A stretch of DNA of 64,000 nucleotides, taken from the NCBI GenBank assembly GCA_016934985.1, contig JAFGRU010000026.1, forward strand, positions 1 to 64,000. Direction: 5' to 3'. Positions 1 to 64,000 of this stretch are shown piece after piece (within the stretch, counting starts at the first letter, position 1; each line of letters begins with the position of its first letter). Origin of the DNA: Deltaproteobacteria bacterium (GTDB lineage Bacteria > Desulfobacterota > Desulfuromonadia > Desulfuromonadales > JAAYDE01). The position numbers and the translations under genes were made by a program. The notes beneath the pieces were generated by a model. The model did no database searches and was not told where the DNA came from. It worked only from the letters and a program-made list of their open reading frames with translations.

Positions 1-2
1 CG

Positions 3-86
3 GCCGATGCTACTTCCGGCCTGTATTTTTTAAAAAAACAATTTGAAATCAACTTGTTCCACCGTTTATGGCGGTGCGAAAGTTGA
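3..86 (+). CDS. possible C-terminal end of a gene entering from the left edge
   Basis: The frame starting at base 3 is open from the window edge to a TGA at 84-86 and reads ADATSGLYFLKKQFEINLFH then RLWRCES. It is only 27 codons, so it may be chance. In its favour, a good intrinsic terminator follows about 130 bases later on the same strand, as expected behind a plus-strand gene. No family is recognisable from so short a tail. Confidence 0.22.
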   Translation, partial: ADATSGLYFLKKQFEINLFHRLWRCES

Positions 87-213
87 GCTATTAATAATCC
101 TCTTGATTTTTTACGCATGAACCATTGTAAGAACCTACCCACATAATCAAATTTGCTCCAGAAAAAATTTGGCATACGGGTTGCTTTAAAAACAGTCGTG
201 GAACTCCTCCTTC

Positions 214-246
214 AACCCCGGGTAAAACGTCCGGGGTTCTTTTTTG
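214..246 (+). terminator. Rho-independent terminator
   Basis: An 8-bp GC-rich stem (AACCCCGG at 214-221 with CCGGGGTT at 231-238) and a 9-base loop are followed by CTTTTTTG. The T tract lies on the plus-strand side only, so it should stop transcription arriving from the left edge. Confidence 0.75.
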
Positions 247-550
247 CCAAAAGCCTGAGTTTCTCACAAAACCATTTAAAACCATGTTGTTAAAGATCTT
301 TTAGTGTCGAAACATTGGCACGGGAATAGGTTCCCCCCGAACGTTGGAGATAAAGGATCAGTGCATCCAAGTGCAAAAAAAAAGAAACTTGGCTGGCTTC
401 AAAAGCAATCTATTGCCTGTTTTTTTTGCACCCCTGGCAGGCACCTGGCAAATTCATCTCAATTCGAAAAGCCATGCTGGGATTTGCATTGTATTTTTTG
501 TAAAAATCCTCTAAATGAAGAGTTTGCCTAAAGCCATTTAACCGTTAAAG
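247..550. other. non-coding stretch with an A/T-tract hairpin
   Basis: No convincing gene is seen. An inverted repeat pairs GTGCAAAAAAAA (371-382) with TTTTTTTTGCAC (420-431). The 75-codon plus-strand frame 304-531 has low-complexity composition and no ribosome binding site. Just behind the hairpin, 435-450 (TGGCAGGCACCTGGCA) has GG and GC ten bases apart, like a weak sigma-54 -24/-12 element in front of the ATP-grasp gene. The match is partly explained by its own palindromic character. Confidence 0.4.
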
Positions 551-1384
551 ATGCTCACTTTTATGCAGCTTGTCAGCTTTGATGCTTTGCGCAGTTTCGG
601 AATTCCCGGGACAACCTATCTCCACCCCCAGAATTTCCATCATAATCTCGACCTGGTTGAGAGGGCGGATTGGCTCCTGTTTCCCGACTACGATCAGTTG
701 AATATCCTGCTTTACGCCATCAACAAGCGCATCTTCCCCAGCCCCGCCACTTATCATCTCGGTCATGACAAGGCTCAGCAAACCCGCGCTTTTCAGCAGG
801 TTGTGCCCAGCCACGTCCCCGAAACCCTGATTCTGCCTCGCAGCGACTGGGCCAGGGAGCACGTTCTTGAAACCCTCGACTTTCCGTTTGTTGCCAAGGA
901 GATACGCAACAGTATGGGGCGGGGGGTTTTTCTGATCAGGGGCCGCGCCGAGTGGCTTGAATACACCCAAAACAATGCCCTTTTCTACGCCCAGGAATAT
1001 CTTCCCATCGACCGCGATCTGCGCCTGGTGCTGGTTGGGCGCAAGGTTGTGGCATCCTACTGGCGCCGCCAATGCCAAAACGGTTTTCACAACAATATCG
1101 CCCAAGGGGGAACACTGGAACAAGGGTCCGTACCCATTGAAGCCATAGCCTTGGTGGAGCAGGTCGCTATGCGTCTCAGCATCGACCATGCCGGGTTTGA
1201 TGTGGCAATGGTGGATGGCCACCCTTTTCTGTTCGAATTCAACCGCTTGTTCGGCACCGCCGGGCTGGCCAAAATGGGGATTCACCTCGGGCCGTTCATC
1301 CATGCCTGGCTGTCAGAACAACAACCCCTGACCCCTCCCATGCGGCCGCGCGGCAACCATCCCCCGCACCGGCAAGCGGTGTAG
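551..1384 (+). CDS. RimK-like ATP-grasp ligase
   Basis: The 277-residue product resembles ATP-grasp carboxylate-amine ligases of the RimK/glutathione synthetase type, which couple ATP hydrolysis to peptide-like bond formation through an acyl phosphate. Visible features are the central FPFVAKEIRNSMGRGVFLI (a nucleotide-binding strand with a Gly-rich loop), the YAQEYLPIDRDLRLVLVG block, and the C-terminal DVAMVDGHPFLFEFNRLFG, which carries the Glu/Asn metal ligands. The first 90 residues are the usual pre-ATP-grasp alpha/beta domain. ATG 551 has no Shine-Dalgarno, and ATG 563 (MQLVSFDALR) would start more naturally at the first beta strand. A methyltransferase gene follows 54 bases downstream in the same direction, so the two may modify the same small molecule or peptide. 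The substrate is unknown. Confidence 0.75.
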   Translation: MLTFMQLVSFDALRSFGIPGTTYLHPQNFHHNLDLVERADWLLFPDYDQLNILLYAINKRIFPSPATYHLGHDKAQQTRAFQQVVPSHVPETLILPRSDWAREHVLETLDFPFVAKEIRNSMGRGVFLIRGRAEWLEYTQNNALFYAQEYLPIDRDLRLVLVGRKVVASYWRRQCQNGFHNNIAQGGTLEQGSVPIEAIALVEQVAMRLSIDHAGFDVAMVDGHPFLFEFNRLFGTAGLAKMGIHLGPFIHAWLSEQQPLTPPMRPRGNHPPHRQAV

Positions 1385-1438
1385 GGGGAAAAAGGCCGCT
1401 TCCTCCGGCGTGAGTTTAACCTGTGACGAGGAGCTCAG

Positions 1439-2095
1439 ATGGAAGATATTAACATACAAAGCGAATACTGGGACGAGGCAGCAGCATCCAGGAAATTTAC
1501 CCACCCGCTACCATGGTCTGTTTTCCGGGATATGATTCCACCTGCTGCAAAAATACTGGATTACGGATGCGGCTACGGTCGCACATGTTCCGAGCTGGTC
1601 AAAGCCGGCTATGCCAACGTGACCGGCATTGATATCTCCCAGGAAATGATCAAACGTGGAAAGGGGCTGAATCCGGACCTGGACCTTCATTTTTTTGACG
1701 GCAAGACGATTGGATTTGAAAACGACTTCTTCGATGCCTGCCTGTTAATCGCCGTTCTCAACTGCATACCACAAGACGCAGGGCTTAAACGGACTATTGC
1801 CGAGATATACAGACTGCTGCGGCCGGGCGGAATTCTCTTTATCAGCGACTATCCTCTGCAAAGCGATCAAAGAAACAAAAAGCGCTATCAGGAGTTTGAA
1901 CAAAAGTTGGGCACCTTCGGCATGTTTTGCACGGACGGGGCGGTATTTCGCCATTTTGACATGGAGTTAATCAAGCAACTGCTAAGCGATTTCGATATAG
2001 TATGGCAGGATAATATCAGGCTCCGTACGATGAACGGCAATGAATCGGACGCCATCCAGATATTCGCCCGAAAACGGGACAAGGTCTCGCCCTGA
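1439..2095 (+). CDS. class I SAM-dependent methyltransferase
   Basis: The 218-residue product has a class I methyltransferase fold. Motif I is KILDYGCGYGRT (residues 38-49), the acidic ribose-binding end of strand 2 is GIDIS, and motif IV is DACLLIAVLNCI. The YRLLRPGGILFISDYPL block is typical of the UbiE/Methyltransf_11 group. The start is well supported by GAGGAG about six bases before the ATG. It probably forms a two-gene unit with the upstream ATP-grasp ligase. Its C-terminus (FDIVWQDN...MNGNESDAI) reappears in decayed form at 4371-4538, so this locus was once duplicated or is the survivor of a rearrangement. The methyl acceptor cannot be told from the sequence. Confidence 0.85.
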   Translation: MEDINIQSEYWDEAAASRKFTHPLPWSVFRDMIPPAAKILDYGCGYGRTCSELVKAGYANVTGIDISQEMIKRGKGLNPDLDLHFFDGKTIGFENDFFDACLLIAVLNCIPQDAGLKRTIAEIYRLLRPGGILFISDYPLQSDQRNKKRYQEFEQKLGTFGMFCTDGAVFRHFDMELIKQLLSDFDIVWQDNIRLRTMNGNESDAIQIFARKRDKVSP

Positions 2096-2192
2096 TATTC
2101 ACTTCTTAATACCTGACAGGTCTTCCGTGAGGGGACAGATACAGGTGGGTGCATGGCCGGCGGGAAAAAACCGATAGAGCGGCTGCCGAAAA

Positions 2193-4097
2193 TCATTTCA
2201 AAAGCTTGCTGATTACTTCCCGGTACTTGTTCTCTATGACATGACGTTTCTTTTTCAGGGTGTTGGTCAACTCCTCGCCCAGCCGGAACTCCTGCTTCAA
2301 GAAAGCGATTTTATGAAGCCTTTCATATGAGTGAAAACCTTTTCCCGGCTCCAGCTTTTTATTGAGCTCCTTCCTGATCCTTTCGTGAATATCCTCACTG
2401 TCCCACAAATTTTCCTCGCTATGGTCCGCTATCCCGAATTTCTCGAGCAAATATTCCTTCAGTTTCTCCATGTTGGGAACGATCAAGGCCCCCAGGCCTT
2501 TCTTGTCCTGCCCGACCAGAACGGCATCCTCAACAAAAGGGAACAGACCGAGGGCTCCCTCGATACGGACGGGATTGATATTTTCTCCACTGGAGAGAAC
2601 GATGATTTCCTTGGACCGTCCCGTCAGCACCAATTCGCCTGAGATGGTCATCTTGCCCAAGTCACCGGTCCGGAAAAAGCCGTCATCGGTAAAAGCCAAC
2701 CGATTTGATTCTTCGTCATCGTAGTAACCCGGAGTCACCTGTTCACCCCTGACCTGGACTTCCCCTTCCTGGCCCGGTGGGAGAATTTCCCCCTGTTCGT
2801 TGACGATGCGCAATTCCGTTTCCGGGAAAGGCGGGCCCAACGTCCCGATAACAGGGCAGGACAACCCTCTGCCGGCAATGCCAGGGGAGCATTCCGTCAT
2901 TCCGTAAGCGTTGGTAATCCTGATTCCGACGGCATCCAGCCACTCTTCCAGGTAAGATGGAAGGGCGCCCCCGCCACTGACAGCAACCAGTAAGCGTCCC
3001 CCAAGTTTTTTCCGCACCAGAGCAAGTCTGTTGCGAGCCAGAAGAAAAAAGGGGAAGAGGGCAAATACCATGATAATTGAACGGATATTTAAACAAGCGC
3101 CCCGAAACCAATTGATTTTTTCAAAACGGGGCAAATGTTTTTTCAGAAAACGGACATGATAACGGAACCGGATGGAGATACCCACCAGCAGATTAAATAG
3201 TTTCAACTTTTTGGGGCTCTGTTTTTTCAGCCCTGCCTGCACCTTTTCATAGATCGATTCCCAGATGCGGGGAACCGTTGCCACCATGGTGGGCCGGTAT
3301 TTTTCAAGGTCTGCGGCAAAGCTTCGCAACGTGGAATAAACGATGGTGCTTCCTCGGGAGAGAGAAAGATACTCGGCTGTCCTTTCAAAAATATGCCAGC
3401 TCGGAAGAATCGAAAGCCACAGATCATCCCCCGTCAGGCGAATCTGATCGGGAAGAACCCTGATATTGTGGCAGATATTGCGATGGGTCAGAATAACCCC
3501 TTTGGGCATGCCGGTGGTCCCGGATGTATAAAGCAGGGTCAGAACATCATCGGGTTTGATTTCTTCTTCCAGAGCGAGGAAATGCTCTATTTCATCCGGG
3601 GTAATACTTCTGTCCTTTAAAAGTTCGCTGTACGAATAGACCTTGCCGAAGAGATTGTGCAGATGCCCGCCACCGATAACAAAAATCCCCTTGATATGGG
3701 AAAGACTACCGACCAGTTCGAGGTGGAGCTGGTACAGGGCTTCCGTTTCAAATATCAGGAAATCACAGTCGGCGTGGTTGACGATATGCTCCAGTTCAGC
3801 ATTGGGCGTATCACTGCCGCGCGGCACGCTAATGGCGCCAAGCGACATCAGGGCCATGTCGGTTACTATCCATTCATAGCGGTTTCCCGACAGAAGAAGA
3901 ACTTTGGCTCCCGCATCTATTTTTTTTGTCTTGAAAGCTTTTGATAGAAGAAGAACGTCTTCGAAGAACTTCTCATAGGTGACTTCTAAAACCTCATCCC
4001 CTATGCGATAAACAAAGGCTGTTTTTCCTGGGAAGGATCTGTGGGCCAGGGTCAGCAGGCCGAAAAGGCTCGAAACGGAAGAATTCAAATTAGACAT
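2193..4097 (-). CDS. long-chain acyl-CoA synthetase (AMP-forming)
   Basis: This is a 634-residue member of the ANL adenylate-forming superfamily, FadD15/FAA1-like. It activates fatty acids with ATP to acyl-adenylate and transfers the acyl group to CoA. The AMP-binding P-loop is LLYTSGTTGMPKGVILTH, the second core motif is NAYGMTECSPGIAG, and the hinge region contains DGFFRTGDLGKM followed by TGRSKEIIVLSSGENINP. Length and the C-terminal KKLEPGKGFHSYERLHK segment fit bacterial long-chain enzymes. It is monocistronic, convergent with the methyltransferase gene. It interrupts the spacing between that gene and its relic, so the neighbourhood has been rearranged. No fatty-acid regulator gene lies nearby. 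Confidence 0.9.
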   Translation of the reverse strand: MSNLNSSVSSLFGLLTLAHRSFPGKTAFVYRIGDEVLEVTYEKFFEDVLLLSKAFKTKKIDAGAKVLLLSGNRYEWIVTDMALMSLGAISVPRGSDTPNAELEHIVNHADCDFLIFETEALYQLHLELVGSLSHIKGIFVIGGGHLHNLFGKVYSYSELLKDRSITPDEIEHFLALEEEIKPDDVLTLLYTSGTTGMPKGVILTHRNICHNIRVLPDQIRLTGDDLWLSILPSWHIFERTAEYLSLSRGSTIVYSTLRSFAADLEKYRPTMVATVPRIWESIYEKVQAGLKKQSPKKLKLFNLLVGISIRFRYHVRFLKKHLPRFEKINWFRGACLNIRSIIMVFALFPFFLLARNRLALVRKKLGGRLLVAVSGGGALPSYLEEWLDAVGIRITNAYGMTECSPGIAGRGLSCPVIGTLGPPFPETELRIVNEQGEILPPGQEGEVQVRGEQVTPGYYDDEESNRLAFTDDGFFRTGDLGKMTISGELVLTGRSKEIIVLSSGENINPVRIEGALGLFPFVEDAVLVGQDKKGLGALIVPNMEKLKEYLLEKFGIADHSEENLWDSEDIHERIRKELNKKLEPGKGFHSYERLHKIAFLKQEFRLGEELTNTLKKKRHVIENKYREVISKLLK

Positions 4098-4370
4098 GGC
4101 ATCTCAAAAAATCATTACCAATGACTTCTCAGTTGGAAGGATTGCAAATTAAATTCACAGTTTTTCAAATCTATTGTTTCCGCCATCAGGATCAAATTCC
4201 AATATTATTACAGTATGATGCCTCCAAATAACCCCATTATCAAATATAGCCGCTGATCCTGGGTTCGAAATGCCCCTGATTCTACCTCCAAAACTTCATC
4301 ACTGCCAGAATTTTTAGTTTTTTCTGAAAAACCAGCTAAAAATCACCGAAATCACTTGCCAGGCCCAAGG
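4098..4370. other. intergenic region upstream of the acyl-CoA synthetase
   Basis: This AT-rich stretch must hold the minus-strand promoter of the acyl-CoA synthetase, but no strong -35/-10 pair stands out. A short 'GGTTCGAAAT' string near 4262 recalls a tRNA T-arm, but no cloverleaf can be built around it. No reading frame here is convincing. Some of it may be further eroded remains of the methyltransferase copy that follows. Confidence 0.4.
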
Positions 4371-4538
4371 ATGGCAGACAAGAACCTTCTTAAACGTCAT
4401 TGCTCAATCTTTCAGGCCAGCCCTTTTTTGTTGAACTTTGATATCATTTGGAATGACAACATTGGGGTCTGGGCCATGAACAGCAAAGAATCAGACGTAA
4501 TTGGAATGCTTGCGCAAAAATCTTTTCATCGAAAATAA
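4371..4538 (+). pseudogene. relic of the methyltransferase C-terminus
   Basis: The frame ending in the TAA at 4536-4538 contains FDIIWNDNIGVWAMNSKESD and then VIGMLAQK. The intact methyltransferase at 1439-2095 ends FDIVWQDNIRLRTMNGNESD and then AIQIFARK. About half of the last 30 positions are identical and the spacing is the same. The methyltransferase motif I and core are absent upstream, so this is a truncated copy and not a gene. It lies in the same orientation as the parent, about 2.4 kb away, with the acyl-CoA synthetase gene between them on the other strand. Confidence 0.7.
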
Positions 4539-4553
4539 CGCTGAAGAGCACTT

Positions 4554-4985
4554 ATGAAAATAGTAATCCCGATCCTCAGCCTGCTCCTTTTCTCCTGTGT
4601 CACAACCCCGCATGACAAAACACCTTTAAATGATGAAAACATAAGGAAGTTGCTGATCGGAACCTGGGTTTGTGCCCCCTCGGATCAACGCTGTTTCCCC
4701 AGCCGGTCCACTTATCACAACGACGGTACGCTTGAATTTGTCCGCTATAAAACCCAGCGCTGCGAAATACCCGTCAATGAGACAACAGCCCAATGGCGGG
4801 TTAAAAACCGGCGCGTAATCATCGTCGTGCAAAAAAGTATCGGCTCCGTTCTCTTTGAACCTGGCCTGACAACGGTAAGCGAGGTCGTCGCCATATCAGA
4901 GGGGGAACTCACCTTGCTTGGGCAAAAGGGGCAAATGAATTATCGAGTTAAGAGTGAGAGATGCGTGTCAGTGGAAGGGGAGTGA
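4554..4985 (+). CDS. small lipoprotein of unknown function
   Basis: The 143-residue protein begins with a classic lipoprotein signal, MKIVIPILSLLLFSC, with the lipidated Cys at position 15. The rest (GTWVCAPSDQRC..., a short 'DGTLEFVRY' strand, 'QWRVKNRRVIIVV', 'EGELTLLGQKGQ') looks like a small lipocalin-like or META-type beta barrel with four cysteines that could form disulfides in the periplasm. AAGAG lies about eight bases before the ATG. It sits directly behind the methyltransferase relic and is convergent with the minus-strand gph block. I do not recognise a named family. Confidence 0.65.
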   Translation: MKIVIPILSLLLFSCVTTPHDKTPLNDENIRKLLIGTWVCAPSDQRCFPSRSTYHNDGTLEFVRYKTQRCEIPVNETTAQWRVKNRRVIIVVQKSIGSVLFEPGLTTVSEVVAISEGELTLLGQKGQMNYRVKSERCVSVEGE

Positions 4986-5014
4986 TTTTCAATCAGCGGG
5001 CAAAGTTTTGCAAA

Positions 5015-5266
5015 TCAAGGCCGTTCAGGCTTCCTGTTCACTTCCTCATACAAAGCTATCTGTTCAGCCATCGACAGCTTTTTTCTGCGGCAGCATTGTT
5101 TGTGCTTCAGACATACGCGGCAGCGATCATCGGAACACCACTGGCATTGTTTACAGTCGTCGCAGGAATGTTTTTTGTCCACAACAAGGGCCTTTCCGCA
5201 TGAAACCTTGGTGAAATCCGGAAGAATTATAACAGCTACCAGTACTGCAACCGCCAGACCACTTAA
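5015..5266 (-). CDS. Cys-rich membrane mini-protein, in frame behind the gph stop
   Basis: The minus strand is open for 83 codons directly after, and in frame with, the TAG that ends gph, stopping at TGA 5015-5017. The first 18 residues form one hydrophobic segment (LSGLAVAVLVAVIILPDF). A cluster follows: HSCDDCKQCQWC, then SDDRCRVCLKHKQCC, nine Cys in all (open-frame residues 23, 35, 38, 41, 44, 49, 52, 58, 59). It then ends in a charged amphipathic tail. The spacing C-x2-C-x2-C-x2-C-x4-C-x2-C-x5-CC suggests metal or Fe-S binding near the membrane. No ATG, GTG or TTG precedes the membrane segment. Start options are CTG 5255-5257, or read-through from gph, whose last codons before the stop are ATG AAA ATC TTC CCT GCC. 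Function is unknown. The opposite strand is also open (4961-5203) but reads as an Ala/Thr mirror of the Cys codons. Confidence 0.5.
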   Translation of the reverse strand, partial: LSGLAVAVLVAVIILPDFTKVSCGKALVVDKKHSCDDCKQCQWCSDDRCRVCLKHKQCCRRKKLSMAEQIALYEEVNRKPERP

Positions 5267-5896
5267 CTAGGCAGGGAAGATTTTCATCAGATCGGCGGGG
5301 CTCTCGGCCAGATAGTCGTAGGAAACGCCGCCATTCTCACCTATTCCCCAGGCACAAAAACAGGTTTTAACCCCGGCGGCGTTACCGGCGTTGAGGTCGG
5401 TGTGATGATCGCCAATCATAACCGCTGTTTCGGGATCGGCTTTTAACATTTGCAATGCTTTCAGAACGGGGGCGGGATGGGGCTTTTTCTCGGGGCAGCA
5501 TTCCGGCCCGAGGACTGCGGCAAAATGATTTCTGACACCAAGCTTTTCCAGCAACTTTTCACTGAAGGCGGTCGGCTTGTTGGTCACAACCGCCTGACGG
5601 CAGGGCTGCCGAGTTTTCAAAAAATCGACAATGCCCGGATACAGATAGGTCTCGTCGCAGAGATGTTCCTCGTAAAAACACCGAAAAAGCCTGAAAAGCT
5701 CTTCGGAAAACATCCCTTGGGGCAAAGAGCGTTCCAGGAGCACACGTGCCCCATCACCGACCCGGGTGGCGACATCAGCACGACTCAAGGGTCCCAGGCC
5801 GACTTTTTCCCGAAGGAGGTTGACAGTGGTTGTGATATCGGCGACGGAATCGACAAGGGTTCCGTCCAGGTCGAAAAGAAAGGTGTCTATTTTCAT
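5267..5896 (-). CDS. gph: phosphoglycolate phosphatase-like HAD hydrolase
   Basis: This HAD-superfamily phosphatase is expected to hydrolyse 2-phosphoglycolate or a similar small phosphate ester in the cytoplasm. Motif I is FLFDLDGTLVDS near the N-terminus with the nucleophilic Asp, motif II is VVTNKP, motif III includes the Lys of KPHPAPV, and motif IV is MIGDHHTDLNAG. A helical cap lies between motifs I and II. The start is set at ATG 5894-5896 (MKIDTFLF), which puts motif I at the usual position. An upstream in-frame ATG at 5938 would add 14 residues and reach into the intergenic repeat. The stop is TAG, and translation would continue in frame into the Cys-rich mini-protein if it were read through. 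Confidence 0.85.
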   Translation of the reverse strand: MKIDTFLFDLDGTLVDSVADITTTVNLLREKVGLGPLSRADVATRVGDGARVLLERSLPQGMFSEELFRLFRCFYEEHLCDETYLYPGIVDFLKTRQPCRQAVVTNKPTAFSEKLLEKLGVRNHFAAVLGPECCPEKKPHPAPVLKALQMLKADPETAVMIGDHHTDLNAGNAAGVKTCFCAWGIGENGGVSYDYLAESPADLMKIFPA

Positions 5897-5914
5897 AAAA
5901 AACCATAATTTTTC

Positions 5915-6035
5915 AACACAAGGAATTGTGTCGCCCATGGAAAGGGCATCTCTGTCGCTCGGATGGTGTAAGCCCCATGGACGGGTTCACGCGGCCCTTG
6001 GAGTGGACGGCGCAAGGCCTTGTGCAAGCAAGCTG
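5915..6035. repeat. structured intergenic repeat, copy A
   Basis: The segment between yggS and gph shares long blocks with copy B near 6815-6925: GGGCATCT, a GGATGG loop, GGACGGGTT/GGATGGGTT, and CGGCCCTTGGAGTGGA/CGGTCCCTGGAGTGGA. Its ends are imperfectly complementary (CACAAGGAATTGTGTCGCC near 5917-5935 against GGCGCAAGGCCTTGTG near 6012-6027), so the transcript could fold into one long stem. It reaches the 5' side of gph. Confidence 0.6.
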
Positions 6036-6041
6036 AATATT

Positions 6042-6737
6042 TCAGCGTTTGGGGCGCCGCGCACCAAATATGGCCGTCCCGACTCTGATCAGGGTCGCGC
6101 CCTCCTCAATGGCAACCTCGAAATCATGGGTCATGCCCATGGAGAGCTCCCGCATCTCCACCCCGGCTATTCCCAATCCGTCGATGTACCGGGCCAGTTC
6201 CCGCAGATGCCGGAAAAACGGCCGCACATCCTCAGGATCATCAAGGTATGGGGGCAGCGTCATCAACCCTTTGATTTTTACGTGTTCGAGCTGTGCAATC
6301 TCCCGCACCAGTTTTTCGAGCTCCTCTTCATCAGCTCCTGACTTGGTCACCTCATGGCCGAGATTAAGTTGAATGAGAATGTCCACCGCTTGGCCGATTT
6401 TTGCCCACTGGCGGTCGATCTCCTCAGCCAGGTGGAGGCGATCCACGGAGTGGATCAGGGCGACCTTACCGGCCAGGTATTTCACCTTGTTGGTTTGGAG
6501 AGCCCCGACAAAATGCCACTCCACCGATTCCCTGATGGCCTCAGCCTTGTCCACGAATTCCTGAACATAGCTTTCGCCAATGACGGTCTGGCCCGCGGAC
6601 AAAGCCTCGCGGACCACATCCACCGGCTTGGTTTTAGCGATGGCCACCAGCCGGACATCTTCCGGATTGCGCCCCGCCCGGTTGCAGGCCGCAGACAACT
6701 GTTCCCGCACATGACCAAGATTTTCGCGCACACTCAT
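6042..6737 (-). CDS. YggS/PLPBP family pyridoxal phosphate homeostasis protein
   Basis: This is a single-domain PLP-binding barrel protein of the YggS/PROSC family. It carries PLP and keeps the free cofactor level balanced, with no known catalytic reaction. The PLP-binding Lys is in LVAIAKTKP (about residue 35 from the chosen start). Family signatures GLMTLPP, LSMGMTHDFEVAI and TLIRVGTAIFGAR are all present. Length, 231 residues, is typical. The start is fixed by GGAGGGAGG eight bases before ATG 6735-6737. An upstream in-frame ATG lies in that ribosome binding site. It sits in a minus-strand run with maf and gph, separated from each by a copy of the same intergenic repeat. Confidence 0.9.
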   Translation of the reverse strand: MSVRENLGHVREQLSAACNRAGRNPEDVRLVAIAKTKPVDVVREALSAGQTVIGESYVQEFVDKAEAIRESVEWHFVGALQTNKVKYLAGKVALIHSVDRLHLAEEIDRQWAKIGQAVDILIQLNLGHEVTKSGADEEELEKLVREIAQLEHVKIKGLMTLPPYLDDPEDVRPFFRHLRELARYIDGLGIAGVEMRELSMGMTHDFEVAIEEGATLIRVGTAIFGARRPKR

Positions 6738-6814
6738 TTTCTGTCCCTCCCTCCACATCCGTCAGCTCCTCCGGCGGAAAGGTTCCCTAAAAAACAATTT
6801 TCAAATCCAGCTTT

Positions 6815-6930
6815 CAGTGACTTGCTGTGCCCACGGGAAGGGCATCTGGCGCCTGGATGGCGACAGTTAAGCGCCACGGATGGGTTTATGCGGTCCCTGG
6901 AGTGGATACAGCAAGTCAGTCACGTTGGCC
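6815..6930. repeat. structured intergenic repeat, copy B
   Basis: This is the copy between maf and yggS. It is bounded by a near-perfect terminal inverted repeat (GTGACTTGCTGT near 6829-6840 with ACAGCAAGTC-GTCAC near 6909-6925). Inside are GGGCATCTGG, an inner GGATGGCGACAG block, GGATGGGTTTATGCGGT and CCCTGGAGTGGAT shared with copy A. The ends pair although they differ from copy A, which suggests that the fold is conserved more than the sequence. Confidence 0.6.
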
Positions 6931-6948
6931 AGGCGCAACAACCCGACT

Positions 6949-7554
6949 TCACTCCTTTTCCCAGGAAAAAAGCTGCGCCGCACCGGCCTTCTCCAGTAGT
7001 TCCACCACCTCGCACAGGGGCAGACCTACAACATTAGTATAACTCCCCTCGATATTTTTCACCATAAAAGCGCCGATGCCCTGGATGGCGTACGCCCCGG
7101 CCTTATCGAAGGGTTCCCCTGTCGCGATATAACCCTCAATTTCCTCCCTGGTCAGTTCCTTAAAATTGACTTTGGTCTTAACCGCACCCGATTTCACCTC
7201 ACCTTTTTCACGATCGAAAAGGGCATAACCGGAAACCACCTGGTGGGCACGGCCGGAAAGGGACTGCAGCATAGCAAAAGCTTCTTCAGCGTCTCCCGGC
7301 TTGCCGAGAATATCCTCGTCGCGCAGAACGATGGTGTCACTACCAAGAAACCAGCGCCCTTCAACCCTGCTGCTGAACGCCACATCACGAGCCTTGTCGA
7401 TGCTCAGACGAATGACATGCTCTTCGGGCGTCTCACCGGGAATTTCCTCTTCGGGAGCGTTGCCGGGCACCACGGAAAAACGGATACCCACGGAACTCAG
7501 TAGCTCCCGGCGGCGCGGCGAAGCCGATGCCAGAATCAGAGGACAGGATGACAT
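6949..7554 (-). CDS. maf: Maf family nucleotide pyrophosphatase
   Basis: Maf-type nucleotide pyrophosphatases hydrolyse non-canonical or modified nucleoside triphosphates and are linked to septum arrest. The signature LILASASPRRRELLSSVGI is at the N-terminus, followed by the conserved DKA, FLGSDTIV with a catalytic Asp, and GEPFDKAGAYAIQG. The start is ATG 7552-7554, which overlaps the trmFO stop as TGATG, so translation is coupled. An upstream in-frame start would extend into trmFO. At 201 residues it has the normal family length. Confidence 0.9.
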   Translation of the reverse strand: MSSCPLILASASPRRRELLSSVGIRFSVVPGNAPEEEIPGETPEEHVIRLSIDKARDVAFSSRVEGRWFLGSDTIVLRDEDILGKPGDAEEAFAMLQSLSGRAHQVVSGYALFDREKGEVKSGAVKTKVNFKELTREEIEGYIATGEPFDKAGAYAIQGIGAFMVKNIEGSYTNVVGLPLCEVVELLEKAGAAQLFSWEKE

Positions 7555-8927
7555 CAGGTTTTTCTCCTTTGCTCTTCGATTTTTTCCCACCAGGCTGTCA
7601 CATCCTTTAACGCCCTTTCGGCCAGAGCCAGACGTCGGTCAGCGCGTTTTCTCAATCTCTTCCCTTCCAGCGGGGGAAAGAGACCATAGTTGACATTCAT
7701 AGGCTGAAAGTTTTCAGCATCAGCCCCGGTCAAATGAGAAACCAAAGCCCCTAACGCCGTGGTTGCCGGAGGCGGTGGAATTTCTTTCTGTGCCAAAAAA
7801 GCCACGGCAAATATCCCCGCCAGAAAGCCGCAGGCCGCCGATTCGACATAGCCTTCGACGCCGGTAATCTGGCCGGCGAAAAACAGCCGCAGGTTGCTTT
7901 TCAACTGCAGGGTCGGAAGCAGGCAGCGGGGGGCGTTGATGAAAGTATTGCGGTGCATGCTTCCGAGGCGGGCAAAACGGGCGTTTCCCAGGCCGGGGAT
8001 AGTGCGGAAGATGCGGCGCTGTTCCGGGTAGGTCAGCTTGGTCTGGAAACCGACCATGTTGAATAGACTTTTTGACAGGTTTTCCTGGCGTAATTGAAGC
8101 ACGGCAAAAGCCTCTTTGCCGGTGCGGGGATCGGGCAGCCCGACCGGCTTCATGGGGCCGAAAGCCAGGGTCATCTCGCCGCGTTCGGCCAGAACCTCGA
8201 TCGGCATGCAGCCTTCGAAATGTATGCCTTTCTCAAAATCGCGAAACGGAACCTTCTCCGCCCGGCAGAGCTCGTCAACAAAGCGCATATATTCTTCTTT
8301 GCTCAAGGGGCAGTTGAGATAATCCTTGCCCCCTTTGTCGTAACGCGAGGCCCACCAGGCGACCTCATAATCGATGGAGTCCGCTTCCACAATGGGGGCA
8401 ATGGCATCGTAGAAATAAAGATGCTCTTCACCGGTTGCCCGGCAGATAGCCATACCCAGGGCCTCTGATGTCAAGGGACCGGAGGCGACGATCACAGCCC
8501 CGCCGTCGGGGATCTCGGTGATTTCCTCACGCCGCAATTCAATCAAAGGATGGGTGGCAATTTTTTCCGTAATCCAGGCGGAGAACGCGTTCCGGTCTAC
8601 GGCCAAAGAACCGCCAGCGGGTACCTGGCAGGCATCCGCCGCCTGCATAAACAGGGAGCCGCAACGCCGCAGCTCTTCTTTGAGGCAGCCAACGGCATTG
8701 TTCATTCCCATGCCTCGAAAGCTGTTGGAGCAGACCAGCTCGGCGAGGTTTTCACTGTCGTGGGCAGGAGAGAAACGTCCCGGTTTCATTTCATGCAAAA
8801 CTACCGGAAAACCTTCCTGGGCGACCTGCCAGGCCGCCTCACAACCGGCCAGGCCACCGCCAACAACAAGAATTTGAGGTTTTTCAGTTTGAGGATTCAA
8901 TTTGTTTTTTTGCCTTCCACCAATCAT
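7554..8927 (-). CDS. trmFO: methylenetetrahydrofolate-tRNA-(uracil-5-)-methyltransferase TrmFO
   Basis: This is a flavoprotein that makes ribothymidine at position 54 of tRNA with methylene-tetrahydrofolate as carbon donor. The FAD-binding Rossmann motif [19 protein letters not shown] is near the N-terminus. The TrmFO/Gid blocks [44 protein letters not shown] and [19 protein letters not shown] are all present. ATG 8925-8927 is chosen; a GTG two codons earlier (8931-8933) is possible and neither has a strong Shine-Dalgarno. It lies between topA and maf, with a hairpin terminator behind topA and a coupled overlap with maf. Confidence 0.93.
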
Positions 8928-8948
8928 TTCCACAGGTCAAAAAGACCG

Positions 8949-8994
8949 AAAGCCTGTTCCGCCTCCCAAAGTACTTTGGGGACGAACAGGCTTT
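8949..8994 (-). terminator. hairpin between topA and trmFO
   Basis: This is a long two-part stem: AAAGCCTGTTC (8949-8959) pairs with GAACAGGCTTT (8984-8994), and inside it CCCAAAG pairs with CTTTGGG. On the minus strand the stem is followed after three bases by TCTTTTT. It probably terminates topA, although its symmetry also allows a processing or stabilising role before trmFO. Confidence 0.65.
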
Positions 8995-9022
8995 TGACTT
9001 TAACACACGGCTGAGAATAAAT

Positions 9023-11362
9023 TTATTTCTTTTTGGCAGTCTTCCTGGCAGCAGTTTTTTTAGGGGCGGCTTTCTTTTTTTCCGGTTCTTCCAGCTGCAA
9101 CCGCCAATCACAATCTTCCTGGGGACATTTCCGGTATTTACCATCCCTTTTGGTGGTCTTTTCCACGATCAGGGGGAAACCGCATTTGGGGCAGGGTTCG
9201 CTGACCGGCATATCCCACAGGGCATATTTACATTTCGGGTAGCGATTGCACGAGTAAAATATTTTTCCGTAGCGGCTTTTTTTCTCCTGAATTTCGCCTT
9301 CCTTGCACTGAGGGCAGGAAATCCCCAAGGCCTTCGGCTTCACCAGGGGCTGGATATTTTTACACTCGGGATAGGCGGAACAGGCCAGAAACTTGCCATA
9401 GCGACCTGATTTAACCAGCATCTGAGCACCGCACTTTTCACATTTTTCCTCGGAAAAGACAACTTCCTTTTCTTCCTGGGGCGACAAAGACTCGGTAAAA
9501 CGGCACTCGGGGAAACCCGAACAGGCGAGAAATTTTCCGGAACGTCCGAGTTTTATTACCAAAGGCTTGCCGCAATCGGGACACTCGCGGTCCGTCTCCT
9601 CGGTGGTGACATCCTGCTTGCTGACTTCGCCCTCTTTTTGTTGGAGCAAAGCGATGAAAGGCTCCCAAAACTCTTTGAGGACAGGCCGCCATTTCTTTTC
9701 ATCCCTGGAAATGGCATCGAGATCCCCTTCCAGATGGGCGGTAAAGTCATAATCCACATATTTCTGAAAATGCTTGACCAGGAGGTCGTTGACCACCATG
9801 CCGAGGTCTTCCGGGAAAAAGGTCCGTTTTTCCTGACGAACGTATTTCCGCGTGACCAGGGTATTCATAATCGGAGCGTAGGTGGAAGGACGCCCTATGC
9901 CGTTCTCCTCCAGGGTTTTGACAAGGCTCGCTTCGGTAAAGCGCGGCGGAGGCTGGGTAAAGTGCTGTTCGGGGAGCAATTCCCTGCAGGCCAGGGGCTC
10001 GTTCTCGGCAAGATCGGGAAGAAGCTTGTCGTCATCCCGGCCATTGCCGTTATCATCCGTGCCTTCGATATAGAGCTTCATGAACCCGGGGAAGCGGATT
10101 ACCTGGCCGGAAGCCCTGAAAACAAACCGTTCGCCACCGCTGATGTCGACGGCCGTCACATCGAGGATGGCAGCCGCCATCTGGGAGGCCAGAGCGCGCC
10201 GCCAGATAAGATCGTAAAGGCGGAACTGGTCGGGCGTCAGAAAAGACTTGACCTGGTCAGGAGTGTGGGCGAAAACGGTCGGCCGGATGGCTTCATGAGC
10301 CTCCTGGGCATTCTTCGCCTTGTTTTTGAAAACACGTGGTTTATCCAAACAATATTCAGGGCCGATGCTGTTTTTGATGATGGTTTTGGCTTCCGCAATG
10401 GCCTCTTGGGAAAGGGCCACGGAATCAGTTCGCATGTAGGTAATGAGGCCTTCGGCACCATTGCCGATATTAACACCCTCATAGAGCTTCTGGGCCACAC
10501 TCATGGTTTTGCGGGCGGCAAAACCAAGCTTGCGGCTGGCTTCCTGCTGAAGGGTACTGGTAATGAAAGGCGGCGCCGGATTGCGCTTTTTCTCTTTGCG
10601 GGATACGGAAGCGACACGGAAACCCTGCTTTTCCCGGATCTTTTCAAGGTCGGCGGTAAGTTTTTGCGCTTCTTTTTCGTTTACGATGGCAAATTTTTCA
10701 AGCTTTTCACCATCCACGGCGAAAAGCCGTGCAGGGAAGCTTTTTTTCCCGCGATTCTCAAAAACAGCTTCAATGGTCCAATACTCTTCAGGCTTGAACG
10801 CCAGAATTTCTTTTTCTCTCTCACAAATCAAGCGCAAGGCAACGGACTGGACCCGCCCGGCGGAAAGGCCGTAAGCGATCTTTTTCCAGAGAAAGGGTGA
10901 GAGGTTGAAGCCGACCAGATAATCGAGAATGGAACGGGCCTGTTGAGCATCGACCAGGGGCCGGGAGATGCTGCGGGCTTCTTCCATGGCCCGGCTGACG
11001 GCGCTCTTCGTTATCTCATGAAAAGCGACCCTTTTGACTTTCATGCGGGGGTCATCCTCGGAGATGCCGATAGCTTCCAGAAGGTGCCAGGCAATGGCTT
11101 CCCCCTCACGGTCGGGGTCAGTGGCCAGAATCAGTTCTTTTGCATTTTTGGATTCTTTGCGGATGTTGTCCAGGTAGGTTTTGCTCTTGGGCAGAACAGC
11201 GTAGTGGGGCTCAAAATTGTTCTCGACACTGACGGAACCCTTTTTACTCGGCAAGGCCCTGACATGGCCGTAAGAAGCCAGAACCTTGTAATCTTTTCCT
11301 AAAAACTTCTCAATGGTTTTTGCCTTGGCAGGCGATTCCACAATCACCAGAGACTTTGCCAT
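9023..11362 (-). CDS. topA: DNA topoisomerase I
   Basis: This type IA topoisomerase relaxes negatively supercoiled DNA through a 5'-phosphotyrosine intermediate. The Toprim domain begins LVIVESPAKAKTIEKFLG and carries the TDPDREGEAIAW acidic motif (residues 81-92). The catalytic Tyr is Tyr309 in GLITYMRTDS. The C-terminus has four zinc-ribbon modules (CPDC...CSGFPEC, CEKC...CSAYPEC, CPQC...CNRYPKC, CPKC...CPQEDC) and ends in a Lys/Ala-rich basic tail that can bind DNA non-specifically. At 779 residues it is of usual length. It precedes trmFO on the same strand, with dprA and smg upstream. Confidence 0.97.
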   Translation of the reverse strand: MAKSLVIVESPAKAKTIEKFLGKDYKVLASYGHVRALPSKKGSVSVENNFEPHYAVLPKSKTYLDNIRKESKNAKELILATDPDREGEAIAWHLLEAIGISEDDPRMKVKRVAFHEITKSAVSRAMEEARSISRPLVDAQQARSILDYLVGFNLSPFLWKKIAYGLSAGRVQSVALRLICEREKEILAFKPEEYWTIEAVFENRGKKSFPARLFAVDGEKLEKFAIVNEKEAQKLTADLEKIREKQGFRVASVSRKEKKRNPAPPFITSTLQQEASRKLGFAARKTMSVAQKLYEGVNIGNGAEGLITYMRTDSVALSQEAIAEAKTIIKNSIGPEYCLDKPRVFKNKAKNAQEAHEAIRPTVFAHTPDQVKSFLTPDQFRLYDLIWRRALASQMAAAILDVTAVDISGGERFVFRASGQVIRFPGFMKLYIEGTDDNGNGRDDDKLLPDLAENEPLACRELLPEQHFTQPPPRFTEASLVKTLEENGIGRPSTYAPIMNTLVTRKYVRQEKRTFFPEDLGMVVNDLLVKHFQKYVDYDFTAHLEGDLDAISRDEKKWRPVLKEFWEPFIALLQQKEGEVSKQDVTTEETDRECPDCGKPLVIKLGRSGKFLACSGFPECRFTESLSPQEEKEVVFSEEKCEKCGAQMLVKSGRYGKFLACSAYPECKNIQPLVKPKALGISCPQCKEGEIQEKKSRYGKIFYSCNRYPKCKYALWDMPVSEPCPKCGFPLIVEKTTKRDGKYRKCPQEDCDWRLQLEEPEKKKAAPKKTAARKTAKKK

Positions 11363-11443
11363 TTAGACCTCGTTTTGCCGGTTTAAAGCACATGCTAATC
11401 CGGTAAGTTATTCTCAAGAAAAAACGGTTCTACAAAGCCTAAA

Positions 11444-11476
11444 CGAAAAAGGCTGCAGTCACATCTGCAGCCTTCC
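11444..11476 (-). terminator. Rho-independent terminator behind smg
   Basis: AAGGCTGCAG (11449-11458) and CTGCAGCCTT (11465-11474) form a 10-bp stem with a 6-base loop. Read on the minus strand the stem runs into TTTTTCG. It lies a few bases beyond the smg stop and separates smg from topA. Confidence 0.8.
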
Positions 11477-11480
11477 CAAC

Positions 11481-11954
11481 TTAATGGTAAAGCAGGGACC
11501 ACTCATCTTTTAGTATACACTCCATTTCCCTTCCGTACTGTTCTAACGAACGTGAAAAAAGGGTCAGGGCGATTACCGCTTTCAACTCTTGAAAAGATAT
11601 GCCGTCCTCTTCAACAGACACGACCTGCCCGATGATTTCTTCCATCTCGTCACAGGTTAACATGCCCATAGTCCGCATTTTCATGAGGAGCCCCTGAGCC
11701 TCAAGGGAAAGGGTGCGTTTTTCCTCGGAGGTAAATACCCTGGTTGACTCTTCACGAGTTTCGGAGTCTTCCCCTCCGTTCTTCAAATTATCGTCAGAGA
11801 GGTTTTCAATCCAATGAAAGGCGGCGTTTATTTCTTCCAGATTGAACCCTGTATCCAACAACTCCTGAATGATGTTTCCATCTCCAGAAAGATCGCGTTT
11901 TTCGTAAACATACTGGGCAATAATATTTACAATGGCTAGTACCCGGTCTCTCAA
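11481..11954 (-). CDS. smg: Smg family protein (DUF494)
   Basis: The 157-residue product matches the Smg/DUF494 family, which is regularly found beside dprA and topA in proteobacteria. No enzymatic role is established. The N-terminal helix RVLAIVNIIAQYVYEKRDLS and the LLDTGFNLEEINAAFHWIE segment are characteristic, and the remainder is helical and acidic. The start is TTG 11952-11954, preceded by GGAGGG. It is followed by its own terminator. The smg/dprA pairing fits the common smf-smg arrangement. Confidence 0.85.
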   Translation of the reverse strand: MRDRVLAIVNIIAQYVYEKRDLSGDGNIIQELLDTGFNLEEINAAFHWIENLSDDNLKNGGEDSETREESTRVFTSEEKRTLSLEAQGLLMKMRTMGMLTCDEMEEIIGQVVSVEEDGISFQELKAVIALTLFSRSLEQYGREMECILKDEWSLLYH

Positions 11955-11983
11955 AAACCCTCCATTTTCTTACGGCTTTATTA

Positions 11984-13078
11984 CTATTGATTTTTACTAA
12001 ATTGCATGCCGGGAAGTCGGGAAATCAAGCCCGCGAGTTCTAAGTGCAGTAACCTAGCGGAAACCTCACTGGGTGTCAAGCCGCTTTTCCGGACAATATC
12101 ATCAAGGCAGGAAGGCTGTTCGTCAATTAACGCAAGAATCTCGGCCTCTTGAGGGGAAAGGTTCGGAGGCTCTTGACGTACCGATTTCAAAACAGGATTT
12201 CCCGCTTTTGCAGGCCAGAGAACCTCAAGAATATCCCGGGGCTCCGTCACCAGATGTGCCCCCTGGCGAAGTAGCTGGTTAACGCCCCGACTGTTACTGG
12301 AGAGCACCGAACCCGGGACCGCGAAAACTTCCCGTCCCTGTTCTAACGCCAGTTCAGCCGTAATCAGAGAGCCGCTCTTTTCAGAAGCCTCGACAATCAG
12401 AACTCCGCGGCTCAAGCCACTGATAATGCGATTGCGAACCGGGAAATGGTGCGCCAAAGGGCGAGCCCCCGGCGGATATTCGGAGATGATGTTCCCTTGC
12501 TCGGCTATTTGGGCAAAAAGATGCCTGTTTTCATAAGGATAAACCTGGTCTATGCCGCATCCAAGAACAGCCATAGTCTTCCCATTTACAGCCAGAGCCC
12601 CCTCGTGAGCCGCCGTATCGATACCTCGCGCCAAACCGCTGACAATCGTCAGGCCTTTTGCAGCCAGTTCACTGCAGAGCTCCCGGGTAAAACGAAGATG
12701 CGAACTGGAAGCCCGGCGGGAACCGACGACAGCAAGACAGGCATCAAACGCACATGAGCCACGTTGAAAAAGCAGCGCCGGCGGATCATGGATTTCGCGC
12801 AACAAAGATGGATACTTATCCTCGTCAGTAAAGACAATTAATTGGGTTTGACTCTTTTCCAGAATTTTTCTGGCTGTGACCAGAGAGGGTTCATCTTCAG
12901 GGAGGATATTTTTTTTCAGAGACGCCGAAAGACCTGCCCGGCGGAACCATTCCCCCGGCTCAGCGGCAAGTGCCGCTTCACTGTTTGGGAAAGCGGACAT
13001 GAGCTTCACCAGGCTGGAACGCCCCAGTCCCGGCGAAAGATACAATCTCAGCCACCCGCTGTTTGCATCAACAGTCAT
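11984..13078 (-). CDS. dprA: DNA processing protein DprA (Smf)
   Basis: DprA protects incoming single-stranded DNA during natural transformation and loads RecA on it. The Rossmann-like core shows VVGSRRASSSHLRFTREL, GLTIVSGLARGIDTAAHEGAL and VLGCGIDQVYP, followed by IISEYPPG and FPVRNRIISGLS. A SAM-like helical domain precedes it and a winged helix (LSPQEAEILALIDEQPS...) follows it. ATG 13076-13078 (MTVDANSGW) is preferred. The frame is open 15 codons further to a TTG, but that extension lies inside the hairpin of the upstream gene's terminator. comF further along the window is another competence-family gene. Confidence 0.92.
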   Translation of the reverse strand: MTVDANSGWLRLYLSPGLGRSSLVKLMSAFPNSEAALAAEPGEWFRRAGLSASLKKNILPEDEPSLVTARKILEKSQTQLIVFTDEDKYPSLLREIHDPPALLFQRGSCAFDACLAVVGSRRASSSHLRFTRELCSELAAKGLTIVSGLARGIDTAAHEGALAVNGKTMAVLGCGIDQVYPYENRHLFAQIAEQGNIISEYPPGARPLAHHFPVRNRIISGLSRGVLIVEASEKSGSLITAELALEQGREVFAVPGSVLSSNSRGVNQLLRQGAHLVTEPRDILEVLWPAKAGNPVLKSVRQEPPNLSPQEAEILALIDEQPSCLDDIVRKSGLTPSEVSARLLHLELAGLISRLPGMQFSKNQ

Positions 13079-13096
13079 TTGATCCGCCAAAAAATC

Positions 13097-13133
13097 AAAA
13101 AAGGGATTGAAGAGGACCTCCAATCCCTTTTTT
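13097..13133 (-). terminator. terminator between the LysM gene and dprA
   Basis: AAAAAAGGGATTG (13097-13109) pairs with CAATCCCTTTTTT (13121-13133), a 13-bp stem ending in a T tract on either strand. It terminates the LysM gene on the minus strand. It overlaps any longer dprA reading frame and so argues for the internal dprA start. Confidence 0.75.
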
Positions 13134-13162
13134 GAAATGAACTTAACAAGAATTTTCCTCTT

Positions 13163-14158
13163 TTAATGTTTTACAGTGAAAGCTTTGTCCCCCACCTGGA
13201 TGTCTTCCCGGGACTTCAATATCAGAGCCGAAGATGTATGCGGGCCGGTTTCAAGCACCACAGCGCTTCCCAAAAGGACATCCGGCAATTGCAGGTCTTC
13301 TTTGGTTAACGCTTGCGCCGTAACCTTTCTCTCCCTTGCAAGATAAACAAGGTTACCGGGATAAAGACCATCTTTCGAACCAAGATCCAGATAAAGGAGG
13401 TCATAGGCACCAAGCGCCAGCTGGTCACTGGTGGCGGATACGACAAAGCCGGAGAGCGACTCGGAACTTTTTTTCATTACAATTTCCTGAACCTTTGTAC
13501 TTAACGGGACAATTGCATCACCGCGTCGAATTTCCTGGGAAGCGTCGGTGATCTGCGCCGTGGCAACCGACTCATTCAACTCGAGAATGGTCACTTCACC
13601 CACGTCTACAATCTGATGCCCCATCTGTTTTCCGGTCCGAGGATGTTTAACTTCCTTTCCTTTGCGAAAAACGGAATATTTGTCGCCAACGTTAACCGAA
13701 GACAAATCCTTCATCTGCAAAAAGACGGTATCATCTTTTGTAAGAAGAATCCGGTTGTCCGTAGCATCGACCAGAACACCACTGGCATCCAGTTCATCCG
13801 AGGTAATAAACCCCTCAGGCTCGCCCATTGTTTTTACAGTAATCACATCCGAGTCGATGGTCTGTTCCCACGTGCCTTGACCCGGAGCCGTTTTCTGCTC
13901 TCCTACAACCAGCGTGCGTCCGTCATAAATGGTAATTTTCTGGCCAGGGAAAATCAGGTGAGGATTGGTAACAAATTCATTATAAGACCAAAGATTGGGC
14001 CAGTATTGCGGATCTTTTAAAAAGCGTTCCGACACGCCCCAAAGGGTGTCTCCCTTTTTAATGATATAAGTTTTGGGAACACTTTTTCCAGCTATGGCTA
14101 AGCAGGAACCGATCAGTACCAGACTAAACGATATTGCTATCAATTTCTTTACTGTCAT
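13163..14158 (-). CDS. secreted LysM domain protein
   Basis: The 331-residue exported protein has a signal peptide (MTVKKLIAISFSLVLIGSCL...) and then one LysM peptidoglycan-binding domain at about residues 29-78 (TYIIKKGDTLWGVSERF ... NPHLIFPGQKITI). The remaining 240 residues are beta-rich repeats without a catalytic motif, so it is more likely a wall-anchored structural protein than a hydrolase. It is 19 bases downstream of ybgF on the same strand and ends at a strong terminator. The two probably form an envelope operon related to Tol-Pal function. Confidence 0.85.
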   Translation of the reverse strand: MTVKKLIAISFSLVLIGSCLAIAGKSVPKTYIIKKGDTLWGVSERFLKDPQYWPNLWSYNEFVTNPHLIFPGQKITIYDGRTLVVGEQKTAPGQGTWEQTIDSDVITVKTMGEPEGFITSDELDASGVLVDATDNRILLTKDDTVFLQMKDLSSVNVGDKYSVFRKGKEVKHPRTGKQMGHQIVDVGEVTILELNESVATAQITDASQEIRRGDAIVPLSTKVQEIVMKKSSESLSGFVVSATSDQLALGAYDLLYLDLGSKDGLYPGNLVYLARERKVTAQALTKEDLQLPDVLLGSAVVLETGPHTSSALILKSREDIQVGDKAFTVKH

Positions 14159-14177
14159 AATCTTCCAATCCTATAGT

Positions 14178-14861
14178 TTATTGGTAGTCCGGATTCAGGC
14201 TTTCCTCCGACAGGGTCCTAGCAGCAGGGCTGTCCGGATAATTGTTCAGAAGAAAACGAAGCGCCTTCTCAGCCTTTTCTTCCTGATAAAGCCTCCTGTA
14301 CGCCTGAACAGTCTTCATCAATGCCTCAGGAACTTTTTCGTTGTGCGGATAAAGATTAACAACCTGGTTGTACTCTTCAACAGCCTTATCAAACTGCTCT
14401 AACGAGAAGTAGCATTCCCCAAGCCAGAACCGTGCATTGCCCACATAGTGGTTATCCGGAAATTTCTCCAAAAAAGTTTCAAACTTGACAATAGCACTTT
14501 CATAGCGACCGGCAGCAAACTCGCCAAAAGCTTCCAGGTACACAGACGTGGGCGTAACCTCGCCACCTGCCTCCTCACGTCCCAATACTCTAGCGAAGCC
14601 TTTTGGAGCTGTTTCGGTGACCTTTTTCGCAATCAAACTATCAATGATCTGCTGATGGTCCCGCATTCTGGCTTCCAGCAAGAGCAGATTATCCTGATTC
14701 TTTTCAACCTGCTCCGAAAGCTCCTGCACCTTTTCCTGCAAAGAACCCGCCCCGTTGTTATTAAGACTCGAAGGTGGGATCGCACATCCTGGGATAGCAA
14801 GAGCTAAGCCAAAAAAGAAAAAAAACCGAACAAACGCAATTCCAGATTGTTGAATTCTCAT
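14178..14861 (-). CDS. YbgF/CpoB-like TPR lipoprotein
   Basis: The 227-residue protein resembles the Tol-Pal-associated YbgF (CpoB), which couples outer-membrane constriction to septal peptidoglycan synthesis. Its signal ends in the lipobox LAIPGC, unlike E. coli CpoB, which is soluble. A coiled-coil trimerisation helix follows (LQEKVQELSEQVEKNQDNLL) and then C-terminal TPR repeats (YLEAFGEFAAGRYESAIVKF, ARFWLGECYFSLEQFDKAVEEY, ALMKTVQAYRRLYQEEKAEKA). The tol and pal genes are not in the window. It opens the minus-strand transcript that continues into the LysM gene. Confidence 0.85.
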   Translation of the reverse strand: MRIQQSGIAFVRFFFFFGLALAIPGCAIPPSSLNNNGAGSLQEKVQELSEQVEKNQDNLLLLEARMRDHQQIIDSLIAKKVTETAPKGFARVLGREEAGGEVTPTSVYLEAFGEFAAGRYESAIVKFETFLEKFPDNHYVGNARFWLGECYFSLEQFDKAVEEYNQVVNLYPHNEKVPEALMKTVQAYRRLYQEEKAEKALRFLLNNYPDSPAARTLSEESLNPDYQ

Positions 14862-15108
14862 TGATTATTACTCTCAGACAGGTTAGAAAAAAATACGAAT
14901 CATAAATTGGCCTGATTAAAGCGCTCCCTTGAAAAAACCATGGGACTCAAGCTGGGGCGCGTCCTGTTTTCACGCAAATATCTGTTGGTGAAAACTTCTT
15001 AGCATAATTAGCATAATCTAAAGAGCAATTAAAATACCAAATCCCTTTTCCCCGAAGTCAATATTTGTTATTAAACGTTCTTTTTCCTGACAGGATTTAC
15101 ATCGACCA

Positions 15109-16332
15109 ATGAAAAATATTCCGGAACTTCTGGCCCCTGCCGGCGACTTGGAAAAACTTGATACCGCTCTCCATTTCGGTGCGGATGCCGTTTATCTTGG
15201 TGGAGAAAAATTCAGTCTTCGGGCCGCTGCTGGCAACTTTTCCTTCAAAGACTTGGCTCGCGCGCGTGAAGTAACACGAAAATACGCAAAAAAATTATAT
15301 TTAACATTAAACGCCTATCTACACCAAAAAGATATCAGCGCCTTCCGCAACTTTCTCAAGGAGTTGATGCCCCTCGATATGGATGCTTATATCGTTTCGG
15401 ACCCTGGAGCTTTGGCACTGATCCGCGATATCGACCCCGACCGGCCCCTTCACCTATCAACCCAGACAAACACAACCAATGCGGCTGCGGCCAATTTCTG
15501 GAGGGAAATGGGGATCCACCGTATCAACCTGGCCCGGGAGCTGAGTCTGGATGAAATCAGAGAAATCCGAACTGCATCTCCCCTCGAGTTAGAAGTGTTT
15601 ATCCATGGTGCCATGTGTGTCGCTTATTCCGGACGCTGTCTGCTGTCCGCCGCTCTCACCGGCCGCAGCGCCAACCAGGGAGCATGCACTCATCCCTGTC
15701 GTTGGAAATACGCGCTGGTCGAGGAGACCCGGCCGGATGAATATCTGCCGCTGGAAGAAGACGCAGGCGGCACCTATATAATGAATAGCCGGGATCTGTG
15801 TCTCATTGACCACATCCCGGAACTTGTTTCCGCCGGGGTCAACAGCCTGAAAATTGAAGGGCGCATGAAAAGCCGCTACTACCTGGCCGTTGTTACAAGC
15901 GTTTACCGCCATGCCCTTGATACCTTCCTTTCCAGCCCTCAGAGTTACCGTTGCGACCCACTCTGGAAAAAAGAATTGGAAAAAGTCAGCCATCGACCTT
16001 ATGGAACAGGCTTTCTGTTCTCACCGGAGAACCAGGGGATTCAACCTCAAAACTCAAACTATATCCGCACCCATGAATTTATCGGCGTCTTGCTAGAAAA
16101 CCCAGACGGTCAAATCCTGGTCCAGGTCCGCAATCGTTTTTTCCCCGGCGACACCCTTGAGAACGTCTCTCCCCGCATGCAACGGACAGCTTTTCATGCC
16201 GCATCTCTTCGCAGGCATGACGGCACCGCTCTGGAAGTCGCCCAGCCCAATGACCTAGTGCTCATGGACCTCCCCCCTTCAGCCCGGCCAGGTGACCTTT
16301 TGCGGCGGGAAAAACCTCCAGCATCAACTTGA
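15109..16332 (+). CDS. U32 family protein, TrhP-like tRNA hydroxylation factor
   Basis: This peptidase U32 family member is close to TrhP (YegQ), which takes part in forming 5-hydroxyuridine at the wobble position of tRNA. It is not a true protease in that role. The U32 signature is EVFIHGAMCVAYSGRCLLS, followed by the conserved ACTHPCRWKY; these cysteines are the expected Fe-S ligands. The N-terminal LLAPAGDLEKLDTALHFGADAVYLGG is typical of the TIM-barrel part, and ESLKIEGRMKSRYY appears here as NSLKIEGRMKSRYY. Length is 407 residues. It is alone on the plus strand behind a 247-base region shared with divergent ybgF, and its 3' end overlaps the convergent phosphoesterase by nine bases. Confidence 0.85.
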   Translation: MKNIPELLAPAGDLEKLDTALHFGADAVYLGGEKFSLRAAAGNFSFKDLARAREVTRKYAKKLYLTLNAYLHQKDISAFRNFLKELMPLDMDAYIVSDPGALALIRDIDPDRPLHLSTQTNTTNAAAANFWREMGIHRINLARELSLDEIREIRTASPLELEVFIHGAMCVAYSGRCLLSAALTGRSANQGACTHPCRWKYALVEETRPDEYLPLEEDAGGTYIMNSRDLCLIDHIPELVSAGVNSLKIEGRMKSRYYLAVVTSVYRHALDTFLSSPQSYRCDPLWKKELEKVSHRPYGTGFLFSPENQGIQPQNSNYIRTHEFIGVLLENPDGQILVQVRNRFFPGDTLENVSPRMQRTAFHAASLRRHDGTALEVAQPNDLVLMDLPPSARPGDLLRREKPPAST

Positions 16333-17049
16333 CCTATCTCTTTTACAGCCTACTGAATCCCAAAAATAGCGCCGCCGGACATCACAACAGGTCAAATGAC
16401 GGCCATAAACCGCTCCTGTATCCAAACCGATTTTGTCTTTTTCCTGTAGGGGGCTGGGTAATGGAGTGTGACCAAAAACCACGGTTTTACCGAACTCATA
16501 ATCTGAATCCAAAAAATCCCCCCGAATCCAGAGAAAATCCCGTTCGTCATGATCTTCCAAAGCAACGCCCGGCCGCAATCCGGCATGAACGAAAATAAAA
16601 GACTCCCGTTCGTAGAAGAGTTGAAGATTCTCAAAAAACTCGAGATGCTCGGGAGGAATCTTTATCCCGTCTTCAGTCTCATAACTCTTAAGGGTTTCCC
16701 ATCCACCGTTGGCCATATAAAGCAATGCATTTTTCCCTTGCAGATAATCGAGAAGCATTGCCTCGTGATTTCCTTTGAGAAACACCGTGGCCGGATAACG
16801 TTTACGGAAGTTGAGTAAATAATCCACAACCCCGCGGCTCTCCGGACCACGGTCGATATAGTCTCCGAGAAAGATAACCTGATCGTTATCCTGCGGCCGG
16901 ACACGAGACATCAGGCATTGGATTTGCTCAAGGCAACCATGGATATCTCCCACGGCCAACAGCCTTCCCTGACTCGGATCTCCGCCGGCAACTTTCTGTC
17001 CATTTTCTTGGGGCACTGCCTTATCGCCCTGAGAACCTGGGGAAGACAT
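16324..17049 (-). CDS. PrpA/ApaH-like metallophosphoesterase (Ser/Thr phosphatase)
   Basis: This is a calcineurin-type metallophosphoesterase of the bacterial PP2A-like group. All five metal-binding motifs are visible: GDIHG, GDYIDRGPE, GNHEAM, a later HAG (FIFVHAGLRPG) and GHT (VVFGHTPLP). It probably dephosphorylates phospho-Ser/Thr proteins or dinucleoside polyphosphates. ATG 17047-17049 is chosen because the 25 codons upstream in frame run through a strong hairpin (17067-17086). The product is then 241 residues, normal for the family. It lies downstream of pgeF on the minus strand and overlaps the tail of the convergent U32 gene. Confidence 0.82.
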   Translation of the reverse strand: MSSPGSQGDKAVPQENGQKVAGGDPSQGRLLAVGDIHGCLEQIQCLMSRVRPQDNDQVIFLGDYIDRGPESRGVVDYLLNFRKRYPATVFLKGNHEAMLLDYLQGKNALLYMANGGWETLKSYETEDGIKIPPEHLEFFENLQLFYERESFIFVHAGLRPGVALEDHDERDFLWIRGDFLDSDYEFGKTVVFGHTPLPSPLQEKDKIGLDTGAVYGRHLTCCDVRRRYFWDSVGCKRDRSS

Positions 17050-17066
17050 GGGGGCGGAACAAAACA

Positions 17067-17086
17067 GGGGAAGCCACGGCTTCCCC
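17067..17086 (-). terminator. hairpin between pgeF and the phosphoesterase
   Basis: GGGGAAGCC (17067-17075) and GGCTTCCCC (17078-17086) form a 9-bp GC-rich stem with a 2-base loop. On the minus strand TGTTTTGTT follows; on the plus strand CATCTTTTT follows. It could terminate pgeF or convergent transcription, or work as a stability element before the phosphoesterase start. Confidence 0.55.
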
Positions 17087-17128
17087 CATCTTTTTAAGTT
17101 CGGTTTTTCGAAAACCTTTCTCATAGAG

Positions 17129-17923
17129 CTATTTTAGCATAATAAAACCCATCTGCCGACCAGTGTTCCCACCATCACGGCGGTACGAGAAGAAAAGCTC
17201 GCGATGGGTGCAGGAACAGCAATCGGTTTTTGCAATGTGTTCCGCAGGGACCCCTTCCCCTTCCAACTGAAGAATACAACTTTTTCCAATATCCAGTTTC
17301 CAGCGCCCATAGGTCGCTTCCTCGGCAATTTTCTTCCAGGCATGCCCTTCCTTTTGAAAAGCATCGCGAACAACCCGGTCAACCTCATAACATTTTGGGG
17401 AAATTCCAGCTCCGACGGCACAATAGAGATCGGCCGGCAAAATTCCGAATATATTAACAAGGGCTTTGAGTACCTTACCAATCACGCCTCCGACTGCTCC
17501 GCGCCAGCCGACATGAGCGGCGGCAATCACTCCATTGGTCGGATCATAAAAAAGCACTGGATAGCAGTCGGCGACCAGAATCCCCAGCATTATTCCAGGC
17601 TGATTTGTAATAATCGCATCGCATTCAAGACTCAGAAAATGGAAAAGGTCCTGGTTAGGCTCATCGACAATCAGGACATCCGTGCCATGCACCTGATTTA
17701 CCGTCAGAAGTTTCCGAGGCGACATATCAAAAGCCCGGCAAAACGTCGAACGGTTGCCTTCTACGTTATGACGCTGATCGTCGGTTCCAAAACCCAGATT
17801 CAGGGAGTTGAAGGGAGGACGGCTCACTCCGCCGTTGCGGGTGCTGAACCCCGCACAAAGAGGAAACTTATCCGCCCATTCAGGCTTTAGATAAGCGATC
17901 TTGCCCTGTCGTGTTGAAACCAT
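17129..17923 (-). CDS. pgeF: YfiH/PgeF family purine nucleoside phosphorylase-like protein
   Basis: This is a DUF152 protein formerly called a laccase. Family members act as peptidoglycan-editing factor or as zinc-dependent adenosine/inosine phosphorylase. The zinc site residues are visible as His in NQVHGTDVL, Cys in LVADCYPVLFYD and His in AAAHVGWRGAVGG. Also typical are GISPKCYEVDRVV and the C-terminal CTHRELFFSYRRDGG. At 264 residues it is of family length. It follows rluD by 17 bases on the minus strand, an order common in bacteria. Confidence 0.9.
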   Translation of the reverse strand: MVSTRQGKIAYLKPEWADKFPLCAGFSTRNGGVSRPPFNSLNLGFGTDDQRHNVEGNRSTFCRAFDMSPRKLLTVNQVHGTDVLIVDEPNQDLFHFLSLECDAIITNQPGIMLGILVADCYPVLFYDPTNGVIAAAHVGWRGAVGGVIGKVLKALVNIFGILPADLYCAVGAGISPKCYEVDRVVRDAFQKEGHAWKKIAEEATYGRWKLDIGKSCILQLEGEGVPAEHIAKTDCCSCTHRELFFSYRRDGGNTGRQMGFIMLK

Positions 17924-17940
17924 TTTTTGAACCTCATGTT

Positions 17941-18948
17941 TTATTGCTGAGACATCAGATGAAACTGAAGCGATGGGGACTTAAGCCCGTATTTCAGGCA
18001 AAGATACTCCAAGATTTCCATTATATCCGGTGGGAGCGAACTTTCAAATTCAAGGAAGCTCCCTTTTTGCGGATGTTCAAAACCGAGAATCCGGGCATGC
18101 AGGGCCTGCCTCTCAAGCTTCAGAAGTAGTCCCCGGAGTTCAGCATCAGCCACCTGTTTCAACCACTTATTGCTGCCGTAAACCGGATCTCCCACAATCG
18201 GATGTCCAATTTGGGCAAAATGTACCCGGATTTGATGAGTACGACCTGTTTCGAGCCGCAATTCAACCAGAGAGAGGTGATCATCTTCAAAAAGCTGCAA
18301 CGTTTTCCAGTGGGTGACTGCCCGCCGTCCCGAGGACCGCAGAACCGTCATTTTTTTCCTTTCCCTCGGGTGGCGTCCGATAGGCCGATCGACAGTACCG
18401 GTTTTCTCCTTCACTAGCCCCTGTACGATGGCCAAATAACGTCTTTTTGCGGTATGCTCCTTGAATTGGCGGGATAATGCATTGTGAGTCGGTTCATCTT
18501 TGCTGACAACCAGAACGCCCGAAGTATCTTTATCCAGCCGGTGGACAATTCCCGGACGCAGTTCACCACCAATACCCGCAAGATCCTGACAGTGGTTTAG
18601 AAGAGCATTGACCAAAGTTCCGCTTGGGTGGCCCGGAGCAGGATGTACAACCATTCCGGCCGGTTTGTCAATAACAACCAGGTGGGAATCTTCGTAAAGA
18701 ATTTTCAGGGGAAGGGATTCAGGGACGGCAACAGCCGCAACCGGGGCAGGAATGGTGACGGTAAGAGTTTCGCCCCCTTTGAGTTTTTCCCCGGCTTTGG
18801 CTGGCTGTCCGTTAATGCGAACAAGCTGGTTTTCAATGAGTTTTTTTATCTGGGAACGAGAGATTTCCGGCAGGCAGGCGGCCAGAAAACAATCCAACCT
18901 CTCCGGAGGCCGCCCCGCTTCAAAAAAAAATTGACAATTTTGGGTCAT
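17941..18948 (-). CDS. rluD: ribosomal large subunit pseudouridine synthase RluD
   Basis: This RluA-family pseudouridine synthase is expected to modify helix 69 of 23S rRNA. An N-terminal S4 RNA-binding domain (RLDCFLAACLPEISRSQIKKLI ... VRINGQPAKAGEKLKGGE) precedes the catalytic domain. The catalytic Asp is in VHRLDKDTSGVLVV, followed by RTHQIRVHFAQIGHPIVGD. Length, 335 residues, matches RluD and is longer than RluA or RluC. It lies in a minus-strand cluster with pgeF downstream and a small unknown gene four bases upstream. Confidence 0.9.
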   Translation of the reverse strand: MTQNCQFFFEAGRPPERLDCFLAACLPEISRSQIKKLIENQLVRINGQPAKAGEKLKGGETLTVTIPAPVAAVAVPESLPLKILYEDSHLVVIDKPAGMVVHPAPGHPSGTLVNALLNHCQDLAGIGGELRPGIVHRLDKDTSGVLVVSKDEPTHNALSRQFKEHTAKRRYLAIVQGLVKEKTGTVDRPIGRHPRERKKMTVLRSSGRRAVTHWKTLQLFEDDHLSLVELRLETGRTHQIRVHFAQIGHPIVGDPVYGSNKWLKQVADAELRGLLLKLERQALHARILGFEHPQKGSFLEFESSLPPDIMEILEYLCLKYGLKSPSLQFHLMSQQ

Positions 18949-18951
18949 CCG

Positions 18952-19221
18952 TTACCAGATAGGACTTTCTATAACCCCCGCCTGTTTGATCATTACATCT
19001 ACGATCGCCCGATCGTAGAGATGCTCGCGGTCGGGGATATCTGAAGAGACACGACTGAAAAAATGTTCTTTCCCCTCTATCAGTTCTTCATTTAACAGGT
19101 CGAAAATACTGTCGTTTTTTATCCCTTCCTGCACTTTGTCCTGATTGTAAAGAGCAATATCAGAGACAATTGCTCTGGCCAGTCGGAACGCAAGCTCAGG
19201 ATTGTTAACAAGCCTAGCCAT
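18952..19221 (-). CDS. small acidic protein of unknown function
   Basis: The 89-residue soluble protein begins MARLVNNPELAFRLARAIVS and continues DIALYNQDKVQEGIKNDSIF, then EHFFSRVSSDIPDREHLYDRAI. It is predicted to be mostly helical, with no Cys, signal peptide or membrane segment. I do not recognise a named domain. Spacing of only three bases to rluD suggests they are co-translated, and good codon bias and a GGAGGT-like sequence before the ATG argue that it is a genuine gene. Confidence 0.75.
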   Translation of the reverse strand: MARLVNNPELAFRLARAIVSDIALYNQDKVQEGIKNDSIFDLLNEELIEGKEHFFSRVSSDIPDREHLYDRAIVDVMIKQAGVIESPIW

Positions 19222-19285
19222 ACAACCTCCAATTAATGAGATTATTTACAGTTGCATTTTTTCATTCAAATTACATACCGACCAG

Positions 19286-20704
19286 TCAAGGCTTACTAAC
19301 GGGAAAGGCCAAATAAAGGGTGGTACTACCCCTTTTCAGCAAGATTGAAACAGTACCAGAATTATTCTTATAAGCGTCCTCGAAATCCTTCAAGGTTTCA
19401 AGTTTTTTCTTGTTCAGAGCCAGGAGGATATCACCTTCACGAACACCAAAGGACGCCGCAGGGCTTTCAGGGTCGATGTCCGAAACAACCAATCCGGACC
19501 TTTTTTCATGAGGAACCAAGGTCATTCCCAAATGAAAGCTTTTCAACGTAGAATTGGAAGCCTCAGAAATATCGCCCCGGTTTGCAATTTTAACCTTGAG
19601 GTTTTTGCTGGCCCCCTGGCGCCAAACAACCAGCAGAACTTCTTTTCCCGCAGGAATGTTAGCCACCAGCAGCTTGAACTCACCCACGTCGGCCACCGCT
19701 TTTCCGTCAATGGAGAGAATAATATCGCCCCTCAGCACACCTGCTTCTTTGGCGGGAGAATTCGAAATAATGCCACTGACCAGGACACCCTGTTTTTTTT
19801 CAATCCCAAAGGAACTGGCCAGGTCCACGGTCAGAGCCTGAATTCTCACCCCCAGCCAGCCTCGCTCAACCTTACCGTTGGCAATAAGCTGATCAGCAAT
19901 CAGCCTGGCCAGATTGATAGGGATAGCAAAACCGATTCCCTGACCGGAAGCGACAATGGCCGTGTTGATCCCGACAACTTCGCCATAAATATTTACCAGG
20001 GGGCCACCCGAGTTCCCAGGGTTGATGGAGGCATCAGTCTGGATAAAATCCTCATACTCTTCAATCCCCATATTGGAACGCTTGGTAGCTGAAATTACCC
20101 CGACGGTCAGGGTGCCCTCCAGGCCGAAAGGATTGCCAATGGCCAATGCCCACTGGCCGACCTGCAAGCGGTCGGAATCCCCAAGCACCACAGGTGCCGG
20201 AAAGGATTCATCGATATCGATTTTCAATACCGCCACATCGGTGCGCGTATCGAAACCAACCACGGTGCCGTGGTAAATTTTCTGATTCGCCAGTTTGACC
20301 CTGATCTCTTCGGCACCCTGAAACACATGGGTATTGGTGAGGATGTGACCTTCCCTGCTGATAATAAACCCGGAGCCAAGGCTCTGTTCCTGCCGTTCAG
20401 GGGGGCGCCGACGGTCTTTGAAAAGATCCCCGAAAAACTCGTCAAACAGCTTCCCGAATTGATCGGTTTTTACCTTCCTGGCTGCGCGGATATTGACCAC
20501 TGACGGAATCACTCGCTGGGAGACTTCAACAAAAGCCTTCTGCGTCTCCAGAAGCTCCATGGCTGGTTTAAGGACCGGCTTTTCAGCCAGGGCATTATTT
20601 TGGGGCCGCTCTTGGGGAACCGTTTCCTGGCGACAGGCGCCAACAGCAAACATCATCAGAAAAAACAACAAGATGCTGAAGAGACAGCGAAAAAAGGTTT
20701 TCAT
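19286..20704 (-). CDS. Do/HtrA family serine protease with lipoprotein signal
   Basis: This is a periplasmic trypsin-like protease with two PDZ domains, of the DegP/DegQ type, for degradation of misfolded envelope proteins. The triad is His126 (ILTNTHVF), Asp156 (RTDVAVLKID) and Ser232 (NPGNSGGPLV). PDZ1 starts near WLGVRIQALTVDLASSFGIE and PDZ2 near HLGMTLVPHEKRSGLVVSDI. From ATG 20702-20704 the signal ends in VGAC with Cys24, so the enzyme may be lipid-anchored where classical DegP is soluble. The frame extends 18 codons further up, but this start gives a proper signal. It is divergent from elbB. Confidence 0.9.
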   Translation of the reverse strand: MKTFFRCLFSILLFFLMMFAVGACRQETVPQERPQNNALAEKPVLKPAMELLETQKAFVEVSQRVIPSVVNIRAARKVKTDQFGKLFDEFFGDLFKDRRRPPERQEQSLGSGFIISREGHILTNTHVFQGAEEIRVKLANQKIYHGTVVGFDTRTDVAVLKIDIDESFPAPVVLGDSDRLQVGQWALAIGNPFGLEGTLTVGVISATKRSNMGIEEYEDFIQTDASINPGNSGGPLVNIYGEVVGINTAIVASGQGIGFAIPINLARLIADQLIANGKVERGWLGVRIQALTVDLASSFGIEKKQGVLVSGIISNSPAKEAGVLRGDIILSIDGKAVADVGEFKLLVANIPAGKEVLLVVWRQGASKNLKVKIANRGDISEASNSTLKSFHLGMTLVPHEKRSGLVVSDIDPESPAASFGVREGDILLALNKKKLETLKDFEDAYKNNSGTVSILLKRGSTTLYLAFPVSKP

Positions 20705-20807
20705 GATAAACGACCCATAAATAAAAGATGTCCAAATCTTAAATCGAAAGCGCTTCAAGTGTCAAACAAAGCAGCTTCGGACAATTCCCGGCGGGATAAA
20801 AAATGAT

Positions 20808-20835
20808 TTGATCTTGGGGCCATTGGGTTTATATT
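20808..20835 (+). promoter_or_regulatory. sigma-70 type promoter of elbB
   Basis: TTGATC (20808-20813) and TATATT (20830-20835) are separated by 16 bases. They lie about 50 bases before the elbB start and point away from htrA. Confidence 0.5.
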
Positions 20836-20889
20836 TCTAGGAACTGAATTTATTGGAATAAACACATTATTATCAAAAGGAGGCTGAAC

Positions 20890-21579
20890 ATGACGAAAAA
20901 TATAGGGGTCATTCTTTCAGGCTGCGGGGTCTACGATGGCACAGAAATCCACGAGGCGGTCATTACTCTGCTGGCTTTGGACCGGGCCAAGGTCAACACC
21001 ATCATCATGGCCCCAAACATGAACCAAAAGCATGTGATCAATCATCTGACCGGCGAAGTAAGTGAAGGAGAAACCCGCAACGTGCTTGTCGAATCCGCCA
21101 GAATCGCCCGTGGGCAGATTAAGGATATCAAAGATGTGAAGGCGGACGATCTCGACGGTCTGGTTATTCCGGGCGGTTTTGGGGCGGCAAAAAATTTAAC
21201 CACCTTTGCTGACGACGAAATGAACTGCCAAATTCACCGGGAAGTGCGCCGCCTGGTCAAGACCATGGTCGTGCAGATGAAACCCATTGCTGCCCTCTGC
21301 ATTGCTCCGGTAGTACTTACCAAAATCCTTGGCGATGAGCAAATAAGCCACGAAATCACTATCGGAAACGACAAAAGTATTTATCAAACCCTTGAAATGA
21401 TGGGCTCCACCCACAAAGAATGTGCGGTGGACCGGGTTGTGGTCGACACCCATAACAAGTTGATTACTACCCCCGCCTACATGCTTGCGAACAGTATCAG
21501 TGAGGCGGCAGCCGGCATTGAAGATGCTATTGAACGCCTGGTCGATCTTGTCAATGAACCACCGTCATATCGATGGTAA
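20890..21579 (+). CDS. elbB: isoprenoid biosynthesis glyoxalase ElbB
   Basis: This is a DJ-1/PfpI-fold protein of the ElbB group, linked in E. coli to isoprenoid production and shown to have glyoxalase activity. Visible features are the N-terminal IGVILSGCGVYDGTEIHEAV, the VIPGGFGAAKNL turn before the nucleophile elbow, and IAALCIAPVVL with the Cys (family CIAP motif). The C-terminal NKLITTPAYMLANSISEAAAGI is also typical. A perfect AAGGAGG lies seven bases before the ATG. At 229 residues it is slightly longer than E. coli ElbB. It is monocistronic between a good promoter and a strong terminator. Confidence 0.9.
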   Translation: MTKNIGVILSGCGVYDGTEIHEAVITLLALDRAKVNTIIMAPNMNQKHVINHLTGEVSEGETRNVLVESARIARGQIKDIKDVKADDLDGLVIPGGFGAAKNLTTFADDEMNCQIHREVRRLVKTMVVQMKPIAALCIAPVVLTKILGDEQISHEITIGNDKSIYQTLEMMGSTHKECAVDRVVVDTHNKLITTPAYMLANSISEAAAGIEDAIERLVDLVNEPPSYRW

Positions 21580-21667
21580 TAAAAGCGCGGCACACCACCC
21601 TATTACAAACAAAGACGGTGGCAACTAACATTAGCTTTCCCTAAGTAATTTTTATTTCATACAATCC

Positions 21668-21717
21668 AAAGCTCGGCAATCTTTGCAATGTTTTCCAAAA
21701 GATTGCCGGGCTTTTTT
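21668..21717 (+). terminator. Rho-independent terminator behind elbB
   Basis: AAAGCTCGGCAATCTTT (21668-21684) pairs with AAAGATTGCCGGGCTTT (21698-21714) and is followed by more T residues. The long stem with one mismatch separates elbB from leuB. Confidence 0.85.
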
Positions 21718-21727
21718 GCGAAATGAT

Positions 21728-21756
21728 TTGACAAAACACCTTTCTCTGAATAGCCT
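21728..21756 (+). promoter_or_regulatory. candidate promoter of leuB
   Basis: A perfect -35 TTGACA (21728-21733) is followed after 17 bases by TAGCCT (21751-21756), a weak -10. It lies about 50 bases before leuB. No leader peptide rich in leucine codons or attenuator was found. Confidence 0.45.
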
Positions 21757-21809
21757 AAGAGTTTCCAAAATTGTCGCATACTTAATACCTATAAAGGAGT
21801 GTTTTCGAT

Positions 21810-22898
21810 ATGGCACAGAAACATGATATTGCAGTCCTGCCGGGCGACGGTATCGGACCTGAAGTAATGATTGAAGCCCTCAAGGTGTTGGACCTGGTGG
21901 AAAAAGAATATGATGTGACGTTTGTTCGCACTTTCGGCAACCTCGGCGGAGTTGCTATTGATGAGGAAGGCAAAGCTCTTCCGCAAACGACTATCGACCT
22001 CTGCCGCGCTTCGGAAGCCGTGCTTCTCGGCAGCGTTGGCGGCCCCAAGTGGGAGCATCTGCCCCCCATGGAACAGCCGGAAAGAGGGGGGCTACTGCCG
22101 CTGAGGAAACTTTTCGGCCTCTACGCCAACCTCCGCCCGGCCATTATTTTCCCTTCCCTGGTGGAAGCTTCGGTCCTGAAAAAGGAGATTATCGGCGACG
22201 GAATGGACATCCTCGTCATCCGTGAACTGACGGGCGGTCTCTATATGTCACAACCCAAAGGGATTGAAGGAACGGCCCCCGATAGAGAAGGGATCGACAC
22301 CCTTCGCTATAGCGAAGCGGAAATCAAAAGAATCGGCCACGTGGCTTTCCAAGCCGCCATGAAACGCCAGAAAAAACTGACCTCCGTGGATAAGGCCAAT
22401 GTTCTCGCTTCCTCGGTATTGTGGCGGGAAATCATGATCAGCCTTTCCGCCGAGTACCCCGAGGTTGAACTCAGCCACATGTACGTTGACAACGCCTCCA
22501 TGCAGTTGGTGCGCAACCCCAAGCAGTTTGATGTGCTGCTGACAGAAAACATGTTCGGCGACATCCTTTCCGACGAAGCCTCGGCGCTGACCGGCTCTTT
22601 GGGCATGGTACCCTCTGCGTCCCTGGCCGAGGGCAGTTTCGGCGTCTACGAACCTGCGGGAGGGACTGCCCCGGACATCGCCGGCCAGGGCATTGCTAAC
22701 CCCATTGCCCAGGTTCTTTCAATGGCGCTGATGCTGCGCTTCTCCTTCAACATGATCGAAGCGGCCGACCGCGTCGACGCAGCAGTCGAAAAAGCCCTGG
22801 AGGCCGGTTACCGCACAGGCGACATCTTCTTCGGTAATCCCGGAGAGAAAAAGGTGTCCACCTCAGCTATGGGCGATGCCATTGCAGCAAATTTTTAG
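21810..22898 (+). CDS. leuB: 3-isopropylmalate dehydrogenase
   Basis: LeuB oxidatively decarboxylates 3-isopropylmalate to 2-oxoisocaproate with NAD in leucine biosynthesis. The N-terminal IAVLPGDGIGPEVMIEALKVL, the substrate-binding RELTGGLYMSQPKG (LeuB type, not isocitrate dehydrogenase) and the metal/NAD block LLTENMFGDILSDEASALTGSLGMVPSASL are diagnostic, as is EPAGGTAPDIAGQGIANP. Length is 362 residues. AAAGGAG lies 11 bases before the ATG. leuA, leuC and leuD are not adjacent; the downstream partner is asd, 29 bases on, as in several Desulfuromonadia. Confidence 0.97.
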   Translation: MAQKHDIAVLPGDGIGPEVMIEALKVLDLVEKEYDVTFVRTFGNLGGVAIDEEGKALPQTTIDLCRASEAVLLGSVGGPKWEHLPPMEQPERGGLLPLRKLFGLYANLRPAIIFPSLVEASVLKKEIIGDGMDILVIRELTGGLYMSQPKGIEGTAPDREGIDTLRYSEAEIKRIGHVAFQAAMKRQKKLTSVDKANVLASSVLWREIMISLSAEYPEVELSHMYVDNASMQLVRNPKQFDVLLTENMFGDILSDEASALTGSLGMVPSASLAEGSFGVYEPAGGTAPDIAGQGIANPIAQVLSMALMLRFSFNMIEAADRVDAAVEKALEAGYRTGDIFFGNPGEKKVSTSAMGDAIAANF

Positions 22899-22927
22899 AC
22901 TATTTTAGATTTCAGGGGGCAGATCGC

Positions 22928-23947
22928 ATGTCGAGAAATTTTAATGTAGCGGTTGTCGGTGCCACAGGCGCAGTCGGCAACGAAATGATCCGGATCCTCG
23001 AAGAACGTGATTTCCCGGTTCAGGAACTGCGTCTTTTGGCGTCCGAACGCTCAGAAGGAAAACTTCTGGATTTCAAGGGTAAGCCGGTTGTGGTCCAGAA
23101 GTTGACCAAAGACTCTTTCCAAGGTATAGATATCGCCCTGTTCAGTGCAGGTGGTGGTCGCAGCCTCGAATTCTGTCCGGCCGCTGCAGCCAGTGGGGCG
23201 GTCTGCGTCGACAACTCCAGCGCCTGGCGCATGGACCCGGAAGTGCCGCTGGTCGTTCCCGAGGTCAACCCGGATGACGTCGCCAAATATACGAAGAAAG
23301 GGATCATCGCCAACCCCAATTGCTCCACCATTCAGATGGTTATTGCTCTAAAACCCCTGCACGACTTCGCGGGCATCAAACGGGTGGTGGTTTCGACCTA
23401 CCAGGCGGTTTCCGGCAGCGGCCAGAAAGCCATTGACGAGCTTCGAATTCAAACCGGCGAACTCCTCAACGGCCGCCCAGCGAAAAACGAAGTGTACCCT
23501 CATCAGATCGCTTTCAACTGCCTTCCTCATATCGATGTCTTCCTTGACAACGGCTATACCAAGGAAGAAATAAAAATGGTTAACGAAACAAAAAAAATTA
23601 TGGGGGACGACAACATTCAGGTCACAGCGACCACGGTCCGGGTCCCGGTCTTTTTTGGCCACAGCGAATCCGTCAACGTGGAAACCGGGAAAAAGATCAG
23701 CGTCGAAAAAGCTCGGGAACTCCTCTCCAGCTTCCCCGGCCTCAAAGTTCTTGACGACCCGAGCGCCAATGTCTACCCCATGCCCATCGATGCCGCCGGA
23801 CAGGATTTGACATACGTGGGCCGTATCCGTGAGGACGAGACCATTGAAAACGGTCTGAATTTGTGGGTTGTAGCGGATAACCTGCGCAAGGGCGCTGCAA
23901 CCAACGCCGTTCAAATCGCGGAAATACTGGCTGAGAAATACCTTTAA
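22928..23947 (+). CDS. asd: aspartate-semialdehyde dehydrogenase
   Basis: Asd reduces aspartyl phosphate to aspartate semialdehyde with NADPH, at the branch to Lys/diaminopimelate, Met and Thr. The N-terminal VAVVGATGAVGNEMIRILEE is the nucleotide-binding motif, the catalytic Cys is in IIANPNCSTIQMV, and the active-site His lies in TTVRVPVFFGHSESVNVE. The length of 339 residues fits the shorter bacterial form. It is co-transcribed with leuB and ends at a strong terminator. Confidence 0.97.
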   Translation: MSRNFNVAVVGATGAVGNEMIRILEERDFPVQELRLLASERSEGKLLDFKGKPVVVQKLTKDSFQGIDIALFSAGGGRSLEFCPAAAASGAVCVDNSSAWRMDPEVPLVVPEVNPDDVAKYTKKGIIANPNCSTIQMVIALKPLHDFAGIKRVVVSTYQAVSGSGQKAIDELRIQTGELLNGRPAKNEVYPHQIAFNCLPHIDVFLDNGYTKEEIKMVNETKKIMGDDNIQVTATTVRVPVFFGHSESVNVETGKKISVEKARELLSSFPGLKVLDDPSANVYPMPIDAAGQDLTYVGRIREDETIENGLNLWVVADNLRKGAATNAVQIAEILAEKYL

Positions 23948-23972
23948 TTGCGGACTATTGAGGACATAAGAC

Positions 23973-24002
23973 AAAAAAGGGGCTGCCAGGCCCCTTTTTT
24001 TC
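23973..24002 (+). terminator. Rho-independent terminator behind asd
   Basis: AAAAAAGGGGC and GCCCCTTTTTT form an 11-bp stem around a short loop and run into TTTTTTT. It lies 25 bases after the asd stop and just before the ecfT start. As a near-perfect palindrome it can act on either strand. Confidence 0.85.
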
Positions 24003-24018
24003 TCACGGACTATACTGC

Positions 24019-24816
24019 ATGAGCCTTCTTGATGACATCACCCTCGGCCGCTTTTATCCCCGGGATTCCATTCTTCACCGTCTCGATCCACGGGTGAAGC
24101 TGGCCGTTCTTCCCCTCTTTGTTATTGCTTCTTTTTCCGGCTCAACTTTTTCCCTGCAGTTGCTTCTTGGAGGTACCGCCTTTCTGCTGATCTGCCTGGC
24201 CAGAATTTCCTTTAAAGTCTGGTGGCGCGGCATCTGGATCTTTCGCTGGCTGTTTTTGTTTACTCTTCTCCTGCACCTTCTCCTCTCGCCGGGGAGAACC
24301 CTCCTGGGACTGACCTGGCTGTCACGGGACGGCTTGCTGCAAGGGGTGCTGGTCTGCCTTCAGCTCACTCTGGCGGTAACCTTTTCTTCGTTAATCACAT
24401 TGACCACTCCGCCTTCGCATATTGCCTCCGCCCTGTTGAGCTTTCTTTCTCCCTTAAGCCGCATCGGCGTGCCGGCAAAAAAAATTGCTTTCCTGTTTCG
24501 CCTGGTACTGGACTTTATCCCGGTATTGAGGGAGGAGGGTAAGGACCTGATTCTGGAATGTGGCTACATCAGAAACAGGGATGATCACATTTTTCAAGCC
24601 GTCCAAAAAAAAATCCAGGTGTTGCGCAAAATAACCCCGCTGCTTCTTCACCGTCTGGTTGAACGGGCCGACAAAATGGCCCTGGCTTACGCTCAGGGGG
24701 AGATTAGCACCGAGTTGGAGGAGCCCCTCGCACCTCTGACCGAGAATCGGGACAATGTCATCGCCCTGATTCTCGGGTTGCTCTTTCTGGCCCTGTTTTT
24801 CATCGGAATGTCATGA
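24019..24816 (+). CDS. EcfT-like transmembrane component of an energy-coupling factor transporter
   Basis: This 265-residue membrane protein of the CbiQ/EcfT family normally joins ABC ATPases to a substrate-binding S component for vitamin or metal uptake. The N-terminal IPGDSILHRLDPRVKL-type motif (here YPRDSILHRLDPRVKLAVLP) is clear, with about five membrane segments. The two Ala-Arg-Gly coupling motifs of the long cytoplasmic helices are altered: the first region reads ECGYIRN and the last AYAQGE. No ECF ATPase or S-component gene lies nearby, so it must share ATPases encoded elsewhere or have drifted in function. Its stop overlaps truA as ATGA. Substrate unknown. Confidence 0.75.
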   Translation: MSLLDDITLGRFYPRDSILHRLDPRVKLAVLPLFVIASFSGSTFSLQLLLGGTAFLLICLARISFKVWWRGIWIFRWLFLFTLLLHLLLSPGRTLLGLTWLSRDGLLQGVLVCLQLTLAVTFSSLITLTTPPSHIASALLSFLSPLSRIGVPAKKIAFLFRLVLDFIPVLREEGKDLILECGYIRNRDDHIFQAVQKKIQVLRKITPLLLHRLVERADKMALAYAQGEISTELEEPLAPLTENRDNVIALILGLLFLALFFIGMS

Positions 24817-25547
24817 AGACCGTCAAACTGACCATTGAATACGTCGGAACCCGCTACTCAGGCTGGCAGATCCAGGAAAACGGTATTTCCGTCCAACAGG
24901 AAATGGAAACGGCCCTGGCCGCTGTTCTCGGCGGAAAAGTGCGCATCGTTTCTTCCGGACGCACCGATGCAGGCGTTCATGCCCGCGGCATGGTGGCCCA
25001 TTTCCGTACGGAGCGGGACCTCCCATTATCCGCCTTCCGGGAGGGGGTCAACCGTCACCTGCCGCGGGATATCGCCGTACAGAAAGCGGAGTTCGCGACG
25101 CCCGATTTCCATGCCCGCCATAATGCCAAGGGCAAGTGGTATCGCTATTCCATTCTCCAGGCGCCGGTTCCCTCGCCCCTGGTCTGGCCGTTTTCCTGGC
25201 ACATCCGGGCTCCACTCGACAACGAAACCATGGCCAAGGCGGCTAAAGCCTTTATCGGTCGCCATGATTTCACCGGTTTCCGCTCTGCCTATTGCGATGC
25301 CAAAACCACTGTCAAAGAAATTTTCTCCATTTCAGTAAACCGGGAGGAAAGAATGCTCATTATTGATGTAAGGGGCGACGGATTTCTTAGAAACATGGTG
25401 CGCAGAATGGTCGGAATCCTGGTGGAAATCGGTCTGGAGAAAAAGTCGCCCTCGGAAATCGAAACCATTTTGGCGCACGGCAATGAAACCCCGGCCAGCC
25501 TGACGGCCCCACCTCAGGGTCTCTGCCTGATGGAGGTCTGGTATTGA
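24813..25547 (+). CDS. truA: tRNA pseudouridine(38-40) synthase TruA
   Basis: TruA converts uridines 38-40 in the tRNA anticodon arm to pseudouridine. The N-terminal LTIEYVGTRYSGWQIQENGIS and the catalytic Asp in VSSGRTDAGVHARGMVAHF are diagnostic. The C-terminal GDGFLRNMVRRMVGILVEIG is also conserved. At 244 residues it is of usual length. The ATG overlaps the ecfT stop as ATGA, and its own TGA overlaps the TTG start of the next gene, so three genes are translationally coupled. Confidence 0.96.
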   Translation: MKTVKLTIEYVGTRYSGWQIQENGISVQQEMETALAAVLGGKVRIVSSGRTDAGVHARGMVAHFRTERDLPLSAFREGVNRHLPRDIAVQKAEFATPDFHARHNAKGKWYRYSILQAPVPSPLVWPFSWHIRAPLDNETMAKAAKAFIGRHDFTGFRSAYCDAKTTVKEIFSISVNREERMLIIDVRGDGFLRNMVRRMVGILVEIGLEKKSPSEIETILAHGNETPASLTAPPQGLCLMEVWY

Positions 25548-28057
25548 AACATTTTTCTGAAATCCTTGCCGAGGTCAGCCGCCCCTCCCGCTACCTTGGT
25601 GGCGAGTTGGGAAGCATCCGCAAAGAGCCCTCGAAAGTCGATGTCCGGGTGGCTCTGGCTTTTCCCGATGTTTACGAAATCGGCATGAGCAACGTCGGCC
25701 TTGCCATTCTCTACCATCTCCTCAACCACATTGAATGGCTTGCCGCAGAGCGGGTTTACGCGCCCTGGCCCGACATGGAGGAGAAGTTGCTCCTCAATGG
25801 CTGGCCCCTTTCTTCGTTGGAATCGGAAACACCCCTGAAAGAGTTCGATATCCTGGGTTTTACCCTGCAGTACGAACTCTCGTACAGCAATGTCCTGAAT
25901 ATGCTCAGGCTTGCGGGTATCCCCCTGCGCGCCGAGCAGAGGAATGAAAAGTTCCCTCTGGTAATTGCTGGAGGGCCTTGTGCTTTCAACCCTGAGCCCC
26001 TGGCCGATTTTCTCGATTGTGTGGTGATTGGCGATGGCGAGGAGGTTGTCCCTGAAGTTTGCAGTCTGGTTCGAAAGGGTAAGCAAAACGGCATGCCCCG
26101 TTCAGCTCTTCTGGAGCGGTTGGCTGAAATTGAAGGGGTTTACGTACCAGCCTTTTATGACGTCGAATACAAGTCCGACGGCCAAGTTGCAGCCATTAAA
26201 CCACGTCCCGGGATGCCCGCCCGCGTCCGCCGCAGTATACTCGCCGATCTGGAAAAGGCACCTTACCCCAACAGCCCGATCGTGCCATTTATGAATACCG
26301 TCCATGACCGGGTGGCGGTTGAGATATCCCGGGGGTGTACACGCGGTTGCCGCTTTTGTCAGGCTGGGTTCATCTACCGGCCGGCCCGCGAACGCAGTCC
26401 CGAGAGGATCTCCAATATTATCGAGGAGGCACTAAAAAAAACAGGCTACGGCGAAGTCTCCCTGCTATCGCTCTCCGCCGGGGATTATTGCTATATGGAG
26501 GTGTTGTTAAAGCATCTCATGGCAAATCTGTCCGAACGGAAAGTTTCCATTTCACTTCCCAGCCTGCGTATCGGCTCCCTCAACGAGGCCATGCTTGATG
26601 AAATCCGCAAAATCCGCAAAACCGGCCTGACCCTGGCCCCGGAAGCTGGAACCGAGCGCCTGCGCAAGGTTATCAATAAGGACATCAGCGAAGAGGAACT
26701 GCTTAATAATTGCCAGCTTGCTTTCAGCCTCGGGTGGCGCCTCGTAAAGCTCTATTTCATGATGGGGCTGCCGACGGAAAATAAAGAAGATCTGGCTGCC
26801 ATTGTCAACCTCGCTGCCAAAGTAAAGCAAAGCGGCAAAGGGACCCAAGGCGGCAGCGACGTCAACGTCTCAGTTTCCACTTTCGTCCCCAAGCCCCACA
26901 CCCCTTTCCAGTGGGAAGGGCAGATCGATATGGAAACCACCCGGGAAAAACAGCAATTTCTCTGGACTGCCTGCAAAGAGAGAAAGCTGCGCTTCAAACA
27001 TCACGATGCCCGCCTTTCTTTTTTGGAGGGGGTTTTTTCCCGGGGAGACCGGCGCCTGGGACAAGTCCTCGAAAAAGCGGTTACGGCAGGCTGCCGTTTC
27101 GACGGCTGGACCGAGCATTTCAGTTTTGAACGCTGGCAGGAAGCTTTTCAGGCCTGCCGGATAGAGCCCGGCTTCTACCTGCGAGAACGGGGCGAGGACG
27201 AAATTCTTCCCTGGGATCACATTGACTCCGGAATAAGTAAGAACTTCTTATTGAAGGAAAGAGAAAAGGCTGGTTTGGGGACATCAACCCCCGACTGCCG
27301 CTTCAGCCATTGCAGCCATTGCGGCATCTGTGACTTTCGGGATATCCGGAACCGATTGTCGAGGGATGAATCGTATCAATTGAAGCCTTTCGAAAACTTT
27401 GCCGCCCCCCCCGAAGTCAACACGGAACAACGTCACAAGGTGCGTCTGCGTTTGGCCAAGGAGGGCAAAACCCGTTTCATCGGCCATCTCGAGCTGATGA
27501 CGGTGATTCATCGTGCCGTCCAGCGGGCCGGCATCCCGATCAAATTTTCAGCCGGATTTCACCCCGCGCCGCGCATCTCTTTCGGCGATGCCCTTTCAGC
27601 CGGCGTGGCCAGCCGTGCCGAAATCATTGACTGCGAACTCCTGAACGCTGTCCGACCTTCGGCAATTGCGGTGAAGCTGAACCGGGAACTGCCCGAAGGG
27701 CTGGAAGTCCTGGAGGCCTGGGAAATTGAACCCGGGACACCTTCTCCCGGCGAATCCATTGAAGAAAGTTGTTTTCTTGTCGAACTGCCCGACAATATTC
27801 CTCCGGACCTCGACCGGCGGATCAATGATTTTCTTGAAGCTGAGGAAATCATCGTGGCCAGGGATCAGAAAAAAGGCCGCAAACAGACGGATATCCGTGC
27901 TAATATACGCACCATCGAACGGAACGGCACCTCCCTGATACTGAAGATGTCCAAAGGCAACCCCCTTTTCACCGTGGGTTTTCTGCTGGACTACAGTCTC
28001 GATCAGGCCCGTTCTCTGACCATTTCAAAAATCAGCGTAAAACTGAAATCGACTTAA
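25544..28057 (+). CDS. B12-binding radical SAM protein fused to a DUF2344 domain
   Basis: The 837-residue protein joins two families usually named TIGR03960 and TIGR03936. The N-terminal half has a B12-binding-like fold and a radical SAM barrel with the 4Fe-4S motif GCTRGCRFCQAGFIYRPARE (C-x3-C-x2-C). The C-terminal 200 residues are the DUF2344 domain (RFIGHLELMTVIHRAVQRAG, IKFSAGFHPAPRISFGDALS). A Cys cluster CRFSHCSHCGICDF sits between them. It starts at TTG 25544-25546, supported by GGAGGT seven bases upstream, and overlaps truA. This family constantly accompanies RNase G, L21, L27 and Obg, which follow here. A role in rRNA or ribosome-linked modification is often guessed but is not established. 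Confidence 0.88.
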   Translation: MKHFSEILAEVSRPSRYLGGELGSIRKEPSKVDVRVALAFPDVYEIGMSNVGLAILYHLLNHIEWLAAERVYAPWPDMEEKLLLNGWPLSSLESETPLKEFDILGFTLQYELSYSNVLNMLRLAGIPLRAEQRNEKFPLVIAGGPCAFNPEPLADFLDCVVIGDGEEVVPEVCSLVRKGKQNGMPRSALLERLAEIEGVYVPAFYDVEYKSDGQVAAIKPRPGMPARVRRSILADLEKAPYPNSPIVPFMNTVHDRVAVEISRGCTRGCRFCQAGFIYRPARERSPERISNIIEEALKKTGYGEVSLLSLSAGDYCYMEVLLKHLMANLSERKVSISLPSLRIGSLNEAMLDEIRKIRKTGLTLAPEAGTERLRKVINKDISEEELLNNCQLAFSLGWRLVKLYFMMGLPTENKEDLAAIVNLAAKVKQSGKGTQGGSDVNVSVSTFVPKPHTPFQWEGQIDMETTREKQQFLWTACKERKLRFKHHDARLSFLEGVFSRGDRRLGQVLEKAVTAGCRFDGWTEHFSFERWQEAFQACRIEPGFYLRERGEDEILPWDHIDSGISKNFLLKEREKAGLGTSTPDCRFSHCSHCGICDFRDIRNRLSRDESYQLKPFENFAAPPEVNTEQRHKVRLRLAKEGKTRFIGHLELMTVIHRAVQRAGIPIKFSAGFHPAPRISFGDALSAGVASRAEIIDCELLNAVRPSAIAVKLNRELPEGLEVLEAWEIEPGTPSPGESIEESCFLVELPDNIPPDLDRRINDFLEAEEIIVARDQKKGRKQTDIRANIRTIERNGTSLILKMSKGNPLFTVGFLLDYSLDQARSLTISKISVKLKST

Positions 28058-28081
28058 TCTGTTTTTTCAGTTACATTAATA

Positions 28082-28087
28082 TATAAT
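28082..28087 (+). promoter_or_regulatory. possible -10 element upstream of rng
   Basis: A perfect TATAAT lies in an AT-rich run 47 bases before the RNase G start. The matching -35 region (CTGTTT) is weak, so only the -10 is given. Confidence 0.35.
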
Positions 28088-28133
28088 ATATTGAATATTT
28101 TCCCCGGATGCCTATGAATCTTTTGGAGGTATC

Positions 28134-29645
28134 ATGACCAAGGAACTGGTCGTCAGTTCTACATCAAATGAAACACGCGTGGCCCTGCTGGAAAACGGCC
28201 ATATTGCTGAACTTTATATCGAACGGGGCCACGAAAAAGGCATTGTCGGCAATATCTACCTAGGCAAGGTTATCCGGGTTTTACCGGGCATGCAGGCCGC
28301 TTTTGTCGACATCGGCCTCGAAAAGGCTGCTTTCCTTTATGTCGCGGACGTTCGATCGGAGATTGAAGCTTTAGAAGCGTTCATCGATGAAGGGCATCGC
28401 AATATCGGCGAGGAGACCGCCGTTGAAAACGGTGTCCATCCCCTGCCACCCATTGAAGATCTGCTGCAAGAAGGCCAGGAGCTTTTGGTCGAAATAGCCA
28501 AAGAGCCCATCGGTACCAAAGGGGCTCGCATCACCTCTTATATTACCCTTCCCGGACGCCACCTGGTCTATATGCCGACCGTCGACCATATCGGTATTTC
28601 TCGGCGCATCGAATGCGAAGAGGAGAAAGAACGCCTGCGCCAGTTAATTGAAACCTTTCGCCGTCCAGGTACCGGTTTCATCGTCCGCACTGCGGCCGAA
28701 GGCAAAGGCGAGGAAGACCTTCGCAACGATGTGGACTATCTGGTCGGATTGTGGAAAGACATCCAACAGCGCAAAGAAAGCAAATCCCCCCCCGCTCTGA
28801 TTCATTCTGACCTTGATGTGACCAGCCGGGTTCTGCGTGACATTCTCACTGAAGATGTGGAACGCCTGGTCGTCGATTCCAGCGAAGAATTCAACAAAAT
28901 CCAAAATTTCATCCGCAGATTCATGCCCAAGCTGGGCGTCACGGTTGAACTCTATCAGGGCAAGGAGCCCATTTTCGATGCCTTCGGCCTGGAGGTTGAA
29001 ATTGCCCGTGCCCTCGGCCGCAAGGTCTGGCTCAAAAGCGGCGGCTATATCACCGTAGAACAGACCGAAGCTCTCACTGCCATTGATGTTAATACCGGCC
29101 GTTATGTCGGCAAGCATAACCTGGAAGACACCATATTCAAGACCAACCTGGAGGCCGTCAAAGAGATCGCCTTCCAACTCAGGCTACGCAACATCGGTGG
29201 CCTCATCATCATCGATTTCATCGATATGGAAAAAGAAGTCCACCGCGAAAAGGTTCATTCGGCCCTGGAAGAGGCTTTGCAGAACGACAAGAGTAAAACC
29301 AACATACTCAAAATTTCGGAACTGGGCCTCGTGGAAATGACACGAAAAAGGGTTCGCGAAAGTATCGGTCGGACCCTTTGTGAATCCTGTCCTTACTGCG
29401 AAGGGAAGGGATACGTAAAAAGCCGTCCCACCATGGCCTATGAAATTCTCCGCGAACTGGAGCGGGAGCTGCAGGATATTGGCAGCCAGGATCTCACTCT
29501 TCTGGTTCATCCTGATATCGCCGCCTTTCTTTACGACGAGGAACATTACGGTATTGAAAAACTGGAATTGCGGTATAATAAAAAAATAAACATCAAAGCC
29601 CGTCAAGGTTACCACCTTGAGCAGTATGAAATTTTTGAGGATTAA
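28134..29645 (+). CDS. rng: ribonuclease G (Rne/Rng family)
   Basis: This endoribonuclease matures the 5' end of 16S rRNA and takes part in mRNA turnover. An S1 RNA-binding domain is at the N-terminus (GIVGNIYLGKVIRVLPGMQAA and FVDIGLEKAAFLYVADV). The metal-binding catalytic Asp residues are in ALTAIDVNTGRYVG and LIIIDFIDME. The Zn-link Cys motif is LCESCPYCEGKGYV. With 503 residues and no long C-terminal scaffold it is RNase G, not RNase E. GGAGGT lies six bases before the ATG. It is followed by rplU and rpmA, the widely conserved order. Confidence 0.93.
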   Translation: MTKELVVSSTSNETRVALLENGHIAELYIERGHEKGIVGNIYLGKVIRVLPGMQAAFVDIGLEKAAFLYVADVRSEIEALEAFIDEGHRNIGEETAVENGVHPLPPIEDLLQEGQELLVEIAKEPIGTKGARITSYITLPGRHLVYMPTVDHIGISRRIECEEEKERLRQLIETFRRPGTGFIVRTAAEGKGEEDLRNDVDYLVGLWKDIQQRKESKSPPALIHSDLDVTSRVLRDILTEDVERLVVDSSEEFNKIQNFIRRFMPKLGVTVELYQGKEPIFDAFGLEVEIARALGRKVWLKSGGYITVEQTEALTAIDVNTGRYVGKHNLEDTIFKTNLEAVKEIAFQLRLRNIGGLIIIDFIDMEKEVHREKVHSALEEALQNDKSKTNILKISELGLVEMTRKRVRESIGRTLCESCPYCEGKGYVKSRPTMAYEILRELERELQDIGSQDLTLLVHPDIAAFLYDEEHYGIEKLELRYNKKINIKARQGYHLEQYEIFED

Positions 29646-29653
29646 ATTTTCCC

Positions 29654-29670
29654 TTGACAGGCCTCTTTCA
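29654..29670 (+). repeat. 17-base direct repeat, left copy
   Basis: TTGACAGGCCTCTTTCA occurs here, covering the rplU -35 box, and again exactly at 30299-30315 over the rpmA stop codon. Confidence 0.85.
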
Positions 29671-29682
29671 TGTCCATATAGT
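29654..29682 (+). promoter_or_regulatory. strong sigma-70 promoter of rplU-rpmA
   Basis: TTGACA (29654-29659) and TATAGT (29677-29682) are separated by 17 bases, eleven of twelve consensus positions. Transcription should begin near 29689, leaving a leader of about 38 bases before rplU. Confidence 0.8.
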
Positions 29683-29726
29683 GCTGTATTCTGTAGTCAA
29701 ACAACGTTAAGTAGGGGTGAATTTCA

Positions 29727-30035
29727 ATGTATGCCATTATTCGAACCGGAGGGAAACAGTACAAGGTTTCCGAAGGTGAATTTTTAAAAGTTGAAAAACT
29801 GGATGGTAACGTCGGCGACACCGTTGAGCTGGACGAGGTTCTTATGGTCGGCGACGCAGAAACGAAGATCGGTAACCCTCTGGTTGCCGGCGCAAAAGTC
29901 AAAGCCCAGATCGTCGAACAGAAAAAAGACCGGAAAGTCCTGGTGTTTCATGCCAAAAGACGGAAAGGCTACCGCAAGACCTACGGCCATCGCCAACCCT
30001 TGACCCGACTGAAAATACTGGGCGTTGAAGCATAA
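29727..30035 (+). CDS. rplU: 50S ribosomal protein L21
   Basis: L21 is a small 50S subunit protein that binds 23S rRNA. The sequence is full length at 102 residues. MYAIIRTGGKQYKVSEGEFL and the C-terminal GYRKTYGHRQPLTRLKILGV are typical. AGGGGTG lies eight bases before the ATG. It is the first gene of the rplU-rpmA pair, with rpmA starting 12 bases after its stop. Confidence 0.98.
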   Translation: MYAIIRTGGKQYKVSEGEFLKVEKLDGNVGDTVELDEVLMVGDAETKIGNPLVAGAKVKAQIVEQKKDRKVLVFHAKRRKGYRKTYGHRQPLTRLKILGVEA

Positions 30036-30047
30036 GGAGAAATTACC

Positions 30048-30302
30048 ATGGCACATAAGAAAGCAGGCGGAAGTTCACGAAACGGCCGGGACAGTTGCGG
30101 GAAGCGTCTTGGTGTCAAACGTTTTGACGGGCAAGTAGTCACAGCCGGTTCCATCCTGGTCAGACAGCGCGGGACCACCTTTCATCCCGGCAGCAACGTT
30201 GGATGTGGAAACGATTACACCCTCTTTTCGCTCATCGACGGCGTAGTGAAATTTGAGCGCAAGGACAAGACCCGCCGCAAAATCAGCGTCTATGCCGGTT
30301 GA
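30048..30302 (+). CDS. rpmA: 50S ribosomal protein L27
   Basis: L27 reaches into the peptidyl transferase centre with its N-terminal tail. [20 protein letters not shown] is the normal bacterial form without the cleavable extension seen in Firmicutes. At 84 residues it is full length. AAGGAG lies about seven bases before the ATG. The TGA stop lies inside the right copy of the 17-base repeat. Confidence 0.98.
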
Positions 30303-30315
30303 CAGGCCTCTTTCA
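30299..30315 (+). repeat. 17-base direct repeat, right copy
   Basis: This is an exact second copy of TTGACAGGCCTCTTTCA from 29654-29670. It includes the rpmA stop codon. No -10 box is present at the matching distance, so it is unlikely to be a promoter here. Confidence 0.85.
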
Positions 30316-30339
30316 GCCTGACTGAACAGACACATTTAT

Positions 30340-30375
30340 AAAAGCCCGAAGTTGTTTATACTTCGGGCTTTTTTT
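30340..30375 (+). terminator. Rho-independent terminator behind rpmA
   Basis: AAAAGCCCGAAG (30340-30351) pairs with CTTCGGGCTTTT (30361-30372), followed by further T residues. It closes the rplU-rpmA unit. Confidence 0.88.
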
Positions 30376-30403
30376 AACGTTTTATCCTAATATTTGCTAT
30401 AGT
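30374..30403 (+). promoter_or_regulatory. candidate promoter of obgE
   Basis: TTAACG (30374-30379) and TATAGT (30398-30403) are separated by 18 bases and lie about 45 bases before obgE, directly behind the rpmA terminator. Confidence 0.45.
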
Positions 30404-30448
30404 TCACGGATACAAGCCTGAAACCTCCGACAACAGAATAACCAGACC

Positions 30449-31486
30449 ATGAAATTCATCGATCGCGCCAAAATATTTGTCAAGGCCGGAGAAGGGGGCC
30501 GCGGTTGCGCCTCCTTCCGCCGGGAAAAATACGTCCCCAAAGGAGGGCCTGACGGTGGCGACGGCGGTGACGGCGGCAACGTCTATTTCCAGGTCGACCA
30601 AGGTCTTTCGACCCTCCTCGGGTTTCGCAAAAAAGTCCATTTCAAAGCCGGCAAAGGCAGCCACGGCAAAGGCAAGAACATGCATGGCAAAAAGGGCGGG
30701 TCCCTGGTCATAGAGGTCCCCCCCGGCACCATGCTCTACGAGGCCGATACCGAAAGACTGGTGGCGGATCTGACCGATGCCGAAGAAAAAATGCTTCTTT
30801 TCAAAGGAGGACGCGGGGGGCGCGGCAATGCCTCCCTCTCCTACCGGGGCAAAAACGGACGCCTGGTCGATTATGCCGAAGATGGCCAGCCCGGCGAAGA
30901 AGGCTGGTTGCTCCTGGAACTCAAACTTTTGGCTGACGTGGGGCTGGTCGGTCTTCCCAACGCCGGCAAGTCAACTTTTATCTCGGCGGTTTCCGAAGCC
31001 CGCCCGAAAATTGCCAATTACCCTTTTACCACCCTGAGCCCGCAGCTGGGCGTGGTGCGCTACGACGATTATAAAAGCTTCGTTCTTGCTGACATTCCCG
31101 GTCTCATCAAAGGGGCCAGCCAGGGGCAGGGGCTCGGCTTCCACTTTTTGCGTCAGGTAGAAAGGACCTCCATCCTCCTTCATCTTATCGATCTGTCGGT
31201 TCCGGAAAACGAGGACCCCATCACCAATTACGAAACCATCAATCGCGAATTGGAACAATACGGCCAAAACCTCCTTGATAAACCCCAATTTATCGTCTTC
31301 ACCAAGATGGATCTTCCCGATGCGCAGGAAAGAATCACTGCGGTTCTGCCTTATTTCGAATCCAAAGGGTTGCGCATTTTTCAGGTTTCAGCCGTCACCG
31401 GCCAGGGGATGAGGAAACTGCTCCTGGAAGTGGGTTCTAAAGTCGATGAATTTAAGGCTGCCAAGGATACCGCGCCCCAACCTTGA
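30449..31486 (+). CDS. obgE: GTPase ObgE/CgtA
   Basis: Obg is an essential ribosome-associated GTPase acting in 50S maturation and the stringent response. The Gly-rich Obg fold is at residues 1-158 (GGRGCASFRREKYVPKGGPD, GGRGGRGNASLSYRG). The G domain follows with GLPNAGKSTFISAVS (G1), DIPGLIKGASQG (G3), FTKMD (G4) and SAV (G5). There is no long C-terminal extension. At 345 residues it is normal. It has its own promoter after the rpmA terminator and is followed by proB, as in many deltaproteobacteria. Confidence 0.97.
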   Translation: MKFIDRAKIFVKAGEGGRGCASFRREKYVPKGGPDGGDGGDGGNVYFQVDQGLSTLLGFRKKVHFKAGKGSHGKGKNMHGKKGGSLVIEVPPGTMLYEADTERLVADLTDAEEKMLLFKGGRGGRGNASLSYRGKNGRLVDYAEDGQPGEEGWLLLELKLLADVGLVGLPNAGKSTFISAVSEARPKIANYPFTTLSPQLGVVRYDDYKSFVLADIPGLIKGASQGQGLGFHFLRQVERTSILLHLIDLSVPENEDPITNYETINRELEQYGQNLLDKPQFIVFTKMDLPDAQERITAVLPYFESKGLRIFQVSAVTGQGMRKLLLEVGSKVDEFKAAKDTAPQP

Positions 31487-31601
31487 CAAGCAGCTTTTCC
31501 CAAAGCTAAGATGTGGGGCTCTCAGCTCCGTCGGATCTGGATCAGGGGTTGTCCGCCAAACCTGAACCGGCCCGGGAAATTGTATCCATCAGGATAAATC
31601 G

Positions 31602-32756
31602 ATGCGCGAAAAACTCCTCACTTGCGCCAAACGGATCGTCATCAAGATCGGCAGCGGTGTCATTTCGACAAACACCGGGCTTGATGGTCCCATAATCGAC
31701 GCCATTTCCAGTGATATCTGCGCCCTGATCCGCGAAGGCTATGAGGTCACCCTGGTATCATCCGGTGCCATTTCCGCAGGCAAACAGGATCTGTTCATTA
31801 ACGGCAAACCCCCTTCCATTCCCCTCAAGCAGGCGGCTGCGGCCATCGGCCAAAGCCGGCTCATGCGTTACTACAAAAAGGCATTCCGCAACGAGGGGTT
31901 CAAGGTCGGGCAGGTACTGCTGACACGCGAGGATCTGGCTGATCGCAAACGCTACCTGAACGCCCGCAACACGGTCAAGACCCTTCTCGAATACCGGGTA
32001 ACCCCTATTATCAATGAAAATGACACGGTTGCCGTAGAGGAGATCAAATTCGGCGACAACGACAATCTCTCCGCCATGGTCTCGGCCCTGGTCGAAGCCC
32101 AGCTTCTCATCATCCTTTCGGATGTGGACGGTCTTTACAGCCGTGATCCCAACAAACATGCCGACGCCGAAAGGCTCAATGTGGTGGAAAAGATCACTGC
32201 AAAAATCGAGGCCATGGCTGGGGACTCCAGCACCACCCTCGGCACCGGTGGCATGATTACCAAACTCCAAGCCGCCAAAAGGGCCGCCCTGTCCGGTGCC
32301 GCAACGATTATCGTCAACGGCCGCACCCCCGCTATTCTGCGCCAGGTCATGAATGGCGAGTGCGTCGGCACCCTGTTTCTTCCAGCCTCCCAAAAAATGG
32401 CCGCAAAAAAACATTGGATCGCTTTTACCAAAAAAACCAGCGGCAAGCTCTTTCTTGATGAGGGTGCGGTCAATGCCATCCGCCACCAGGGCAAGAGCCT
32501 TCTTCCTTCGGGGGTCCGGCAGGTGGAAGGGAAATTCGGGAGAGGGGACATGGTCAGCCTGTGTGACCTGCAGGGCAAAGAGATCGCCCGCGGCGTTACG
32601 GAATACGCGCAAGGAGAAATCCTCCAGATCATGGGCCAGAAAAGTTCCCGCATCCGTGAGATCCTGGGCTATAAATACCATGAAGAAATCATTCACCGCG
32701 ACAACCTGGTGATCAAAAGCTCAACCCCAAATCAGGATGGAGAGTCAAATGTGTAA
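31602..32756 (+). CDS. proB: glutamate 5-kinase
   Basis: ProB phosphorylates glutamate, the first step of proline synthesis. The amino-acid kinase domain begins [14 protein letters not shown] and includes [32 protein letters not shown] and [15 protein letters not shown]-terminal PUA domain ([20 protein letters not shown]...) makes up about 100 residues, giving the long 384-residue form. The 3' end overlaps proA by a few bases, so the two are coupled. Confidence 0.97.
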
Positions 32757-34002
32757 TTCCGAAATTCGCCAACTCGCCCTCGAAGCCAAAAAGGCGGCCA
32801 GGGTCATGGCCAATGTTCCCCAGGATATTAAAAACAACCTCCTGAATCGCATGGCGGAAGCCCTTGAAGCCGGCATGGCTGAACTGCTCCCCGCCAATGA
32901 AAAGGATATCATTGCCGGCCGCGAAAAAGGCCTGTCCTCCGCTATGCTTGATCGCCTGGTACTGAGTGAAAAACGCGTAGCCGACATGGCCTCGTGCCTG
33001 CGGGAGGTTGCCACCCTGCCCGACCCGGTTGGAGAGATAACCGGCTTCAAAATCCGCCCTAACGGCATCCGGGTTGGAAGAATGCGCATCCCCCTGGGGG
33101 TCATCGGCATCATTTACGAATCCCGTCCCAACGTCACCTCAGACGCCGCCGCCCTGTGCCTCAAAAGCGGCAACGCCGTAATACTCCGGGGTGGTTCCGA
33201 GGCCATTCACTCCAATACTGCCATCGGCACCCTGCTGAAAAAGGAGTTGCAGGCAGCGGGACTTCCCTCGGAAGCCTTGCAGGTGGTACCGACAACCGAC
33301 CGTGAGGCGATTTCCGAACTCCTCAAATTGGAAGACTGCATCGACCTTATCATTCCACGCGGCGGCGAAGGACTGATCCGCTATGTCACCCAAAACTCCA
33401 CCATCCCCGTCATCAAGCATTACAAAGGGGTCTGCCATACCTACGTCGATGCCGGGGCCGACTTTGCCATGGCCGAAGATATCTGCATCAACGCCAAGGT
33501 CCAGCGACCGGGGGTCTGCAACGCCATGGAAACCCTGCTTGTGCATCAGGATGCTGCAGCAGCGTTCCTGCCCCGCATGGCAGCCGCTTTTGCCCAGCAC
33601 AACGTTGAACTTCGCGGCTGCGAGCAAACCCGGCGCGTCCTGCCCCAGATCAAAGCCGCGACGGAAGAGGACTGGGGAGCGGAATATCTTGATCTGATCC
33701 TGGCCGTGAAAGTCGTCGCCAACATGGACGAAGCCATTGAGCACATCCAAACCTACGGTTCCGATCACACCGAAGTAATCGTCACCCGCGATTACTTCAA
33801 CGCCCAGAGATTTCTCCGGGAGGTCAATTCCAGCGTAGTCATGGTGAACGCCTCCTCGCGTTTTTCCGATGGCAACCAGATGGGCCTCGGCGCCGAAATC
33901 GGAATTTCGACCACCAAGCTTCACTCTTTCGGCCCCATGGGACTGGAAGACCTGACCACGCGCAAGTTCGTCATTCTCGGGGAGGGACAGATCCGCACCT
34001 GA
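32749..34002 (+). CDS. proA: glutamate-5-semialdehyde dehydrogenase
   Basis: ProA (gamma-glutamyl phosphate reductase) reduces glutamyl 5-phosphate, the second step of proline synthesis. The catalytic Cys lies in [13 protein letters not shown]. Also typical are [40 protein letters not shown] and the final [23 protein letters not shown] 32749-32751 (MCNSEIRQ) is chosen because GGATGGAG lies at the right distance. ATG 32737 would place the start on that ribosome binding site. It overlaps the proB stop. Confidence 0.96.
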
Positions 34003-34017
34003 TTTTTTGAGCCACTT

Positions 34018-34668
34018 ATGAAAATCGGCATTCTGGGAGGGACATTCAATCCGATCCACCTGGCTCATCTGCGTATTGCCGAGGAAGCCAGGGAGGTCTG
34101 CGGCCTGGACCGGGTTCTATTCATCCCCACGTCCACTCCGCCCCACAAGGCGACGGCCGGCGATGTCCCTTTTCGGGACCGCCACGCCATGGCTCTGCTG
34201 GCAACGGAAAATAATCCCTCTTTTGCGGTAACCGATCTTGAAAACCGCCGGCCGGGGAAAAGTTACTCCATCGACAGCCTCAACATCCTCCAGGGGGAAA
34301 ATCCGCAGGCCTGTTTTTACTTTATTCTCGGCATGGATTCCTTTCTCGACATTCATACCTGGAAGGATTTTCGGGGGCTTTTCCGGCTCGCCAATTTCGT
34401 GACGGTCGCGCGACCAGGTTTTTCTCCCCCAACCTCTCCAAGGGAACTTCTGCCAGTTGCGGTCAGAGAGGAGTTCTGCTATGATACGGAGTCCGCAACC
34501 ATGGTTCACAAATCGGGTAACCGGTTAATTTTTTTACAGGAAACCCGCCTGGACATTTCTTCCACCAGAATTCGTCAACTGGTAGCGGAAAAACGCTCTA
34601 TCAAATATCTCGTAACCCCGGCCGTAGAGGATTACATCCTCAAACACGGCCTTTACCTGAACGGTTAA
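34018..34668 (+). CDS. nadD: nicotinate-nucleotide adenylyltransferase
   Basis: NadD adenylates nicotinate mononucleotide in NAD synthesis. The nucleotidyltransferase motif GGTFNPIHLAHLRIAEEA (with HxxH) is at the N-terminus, and the C-terminal DISSTRIRQLVAEKRSIKYL contains the ISSTxIR motif. FYFILGMDSFLDIHTWKDF is a further family block. Length is 216 residues. It stands 15 bases behind proA and 11 bases before rsfS, in the conserved nadD-rsfS-rlmH order. Confidence 0.96.
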   Translation: MKIGILGGTFNPIHLAHLRIAEEAREVCGLDRVLFIPTSTPPHKATAGDVPFRDRHAMALLATENNPSFAVTDLENRRPGKSYSIDSLNILQGENPQACFYFILGMDSFLDIHTWKDFRGLFRLANFVTVARPGFSPPTSPRELLPVAVREEFCYDTESATMVHKSGNRLIFLQETRLDISSTRIRQLVAEKRSIKYLVTPAVEDYILKHGLYLNG

Positions 34669-34679
34669 AGGAATTCGTT

Positions 34680-35057
34680 TTGGAGGCCAAACAAAAAGCT
34701 TTTCTTTGTGCCCATTACGCTCTGGATAAAAAAGCTTTTAACTTAACCATCCTCGATATCAGGGAGCTCTCCAGCCTGGCCGATTTTCTGGTTATCGCCT
34801 CGGGAAATTCCGATCGTCAGGTGCAAGCCATTGCCGAAGCGGTACGCCTCGGCTGTAAAAATAATGAGCGCATTTCCCCTCTCGGCGTGGAAGGAGTGAA
34901 GGAAGGGCGCTGGGCACTTCTTGATTACGGCGATGTCATGGTGCATCTGTTCCAGCCCACACTGCGGGAGTTTTACGATCTGGAAAGCATGTGGAGCGAA
35001 GCACCACGGGTCGAGCTTCCCGAAGAATTTTCTGAACGGAAAATTCGGCTCAAGTGA
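34680..35057 (+). CDS. rsfS: ribosome silencing factor RsfS
   Basis: RsfS (DUF143, RsfA/Iojap family) binds L14 and blocks subunit joining under starvation. The family block LSSLADFLVIASGNSDRQVQAIAEAV and the region WALLDYGDVMVHLFQPTLREFYDLESMW are diagnostic. The product is 125 residues. It starts at TTG 34680-34682 with AAAGGA seven bases upstream. Its TGA overlaps the GTG start of rlmH. Confidence 0.95.
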   Translation: MEAKQKAFLCAHYALDKKAFNLTILDIRELSSLADFLVIASGNSDRQVQAIAEAVRLGCKNNERISPLGVEGVKEGRWALLDYGDVMVHLFQPTLREFYDLESMWSEAPRVELPEEFSERKIRLK

Positions 35058-35530
35058 AACTTCGTCTGATCTGCGTCGGAAAACTGTCGGCACCTTTTCT
35101 CAAAACTGGAGTAGATGAATATCTGACCAGAGTCCGGCGCTACATCCCGGTGGACATTGTCGAAATCAAAGAGGGGGGCGGTTCTTCGGATAAAAAAGCA
35201 TCGACGCAGATGATTGAGCGGGAAGGTGAAAGCCTTCTGCGCAAGGTGTCTCCCGATGCTTTTGCCGTCGTGCTGGATGAACGCGGAAAGGGGATGAGTT
35301 CACGCAAGCTGGCCATGTTTTTTGACCAGCACATGCTGGAAGGTACTGGGGAACTGGTATTTATTATAGGTGGAGCTTATGGTCTCAGTGACAAGGTCAG
35401 AAGCCGCGCCAATCTTCTCCTCTCTCTTTCCGACATGACGCTTCCTCATCAGATTGTCCGCCTGTTCCTTCTGGAGCAGATATATCGGGCCTTTACAATT
35501 GTCCGGAATGAGCCCTATCACAATGAATAA
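35054..35530 (+). CDS. rlmH: 23S rRNA pseudouridine1915 N3-methyltransferase RlmH
   Basis: This SPOUT-class enzyme methylates pseudouridine 1915 in helix 69 of 23S rRNA; RluD, encoded at 17941-18948, makes pseudouridines in that same helix. The trefoil-knot SAM site is FIIGGAYGLSD followed by LSLSDMTLPHQIVRLFLLEQ, and the protein ends in the characteristic YRAFTIVRNEPYHNE. Length is 158 residues. It starts at GTG 35054-35056, overlapping the rsfS stop. Confidence 0.96.
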   Translation: MKLRLICVGKLSAPFLKTGVDEYLTRVRRYIPVDIVEIKEGGGSSDKKASTQMIEREGESLLRKVSPDAFAVVLDERGKGMSSRKLAMFFDQHMLEGTGELVFIIGGAYGLSDKVRSRANLLLSLSDMTLPHQIVRLFLLEQIYRAFTIVRNEPYHNE

Positions 35531-35718
35531 ACTTGACCTCCATAAAAAATCTGGCCAGAAATTAATACTAATTCACTTTCGGGGGTTTAAAAAAATTCTC
35601 ATTCCACTATATTTAATATGTTTTCCCCTTGTTGCACTTTGAAATTTTCACATATGTTTTCCGGTAAATTTTCCCCGACGGGAAGGGACTTGTTCGGGAA
35701 TTTACCCAGGAGGAGGCC

Positions 35719-37107
35719 ATGACTCTGACCGTTATGTTGATTCTGATTATTGCCCTGCTGACGTTCTACATCTTTTTCTCCACGCTCAATCCTCAGGAAG
35801 TGACTATCCTTTATTTCTGGGATCACTCCATGACCACCACCGTGGCTATATTGGTGGTCGGTTGCATTCTTCTGGGCCTGGTCCTGGGTCTGGTGGTTCA
35901 TTTTTACTCTCTTCTCACCCACCAATATTCCCAGATTAAACTGAACCGGCGCCAAAAACGTGACCAGGAGACCAACAAGCTTTATCGTGAAGGGATCAAT
36001 CGCCTGCTCTCGGGTGAAAAGGACGAAGCCCTCAAACTTTTCAACAAAGGCCTGAGCCGCGACCCTTCACGCATCGACATTGCCCTGGCCCTTGCTGATG
36101 TCCACAGCAAAAAAGGGGATACCCGGCAGGCGGTGGAGGTTCTTCAGAAAGCCAAGGACAAGCAGCCAAAATGCCTGGAACTCTTGTTCGGTCTGGCGGC
36201 TGCCCACGAAGAGCTCGATCAGTTTGATAATGCCCGCAGTATTTACGAAGAGATCCTGAAAATTGAAAGCGGGAACCGTGTTGCCCTGGAAAAATTCCGC
36301 GATCTCCATATGAAGCAGAGCCTTTGGGGAGACGCTTTAGAACTCCAGAAGAGAATTCTGAAAGTGGTTCAGGGGGGGGCTCAGTTCGAAGAGGAAAAAC
36401 TCAAACAAACCTGCCTCCGTTACGAACAGGCCATGCAAAAGCTGGAAGAAAAAGGCTTCAAAAATGGCCATGCCGAACGCAAAGAGTTTCGTGAGCTTAT
36501 CAAACAAGCTCCTGACTTTATACCTGCCCGCGTTGCTCTCGGCGACTCTTACCGGGCCGAAGACCGAACCAAGGATGCCGCCCAGGCCTGGCAGGACGGC
36601 TACCAAGCCACGGGCAAGAGCATCTTCCTGGCACGACTTGAAGATCTCTACATGGAAAAAGAAGACCCCGCTACCCTCCTCTCCTTCTTCCGCAAGGCTT
36701 TAATTGAAAGGAACAGTGACCTTCTTCTTCACTTTTTCTTCGGCAAACTCTGCCTGCGCCTGGAGATGGTTGATGAGGCGCTTGAACAGCTCTCTTTCGT
36801 TGAAAACGCCGGCCTTGAGCTGCCTCAGCTTCATCTCCTGCTGGCTGAGGCTTACCGCCGCAGGAACCGTATTGATGAGTCCAACAAGGAGTTTCAGAAA
36901 GCCATGGCTCTCAAACAGGATCAGGGCATGGGCTACCTGTGCGCCAAATGCGGCACCTACTCCCCTTCATGGCAGAGCCGCTGTCCGGAATGCAAGAATT
37001 GGGGCAGTTACAGGCTTGCTGATTACGCCGTTTTCCAAAACGTAAAACCACCCGAAACGCCCGCGCAGATGGGGTACAGCGGGGAAACCCCCGAGCCGGC
37101 TCAATGA
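35719..37107 (+). CDS. LapA-LapB type fusion: membrane-anchored TPR protein with zinc ribbon
   Basis: The 462-residue product combines parts that are two proteins in E. coli. Residues 1-75 form a LapA-like hairpin of two membrane helices with the linker LNPQEVTILYFWDHSMTTTV. The middle has about nine TPR units (LYREGINRLLSGEKDEALKLF, ALADVHSKKGDTRQAVEVLQ, and so on). The last 60 residues carry the rubredoxin-like metal site CAKCGTYSPSWQSRCPECKN, as in LapB/YciM. LapB regulates lipopolysaccharide synthesis through FtsH-mediated LpxC turnover, so this protein may tune LPS. GGAGGAGG precedes the ATG. Its TGA overlaps gpmI as ATGA. Confidence 0.83.
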   Translation: MTLTVMLILIIALLTFYIFFSTLNPQEVTILYFWDHSMTTTVAILVVGCILLGLVLGLVVHFYSLLTHQYSQIKLNRRQKRDQETNKLYREGINRLLSGEKDEALKLFNKGLSRDPSRIDIALALADVHSKKGDTRQAVEVLQKAKDKQPKCLELLFGLAAAHEELDQFDNARSIYEEILKIESGNRVALEKFRDLHMKQSLWGDALELQKRILKVVQGGAQFEEEKLKQTCLRYEQAMQKLEEKGFKNGHAERKEFRELIKQAPDFIPARVALGDSYRAEDRTKDAAQAWQDGYQATGKSIFLARLEDLYMEKEDPATLLSFFRKALIERNSDLLLHFFFGKLCLRLEMVDEALEQLSFVENAGLELPQLHLLLAEAYRRRNRIDESNKEFQKAMALKQDQGMGYLCAKCGTYSPSWQSRCPECKNWGSYRLADYAVFQNVKPPETPAQMGYSGETPEPAQ

Positions 37108-38651
37108 TCGGGGAAAAACACGTTCCAACAGTCCTTCTAATTCTTGACGGTTGGGGCATTGCCGAGGCGGGGGAGTTCAATGCCTTTTCCCGAGGTAATA
37201 CTCCCCACATTGATGCCTTAATCGAAAACTGGCCGCATACGGCCCTTAAAGCGTCGGGACTGGCCGTCGGCCTTCCGGAGGGGCAGATGGGCAACTCAGA
37301 GGTCGGACACCTCAACATGGGAGCCGGCCGGGTCGTCTATCAGGATTTCACCCGCATCAACAAAGCCATTGAAAACGGAGAGATCGCATCCAACGCCACA
37401 TTTCTCGACCTGTTTTCTGCCGTTCGCAGCAAAGCCGGCAAGCTCCACTTCATGGGCCTTCTCTCCGACGGCGGCGTTCATTCCCATATTGAGCATCTTT
37501 TCGCTCTCCTGCGCCTGGCAAAAGAGAAAGGACTTGAAGACATCTGCATTCACGCCTTCATGGACGGCCGTGACACACCGCCCAGCAGCGGAGAAGGCTA
37601 TCTGAAACAGCTCGAAAATTTCCTTGAGGAACTCGGCTGCGGCCGGGTTGCTTCCGTCACGGGCCGTTTTTACGCCATGGACCGGGACCAGCGCTGGGAA
37701 CGGGTGGAAAAGGCCTTCCGCGCTTTGACCCTGGGCGAAGGAAAAACCGTTGCCTCAAGCGTGACAGGAATTGAAAGCGCTTATCAAGCGGGCGAAACAG
37801 ACGAATTCATCAAGCCGCTGGTCGTTACCTCCGGCCAGGGACCTTGCGGGACGGTCAACGATGGCGACGGCATTGTTTTCTTCAATTTCCGTGCGGATCG
37901 GGCCAGAGAAATTACCCGAGCTTTTACTGAAAACAGTTTTGACGGCTTTGAACGACCTGTGGAACCGAAGCTTGCCGGCTTTGCCTGCATGACCGAATAT
38001 GACGAAGGGTTCGATCTACCCATCGCTTTCCCGCCCGAATCCCACCGCAATATTCTCGGGGAAACCCTTGCCAAAGCCGGCCTGACCCAGTTGCGAATTG
38101 CTGAAACGGAAAAATACGCCCATGTCACATTTTTTTTCAACGGCGGCGAGGAACAACCTTTTTCCGGTGAGGAGAGGGTTCTCATCCCATCGCCCAAAGA
38201 TGTTGCCACCTATGACCTGAAACCCGCCATGAGCGCCCCGGAGGTCAGCTCCGAGGCTGTCCGGCGCATTCAATCCGGCGCTTACGATTTTATCGTTCTC
38301 AACTTCGCCAATTTCGACATGGTTGGTCATACCGGCATCCTCGAAGCCGCTGTGGCCGCTGTAGAAACTGTGGACAGCTGTGTTGGCCAAGTTGTAGGAG
38401 CAGCTCTGGACGCAGGCGGCAAGGTGATCCTGACCTCGGATCATGGCAACTGCGAAAAAATGCAGGATGAAACAAAGGGTCCGCACACGGCCCATACCAC
38501 CAATCCCGTTCCACTCGTTCTTATCGACCCCGAGCGCCGGATGTGCCGCCTGCGGGAAGGGAGCCTGGCAGATATTGCACCTACCGCTCTGGATATCATG
38601 GGGCTCGAAAAACCCCCGGAGATGACCGGGGAAAGCCTGATTCTTGCGTAA
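37104..38651 (+). CDS. gpmI: 2,3-bisphosphoglycerate-independent phosphoglycerate mutase
   Basis: GpmI interconverts 3- and 2-phosphoglycerate with a phosphoserine intermediate and two Mn ions. The N-terminal VLLILDGWGIAEAGEFNAF binds metal, and the nucleophile is Ser65 in GQMGNSEVGHLNMGAGRVV. The inserted phosphatase domain has LHFMGLLSDGGVHSHIEHLF and HAFMDGRDTPPSSGEGYL, and later metal ligands are in NFANFDMVGHTG and LTSDHGNCEKM. Its 515 residues match the family. It is coupled by ATGA overlap to the LapAB-like gene. Confidence 0.96.
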   Translation: MIGEKHVPTVLLILDGWGIAEAGEFNAFSRGNTPHIDALIENWPHTALKASGLAVGLPEGQMGNSEVGHLNMGAGRVVYQDFTRINKAIENGEIASNATFLDLFSAVRSKAGKLHFMGLLSDGGVHSHIEHLFALLRLAKEKGLEDICIHAFMDGRDTPPSSGEGYLKQLENFLEELGCGRVASVTGRFYAMDRDQRWERVEKAFRALTLGEGKTVASSVTGIESAYQAGETDEFIKPLVVTSGQGPCGTVNDGDGIVFFNFRADRAREITRAFTENSFDGFERPVEPKLAGFACMTEYDEGFDLPIAFPPESHRNILGETLAKAGLTQLRIAETEKYAHVTFFFNGGEEQPFSGEERVLIPSPKDVATYDLKPAMSAPEVSSEAVRRIQSGAYDFIVLNFANFDMVGHTGILEAAVAAVETVDSCVGQVVGAALDAGGKVILTSDHGNCEKMQDETKGPHTAHTTNPVPLVLIDPERRMCRLREGSLADIAPTALDIMGLEKPPEMTGESLILA

Positions 38652-38663
38652 GTTCAAAAAAAA

Positions 38664-39407
38664 TTGAAACTCTTTACTCATCTAAAAGAAGAGGTCCTCG
38701 GTTTTATCACCCTTCTATTCCCTCCTCTCTGCCCTCTGTGCCGGAACCACAACCTTGACTCTTTTCAGCCCGGTCTGTGCGACTCCTGCCTGGCCGAACT
38801 TAAACCGCTGTCATCACCTTTCTGCACCATCTGCAGCCTCCCATTTGAAGGCCCGCCGGGCAGCGATCATCTCTGCGAGTCCTGCCTGAAAAACCCGCCG
38901 CCCTTTTCCGGTGTCACGGCTTACGGCATTTATACGGGTCTGCTCAGGGAAGCCATTCACCACTACAAATACGAAGAAGCTTTCTATCTTCACCGGCCCC
39001 TGGGCCGACTTCTGGCTGAGACGGTGGCAAAAAGGCTCTCCCCGGAGCCTTTCGACTTTATCGTTCCGGTACCTCTGCACTTGAACAAGCTCAGGGAACG
39101 CACTTTTAACCAATCCCTGCTGCTTGCCCGGACCCTCGCCAAAACCTTGCAACTGCCTATCGAAGCTCAGGGCCTGGAAAGAACCCGGCCGACTCTTTCG
39201 CAACAGGGCCTTAAGTCTGAGGAACGCAAGCGCAACCTGAAAGGTGCTTTTTCACTAAATACAGAGGTCAAGAATCGCCGCATTCTCCTGGTGGATGATG
39301 TCCTCACCACCGGCACAACAGCACGTGAATGCAGCCGCATTCTTCGCAAAGGCGGGGCCCGAGAAGTGCATGTGGCGGTACTGGCCCGGGCTGCGAAATA
39401 TCTGTAA
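38664..39407 (+). CDS. ComF family phosphoribosyltransferase-like protein
   Basis: This is a ComF/GntX-type protein associated with DNA uptake and use. An N-terminal zinc-binding region has paired Cys (CPLCRNH, CDSCLAEL, CTICSLPF, CESCLKN). A type I phosphoribosyltransferase fold follows, with the PRPP loop ILLVDDVLTTGTTARECSRIL. The family motif RTRPTLSQQGLKSEERKRNLKGAF is also clear. The start is TTG 38664-38666 with only a weak ribosome binding site. It is 12 bases behind gpmI. dprA elsewhere in the window would act in the same process if the organism is transformable. Confidence 0.88.
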   Translation: MKLFTHLKEEVLGFITLLFPPLCPLCRNHNLDSFQPGLCDSCLAELKPLSSPFCTICSLPFEGPPGSDHLCESCLKNPPPFSGVTAYGIYTGLLREAIHHYKYEEAFYLHRPLGRLLAETVAKRLSPEPFDFIVPVPLHLNKLRERTFNQSLLLARTLAKTLQLPIEAQGLERTRPTLSQQGLKSEERKRNLKGAFSLNTEVKNRRILLVDDVLTTGTTARECSRILRKGGAREVHVAVLARAAKYL

Positions 39408-39561
39408 GATAATGCTAATTGTCACAGAAGCTCGTTCGGCTTTTAAGACGGGGGCGGATGTCGCCTAATTGAGACGCTTAAGCCTTAAAGGCAGTTGAAA
39501 CTGCCGAGAAAATTTAGCCATACCACCAATCAACTAAAAAAAGCGGCCTAAGACTGAAACC

Positions 39562-40239
39562 ATGCAAAAAAAATTACTGGAAATATTTGACTGCCTCCTC
39601 GCTCATTTCGGACCCCGTGACTGGTGGCCTGCCGAAACGCCATTCGAGGTCATAATCGGCGCTATTTTGACCCAGAACACAGCTTGGACCAACGTGGAAA
39701 AAGCCATAAAGAATCTGGTCAAAGCTCAGGCTTTGACGCCGGCCGCTCTGGCCGCCCTGCCGGTTGAAATCCTGGAAAAACTCATCCAGCCCTCGGGTTA
39801 CTTTCGCCAGAAGGCCGAACGCCTTCAACTCTTCGCCTCCTTTCTCCTGAAGCGCTACGGCGGCGACCTCGACCGCCTGTTCGACGGCCCCCTGGAAGAT
39901 ATCCGCACAGAACTCCTCGCCCGCAAGGGTATCGGTCCTGAAACCGCGGATTCCATCCTTCTCTATGCCGGCCATCTGCCCTCCTTTGTGGTGGACGCTT
40001 ATACGTTACGTATTTTTTCCCGTCTGGGCCTTTTGAGCGGCAAGGGAAAATACGCCCAGGTACGCTCTTTCTTCATGGCCCATCTGCCTCAGGACGCCCA
40101 ACTGTTCAATGAGTACCACGCCCTGATTGTCGAACACGGAAAGAGCTTCTGCAAAAAAAACAAACCGCTCTGCCCAGCCTGTCCTCTAAAACATAAATGC
40201 CCGTATGCCCATCAAACACAACCGTCAAACCCCGCCTGA
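39562..40239 (+). CDS. MagIII-like DNA glycosylase with 4Fe-4S cluster
   Basis: This HhH-GPD base-excision glycosylase is closer to the 3-methyladenine glycosylase MagIII than to endonuclease III. The MagIII-like features are WWPAETPFEVIIGAILTQNT, QPSGYFRQKAERL and the helix-hairpin-helix RKGIGPETADSILLYAG. The catalytic Asp is Asp145 (VVDAYTLRI). Where endonuclease III has its Lys nucleophile this protein has Glu127, so it is probably a monofunctional glycosylase without lyase activity. A C-terminal cluster motif C-x6-C-x2-C-x5-C (Cys197, 204, 207, 213) is kept, although H. pylori MagIII lacks one. It is preceded by a 154-base spacer with a small GGCAGTT/AACTGCC hairpin. Confidence 0.85.
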   Translation: MQKKLLEIFDCLLAHFGPRDWWPAETPFEVIIGAILTQNTAWTNVEKAIKNLVKAQALTPAALAALPVEILEKLIQPSGYFRQKAERLQLFASFLLKRYGGDLDRLFDGPLEDIRTELLARKGIGPETADSILLYAGHLPSFVVDAYTLRIFSRLGLLSGKGKYAQVRSFFMAHLPQDAQLFNEYHALIVEHGKSFCKKNKPLCPACPLKHKCPYAHQTQPSNPA

Positions 40240-40263
40240 TGGTTTACCGGGCAGCATTTAGTA

Positions 40264-40293
40264 TTGTTTAAATTCTTTTCCTTCCACTATAAT
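40264..40293 (+). promoter_or_regulatory. candidate promoter of the DUF6178 gene
   Basis: TTGTTT (40264-40269) and a perfect TATAAT (40288-40293) are separated by 18 bases, about 47 bases before the start at 40340. Confidence 0.5.
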
Positions 40294-40339
40294 CATTTTT
40301 CAGTCCGGTTGTATTCAACTCAAAATCAGCGAATATGCG

Positions 40340-42007
40340 ATGAAAATAGATTTGCCTTCCGAAAAACATGTTCACCATCTGACGCTTTTGCGCCAGCCAA
40401 GAGCAATCACCACGGCCGAGTTCAATGCGCTGTCATTTGAAGAACGTCTCCACATAATCTCTTCACAGGAAAGTAAAGAAAAATATCAGCTTATCTGCGC
40501 GGCCAAAGACGGTACCCGTATCGTCACAAAATTGGCTCCTCAGGACCTGCTTCTACTCTTTAAGGATCTCGGTCTGCGGGAGGTCTCCGATATTCTGGAC
40601 ATGGTTACCCCTGAACAATTTACCAATTTTATAGATTTTGACTGCTGGGATGGAGACCGCCTCAACGCTGTTAACGTCCTCGAATGGCTCGAAGCTCTCC
40701 TGGAGGGAGCGGAAGCAGACAAGGCCTTCGCTCTGCTGAAAGGGATGGACCCGGCCCTTCTCACCCTGGTTGTCAAAAACCTGCTGGCTGTCCTTGAGGA
40801 GCGAGAAGAGGATAATGAAGGTAAAGAGGAAGAGGAAGAGGAAGAGGAAGAGGGGCAGACAAAAAGTGAAGCCTTCAAAACAGCCGAGGCCACTTTGAAA
40901 CTCATCCAGAACCAGGACCCGCAAACCTTCCACGAGCTTTTTTTAGTGGCGGTCTCCGAATGCGAGTCTTCTTTGGAAGAAGAAGTCTACCGCTTCCAGC
41001 AGGGACGCCTTCAGGACCAAGGTTTTCCGGAATATTGGGAGGCCCGTAAAATTTACCTTTACCTGGACCCGGACCGGCTTGCTTTGAACCGGACTGAAAA
41101 AAAAAGCTCCGGCTACCCGCTGGAAACAACCCCACCTGGCTTTGTGGCACGTATCAATGACAACGAGGTTGATTCAGAATTCCCGGCCAGCGAGGGGCCC
41201 CAAGAGCTGATGTGGGAGATGGCCTTCCTGGTCAACAAGGTACTGGTTGCCGACGGCCTCTCTTCCGGCGATTCAGAACAGATCAGAGAAGTCCTCGCGG
41301 AAGTAAAGGATTACCTCCATATCGGACGGCTTTTTACTCTTGAACGTCGTGAGGCCAATCCTGAAGCCAATTTGAAGGGCTTAGGCCTGGAGACCCTTTT
41401 CCGCGTCGGTTTCAGCCTAACCCTCCGGCTCGGCAAGAGATCGCAAGCGCTCGGGGAAACCACCATCCGGCCTTTTCTCGACGGCCCCTTTCGCGAATTC
41501 CTCAAATGTCTGGAGTTGCCGAAGCCCCGCTTCTATATAGGAATGGAGAACATCTGCAGCAGCGGAAACCGTCGTTTTACAACCTTGGATGATATCCGCA
41601 AGGCTGAACAATGGCTCGCCAAAATAGAGACCCAACAGCGCCTTTTCGAAAACCACTTTGGTTTCGACCTGAGCCTTTTTGCTTTGGAACCAGGTTCAGG
41701 CAAAACCGAAGAGGTCGTTCTTTCCGACATCTTTCTTACCGCTTTAGCCAACCGCCTGCTGGGCCGAAAGTTTTATCCCAGCCCCTTAACAACACAGGAT
41801 ATCCATCAACTGCACAACCAGGTTTCCAGTGACGGCAAGCTTCGTACTGAACTTCGGGAAGACACCGCTGCCTGGCTGGAATCCATGGAAAAAGGGGGCT
41901 GCGAATTCGCCTCTTTCTGTCTTGAGGTCTGGGAAGAAGAATTCTGCCCCCTTAAACAAAATGCTCTGGACCCCGCCTATATCGGCGGACTGTTGATTGG
42001 ATCTTGA
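40340..42007 (+). CDS. DUF6178 family protein with poly-Glu linker
   Basis: The 555-residue soluble protein resembles the DUF6178 family, known mainly from Geobacter and Desulfuromonas relatives and without an assigned function. The N-terminal part (LSFEERLHIISSQESKEKYQ, LAPQDLLLLFKDLGLREVSD, ILDMVTPEQFTNFIDFDCW) is helical and repeat-like. Residues 153-171 form a highly acidic linker ending in nine Glu. The C-terminal part has no Cys pair, nucleotide loop or membrane segment that I can see. The poly-Glu is encoded by four (GAGGAA) units at 40826-40849. It is flanked by its own promoter and by the convergent radical SAM gene. Confidence 0.7.
   Translation: MKIDLPSEKHVHHLTLLRQPRAITTAEFNALSFEERLHIISSQESKEKYQLICAAKDGTRIVTKLAPQDLLLLFKDLGLREVSDILDMVTPEQFTNFIDFDCWDGDRLNAVNVLEWLEALLEGAEADKAFALLKGMDPALLTLVVKNLLAVLEEREEDNEGKEEEEEEEEEGQTKSEAFKTAEATLKLIQNQDPQTFHELFLVAVSECESSLEEEVYRFQQGRLQDQGFPEYWEARKIYLYLDPDRLALNRTEKKSSGYPLETTPPGFVARINDNEVDSEFPASEGPQELMWEMAFLVNKVLVADGLSSGDSEQIREVLAEVKDYLHIGRLFTLERREANPEANLKGLGLETLFRVGFSLTLRLGKRSQALGETTIRPFLDGPFREFLKCLELPKPRFYIGMENICSSGNRRFTTLDDIRKAEQWLAKIETQQRLFENHFGFDLSLFALEPGSGKTEEVVLSDIFLTALANRLLGRKFYPSPLTTQDIHQLHNQVSSDGKLRTELREDTAAWLESMEKGGCEFASFCLEVWEEEFCPLKQNALDPAYIGGLLIGS
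40826..40849 (+). repeat. GAGGAA hexanucleotide tandem repeat inside the DUF6178 gene
   Basis: Four exact GAGGAA copies encode Glu-Glu pairs. Since the unit is two codons, changes in copy number would lengthen or shorten the acidic linker without a frameshift. Confidence 0.85.
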
Positions 42008-42173
42008 GCAATTAATTTCAAATAGTGGCAAGGGCTTTGTTGCCTGGGAACCTGTTGTTTCAGGAAACCCAATTAACAGACTTGATGGGGTTTCTTCCCC
42101 TTGCACCGCAGCCGGAGCGGCAGAACCTTCTCTAGTCATACGGGCAATGCTGATGGTTTACCTAACAACTCTG

Positions 42174-43880
42174 TCAATCCCCCGGCAGAAAGACCTCCTT
42201 TACCTCCATCTTGCGACCGCTTCCGGTCAGATAGAAAAAAACCAGAACTGTCGGCCCGCTCAGTTCCGGAAGACACCTGAAAACGGCGGCAAAATACTGC
42301 ACCTTGATTCCTTGCCCCCGAACCCTGAGGACCTCCTCGCGAACCAGGTCGCCGACTTCTTTGTGCTGTGATGCAGTGAGAGCTGTACTAAAAAAAGCAG
42401 GAGCCCGGTCAGGGACAACCCGTTCACTTCGGGCATAGTCCCGCGCCAGAAGTTCACTCAATACGGCACATTCCTCATCAGCAAAAACAGCAAGAACAAA
42501 GCGCCACAAGTGCAGATAAATATCCCGACGCTGAAGAGGATGGCGAAACAGGTTATGCTCTTCCCAATAAACAGTGATTTTCTCGAAAGCGGCGGCAGAC
42601 GACCCGACCACAGCTTCCAAGCCGCTTAAAAAACCCTGGAAACGTTCGCTGTTATAGGTCACGTCCACGATCCTGCTGATACCCTGCAAACGAGTCAACT
42701 CAGCAAAATTGAGTTCCCTGGTTTTCAGAACCGTGTAAGGCGGGTGCGGATCATGGTCGATACCCAGATGACGAGACTCTCGGCGCAATATGGAGCCGGG
42801 CAGCAGCTTGACCAGCTCGATCTGCAGATGGTGAGGCCGCAGCCCGAGGGTTCTGTCCATAGAAACCAGAAAACTAGGGTAATTTTCCCGGGGCAGGCCA
42901 GCAACCAGGTCAAGGTGCAAGGCGATCCGGGTTTCCTTGCGGAGGCGCGAAACATTGTCCAGAACAGTACCCAGGGACATTTGTCTGTCAACCGCTTTCA
43001 ACGTCTCGGGAGAACAGGACTGCACGCCAATCTCAAATTGAAACATATCTTTCGGGACCTGGCACAGAAGCCGGATAGTCTCGTCATCCAGCAGGCCGGC
43101 CCCAATCTCGAAATGAAAATGGCTGCTTCGATTATTAGCCAGAATGTAAGAGAAAATTTCCCGCGCCCGCTCCGCATCATAATTGAATGTGCGGTCCACC
43201 AGTTTAATTTTCGGTACCTTTCGCGCCATGAGAAAATCGAGGTCACGGCGGATTCGTGGCAGGGAAAAAGAACGGACCCTGCTCTCCAAAGCACTCATAC
43301 AAAACAGACAACGAAAGGGGCAACCGCGGCTCGTCTCGAAATAGACGAAACCCCGTTCCAGGTCGACCAGCCCGGTTTCATACGGTGAGGGGATGGCATC
43401 GAGATTATCCAGAAGGGGCCGTTCCGGGCCCGCTATCGCCCCCGAGCCTTCATTCCAAAGGGTCCCTGGCGTACCTGCCGGGTCACGACCGTCAACCAGC
43501 CTTTCAAGAATTTCCCGAAAGGAAGCTTCCCCCTCGCCCCTGATAATTGCCCTGACACCTGGATGAAAGCAAAAAAAATCCGGATCTTCAAAAGATATTT
43601 CAGGCCCCCCGAGAATGATGATCAGGTCCGGATTCACGACATTCAGGGCATCAGCCAGTTCCAGGACAGCGCTCCGGTTCCAGATGTAAACGGAGAAAGC
43701 CACCACATCCGGCTTCTCAGCCAGAATGGCCGCCAGAACGTTTTCCTTGGGCTCATGTACCGTGTACTCCTGAAGGGCAATCTCGCATTTGGGAATATTC
43801 TGACAGTATGAGGCCAGATAGGACAGAGCCAGGCAGGAGTGAATGTATTTGCTGTGAAGGGTCGTCAGTACTAGGCGCAT
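42174..43880 (-). CDS. B12-binding radical SAM protein with DUF4080 domain
   Basis: The 568-residue protein has an N-terminal B12-binding Rossmann domain (LVLTTLHSKYIHSCLALSYL, PDLIIILGGPEISFED, RAIIRGEGEASFREILERL). A radical SAM barrel follows with the cluster motif SRGCPFRCLFCMSALESR (C-x3-C-x2-C). The C-terminal region matches the DUF4080 type (HPLQRRDIYLHLWRFV...). Proteins of this architecture usually act as B12-dependent methyltransferases or related C-C bond formers. No substrate can be named. It is divergent from another radical SAM gene, with only 60 bases between the two starts, so they are likely controlled together. Confidence 0.85.
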   Translation of the reverse strand: MRLVLTTLHSKYIHSCLALSYLASYCQNIPKCEIALQEYTVHEPKENVLAAILAEKPDVVAFSVYIWNRSAVLELADALNVVNPDLIIILGGPEISFEDPDFFCFHPGVRAIIRGEGEASFREILERLVDGRDPAGTPGTLWNEGSGAIAGPERPLLDNLDAIPSPYETGLVDLERGFVYFETSRGCPFRCLFCMSALESRVRSFSLPRIRRDLDFLMARKVPKIKLVDRTFNYDAERAREIFSYILANNRSSHFHFEIGAGLLDDETIRLLCQVPKDMFQFEIGVQSCSPETLKAVDRQMSLGTVLDNVSRLRKETRIALHLDLVAGLPRENYPSFLVSMDRTLGLRPHHLQIELVKLLPGSILRRESRHLGIDHDPHPPYTVLKTRELNFAELTRLQGISRIVDVTYNSERFQGFLSGLEAVVGSSAAAFEKITVYWEEHNLFRHPLQRRDIYLHLWRFVLAVFADEECAVLSELLARDYARSERVVPDRAPAFFSTALTASQHKEVGDLVREEVLRVRGQGIKVQYFAAVFRCLPELSGPTVLVFFYLTGSGRKMEVKEVFLPGD

Positions 43881-43940
43881 GAAGACTTCTGATATTGAGT
43901 ACCGGGGTCGCGGAGCCAGTACTCCTCGATTGTTTAAATA

Positions 43941-45356
43941 ATGGAAATATGTTATGTTTTACCGGCATTCAAAAGACAGGAAGTCCGTTTGCATATGCCG
44001 AAAAATAAAACCATATTGGCTGTTGTGGCCAACTCCAGGGGCGAGGTGTTCGAACACCCGGATCTTCTGATGGTCGGAATGAACGGCTCGAGAATTCGTC
44101 TGCCGTACCCCGACGAGATGATCCCTCTTCCCGAGGGCAGTCGGCTTTTCACTCTTCCGCACACTACCCCTACCGGCATCGACCGAAAAACCCGAAAAGC
44201 AAAGACCATCGACCGTCTGCCTCGCCGCCTGGGGGGAGACAGGATTCAGGCTGTAGCTGCTTTTCCGGCACCGGCTTACATGCGAACCCTGCTGCCGGCC
44301 ATGGATTGCGGCCGTGGGACCGGCAACCTTTCACTCTGGGCCTATACGGCGGTCGGTTGGTGCCTGGAGGAAGAGCGTTTTTATGCTGCTGCCGTCCGGG
44401 TCGACAAAAGCGAACAGTGGAATCCGGACAACTTTGACGACCGGTTAATTGAACCCCAAGTCCGAAAAACGCTGAAAGAATACCCGCACAACCGTCTTCT
44501 GGAACAGCTGGCACGCTGCGCCCTCGACTACCACTGTTTTGCGGCCAAGAACCTTTTCCTGCAGCGCTGGGAAGCTCCCCTGCCAACCTCGCCGGTCTGC
44601 AATGCCCGTTGCCTGGGCTGTATTTCCTTGCAGGAATCGGAATGTTGTCCCGCAAGCCAGGAGCGTATCACTTTTGTGCCAACCGTGGAAGAGCTTTGTG
44701 AGGTCGCGGTACCCCATCTTAAAAAAGCGGATAACGCCATTGTCTCCTTCGGCCAGGGGTGTGAGGGAGAACCGATTCTTCAGGCCGAAAGGATCTGTGA
44801 TTCCGTTCGAGCCATGCGCCGCCAAACCCCGCGAGGAACCATCAATTTCAACACCAACGGCTCCATTCCAGAGGCAGTGGACAGATTAGCGGAAGCAGGA
44901 ATCGATTCAATCCGCATCTCCCTCAATTCCGTGCGAAAACATTATTATCAGGCCTATTATCGCACCGAGCAATACGCCTTCGAGGATGTTATCGACGCCA
45001 TCCGTAGAGCAAAAAACAACGGTCTCTACACCATGCTGAACTATCTGGTCTTTCCCGGACTGAACGACCAACCAGCCGAGGTGGACACCTTGGAAGCGCT
45101 TCTGGAGGAGACCGGCATTGACATGATTCAGGTGCGCAACCTGAGCATCGATCCCGTTCAATACATCCGGGAGATGTCCCTGACGGATGAAGGAATGGGT
45201 ATGAAAAGAATGCTGGACCATATCAAACGCAAAGTCCCGCACATTCAATACGGCTATTTCAACCGCACCCGGGAAACATTTTTTCCGCCGGGGTTTGAAA
45301 ACGACTGGCCCATTAACACCTCAACCTCCTCTCCCCACAAAAAGAATTCTGGTTAG
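43941..45356 (+). CDS. radical SAM protein of unknown substrate
   Basis: This radical SAM protein has the cluster motif VCNARCLGCIS (C-x3-C-x2-C) near the middle of the chain. The first 230 residues form an unusual domain (VVANSRGEVFEHPDLLMVGM, LLPAMDCGRGTGNLSLWAYT) without a familiar motif. After the cluster come FGQGCEGEPILQ and NFNTNGSIPEAVDRLAEAGI, resembling the barrel of PqqE/MoaA-like enzymes. No SPASM Cys cluster is seen at the C-terminus. The frame opens at ATG 43941, but ATG 43995 (MPKNKTILAVV) with AGGAAG upstream is a likely alternative. It ends six bases before glrK, so read-through into the two-component operon is possible. Confidence 0.8.
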   Translation: MEICYVLPAFKRQEVRLHMPKNKTILAVVANSRGEVFEHPDLLMVGMNGSRIRLPYPDEMIPLPEGSRLFTLPHTTPTGIDRKTRKAKTIDRLPRRLGGDRIQAVAAFPAPAYMRTLLPAMDCGRGTGNLSLWAYTAVGWCLEEERFYAAAVRVDKSEQWNPDNFDDRLIEPQVRKTLKEYPHNRLLEQLARCALDYHCFAAKNLFLQRWEAPLPTSPVCNARCLGCISLQESECCPASQERITFVPTVEELCEVAVPHLKKADNAIVSFGQGCEGEPILQAERICDSVRAMRRQTPRGTINFNTNGSIPEAVDRLAEAGIDSIRISLNSVRKHYYQAYYRTEQYAFEDVIDAIRRAKNNGLYTMLNYLVFPGLNDQPAEVDTLEALLEETGIDMIQVRNLSIDPVQYIREMSLTDEGMGMKRMLDHIKRKVPHIQYGYFNRTRETFFPPGFENDWPINTSTSSPHKKNSG

Positions 45357-45361
45357 ATTTC

Positions 45362-46813
45362 ATGACAAGGCGTCTCTTCTGGCCCAAATCCTTTCTTTTC
45401 TTGGTGCTCATCGGTTTTACCGTGATCGCTCTGCCGTTAATCGTTGTTTTGGTCAGCGCCGAAATTTCCATGACCAGGTTGGCTATACAAGGAACCAAAG
45501 CCGTCAGTAATTCCGTGGCCGTCACCCAGGAAAGTGGCAGTTTGGTCGAAAAAGTCCTGACCTTTGAGAGGCTGGCACGCCAATACCAGGTCTTGAAGGA
45601 CCCGCAAATGCTGGAAAACATAACAGCAAAGCACCAAGAGCTTTTGCACACTCTGGAGGTTCTCAACAATCTGCTCGGCGACAGCGAGGGGAAGACCGCT
45701 TTGCAAGCCATTCAGGAAGGAGTGAACCGCATCCAGGAGGTTCTGAATAAGGGGCCCCAGGGAACAACCACCCTGGAAACAGCCCTGGCTGAATTTGCCC
45801 TTCTAAACCAGCTGGCCGGAAAAATCAACGCTGACAGCCAAGACCTCATCCTTCGTGAAATAGACACCATGCAAACGGCCTCGGAAAAAAAACAGCGCGA
45901 CCTCATTATTCAGGCGGTCATCTTTATTTTCCTGACTATTCTGTCGATGTTCATTTTTGCTCAGTTAATCCTGAGGCCGATCCGCGAAATGGACAAAGGT
46001 ATTCACCGACTTGGGGAGGGGGACTACACAACCCCGGTTTCAGTCAGCGGTCCCAGGGACCTCGAGGCCCTGGGGGGAAGACTGGACTGGTTAAGAGAGC
46101 GCTTGGGAGATGTCGAAAAGGAGAAAAGCAAATTCCTCGCTCATGTTTCCCATGAGCTCAAAACCCCCTTGGCCTCCATCCGGGAAGGAGCGGACCTGTT
46201 AAGCGACGAACTGGTCGGCCAGCTCAACGACCAGCAACGGGAAGTCACCAAAATATTATGCAAAAACAGCATTCAATTACAAAAACTCATTGAAAACTTA
46301 CTGGGCTTCAGCAAAGACCAGGTCAGACTGTCGCAAATGTTTTTTTCAAAAGTTCCTTTGACGGAAGCCGTGGATGAAATCCTCGAAGGTCAGCTTCCGG
46401 CCATCCTGAAAAAGGAAATCCACATAGAATCCAACCTGCAGGATATTGAACTGCTGGGAGATCAGGATAAAATCAGGATTATCGTTGACAATCTCATCTC
46501 TAACGCGGTCAAATATACACCATTTGGTGGTCGCATAGACCTGCGCGCCTTCGCCGCATCAAAAATGGGGGTTTTCGAAGTTGCGGATTCAGGGCCCGGA
46601 ATTCGGGAAGAAGAACGAGGAAAAATTTTTCAGCCATTCTACCAGGGAGAAGCCCCTCTGAACGGTACCATCAAGGGAACCGGCCTGGGTCTGTCCATTG
46701 CCAAAGAATATGTTTTAGAGCAAGGGGGGCGTATCATCGTAAAAAACAGCCGCTCAGGAGGAGCTTGTTTCCAGGTGGCTCTTCCTCTGGCAAGCGAGGG
46801 AAAAAACACATGA
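45362..46813 (+). CDS. glrK: sensor histidine kinase, GlrK (QseE)-like
   Basis: This 483-residue membrane histidine kinase has a signal-anchor helix at residues 10-32 and a mostly helical periplasmic sensor of about 150 residues (residues 33-180). A second membrane helix lies at 183-204, followed by a HAMP linker. HisKA follows with the phospho-accepting His264 in HVSHELKTPLASI. The ATPase domain has IIVDNLISNAVKYTP (N box), DSGPGI and GTGLGLSIAKE. The symbol rests on operon structure: as in enterobacteria it is followed by a QseG-like lipoprotein and a sigma-54-dependent regulator with a receiver domain. In E. coli this system senses envelope stress and controls glmY. The signal here is unknown. 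Confidence 0.85.
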   Translation: MTRRLFWPKSFLFLVLIGFTVIALPLIVVLVSAEISMTRLAIQGTKAVSNSVAVTQESGSLVEKVLTFERLARQYQVLKDPQMLENITAKHQELLHTLEVLNNLLGDSEGKTALQAIQEGVNRIQEVLNKGPQGTTTLETALAEFALLNQLAGKINADSQDLILREIDTMQTASEKKQRDLIIQAVIFIFLTILSMFIFAQLILRPIREMDKGIHRLGEGDYTTPVSVSGPRDLEALGGRLDWLRERLGDVEKEKSKFLAHVSHELKTPLASIREGADLLSDELVGQLNDQQREVTKILCKNSIQLQKLIENLLGFSKDQVRLSQMFFSKVPLTEAVDEILEGQLPAILKKEIHIESNLQDIELLGDQDKIRIIVDNLISNAVKYTPFGGRIDLRAFAASKMGVFEVADSGPGIREEERGKIFQPFYQGEAPLNGTIKGTGLGLSIAKEYVLEQGGRIIVKNSRSGGACFQVALPLASEGKNT

Positions 46814-47361
46814 AAATTATCAAGACCTTAAGGATTCCAGCCGTCTGCGTAGGGTTCCTGGTCGCATTGTCAGGGTGCCTGCCCGGATCCTATTACGGAG
46901 GGGAGAATCGTTTTGGCGACAAATGGGAGGCCGTAACAGAAAATAAGGCTCCAGCCGAGACTTTATTCTCCCGCTTTTATTATCTGAAACAGTTGTCGCA
47001 CGAAGATCGTAACGGGGAATATAATAAAGCTCTGGAAAAACTCGAGCAGAAACCCGATATTTTCTGGCATCTTGAAGCCCTTTACCTTGCCGTCCTGACC
47101 GGCCATCCGCAAAACGGAACCGCATTGATGTCAGCCCTAAAGGAAGAGATCGAAAAACCTAAGTTTGAAAATGATTATGAATTGAAGGGGGTAGTCGGCC
47201 TCCTTGAACTCCTGCTTAAACAAAAAAACGAGATTATTTTTACCCAAAAGTTGCTCGAAGAGGAAAAAGACAAATCCAGCCGCTTGGCACATCAATTGAA
47301 AGAACTTAAAAATATTGAAAAAATCATACATGAAAGAGAAACAAGCAAAGAAAATGAATGA
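46810..47361 (+). CDS. QseG/YfhG-like lipoprotein
   Basis: The 183-residue lipoprotein begins MKIIKTLRIPAVCVGFLVALSGC, so Cys23 is lipidated. The mature part is helical, with a TPR-like middle (DIFWHLEALYLAVLTGHPQNG) and a long C-terminal coiled coil ending in Lys/Glu repeats. The ATG overlaps the kinase stop as ATGA. Its position between kinase and regulator is exactly that of QseG (YfhG), the outer-membrane partner of GlrK in E. coli, and it is likely to work in signal sensing. Sequence similarity to QseG is weak, so the assignment is from context. Confidence 0.7.
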   Translation: MKIIKTLRIPAVCVGFLVALSGCLPGSYYGGENRFGDKWEAVTENKAPAETLFSRFYYLKQLSHEDRNGEYNKALEKLEQKPDIFWHLEALYLAVLTGHPQNGTALMSALKEEIEKPKFENDYELKGVVGLLELLLKQKNEIIFTQKLLEEEKDKSSRLAHQLKELKNIEKIIHERETSKENE

Positions 47362-48781
47362 CCGCAGTAATGTCAAAGAACCACGCCCCCGCATACTGTT
47401 GGTAGACGATGATACCGATCTGTTGAGCCTTCTCTCCATCCGTCTCAACGGTGCCGGCTATGAAGTCTGTGTCGCCGAAAGCGGGGAAGAAGCGATGGCT
47501 ATATTTTCACTTTTCCGGCCGCACCTGATCCTGACGGATTTACGCATGGAAGGCATGGACGGCCTCGCTCTGTTCGATACCATCCGGGAAATCAACTCCT
47601 CGGTGCCGGTGATCATTCTAACCGCTCACGGCTCCATCCCCGATGCCGTCGCAGCCACCAAGCGGGGAATTTTTTCTTTTCTAACCAAGCCTCTGAACAG
47701 CAAGGCCCTTTTGCGGGATATTGAAAAAGCCCTTGATTTCTGCGGCCTTCGAGGAGAAACAAAAGATGGCGAAGGCGAATGGCGCCGCGATGTCATTACC
47801 CGCTGTCCTCTGGTGGAAGACCTCCTGAGCAAGGCCTACCTGGCGGCCCAAAGCGGATCAAGCATTCTCCTGCGGGGGGAAAGCGGGACCGGGAAAGAGG
47901 TGTTCGCGCGGGCCATTCATCTGGCCAGCGTGCGCGCCAAACAACCTTTTGTGGCCGTTAACTGCGGCGCCATACCTGATTCGCTTCTGGAGTCTGAACT
48001 TTTCGGCCACGCCAAAGGCTCTTTCACCGGAGCTCTGCACAACTACCCCGGCTTGTTCAAATCGGCCCACGGTGGGACCCTGTTTTTGGATGAGATCGCC
48101 GACATGCCGACCCAACTCCAGGTCAAGTTGCTGCGCGTTCTTCAGGAGAAGCAGATCCGTCCTGTCGGGTCAACAGCACCTATTCATGTCGATGTCCGAA
48201 TCATTTCAGCGACCCATCGCAACATCGAAAAAGAGATTGAGGCCGGCAGTTTTCGGGAAGACCTCTATTACCGCTTGAATGTCGTTTCCCTGAATCTGCC
48301 CGGCCTGTCGCAACGGCGTGAGGATATTCCCTTGCTGGCCAATCACTTTCTCCAGGAACTGGACAAAAAAACCGGCAAGCATGTCACCAGCTTCTCCCCC
48401 GAAGCCATGGAAATTCTGCTTCATGCACCCTGGCCAGGAAACATTCGCCAACTGTTGAATGTCGTGGAGCAGGCCGTCGCCCTTTCAACAACACCTGTTA
48501 TCTCCGTTGACCTGGTAAATAACGCATTGGAGCAAAACTCAGAGAAAATCCCGACCTTTAGCGAAGCCCGGAAAAAATTTGAGCAGGAATACCTGGTGCG
48601 ACTTCTTAAAATCACCAATGGGAAGGTAACACACGCGGCCCGCCTGGCAGGACGCAACAGAACTGAATTCTACAAACTCTTGAACCGGCACCATATCGTT
48701 CCCAGCCTGTTCAAAAACCAGGAGGACGGGGCCGCCATTAAGGGTTCTGAATCTTTAAGAGAAGAAAGTGCCAACTTCTAG
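47354..48781 (+). CDS. glrR: sigma-54-dependent response regulator, GlrR (QseF)-like
   Basis: This is an NtrC-type activator with three domains. The receiver domain has Asp62 in LILTDLRMEG. The AAA+ sigma-54 activation domain has Walker A LLRGESGTGKE, the sigma-54 contact loop ELFGHAKGSFTGA (Ser replaces the usual Ala of GAFTGA), Walker B GGTLFLDEIADMP and PWPGNIRQLLNVV. The C-terminal Fis-type helix-turn-helix is ITNGKVTHAARLAGRNRTEFYKLL. The start ATG 47354-47356 gives the usual distance to the receiver; upstream in-frame ATGs lie inside the lipoprotein gene. It overlaps that gene by eight bases. Two TGTC-N10-GACA sites and a sigma-54 promoter lie just downstream, which is the known target pattern of E. 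coli GlrR. Confidence 0.88.
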   Translation: MNDRSNVKEPRPRILLVDDDTDLLSLLSIRLNGAGYEVCVAESGEEAMAIFSLFRPHLILTDLRMEGMDGLALFDTIREINSSVPVIILTAHGSIPDAVAATKRGIFSFLTKPLNSKALLRDIEKALDFCGLRGETKDGEGEWRRDVITRCPLVEDLLSKAYLAAQSGSSILLRGESGTGKEVFARAIHLASVRAKQPFVAVNCGAIPDSLLESELFGHAKGSFTGALHNYPGLFKSAHGGTLFLDEIADMPTQLQVKLLRVLQEKQIRPVGSTAPIHVDVRIISATHRNIEKEIEAGSFREDLYYRLNVVSLNLPGLSQRREDIPLLANHFLQELDKKTGKHVTSFSPEAMEILLHAPWPGNIRQLLNVVEQAVALSTTPVISVDLVNNALEQNSEKIPTFSEARKKFEQEYLVRLLKITNGKVTHAARLAGRNRTEFYKLLNRHHIVPSLFKNQEDGAAIKGSESLREESANF

Positions 48782-48844
48782 CCGACGTTTCAACTGCCAG
48801 GAAAATCTTCATGGGTTTCAGACAGTTGGAGAACATCAATGCTT

Positions 48845-48862
48845 TGTCTCGTTTTTGAGACA
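48845..48862. promoter_or_regulatory. GlrR-type enhancer site 1 (TGTC-N10-GACA)
   Basis: TGTCTCGTTTTTGAGACA is an inverted repeat with the spacing known for E. coli GlrR sites upstream of glmY. Its centre is 65 bases before that of site 2, near six helical turns. Confidence 0.7.
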
Positions 48863-48909
48863 TCATAATTGACTGGATATTTAAGGAAAAAGCTTAGCCT
48901 CTCCTGATG

Positions 48910-48927
48910 TGTCGTTTTTTTGAGACA
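48910..48927. promoter_or_regulatory. GlrR-type enhancer site 2 (TGTC-N10-GACA)
   Basis: TGTCGTTTTTTTGAGACA keeps both TGTC and GACA arms exactly. It lies about 112 bases upstream of the sigma-54 -24 box, a usual enhancer distance. Confidence 0.7.
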
Positions 48928-49020
48928 AAAAGGTCTGTTAATTAAGAAAATAATAGCTTTAGCGAGGTTCTTTATTTTTTTTCTTGAAATTTTATAAGTT
49001 TTTTATAAGCAACTAAAAAA

Positions 49021-49036
49021 AGGTACACTGTTTGCT
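49021..49036 (+). promoter_or_regulatory. sigma-54 (-24/-12) promoter
   Basis: AGGTACACTGTTTGCT carries the invariant GG (49022-49023) and GC (49034-49035) ten bases apart, with AC and TTGC also matching the TGGCAC-N5-TTGC consensus. Transcription should start near 49047. Confidence 0.75.
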
Positions 49037-49083
49037 GATACTGTTTATGTTAGACATGTCGGTTGCATAATCGTATTAAAAAC

Positions 49084-49113
49084 GGAAAATATCCTTTTAA
49101 AAAGGATATTTCC
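49084..49113 (+). other. hairpin in the 5' leader of the sigma-54 transcript
   Basis: GGAAAATATCCTTTT and AAAAGGATATTTCC form a 14-bp stem with one bulge and almost no loop. No T tract follows, so it is a leader structure (stability or processing), not a clear terminator. Confidence 0.55.
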
Positions 49114-49158
49114 AAAGTTTCTTACTCAACTTCGCTCATGATAGGTTAAGAAAACGAT

Positions 49159-49662
49159 ATGATCCGTGCTTTGATAATATGTGTACTTGGCGCATTTATG
49201 GCAATAGTTGTTTACGCAGGGCAAGTTGGTTATGGGAGGGATGTCCCGGAAGAGAGAATGGAGGCGCCCAAGGCGGTTCATGAAAGCCAGGTGAAAGGTT
49301 ATGAGTTTTCCTATCAACTGGTTAACACGGAAGGCCCTTTCGCTTTTTACCGGAATATCCCATATCAACTAACAGAGCAACTGCGACAAAACCAAGATGT
49401 TTTGGAAGGGACACCGAAACCGCAGTTGATACTTTTCATTACCGATGCACTCGGAAATGAAATTGTTGACGCCAAGGTTAAGTATAAAATCGTAGGCCCC
49501 CAAAAAGATATCCTGGAGGCAGGGGGGTTCCCGGTAAAAGGCGGTTATGCCGCAGGTATTTACTGCACGGACCCGGGAACTTACAAGATTGAAGCGGAAA
49601 TCGAACTGTCGGAATACAAAAAAACCCTGGTTGATCGATTCGCTTTTTACAACCAACCCTGA
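49159..49662 (+). CDS. secreted protein, putative target of the GlrR system
   Basis: The 167-residue exported protein has a signal peptide (MIRALIICVLGAFMAIVVYA). The mature part looks like an Ig-like or YtkA/FixH-type beta sandwich: LILFITDALGNEIVDAKVKY, then KIVGPQKDILEAGGFPVKGG and YAAGIYCTDPGTYKIEAEIE. This suggests a periplasmic protein with a single Cys. I do not recognise a named family. It lies about 110 bases downstream of the predicted sigma-54 start, so GlrR should activate it. A 72-residue membrane protein follows 37 bases on and is probably co-transcribed. Confidence 0.75.
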   Translation: MIRALIICVLGAFMAIVVYAGQVGYGRDVPEERMEAPKAVHESQVKGYEFSYQLVNTEGPFAFYRNIPYQLTEQLRQNQDVLEGTPKPQLILFITDALGNEIVDAKVKYKIVGPQKDILEAGGFPVKGGYAAGIYCTDPGTYKIEAEIELSEYKKTLVDRFAFYNQP

Positions 49663-49699
49663 CGTTTTAAACCACTAACAAAGACAATGGGGTAATGAA

Positions 49700-49918
49700 A
49701 TGAAAGGTTTTGGGAAAATTCTAATTCTCCTCAGTATCCTTTGCAGCATTCTTCTCGGGGTCCAGATTGTCGCCTATTTTGGAGCCAAACTCGGTTTTGC
49801 AATACTTTCTCTTCTTTTCATGGGCGGAATTGCTCTGAGCCTGGTTCTGTCGGGTACCAACAACGGCCAAGAAGACCTTTTTATGGAAGAATTTTTGGAA
49901 GATTTCCGCGAAAACTGA
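49700..49918 (+). CDS. small two-helix membrane protein
   Basis: The 72-residue product has two hydrophobic segments (ILILLSILCSILLGVQIVAYF and LGFAILSLLFMGGIALSLVL) and an acidic C-terminal tail (EDLFMEEFLEDFREN). It could be an inner-membrane accessory or stress mini-protein. No family is recognisable. It lies 37 bases behind the secreted protein gene on the same strand and may share its sigma-54 promoter. Nothing coding is seen in the 263 bases after it, up to 50181. Confidence 0.6.
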   Translation: MKGFGKILILLSILCSILLGVQIVAYFGAKLGFAILSLLFMGGIALSLVLSGTNNGQEDLFMEEFLEDFREN

Positions 49919-50181
49919 CATTCAACCCAATTTTTTCCTTTGTAATGTTTATGATGTTCTATTTCCGCTCAGGGTTATCAAAAAATCCTTCGGGAATGAT
50001 CTTAATATTTGATTTTTTATTCTCTCTTCCCCCACCTTGTGTTAAGCTCTCCACATATTGACGTCTGCCTGAGTATTAACCGCGGCTTAGTAATTCCAGG
50101 CGTTTAATAATCGTAATCACGTAAATTTCCGTAACCATACTTCTCCTTTTTGGATCATTGCCAAAGCAGGAGGTCTTTCTT

Positions 50182-50883
50182 ATGTCCATTAGACGAGTTG
50201 TTTTTTTCTTTTGCCTGTTTACTCTGCTTTCTATTCCCGCGCTAGCCGAAACCGGCTATGTTGCCGACGAACTGATCATCACCTTGCGTCAAGGTCCGGG
50301 GAATCAATATAAAGTTCTCCGCACCCTGAAAACCGGAACCCCCATGGAAATATTGGAAAAAGGGGATAACCATTTCCGTGTGCGCATACGCTCCGGTGAG
50401 GAAGGTTATGTTCTGAGACAGTACGTCTCTTCCCAAACCCCAAAACCCATCATTATTGCCAACCTGACAAAACAGGTGGCCAACCTGGAAAAAAAGATCC
50501 AAGAACTGGAAACAAACCGAAATGATTTAAAAAAGATGCATGTAGATCTTGAGCAAAGCAGTAAAACGAACGAGGAAAAGTTGAGTCTGCAGCTTGCCGA
50601 ACTTGAGGAAAAGTATCAACAGACAACCAGAAAACTCGAGGCTACCAGTAAAGACTATACCTCTCTTATGAGTAAATCCGAAAATCTCCTTAGCATCATT
50701 GCCGAGCGAGACCAACTGGCGACGGAAAATGAAAAACTTGCGGCCAGAGCTGAGGAACTGAAAATAGAAAATACCGATCTGCTTCGGACGGGAGTCATCA
50801 AGTGGTTCCTGGCCGGGGCGGGGGTACTCTTATTTGGCTGGATTCTGGGCAAGTTATCCAGAAAACGCCGAAGCAGTTTTTGA
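50182..50883 (+). CDS. TIGR04211-type SH3 domain protein (YgiM-like)
   Basis: This envelope protein has a signal peptide (MSIRRVVFFFCLFTLLSIPALA) and a bacterial SH3 domain at about residues 23-85 (YVADELIITLRQGPGNQYKV, EGYVLRQYVSS). A long coiled coil follows at 95-200, and the C-terminal membrane helix is WFLAGAGVLLFGWILG with a basic cytoplasmic tail. This architecture is that of YgiM/TIGR04211 proteins, thought to bind the cell wall; no enzymatic activity is known. ATG 50182 is supported by AGGAGGT; an ATG eight codons earlier overlaps this site. It is separate from the kinase genes that follow. Confidence 0.85.
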   Translation: MSIRRVVFFFCLFTLLSIPALAETGYVADELIITLRQGPGNQYKVLRTLKTGTPMEILEKGDNHFRVRIRSGEEGYVLRQYVSSQTPKPIIIANLTKQVANLEKKIQELETNRNDLKKMHVDLEQSSKTNEEKLSLQLAELEEKYQQTTRKLEATSKDYTSLMSKSENLLSIIAERDQLATENEKLAARAEELKIENTDLLRTGVIKWFLAGAGVLLFGWILGKLSRKRRSSF

Positions 50884-51053
50884 GTTTTCCGTACCATTTG
50901 AGGTAACACACCAATTGCTTCACACGCTATTGTTTCGACCCACTCTTTAACCAAACGGGTGGGCATGAGATCGCTTCTCACGTCAAAAGAACCAAAGATT
51001 CTTTTCTGTCTCCCAAAAACGGGGGAACTGAGAACTTAGGCGCGAAGTCCTCT

Positions 51054-52880
51054 ATGGAGCCATATAAAAAAAGTCCACTTGCACGAAAAACCATCCCTTT
51101 GCTTTTGGTGGGGTTATTGGGCTTAATTATTACCATCGTGGTTTTCTTTGTTGTCCGAGAGAAAGAAGTCCAGGAAATCAGAAGCCATTTCCATTTTACC
51201 GCAAACAGTGTAAATACCGATATCAAGGATATTCTCGAAAGCGATATCGACACCCTGCAACTGATAGAAGCCTTGTTCCAAGGCTCGGAATTCGTCACGC
51301 GCGATGAATTCCAAAAGTTTGTGCAACCGGTCCTGGCGCGGCACCCGCATATCCTTCTCTTTGGCTGGCTTCCCTCTGTAAAACTCGATGATCGAAAAAC
51401 TTTCCACCGCAAATTAGGTGAGGAAGGAATTTCGTTGTTTGACGAGGGACGGGAAAACAGCCAGCTTCCCGAAAATGATGAAGCACGACAGGTTTTTTAT
51501 CCGGTTTATTACCTTGAAGGTCCGGGGAAGGATAAACTTGGCCTGGGAACCGATATGGCTGATCTTCCCGAGGTATACCAAGCCTTGGCAAAAGCAGAGA
51601 AAACGAGAACCCTGGGAGCCATAAAAATTGACTGGCCCTCCCAGCAGGATAATCAACAAATATATATGGTCTTTTTGCCTATTTTCGGAAAAAACTACCT
51701 GTTCGAAACCGACAGGCCAAAAAACGACACATCTTTAGGCGGCTTTATCTTCGGCCTTTTCCCGGTAGCCAATATATTGCAGGAAATTCGGGAAAAACAT
51801 GACTTGTCGGGCATCAAGATCGATTTTTTCGAGCCGCTCCAAGGCTCCAAAACATTGATCAACCGGCTCAAAACTCAACAGGGTGAAACGCTGAAAAACC
51901 TGGAGGTCTTTAAAATTGGCAACCGTGAACTCCTGATCCGTTCTCAGTCCCTGCCGGGGTATGTTCCCCAGCGGCTGTCATGGCGGCCAGGCGTCGCCCT
52001 GGCTGCAGGAATTTTTTTGGTCGGCCTGCTCCTTATCTATCTCGAACATACTTTTAGACGGACAGCTCAAATCGAACTGCTGGCAGAAAAACTCTCCGCC
52101 GAAGTCGTCGAACGCAAACGGGTTGCCGAAGCCAGGGAAAAGCTGGTGACCGAACTCGAAGCAAAAAATGCGGAACTGGAGAGGTTCACCTACACGGTCT
52201 CCCATGACCTGAAAAGCCCTCTCATCACCATTCGCGGGTTTACCGGCCTTCTGGCTGAAGATGCTCGCAAAGGAGACACCGAACGGGTTCAGGCAGACGC
52301 CACACAGATCAAATCCGCCACGGACAAGATGCAAAGACTTCTGGACGAGCTTCTGGAATTATCACGCATTGGCCGCTTGGTCAACCCACCCCGAGAAATA
52401 GACCTGAACGATCTGATTCAGGAAACTCTGACCATGCTGGGGGGCAGAATCTCCGAAAGCAAGGTGGAAATCTCCGTTTCGGACAACCTTCCCGTTATAT
52501 ATGGAGACCGCCCGCGGCTCCTGGAGGTTTTCCAGAACCTGATTGATAATGCTGTCAAGTTTATGGGGAAGCAACCGACTCCGCGTGTCGAAATCTACGC
52601 CGAGAAACATAATGAACACATAAAGTGTTTTGTGTGCGACAATGGGGCCGGAATTCCTGAACGTTACAAAAATAAAATCTTTGGTCTTTTTGAACGATTG
52701 GATCAAACCTGCGAAGGAACCGGCATCGGCCTGGCGCTGGTTAAGCGTATTGTGGAATTTCATGGTGGAAGGATATGGGTGGAGTCTGATGGTGAAGGCA
52801 AGGGCTCCACTTTTGTATTTACCCTGCCGGCGAAACAGGAAGGAATTTCAGATGAGCAATTTTTATGCAATGAAGGGTGA
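51054..52880 (+). CDS. CHASE domain sensor histidine kinase
   Basis: The 608-residue membrane kinase has two helices (residues 13-33 and 313-330) that enclose a periplasmic CHASE domain. Family-like blocks in that domain are EALFQGSEFVTRDEFQKFVQ, LLFGWLPSVKLDDRKTFHRK and ARQVFYPVYYLEG. A cytoplasmic coiled coil leads to HisKA with His384 (FTYTVSHDLKSPLITIRGFTG), a phytochrome-like type. The ATPase domain follows (VFQNLIDNAVKFM, DNGAGIP, GTGIGLALVKRIV). No Shine-Dalgarno is obvious. It overlaps the next receiver gene by 29 bases, and the two should be partners. Ligand unknown. Confidence 0.88.
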   Translation: MEPYKKSPLARKTIPLLLVGLLGLIITIVVFFVVREKEVQEIRSHFHFTANSVNTDIKDILESDIDTLQLIEALFQGSEFVTRDEFQKFVQPVLARHPHILLFGWLPSVKLDDRKTFHRKLGEEGISLFDEGRENSQLPENDEARQVFYPVYYLEGPGKDKLGLGTDMADLPEVYQALAKAEKTRTLGAIKIDWPSQQDNQQIYMVFLPIFGKNYLFETDRPKNDTSLGGFIFGLFPVANILQEIREKHDLSGIKIDFFEPLQGSKTLINRLKTQQGETLKNLEVFKIGNRELLIRSQSLPGYVPQRLSWRPGVALAAGIFLVGLLLIYLEHTFRRTAQIELLAEKLSAEVVERKRVAEAREKLVTELEAKNAELERFTYTVSHDLKSPLITIRGFTGLLAEDARKGDTERVQADATQIKSATDKMQRLLDELLELSRIGRLVNPPREIDLNDLIQETLTMLGGRISESKVEISVSDNLPVIYGDRPRLLEVFQNLIDNAVKFMGKQPTPRVEIYAEKHNEHIKCFVCDNGAGIPERYKNKIFGLFERLDQTCEGTGIGLALVKRIVEFHGGRIWVESDGEGKGSTFVFTLPAKQEGISDEQFLCNEG

Positions 52881-53313
52881 ACCACTTTGTTTATTATTGG
52901 TAGAGGACAATCCCGCACATGCTGAGTTAGTTATTCGCAGCTTTGAAAACCAGCGAGTAGCAAATAAAATAAACCATGTCCAGGACGGCGAGGAAGCCTT
53001 GGACTATCTCTTCAGAAGAGGGAAATATCAGGATCCGGAAAAATCACCCCGGCCCAATGTCATCTTGCTGGATTTGCGGCTTCCTAAAATCGACGGTCTG
53101 GAAGTTCTTCGCGAAATCAAAAACACCGAGGGGTTGAAGCGTATCCCCGTCGTTATCCTGACGACTTCCCAAGCCGAAATCGACGCATCGCGGGCCTATG
53201 ATTACCACGCCAACAGCTACCTGGTCAAACCCCTGGATTTTGAACTCTTCACTAAACTGATGGAGGAATTGGGCTTTTACTGGCTGGGATGGAACTTCAA
53301 CCCCTGGTCATGA
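52852..53313 (+). CDS. single-domain response regulator, Rcp1-like
   Basis: The 153-residue stand-alone receiver has LLLVEDNPAHAELVIRSF, phospho-acceptor Asp74 in VILLDLRLPKIDG, and IPVVILTTSQAEID with the conserved Thr and the later Lys of YLVKPLD. The RRGKYQDP insertion is typical of Rcp1-type partners of phytochrome-like kinases. There is no output domain, so it likely passes phosphate on. ATG 52852-52854 is preceded by AGGAAGGA. It overlaps the upstream kinase by 29 bases and is followed nine bases later by the hybrid receiver kinase. Confidence 0.9.
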   Translation: MSNFYAMKGEPLCLLLVEDNPAHAELVIRSFENQRVANKINHVQDGEEALDYLFRRGKYQDPEKSPRPNVILLDLRLPKIDGLEVLREIKNTEGLKRIPVVILTTSQAEIDASRAYDYHANSYLVKPLDFELFTKLMEELGFYWLGWNFNPWS

Positions 53314-53322
53314 AATACAATT

Positions 53323-54825
53323 ATGCCTGAAACCGCCCTCAAAATTTTACTGGTCGAAGATGAACAAGCTCATGTCGAACTGATTAAGAGAGCATTTTCA
53401 TCCCGTTCGGGAGAGGTTGTATTCCATATTGCCCACACCCTCAAAGATGCCTCGGCCCTGCTGAAAAAGCAGGATTATGATCTGGTACTGCTCGACTTCC
53501 TTCTCCCCGACGGCAAGGGGATAGAGCTTCTCCCCGCGAACAAGGAGGAAGCGGCATGCCCCTTCATGCTGATGACCAGCCACGGTGATGAGAAACTTGC
53601 GGTCGAAGCCCTTAAAGCAGGCGCCCTCGATTACGTGGTCAAATCGGCAGAAAACCTGGGTGCCATGCCGATTCTTGTCCAACGTGCCCTGCGCGAGTGG
53701 AACCTCATCCAAGAACGCCGCAAGGCTGAGGAAGCGCTGCGACTCAGCGAAGAAAAGTTTCGTACCATTGCCGACTACAGCATGGACCTTGGGATCTGGC
53801 TGGGAATTTATGGCGAGCTTCTCTGGGCCAACCGCTCCGTCGAACGCATGACGGGTTATACCTTTGAGGAATGCCTGAAAAAGCAGGACCATATCTTTGC
53901 TCTGATCCATGAAGATGACCGGGAGGAAATTCATAAGCTTTTCAGCAAGGCGGTAGCGGAAAAAACTTCAGGCACCAATGTACCTTTCCGATTAAAGCGC
54001 AAAGACGGCTTCATCCTCTGGGTTTCCATTTCCTGGCAACCAATTTTCAGCAGCAGCAAAGAATTTCTTGGCATCAGGGCCAGCATCCGGGACATCCATA
54101 AACTCAAGAGTACCCTTGAAAAACTTGAAGACGCCAATCGTGAACTCGATGCTTTCGTCTATACGGTTTCTCACGATTTACGTACGCCTCTGACACCGAT
54201 AATAGGCTATGCCCAGTTATTGCGAAAACAGTACAGCGATAAGCTGGATGACAAGGCCGGCCAATTTCTTGCGGCCATTGAGCAGCAGGGAGAAAACATG
54301 CTTGATCTCCTTGAAGACCTCTTGCGTCTGGCACGAGCCGGTTTTCTGGAGCGCCCCTCAAAACCCATCAATGTCGAAACCGTCGTCCGTGAAGTAATCG
54401 CCGCCCTCAACGGAAAACTTATGGACAACCAGATCGAAATCCAGGGAGGTTCCCTGCCTACCGTTCATCTCCCCAAAACCCTCCTTAACCAGATATTTGA
54501 AAACCTGCTTAAAAACGCCCTGACCTATGCCGGGCAAACTGGGCAACCCATCGAAATCGGCGGAGACAGAAAAGAAGGGAAAGCCCGTTACTTTGTCCGT
54601 GATCATGGACCGGGCATCCCCGACAACGAAAAAACCAAGATTTTCGAGGTTTTTTACCGTGGCGCTTGCGAGGAACAAACCCAGGGAACAGGAATCGGCC
54701 TCGCCACGGTACGCAAAATCGCTCGTCAGTACGGAGGCACAGCCTGGGTGGAGAACACCCCGGGAGGAGGAGCCACCTTCTGGTTTTCCCTTGAGGACAT
54801 GCCGGAGCCTAACAGTTTAGCCTGA
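53323..54825 (+). CDS. receiver-PAS-histidine kinase
   Basis: The 500-residue cytoplasmic protein starts with a receiver domain (Asp58 in LVLLDFLLPDGKG) and then has a PAS domain at about residues 140-260 (FRTIADYSMDLGIWLGIYGE ... FRLKRKDGFILWVSISWQP). HisKA follows with His284 (YTVSHDLRTPLTPIIGYAQL) and then the ATPase domain with GTGIGLATVRKIA. An N-terminal receiver with a kinase output suggests that it takes phosphate from the preceding CHASE kinase or its receiver, forming a relay. No DNA-binding output is encoded in the cluster. Confidence 0.88.
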   Translation: MPETALKILLVEDEQAHVELIKRAFSSRSGEVVFHIAHTLKDASALLKKQDYDLVLLDFLLPDGKGIELLPANKEEAACPFMLMTSHGDEKLAVEALKAGALDYVVKSAENLGAMPILVQRALREWNLIQERRKAEEALRLSEEKFRTIADYSMDLGIWLGIYGELLWANRSVERMTGYTFEECLKKQDHIFALIHEDDREEIHKLFSKAVAEKTSGTNVPFRLKRKDGFILWVSISWQPIFSSSKEFLGIRASIRDIHKLKSTLEKLEDANRELDAFVYTVSHDLRTPLTPIIGYAQLLRKQYSDKLDDKAGQFLAAIEQQGENMLDLLEDLLRLARAGFLERPSKPINVETVVREVIAALNGKLMDNQIEIQGGSLPTVHLPKTLLNQIFENLLKNALTYAGQTGQPIEIGGDRKEGKARYFVRDHGPGIPDNEKTKIFEVFYRGACEEQTQGTGIGLATVRKIARQYGGTAWVENTPGGGATFWFSLEDMPEPNSLA

Positions 54826-54863
54826 TCCAGCCAACATGTCCCCTTGTGGCTCGAAACCAGCAA

Positions 54864-55520
54864 TTACCCCCTGCCATAAGCTTTGTCAATATCTCCCGAT
54901 TTCCCGATAAAAACCAGAATTTCACTGTCCTTAATTACATGATCCGCCGGTGGCGGAGCGAGGATAGCTCCTGTCAGGACATCCTTTACGGCAATGACCG
55001 TCACATTGAATTTCTTTCTGAGATTCAGTTCCACCAGGCTTTTGCCGATAAAATAGTGCGGTGGAGCCAACTCGGCGATGGAAAAATCTTCGCTTAGGGA
55101 AATGAAGTCAAGAATATTCGGTTTAGTCAGAGAACGGGCGGTTTTGAGGGCCATGTCCTTTTCCGGATAGATAATTTCCGTGGCCCCGACCTTGGCCAGA
55201 ATGCGGCCGTGATCTTCCGAGGAAGCTTTGACGATAATGCGTCTGACCTTGAGTTCCTTGAGAAAAAGAGTGATGAGCGTGGCCAGATGGGTTTTTTCGC
55301 CGGTAGAGATGATGACCGCATCCATTTCGTCAATCCCCTGGGCAATCAGAAATTCCTTATTGGCGGCATCCCCGAGAACGGCATAGGTGCAGTCGTCATG
55401 AACTTTCTGCACTGCCTCCTGACTGAGATCAACAGCAATGACTTCCTGCTTTTCGGCGTAAAGGGTGCGGGCGACATGATAGCCGAAGTTACCCAGCCCT
55501 ATGACACAAAAACGTCCCAT
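54864..55520 (-). CDS. trkA: potassium uptake regulatory protein, TrkA/KtrA type
   Basis: This is a cytoplasmic RCK-domain subunit that gates the TrkH/KtrB potassium channel in response to NAD(H) or ATP. RCK_N starts FCVIGLGNFGYHVARTLYAE and RCK_C covers the last 80 residues (FSIAELAPPHYFIGKSLVEL, DSEILVFIGKSGDID). The single RCK pair in 218 residues fits KtrA/KtrC rather than the double-length E. coli TrkA. It is downstream of trkH on the minus strand, after a long inverted repeat that could modulate its expression. Confidence 0.93.
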   Translation of the reverse strand: MGRFCVIGLGNFGYHVARTLYAEKQEVIAVDLSQEAVQKVHDDCTYAVLGDAANKEFLIAQGIDEMDAVIISTGEKTHLATLITLFLKELKVRRIIVKASSEDHGRILAKVGATEIIYPEKDMALKTARSLTKPNILDFISLSEDFSIAELAPPHYFIGKSLVELNLRKKFNVTVIAVKDVLTGAILAPPPADHVIKDSEILVFIGKSGDIDKAYGRG

Positions 55521-55540
55521 GTAAAGTTCCTCCCCAAAAA

Positions 55541-55606
55541 GCTAGAGGAATTTGAAAAAAGCATGTGGCTTTCCAACCAGGGTTGGTTTTTCAAATTTCT
55601 CCTAGC
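55541..55606 (-). other. intercistronic long hairpin between trkH and trkA
   Basis: GCTAGAGGAATTTGAAAAA (55541-55559) pairs with TTTTTCAAATTTCTCCTAGC (55587-55606) with minor mismatches, and a second small stem is inside. Read on the minus strand it begins at the trkH stop codon and ends in CTTTTTGGGGAGG, which runs straight into the trkA ribosome binding site. It is either a leaky terminator or an RNA stability element that sets the TrkA to TrkH ratio. Confidence 0.6.
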
Positions 55607-56972
55607 CGATCATGATGTTTTCTTCCGAATAACGGGTCGGAATTTTTTCGGCCCGTTTGAGAATAGCAAAACCCGCCGTAAGCAAACCGACGCGTCCAAC
55701 AAACATCAGGATAATAACCAGAAATTTCCCCGCAATGGAAAGTTTTGCGGTAATTCCAAGGGAAAGACCGACGGTGGAAAACGCCGACACAGCTTCGAAG
55801 GTATCCATCAAAAAACTGTTCGGGCTCCTCGCCACCGGGATATTGATGTTCTGCACACACAACAGGACAAAGGTCGTAGCCCCCAGAAAAAGAACCGCCG
55901 ACAAGACCAGCGTCAGGGTTTTTAATACCAGTTCCGCGGGGATGGTGCGATGAAAAATATTAGTGTGGGATGTGCCCTTCAACCGGCTTTTAAGGATGGC
56001 CACAGCCAAAGCAAGGCTGGTGGTTTTGACCCCTCCACCTGAAGAACCCGGTGATGCTCCGATAAACATGAGAAATATCATAAAAACCAGGGTTGGCGCT
56101 TCAAAAAGGCCAAGGTCGATGCTGTTGAACCCGGCAGTCCTGGTAGTAATGGACTGAAAGAAAGAGACGAGAATTTTTTCCCTGAATGACATGCCGGCCA
56201 GAGAAGAAGAATTTTCCAGAAGGCCGATGACCAGGGCACCGCCGACAATGAGAATTACAGTCGTTATCAAAACCAGGCGGGAGTGAAGGGACAGCCGCCT
56301 TCGCTTTCGCGTGCGAAACATATCAAGCAACTCTCGGATGACTAGAAAGCCGATGCCGCCTAAAACAATCAAAACCATGATGGTAATATTCAGAAAAGCA
56401 TGTCCCCGGTAAGCGATCAGGCTGTCCGGAAAAAGGCTGAAACCGGCATTACAAAAGGCTGACACGGCATGGAACAGGGCAATATAGGTCCCCTGAAAGA
56501 ACCCCATTTCCGGAACAAAAACAAAGGCAAGGAAAAAGGTGCCAAGAGCCTCTATGATCAGGGTAATGGCAATGATCTCAAAGATGAGAGTCTTCAGGGA
56601 CGCGACCGGCGTATGCAGCATGGTCTCCTGAATTATCCAGCGGCCGCGGGTGCCGATGCCCATCCGCAGGCAGAAAAACAGATAGACGGAAAAGGTGGTG
56701 ATGCCGAGACCGCCGATCTGGATGAGAAGAAGGATGACAAGCTGCCCGAACAGGGTGAATTGCTGCCCTGTATCCACCACAATCAGCCCGGTGACACACT
56801 GGGCGGAGGTTGCGGTAAAAAGAGCATCTAGCCAGGACAGCGGCACCTCCCGGGAGGCTGCCGGAAGCGAAAGAAAAAACGTTCCCAGGATAATTGCCGC
56901 AAGATACGAAACAACCAGGGCCCGGTCGGGGGTCAGATGAAGTTTTTTGCGCAGTATCTTGAAATCCGCCAT
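55602..56972 (-). CDS. trkH: potassium uptake membrane protein, TrkH/KtrB type
   Basis: This is a Trk/Ktr channel-like cation transporter subunit with about ten membrane-spanning segments. The selectivity-filter P-loops are recognisable by their Gly residues, for example VTGLIVVDTGQQFTLFGQ, AFCNAGFSLFPDSL and RTAGFNSIDLGLF, plus FSTVGLSLGITAKL. Length is 456 residues, as in KtrB. It is transcribed divergently from prfC, with a partial copy of the intergenic repeat directly at its start. trkA is the next gene downstream. Confidence 0.93.
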   Translation of the reverse strand: MADFKILRKKLHLTPDRALVVSYLAAIILGTFFLSLPAASREVPLSWLDALFTATSAQCVTGLIVVDTGQQFTLFGQLVILLLIQIGGLGITTFSVYLFFCLRMGIGTRGRWIIQETMLHTPVASLKTLIFEIIAITLIIEALGTFFLAFVFVPEMGFFQGTYIALFHAVSAFCNAGFSLFPDSLIAYRGHAFLNITIMVLIVLGGIGFLVIRELLDMFRTRKRRRLSLHSRLVLITTVILIVGGALVIGLLENSSSLAGMSFREKILVSFFQSITTRTAGFNSIDLGLFEAPTLVFMIFLMFIGASPGSSGGGVKTTSLALAVAILKSRLKGTSHTNIFHRTIPAELVLKTLTLVLSAVLFLGATTFVLLCVQNINIPVARSPNSFLMDTFEAVSAFSTVGLSLGITAKLSIAGKFLVIILMFVGRVGLLTAGFAILKRAEKIPTRYSEENIMIG

Positions 56973-56975
56973 GTT

Positions 56976-57030
56976 TTCGTACGGCCCTTGGAATGGGCGA
57001 TGCGAGGCATTGTGCCGACAAACTGAATAA
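56976..57030. repeat. structured intergenic repeat, partial copy C
   Basis: This segment matches the right half of copy A: CGGCCCTTGGAATGGGC here against CGGCCCTTGGAGTGGAC near 5990, then GCGAGGCATTGTGC against GCAAGGCCTTGTGC and AAACTGAATAATTTC against AAGCTGAATATTTC. It begins right upstream of the trkH start; the left half is absent. Confidence 0.5.
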
Positions 57031-57131
57031 TTTCAAAAATTTTACTATAATTCTTTCCAGTTCATTTGCGAAGAAATAAATATCTGTTGCTTTGCGGAAA
57101 AGGTTTTTTTACTATGTAGTCTGTGCAGCAA

Positions 57132-57154
57132 AGGGCCTTCGGCCCTCTTTTTTT
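57132..57154 (+). terminator. leader terminator upstream of prfC
   Basis: AGGGCC-TTC-GGCCCT followed by CTTTTTTTT is an ideal intrinsic terminator. It lies 22 bases before the prfC start on the same strand with no gene in front of it; trkH points away. It therefore seems to be a transcription attenuator in the prfC leader. A TATAAT at 57046-57051 may be the -10 of the leader promoter. Confidence 0.75.
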
Positions 57155-57175
57155 GGGGGAAACAAAGGAAAAGAA

Positions 57176-58762
57176 GTGGAAAAACATAATCAGAAGGAAA
57201 TCAGCCGGAGAAAAACTTTCGGCATTATCAGCCATCCCGACGCCGGGAAAACCACCCTGACGGAAAAGCTTCTCCTCTTCGGGGGTGCAATTCAGTTGGC
57301 CGGAGCGGTCAAATCGAAAAAAGCCTCCCGCCACGCCACCAGTGACTGGATGGCCATGGAGAGGGAACGCGGCATCTCGGTCAACACCTCGGTGATGAAA
57401 TTCAACTACCGGAATTTCGAAGTCAATCTCCTTGATACCCCCGGCCATCAGGATTTTTCCGAGGATACCTACCGGGTCCTGACCGCGGTGGACAGCGCTC
57501 TCATGGTCATCGACAGCGCCAAAGGGGTGGAAACCCAGACCCGCAAGCTGATGGAAGTCTGCCGCATGCGCAACACACCGATCATGACCTTCATCAACAA
57601 GCTTGACCGCGAAGGTCTGGAACCCCTGGACATCCTCGCCGATATCGAAGACACCCTGCAAATCGAATGCGCCCCCCTGACCTGGCCGGTCGGAATGGGC
57701 AAACGCTTCCGCGGAATCTACCATCTACATAATGAGGAGATGCACTTCTTCACCTCCCACATCAAGGACCGCGTTCAGGAAGGGACGGTCATCAAGGGCC
57801 TGGACAACCCGGAGCTGGACAAAATCCTCGGTAGCCAGGCCGATGATCTGCGCGCTGACGTGGAGCTGCTCAACGGTGCTGCCAACCCCTTTGAGCTTGA
57901 GGAGTACCTGAAAGGGAACCAGACCCCGGTGTTCTTTGGCAGCGCTATCAATAATTTCGGCGTCCAGCAGCTCCTTGACACTTTCGTCGAGCTGGCCCCC
58001 AATCCCATGCCCCGTGCCGCCGCCTCCCGGGAGGTTTCTCCATACGAAAAACCTTTCAGCGGCTTTGTTTTCAAAATTCAGGCGAACATGGACCCTGCCC
58101 ACCGCGACCGTATCGCCTTCCTGCGTATCTGTTCAGGAAAATTTCAGCGTGGCATGAAAGTCCGGCACCATCGCATCGCCAAGGATGTGCAGATCGCCAA
58201 CGCCATGATCTTCATGGCCCAGGACCGCCAGAACGTTGAAGAAGCCTACCCCGGCGACATTATCGGCATACCTAACCACGGCACCATCAAAATCGGCGAC
58301 ACCTTCACCGAAAAGGAATCTTTGCGCTTCACCGGAATCCCCAGTTTTGCACCCGAACACTTCCGCCGCGTCAGATTGAAAGACCCGCTGAAAATCAAAC
58401 AGATGGACAAAGGCCTCCAACAACTGACCGAGGAAGGCGCTGTCCAGCTCTTCCGGCCGTTGAAAAGCAACGATTATATCCTCGGTGCAGTCGGCGTTCT
58501 CCAGTTTGACGTTATCATCGAACGTTTGAAAGCCGAATATAACGTCGACGCTATGTATGAAACCGTCAACTACGCCACCTCCCGTTGGGTCGAGTGCGAA
58601 GACCGCAAGGAGTTGGAAAAATTTATCAAAAAAGAAGAGGTCAACCTCGCTTACGATGCCGAAAAAAGCCTGACCTACCTGGCCACGAGTGAATGGCGTC
58701 TGGGCAATGTTCAGGAACAGTGGCCCAAGATTGAATTCCAAAAAACACGGGAACTGAACTAG
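57176..58762 (+). CDS. prfC: peptide chain release factor 3
   Basis: RF3 is a GTPase that recycles RF1 and RF2 after peptide release. The G domain has [19 protein letters not shown] (G1), [14 protein letters not shown] (G3), FINKLDREG (G4) and the [12 protein letters not shown] switch. Domain 2 includes [22 protein letters not shown], and domain 3 ends near [20 protein letters not shown]. The start is set at GTG 57176-57178 with AAAGGAAAAG before it; the 28 in-frame codons upstream read through the leader terminator and are not protein-like. It is followed by asnS nine bases later. Confidence 0.95.
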
Positions 58763-58771
58763 GGAGGAAAG

Positions 58772-60181
58772 ATGAGGAAAGGTCATTTAGATTCCAATTG
58801 CCGTTACCTGGCCGTCCAAAAAGCCCTGACCGCAGAAGGGGAGATTGAGAACATTGTCCTTAAAGGCTGGGTGCGTACCGTCCGCAGCGGCAAGGGAGTC
58901 ACCTTCCTGGCCCTCAACGACGGCAGTTCCATGGCTTCCATCCAGGTGGTTATCGATGCCAGCCACCCCGACCATGAGGCCGTTTCAGCCATCGGTACTG
59001 GAGCCGCCCTGGAGGTCGAAGGCGACCTGGTCGCATCCCCAGCCGAAGGGCAGCGCTGGGAAGTCAAGGCAGCACGAATTACCATGGTAGGTGAGGCGGG
59101 CCACGACTACCCACTACAAAAAAAGCGCCACTCCTTCGAGTTCCTGCGCACCATCGCTCACCTGCGCCCGCGCTCCAATACTTTCGGGGCGGTCTTCCGC
59201 ATGCGCAACGCCCTCTCTTTTGCCGTCCACAAATTTTTCCAGGAACGTGGCTTTCTTTATGTCCAGACCCCCATTATCACGGCCAACGACTGCGAAGGTG
59301 CCGGGGAGATGTTCCGCGTCACCACTCTCGATCCCAGAAATCCGCCCCTCGAAAACAGCCAAATCGACTGGAGAGAGGATTTCTTCGGCGAAAAAACCGG
59401 TCTTACAGTCAGCGGTCAACTCCAAGCCGAGCTTTTTGCCACCGCCTTTTCCAAGGTGTACACTTTTGGCCCGACCTTTCGGGCCGAAAACTCCAACACC
59501 AGCCGCCATGTGGCTGAGTTCTGGATGATCGAACCGGAGATCGCCTTTGCCAATCTCCAGGACGACTGTAAACTGGCCGAGGATTTCCTGCGCTATCATG
59601 TAATTTATACTCTGGAAAACTGCGGGGAAGACCTGCAATTTTTCAATGACCGAATAGAAAAGGGGTTGATCGACAAGCTGGAGAAACTGGCCAAGGCCGA
59701 GTTTCATGTCCTTCCTTACACCGAAGCAATCTCCATTCTCCAGAAATCCGGGGAGAATTTCGCCTACCCCGTGGAGTGGGGGCTCGATCTGCAATCGGAA
59801 CATGAACGTTATCTGACCGAAAAGGTTTTCGACGGCCCCATCTTCGTTGTCGACTATCCCGCCCAGATCAAGGCCTTCTACATGCGCCTCAATGATGACG
59901 AAAGAACCGTCGCGGCCATGGACCTGCTGGTGCCGAGGGTCGGTGAAATCATTGGCGGCAGCCAGAGGGAGGAACGTTACGACATCCTGAAAATGAGGAT
60001 GGACGCCATGGGCGTCCCAAGTGAACCTCTTGCCTGGTATATGGATATCCGCCGCTGGGGAAGCTGCCCCCACGCGGGTTTCGGTCTCGGCTTCGAGCGT
60101 TTTCTTATGTACGTCACCGGCATGGAGAACATCCGCGACGTCATTCCTTTTCCACGTACGCCAGGCAACGCCCAGTTCTGA
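58772..60181 (+). CDS. asnS: asparaginyl-tRNA synthetase
   Basis: This class IIb aminoacyl-tRNA synthetase charges tRNA-Asn. The N-terminal OB-fold anticodon domain includes LKGWVRTVRSGKGVTFLALN. Class II motif 2 is TFGPTFRAENSNTSRHVAEF with WMIEPEIAF, and motif 3 is GFGLGFERFLMYVTGMENIR. SGQLQAELFATAFSKVYTFG and the loop after it are of the AsnRS type, not AspRS. It has 469 residues. GGAGGA lies six bases before the ATG. It is co-transcribed with prfC and probably with the following DUF4177 gene. Confidence 0.96.
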   Translation: MRKGHLDSNCRYLAVQKALTAEGEIENIVLKGWVRTVRSGKGVTFLALNDGSSMASIQVVIDASHPDHEAVSAIGTGAALEVEGDLVASPAEGQRWEVKAARITMVGEAGHDYPLQKKRHSFEFLRTIAHLRPRSNTFGAVFRMRNALSFAVHKFFQERGFLYVQTPIITANDCEGAGEMFRVTTLDPRNPPLENSQIDWREDFFGEKTGLTVSGQLQAELFATAFSKVYTFGPTFRAENSNTSRHVAEFWMIEPEIAFANLQDDCKLAEDFLRYHVIYTLENCGEDLQFFNDRIEKGLIDKLEKLAKAEFHVLPYTEAISILQKSGENFAYPVEWGLDLQSEHERYLTEKVFDGPIFVVDYPAQIKAFYMRLNDDERTVAAMDLLVPRVGEIIGGSQREERYDILKMRMDAMGVPSEPLAWYMDIRRWGSCPHAGFGLGFERFLMYVTGMENIRDVIPFPRTPGNAQF

Positions 60182-60239
60182 TTTTACTGGTAAGTGAATG
60201 GAGAGAAAAAAACCGACATTGGTCGCGAAGGAGAGCAAA

Positions 60240-60413
60240 ATGCCGGAAACGCCCCGCTACAAGGTAGTTGAAACCAGCCTGGTGACGGATGAAAGCCTGG
60301 AAGAAATTATTAATGAATGGGTCGGAAAAGGCTGGCGCCTGGAAAGCATCCAGTTTGCCATGCGCGAGGCAAGTAAGCGCCCGGCCATGGCTTTTGTTCT
60401 TTTTGTTCAATAA
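60240..60413 (+). CDS. DUF4177-like small protein
   Basis: The 57-residue soluble protein (YKVVETSLVTDESLEEIINE then WVGKGWRLESIQF, ending RPAMAFVLFVQ) has the pattern of DUF4177 proteins: a central helix with a 'GWRLESI' turn and a final beta strand. No function is known. ATG 60240 with AAGGAG eight bases upstream is the start; an earlier in-frame ATG at 60198 lacks a ribosome binding site. It stands 58 bases after asnS. The 268 bases behind it hold only a CTCTTGGA/TCCAAGAG hairpin (60537-60564). Confidence 0.7.
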   Translation: MPETPRYKVVETSLVTDESLEEIINEWVGKGWRLESIQFAMREASKRPAMAFVLFVQ

Positions 60414-60681
60414 TTTAACATCAAAAAATCCTATCTTTACAACTCTCTTCGGCAACATCAGTCCGTTTGTTCAGCCCATCATCCGCCTTAATTTTTGCCA
60501 ACAAATTCATAAATAATATTTAATTTCAAAGTGTTACTCTTGGATTGTTTTTCGCTTCCAAGAGACAAACTTATTTAATAGGGATGGGTAAAATGTTATA
60601 GTTTTCCATATAAGATTTCTCATTGATTGGGCTGTCAGGTTGATAATAGCCACGTGAAATTGTTTAAAGGTTGTTTTTACA

Positions 60682-62880
60682 ATGAACGAAGCTCTTCCCG
60701 AAACGGGAATTGACCAGAACCTTTCTTTCCCGATCCAGGAGCAGGCTCTTCCCCTGCTCGAAAAATCCAAAACCGGGGCAGCCGTCAATCTCTGTATCGC
60801 GCTCCTGACCTGGCTGGCAATTCCGTCCCCGGACCTGATCTGGCTTTGGTTTATCGTTGGAGCATCATTACTCAGGCTGACACCCTATTTCTGGTACAAA
60901 ACAAATAAGACCCCACCGCACAATTTCAGCTCCTTATATTGGCTAACCCTGATCGCAGTCACCCTGCAAGGCGCAGCATGGGGGTATGCCTCGGTCAGTC
61001 TTTTTGCCTCGGCCACTGAAATTCACAGGTTCTACCTGATGGTCATCGTCTGTGGTATGAGCGGCGGGGCAATACTGTCACTTACTCCATCCTTTTTCGG
61101 GTTCCTCTGCTTCACCATTCCCAGCACCGTCCCCATTGTCGTAGCCTTTTTCATGGCATCCCAGGAGCCTTTCCAGGCTGCCGGGCTCATGGGCGTCGTA
61201 TTTATTCTTGCCGTTATATTCTTGGCAAAGCGAATTTGCCTTTCACATCGGGACCTCATTAATTCTCACATAAATCTGGAACGCCTTTCCCGGGAACTGG
61301 CGCAACACAAAGAGCACCTGGAAACCCTGGTTCAGGAAAGGACAAAAGAGCTGGAAGATTCGCGGGAAAAATATCGGTTGTTGACTGAGGAAATCAATGA
61401 TGCCATTTATGAACTTGACCACAAGGGAATTATCCAATACGTCAGCCCCGCAGTAACCTCCATCCTCGGCATCGCACCGGAAGCCCTCAAGGGAATACAC
61501 TATACAAAAATCATCTATCCCGAAGATCTGGCCCCGGTTCTGAAAAAATTTTCCGAAGTTATGTCAGGGGATCTGGGACCCGCCGAATATCGCATGATTG
61601 ACAGCCGGGGCAACCCGCATTGGGTCAGAACCTCCAGCCGTCCCATCCAAGGAGTTGATAGCCCGGCAGGGCTCCGTGGGGTGCTGACGGATATAGAAAA
61701 CGAAAAACGATCGGAATTTCAAAAAGAAGCACTTCTGAAACGCATCAACGAAAACCAGAAGCTCGAAGCCATCGGCACTTTGGCGGCCGGCATTGCCCAC
61801 GACTTCAATAACCTGCTTATGGGGATCCAGGGGCATTCTTCTTTATTGGCTTTGAAACTTGACTCTTCCAATTGTGAAAATGAGCATCTTCATACTATTG
61901 AAGACCTTGTCCAAAGCGCAACAAAGCTTACGGCCCAGTTGCTGGGTGCCGCCCGGGGAGGGAAGTATAATCCTAAACCGACGGACCTGAATGAACTGGT
62001 CAAGAACAGCTCGGCAATGTTCAGTCAAACCAGAAAGGAAATTGAGCTAAAAGTCCAAACCGTTGCAACTCCGCTTGTCGCCGAGGTCGACAAAGTTCAG
62101 ATTGAACAGGTATTGCTGAATATGTATGTCAACGCCTGGCAGGCGATGCTTGATGGAGGACAACTCGAACTGGAAACCTCAGCAACCATTCTTGACGACG
62201 CCTATTGCGAGCCATTCCAGGCCAAAGGCGGTTGTTATGCCAAAATCTCAGTCACGGATACAGGCACCGGAATGGATGAGTACACCCGTGCTCGGGTTTT
62301 TGATCCTTTTTTTACAACCAAAGAGAAAGAAAGAGGAACCGGCCTGGGGCTGGCCTCAGCTTATGGCATTATCAAAAACCATGGGGGTTTTATTACTGTG
62401 GCTAGTGAAATAGCTCAAGGGACAACTTTCAATATCTATTTACCCCTGTCGGATAGAATGCCTGTTCAGGAAATTCCCGCCGAAAACAAGATTATCGAAG
62501 GATCCGAAACGATCCTGCTGATTGATGATGAAGAGATGATCCTTAAAGTGGGCCAGGCCATATTGAAAAAGCTCGGGTATAGAGCCATTACGGCCCTAGG
62601 CGGTAAGGAAGCCCTCAAGCATTTGGAAGACAACGGCGAAACTGTCAACCTCGTCATTCTTGACATGGTTATGCCCGGCATGGATGGCAGCGAAACCTTT
62701 GATCATATTCGTAAACTTTTTCCTTCAATGCCCATTATCCTTTCCAGCGGTTATGCAATCGATGGAAAGGCTGCCGAAATCATGCGGCGGGGCTGCAACA
62801 GTTTCATTCAGAAGCCGTTCAATGTGGCTGATTTATCCCAAAAAATAAGGAACGTTATTGGGGAGAAAGAAATTGGCTGA
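60682..62880 (+). CDS. membrane-bound hybrid histidine kinase (PAS, HisKA, receiver)
   Basis: The 732-residue protein has about six membrane helices in the first 185 residues, like an integral sensor of the MASE kind. A coiled coil (HLETLVQERTKELEDS) leads to a PAS domain at 230-345 (LLTEEINDAIYELDHKGIIQ, YVSPAVTSILGIAPE). A NtrB-like HisKA follows with His373 in GIAHDFNNLLMGI, then the ATPase domain (GTGLGLASAYGIIKNHG). A C-terminal receiver has ILLIDDEEMILKV and VILDMVMPGMDG. No cognate output regulator is adjacent, and the input signal is unknown. The start ATG 60682 lacks a strong ribosome binding site. Confidence 0.85.
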   Translation: MNEALPETGIDQNLSFPIQEQALPLLEKSKTGAAVNLCIALLTWLAIPSPDLIWLWFIVGASLLRLTPYFWYKTNKTPPHNFSSLYWLTLIAVTLQGAAWGYASVSLFASATEIHRFYLMVIVCGMSGGAILSLTPSFFGFLCFTIPSTVPIVVAFFMASQEPFQAAGLMGVVFILAVIFLAKRICLSHRDLINSHINLERLSRELAQHKEHLETLVQERTKELEDSREKYRLLTEEINDAIYELDHKGIIQYVSPAVTSILGIAPEALKGIHYTKIIYPEDLAPVLKKFSEVMSGDLGPAEYRMIDSRGNPHWVRTSSRPIQGVDSPAGLRGVLTDIENEKRSEFQKEALLKRINENQKLEAIGTLAAGIAHDFNNLLMGIQGHSSLLALKLDSSNCENEHLHTIEDLVQSATKLTAQLLGAARGGKYNPKPTDLNELVKNSSAMFSQTRKEIELKVQTVATPLVAEVDKVQIEQVLLNMYVNAWQAMLDGGQLELETSATILDDAYCEPFQAKGGCYAKISVTDTGTGMDEYTRARVFDPFFTTKEKERGTGLGLASAYGIIKNHGGFITVASEIAQGTTFNIYLPLSDRMPVQEIPAENKIIEGSETILLIDDEEMILKVGQAILKKLGYRAITALGGKEALKHLEDNGETVNLVILDMVMPGMDGSETFDHIRKLFPSMPIILSSGYAIDGKAAEIMRRGCNSFIQKPFNVADLSQKIRNVIGEKEIG

Positions 62881-62898
62881 GGTTGTTTTCCCACAGGT

Positions 62899-63297
62899 TC
62901 AGGTTGTTTTGAAACGTTCGAGCCATTCTCTGGGCAGTGAAGTCGGACGGCGGTCCCGGCCGATCACCACGTGAACCGTGCGTCCTTCGGCCAGCAGCTG
63001 GCCATCCTGGTTGACGGCCCGATAGGTAAATTCCAACACCCTGCGGCGGGCCTTGCTGAGATTGGTAGTTACGGTAATCCGGTCTTCATAAAAAGCGGGA
63101 GCCCGGTAATCAACCTCGGCGTGAGCCACTATCACAAAAAAACCGGCCTCTTCGAAACCGCTGTAGTTCATTCCTACCTGGCGTAGAAATTCCGAGCGCC
63201 CCTCTTCAAACCAAGTTAGATAGTTAGCGTGGTGCACCACCCCCTGGGCATCGGTTTCGGCATAACGGCCCGTCAAAGTGTATGATCGACTGGACAT
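62899..63297 (-). CDS. YbgC family acyl-CoA thioesterase
   Basis: This is a hot-dog fold thioesterase of the 4HBT/YbgC type, acting on acyl-CoA or acyl-ACP and often linked with the Tol-Pal system. The catalytic region is RYAETDAQGVVHHANYLTWF, with Asp in the TDAQG motif, followed by EEGRSEFLRQVGMNY. FYEDRITVTTNLSKARRRVL and the C-terminal HVVIGRDRRPTSLPREW are also typical. Length, 132 residues, is normal. It stands alone here, far from the ybgF-like gene at 14178-14861. Confidence 0.92.
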   Translation of the reverse strand: MSSRSYTLTGRYAETDAQGVVHHANYLTWFEEGRSEFLRQVGMNYSGFEEAGFFVIVAHAEVDYRAPAFYEDRITVTTNLSKARRRVLEFTYRAVNQDGQLLAEGRTVHVVIGRDRRPTSLPREWLERFKTT

Positions 63298-63760
63298 CTT
63301 AGCCTCGCAGGAATAGCACTATGGCAGGATGTTGAAAATCAGCGCCGCACAATATTAGAGCCGAAATCGCGATCTTTCAACCACCCGCCGGCTCCGGCCG
63401 CCACTATAGCAACCGGCATGGCAATTGGCAAGGGGACCATAAGCTTGAGAGCAGGGATTATGCTGTTGAAATGTTCCGACAGCAACATCGGGATGAGAGC
63501 AACGAATACCGGCCCCTTTCGAGGCATTTAGCCTGTCGATCAAGATTATTTTTTCGGCCATCTTTTGCCGGGCATGCCCCCTCCCCAAAAGGCCCTCTTC
63601 AACCATTCTCAACTTGTCCAAAAAAGTAATTCCTCACCTAACGTGCCTGGGAATAATGGCATGACTATTGCCTGTTAAATCCTTTTTAATTCAAATACTT
63701 TGCTTAGCAAAAAGCTGGGCAAATGTTGTTGAACAAAGATTATAAGCTTCTTGAGGCGTC
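63298..63760. other. mostly non-coding interval with a doubtful small gene
   Basis: A 463-base interval divides the YbgC gene from the partial gene at the right edge. The only candidate in it is the small membrane protein frame 63339-63527 (listed separately). No clear terminator or promoter is seen. Confidence 0.4.
63339..63527 (-). CDS. possible small membrane protein or frameshifted relic
   Basis: The 62-codon frame reads MPRKGPVFVALIPMLLSEHF then NSIIPALKLMVPLPIAMPVA, and ends GGWLKDRDFGSNIVRR, with a single plausible membrane span. AGG lies about seven bases upstream of the ATG. A second open frame (63355-63621) on the same strand runs through it in another phase and its N-terminal part (MAEKIILIDRL) also looks protein-like. 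The pair may therefore be one gene broken by a frameshift near 63525. No family is recognised. Confidence 0.35.
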   Translation of the reverse strand: MPRKGPVFVALIPMLLSEHFNSIIPALKLMVPLPIAMPVAIVAAGAGGWLKDRDFGSNIVRR

Positions 63761-64000
63761 ATGAAAAAATTATGGAATTTCAATATCTTAAAATTCGTCC
63801 TTTCATCGACGGCAGTTTTAATGTTGGCTGTCCCACCGCCATGCCAGGCAGTTAATGCAACAAACACAGCTTTCGCCAAACGCCTGAGTATAGACATTCG
63901 AGCTATTCAAGCCTCTCGCCAAGGGCTCAAAACAACCCTTGAGTACATTGACGCCCACCCTGATATTTTCCCACCGACAAAGCTTAAAGACGGACGGCTT
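63761..64000 (+). CDS. secreted protein, N-terminal part (cut by the window end)
   Basis: An ATG at 63761 with GAGG six bases before it opens a frame that runs off the window. The first residues MKKLWNFNILKFVLSSTAVL and MLAVPPPCQA form a signal peptide, probably cleaved after CQA. The next part (FAKRLSIDIRAIQASRQGLK then TTLEYIDAHPDIFPPTKL) is helical. Only 80 residues are visible, and no family can be named. The strand is opposite to the ybgC gene. Confidence 0.65.
   Translation, partial: MKKLWNFNILKFVLSSTAVLMLAVPPPCQAVNATNTAFAKRLSIDIRAIQASRQGLKTTLEYIDAHPDIFPPTKLKDGRL

Follow-up and report, generated by a model that had tools for sequence, protein, structure and literature searches.

The glrKR locus of a Desulfuromonadales genome carries two palindromes that are putative binding sites for GlrR, found within the window, the 64-kb stretch of DNA analysed here. 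Phosphorylated GlrR, together with sigma-54 RNA polymerase, would use these sites to activate an operon of small envelope proteins. The binding code would be shared with Escherichia coli, and the output would have been exchanged. The probability of this reading is put at about 85%. The paired sites are conserved among relatives and follow GlrR orthologues, which keep a conserved recognition helix.

The regulator operon is composed of glrK, a lipoprotein gene, and glrR, in that order, on the + strand. GlrK (45,362..46,813) is a membrane sensor histidine kinase with HAMP, HisKA, and HATPase domains (Pfam) and shares 31% identity with E. coli GlrK across its length. The second open reading frame (46,810..47,361) has a lipobox (...LSGC) and occupies the QseG position. 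Homologues of this lipoprotein are present in relatives. BLASTP detects no similarity to E. coli QseG, although a short, fast-evolving lipoprotein could escape detection. It is taken as equivalent to QseG by position and lipobox only. The gene order given in the first-pass annotation is correct, but its label "QseG-like" is not backed by detectable similarity.

The third gene, glrR (47,354..48,781), encodes an NtrC-family response regulator. Its start codon is uncertain, and the open reading frame opens at 47,315. The protein has a receiver domain, a sigma-54 activation domain (both Pfam), and a C-terminal Fis-type helix-turn-helix that contains GKVTHAARLAGRNRTEFYKLLNRH and is recognised by alignment to E. 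coli GlrR. NF011695 (GlrR) is its best NCBIfam family by far, with 623 bits over nearly the full profile against an equivalog cutoff of 763. Identity to E. coli GlrR is 57%, and the recognition helices are nearly identical, with VTHAARLAGRNRTEFYKLLNRH in the window and VTHAARMAGRNRTEFYKLLSRH in E. coli. The helix RNRT[ED]FY[KR]LL (RNRTEFYKLL) is kept in GlrR orthologues, whereas most non-orthologues differ, e.g., IERSHLHRKIK. Identity and recognition helix together assign the window regulator as a GlrR orthologue.

Both exact TGTC-N10-GACA palindromes that had been reported behind glrR are present. Site 1, TGTCTCgtttttGAGACA, spans 48,845-48,862 and matches 12/12 positions of the extended motif TGTCKC-N6-GMGACA. 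Site 2, TGTCGTttttttGAGACA, spans 48,910-48,927 and matches 11/12. Neither is assigned a strand. The sites are 65 bp apart and are the only exact TGTC-N10-GACA copies that a pattern search finds in the window. The claimed sigma-54 -24/-12 element, AGGTACACTGTTTGCT, is also present on the + strand at 49,021-49,036 (GG-N10-GC at 49,022-49,035). It begins 102 bp past the centre of site 2, compared with mostly 72-96 bp in relatives, and its -24 part opens with AGG, not TGG. Transcription is predicted to start near 49,047. The sigma-54 gene rpoN is present in the genome, and the + strand ahead of the secreted-protein gene shows no sigma-70 promoter-like site.

Counts alone say little about these elements. 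The bare TGTC-N10-GACA motif occurs 36 times genome-wide (3.58 Mb) versus 34 times for the reversed control, and the -24/-12 consensus with two mismatches occurs at a chance-level count in the window. The sites are significant because of their pairing, position, and conservation. A degenerate third copy had also been proposed at 48,807-48,824. This copy was rejected as noise, as it matches 7/12 motif positions and a random neighbour does equally well. The best-pair analysis finds no third site at the corresponding place in relatives.

The exact extended motif occurs at one other place in the window genome, a draft of 136 contigs that is 90% complete with 2.3% contamination. This copy, TGTCTC-N6-GAGACA (G000:C121:11507-11524; L019:4508), lies inside the stem of an intrinsic terminator, AGGCGCACTTGTCTCATTATTGAGACAAGTGCGCCTTT, and has no nearby -24/-12 element. 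It was rejected as a GlrR target and is a chance match to the motif. A wider GlrR regulon was rejected as well. Within the genome itself, copies of the bare motif stay at background, and in ten relatives exact extended sites elsewhere are about as frequent as controls.

GlrR orthologues (58-76% identical) are found in 30 of 277 genomes of the class, the window genome included. Their loci define the consensus TGTCKC-N6-GMGACA, which is longer than the earlier reading and occurs as two palindromes downstream of glrR. The first lies 0-110 nt and the second 95-265 nt past the glrR stop. With the window locus left out, 25/29 class loci have paired sites (score at least 20/24 within 330 nt after the glrR stop), and 60 scrambled palindromes average 0.08. 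These loci also served to refine the motif; the independent counts are only those from E. coli and the contigs. In most class loci, a -24/-12 element follows site 2 at a consistent distance, with GG-N10-GC mostly 72-102 bp past the centre of the site. G001 and G002, the closest genomes that have the locus, both keep the 65-bp spacing; a recognisable -24/-12 element was not found beside the pair in G002. The pair is missing in 4/29 loci. In G109 (L052) and G112 (L056), the target protein gene is gone, and the pair is absent or degraded. The first-pass annotation had staked its proposal on conservation of the motif pairs in Desulfuromonadia relatives, and conserved they are.

Enteric GlrR has been assigned the consensus TGTN12ACA (PMC6075780) or TGTCN10GACA (PMC8745638). 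The claimed likeness to the E. coli GlrR sites at glmY extends over the longer motif. The sites upstream of glmY in E. coli K-12 include TGTCGCTTTCTGGCGACA and TGTCTCTTTTTAGCGACA, each 12/12 and 63 bp apart. A scan of genome contigs yielded 80 loci, with 45 GlrR orthologues from Gammaproteobacteria, Betaproteobacteria, Desulfobacterota, and Tectomicrobia. A pair is found within the tested flanks of 32 of the 45 (scrambled mean 0.25), and several of the 13 pairless orthologues sit on short contigs. Exact sites in the orthologue contigs number 16, against a scrambled mean of 0.1. No pair is found at any of 32 non-orthologous sigma-54 regulators. The pair follows GlrR orthology across phyla, as had been proposed for the binding code, and a -24/-12 element also lies beside many loci outside the class. 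A family survey noted GlrK/GlrR in beta- and deltaproteobacteria and did not state the controlled target there (PMC8895600). No paper on GlrR targets outside the enterics was found in the open-licence literature.

The window promoter faces genes for a secreted protein and a 72-residue membrane protein, both as the first-pass annotation described. The secreted protein (49,159..49,662, +) was delimited by alignment with relatives and has a signal sequence, a mature N-terminus of GQVGYG, and a C-terminal beta-sandwich. In the class, the promoter faces a family of exported proteins. By alignment, members have a conserved signal sequence and a mature GQxG start, and the C-terminal beta-sandwich is either present or absent. 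Several f17 family genomes retain only a 63-68-residue version. As modelled by AlphaFold2 (pLDDT 76), the window protein matches the periplasmic proteins P19/FetP/FtrA over residues 35-167, with a VIA Z of 14.2 for FetP (115 aligned, rmsd 2.4) and a Foldseek E of 3.7e-4. Sequence identity is ~16%. A Pfam search with the protein gives no match to the P19/FetP family, and the GQxG family alignment has no invariant His, Met, or Cys. The model predicts a P19/FetP-like beta-sandwich fold.

The 72-residue protein (49,700..49,918, +) has no family match, and its homologues are restricted to G001 and G002. It is confined to this family, whereas the more widely conserved second gene is the one that comes next. 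This gene (50,182..50,883, +) encodes an SH3 domain and membrane anchor protein, TIGR04211 (144.6 bits, cutoff 65). It is probably the last gene of the target operon, since it lies downstream in most class loci and, in several f17 genomes, its start and the stop of the GQxG gene overlap by 4 nt. In the window, the gap of about 260 nt before it contains no + strand terminator-like site. A second cluster, of sensor kinases and response regulators, lies directly after the SH3-anchor gene at 51,054-54,825, and similar kinase genes are downstream in some relatives, G001 among them.

Relatives of the secreted beta-sandwich protein also occur in genomes without a GlrR orthologue (L175, L176, L179, L181, L184, L191, L192). 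Several of these genes sit near another response-regulator-like gene. Such Ig-domain homologues were rejected as GlrR targets, with a -24/-12 element seen in one only.

Genus g19 of the Desulfuromonadales (G044-G047) keeps both sites and the promoter at normal spacing in 4/4 genomes, and the protein gene is absent. In the GlrR tree, the four genomes are a clade (100/98) surrounded by genomes with GQxG proteins. In place of the protein, the locus has the block GTTGCAyTTCCGyCyGrCGGyyTCTGCCCTACCGyyrGGCGGTTTTTTT, which ends 68-127 nt past the inferred start. The block is composed of a conserved GTTGCAyTTCCG and an 11-bp stem with the loop ..CTGCCCTA, followed by a T-run. It (GTTGCAyTTCCG...CTGCCCTACCG) is far more conserved than its flanks, and the loop is invariant. 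One copy is found per genome, at the GlrR locus only, and in no other genome of the class. The block is seen after the glrR stop at L061:5763-5805 and also in L065, L043, and L075; the pattern loci are L159-L162. It is a candidate for a short terminated RNA of 70-130 nt driven by GlrR, with the layout TTCCG...CTGCCCTA...terminator.

Alternatively, the g19 promoter might have outlived the lost protein gene as a relic, with the hairpin serving as the terminator of the glr operon and no small RNA made. An intrinsic terminator is expected somewhere behind glrR, and the element is carried by four genomes only. However, both sites and the -24/-12 element persist at normal spacing in all four, conservation of the block, invariant loop included, reaches well beyond that of the flanking sequence, and the terminator is downstream of the promoter. 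The relic explanation is given somewhat less than an even chance. A small RNA could also be the true product in the window, where a GlmY-like RNA would be made from the predicted 112-nt 5' leader (49,047..49,158, +) and the protein genes would only be read through. E. coli, and apparently g19 too, makes an RNA from the equivalent promoter, and the leader is more stably folded than shuffled sequences (z -2.7), with a strong hairpin at 49,085-49,113. This hairpin is perfect and is terminator-like with a T-run on the opposite strand, but no T-run follows it on the + strand. Rfam gives no match at 48,700-50,200 with E up to 1, and the same tool recovers GlmY in enteric loci; a GlmY-like RNA was rejected for the window on this ground. 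In G001, the protein start codon is only about 20 nt from the promoter, which leaves no room for a leader, and what relatives have in common is the protein, not the leader. An RNA product in the window is thus highly improbable.

Hardly more probable is that another regulator uses the palindromes, or that they simply reflect how the region is laid out, and that their position beside glrR is incidental. TGT...ACA palindromes are bound by many regulators, and the bare motif is at background genome-wide. The pair nevertheless tracks GlrR orthology, both where it follows glrR and where it precedes glrK, and is lacking at the 32 non-orthologous regulators. The known GlrR enhancers of E. coli also have this motif (PMC6075780, PMC8745638).

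Under the preferred reading, in which GlrR activates the envelope operon, GlrK would phosphorylate GlrR, and phosphorylated GlrR would bind both palindromes as an upstream enhancer. It would then contact sigma-54 RNA polymerase at 49,021-49,036 via DNA looping. The promoter would drive co-transcription of the genes for the secreted GQxG protein, the 72-residue membrane protein, and probably the SH3-anchor protein. GlrR binding, sigma-54 dependence, the start site, and the single transcript are predictions from sequence. More speculatively, the exported protein may be an envelope-stress effector or may feed back on GlrK, like ZraP or CpxP.

Outputs of the GlrR pair differ between lineages. The pair precedes glrK in Colwellia, Thalassotalea, Psychrosphaera, Thiotrichales, and Sedimenticola. 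There it points towards a divergently oriented -24/-12 element (none was recognised in one Colwellia, L089) and a gene whose small exported product usually carries EF-hand motifs. In Chromatiales and Neptuniibacter, an EF-hand gene precedes glrK and has the same orientation. The gene comes after glrR in Wenzhouxiangella, Salinisphaera, the Thiobacillaceae genome L101, and L113. The output is a glycine-zipper protein in Rhodocyclaceae and an acyltransferase-like gene in Motiliproteus. L103 (same contig as G084:C231) and G080 are Desulfuromonadales genomes with a gamma-type glrKR and an EF-hand gene oriented divergently. Horizontal transfer is suggested by their GlrR, which falls with those of Sedimenticola and further gammas.

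GlmY is found by Rfam in 2 of 3 enteric-like loci examined, where GlrR is 77-83% identical to that of E. coli. The survey sampled genomes of the order that holds both Colwellia and the enterics, and no Rfam GlmY was found in its more distant loci. GlmY was rejected for the non-enteric loci, as none reaches Rfam gathering scores. In several loci with a 59-62% identical GlrR, the EF-hand gene lies directly upstream of glrK, the slot of glmY in E. coli. A GlrR tree of 76 rows places E. coli with Oceanospirillaceae rows bearing EF-hand or acyltransferase genes; local support for this placement is weak (88/34).

In the sampled loci, the usual output is a small exported protein, and GlmY is confined to enterics. 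As such proteins are widespread, the small RNA is more likely the derived state. GlmY is probably a derived output, a direction that comes from taxon sampling rather than formal reconstruction. The first-pass annotation had the output change from a small RNA to envelope proteins. The conserved code and the changed output stand, with a secreted protein here and not glmY, but the direction is probably the reverse. The ancestral job of GlrKR may have been to induce a small exported envelope protein. GlmY would then have taken the EF-hand slot, and g19 would have independently swapped the GQxG gene for an RNA, giving two protein-to-RNA swaps under one switch. This scenario is tentative and is judged a little more likely to be wrong than right.

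Other structured regions are seen near GlrR loci. A long hairpin region with terminator-like ends lies between the EF-hand gene and glrK in L092, L097, L107, and L110. This region behind the EF-hand gene, the enteric glmY slot, could harbour an RNA. In Rhodocyclaceae, a conserved intergenic block (ATGCCTCT/CCTTCGGGGATCG.TCCTGAGCCAA.CGATCGC) is located at about 3530 in L082, 5550 in L083, and 2760 in L086. It sits between the GlrR promoter region and the gene of the MERLMHETRET membrane protein. Rfam gives no match for the block in L083 and L086, and a structured RNA is possible. Known riboswitches near GlrR loci include tandem c-di-GMP-I (L112:7293-7585), c-di-GMP-I-GGC (L081:6866-6955), and cobalamin (L089:6234-6404).

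GlrR, also known as QseF, has been described as enterobacterial, and its best-known job is the production of GlmY, which feeds the control of cell-wall precursors (PMC6075780, PMC7073468). The exact GlrR code beside orthologues in several phyla, which faces an output in every case and mostly small exported proteins, makes a role before GlmY testable. The loci form a natural series of one regulator and one site pair with many exchanged targets, and g19 is a candidate second case of an RNA replacing a protein under the same promoter. This suggests that GlmY is the exception rather than the rule among GlrR outputs.

Several known systems resemble the window locus. The window protein shares a predicted beta-sandwich with P19/FetP/FtrA but lacks the Pfam match of that family, and no His, Met, or Cys is invariant among its relatives. 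ZraSR-zraP and CpxAR-cpxP are two-component envelope-stress systems with an adjacent small periplasmic protein as target, and zraP is sigma-54 dependent. The layout with an adjacent small exported target is similar, whereas the regulators belong to different orthologue groups and the periplasmic proteins are unrelated. By analogy, the exported protein might serve as an envelope-stress effector or in feedback. The GlrR-linked EF-hand genes of Gammaproteobacteria found here are alike in their paired sites, the -24/-12 element beside glrKR, and the small exported product. Their protein family is unrelated to that of the window, and in many species the gene is transcribed divergently from glrK or precedes it.

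The closest system is GlrR (QseF)-glmY of Enterobacteriaceae. The two are alike in regulator family, recognition helix, the extended palindrome occurring twice at 63-65 bp, and the downstream -24/-12 element, and in both the sites adjoin the glrK-lipoprotein-glrR operon. The sites follow glrR in the window but precede glrK in E. coli, and they number two in the window versus three in E. coli. The overlapping sigma-70 promoter of E. coli glmY is not seen in the window. The output in E. coli is a small RNA, whereas in the window it is a secreted-protein operon.
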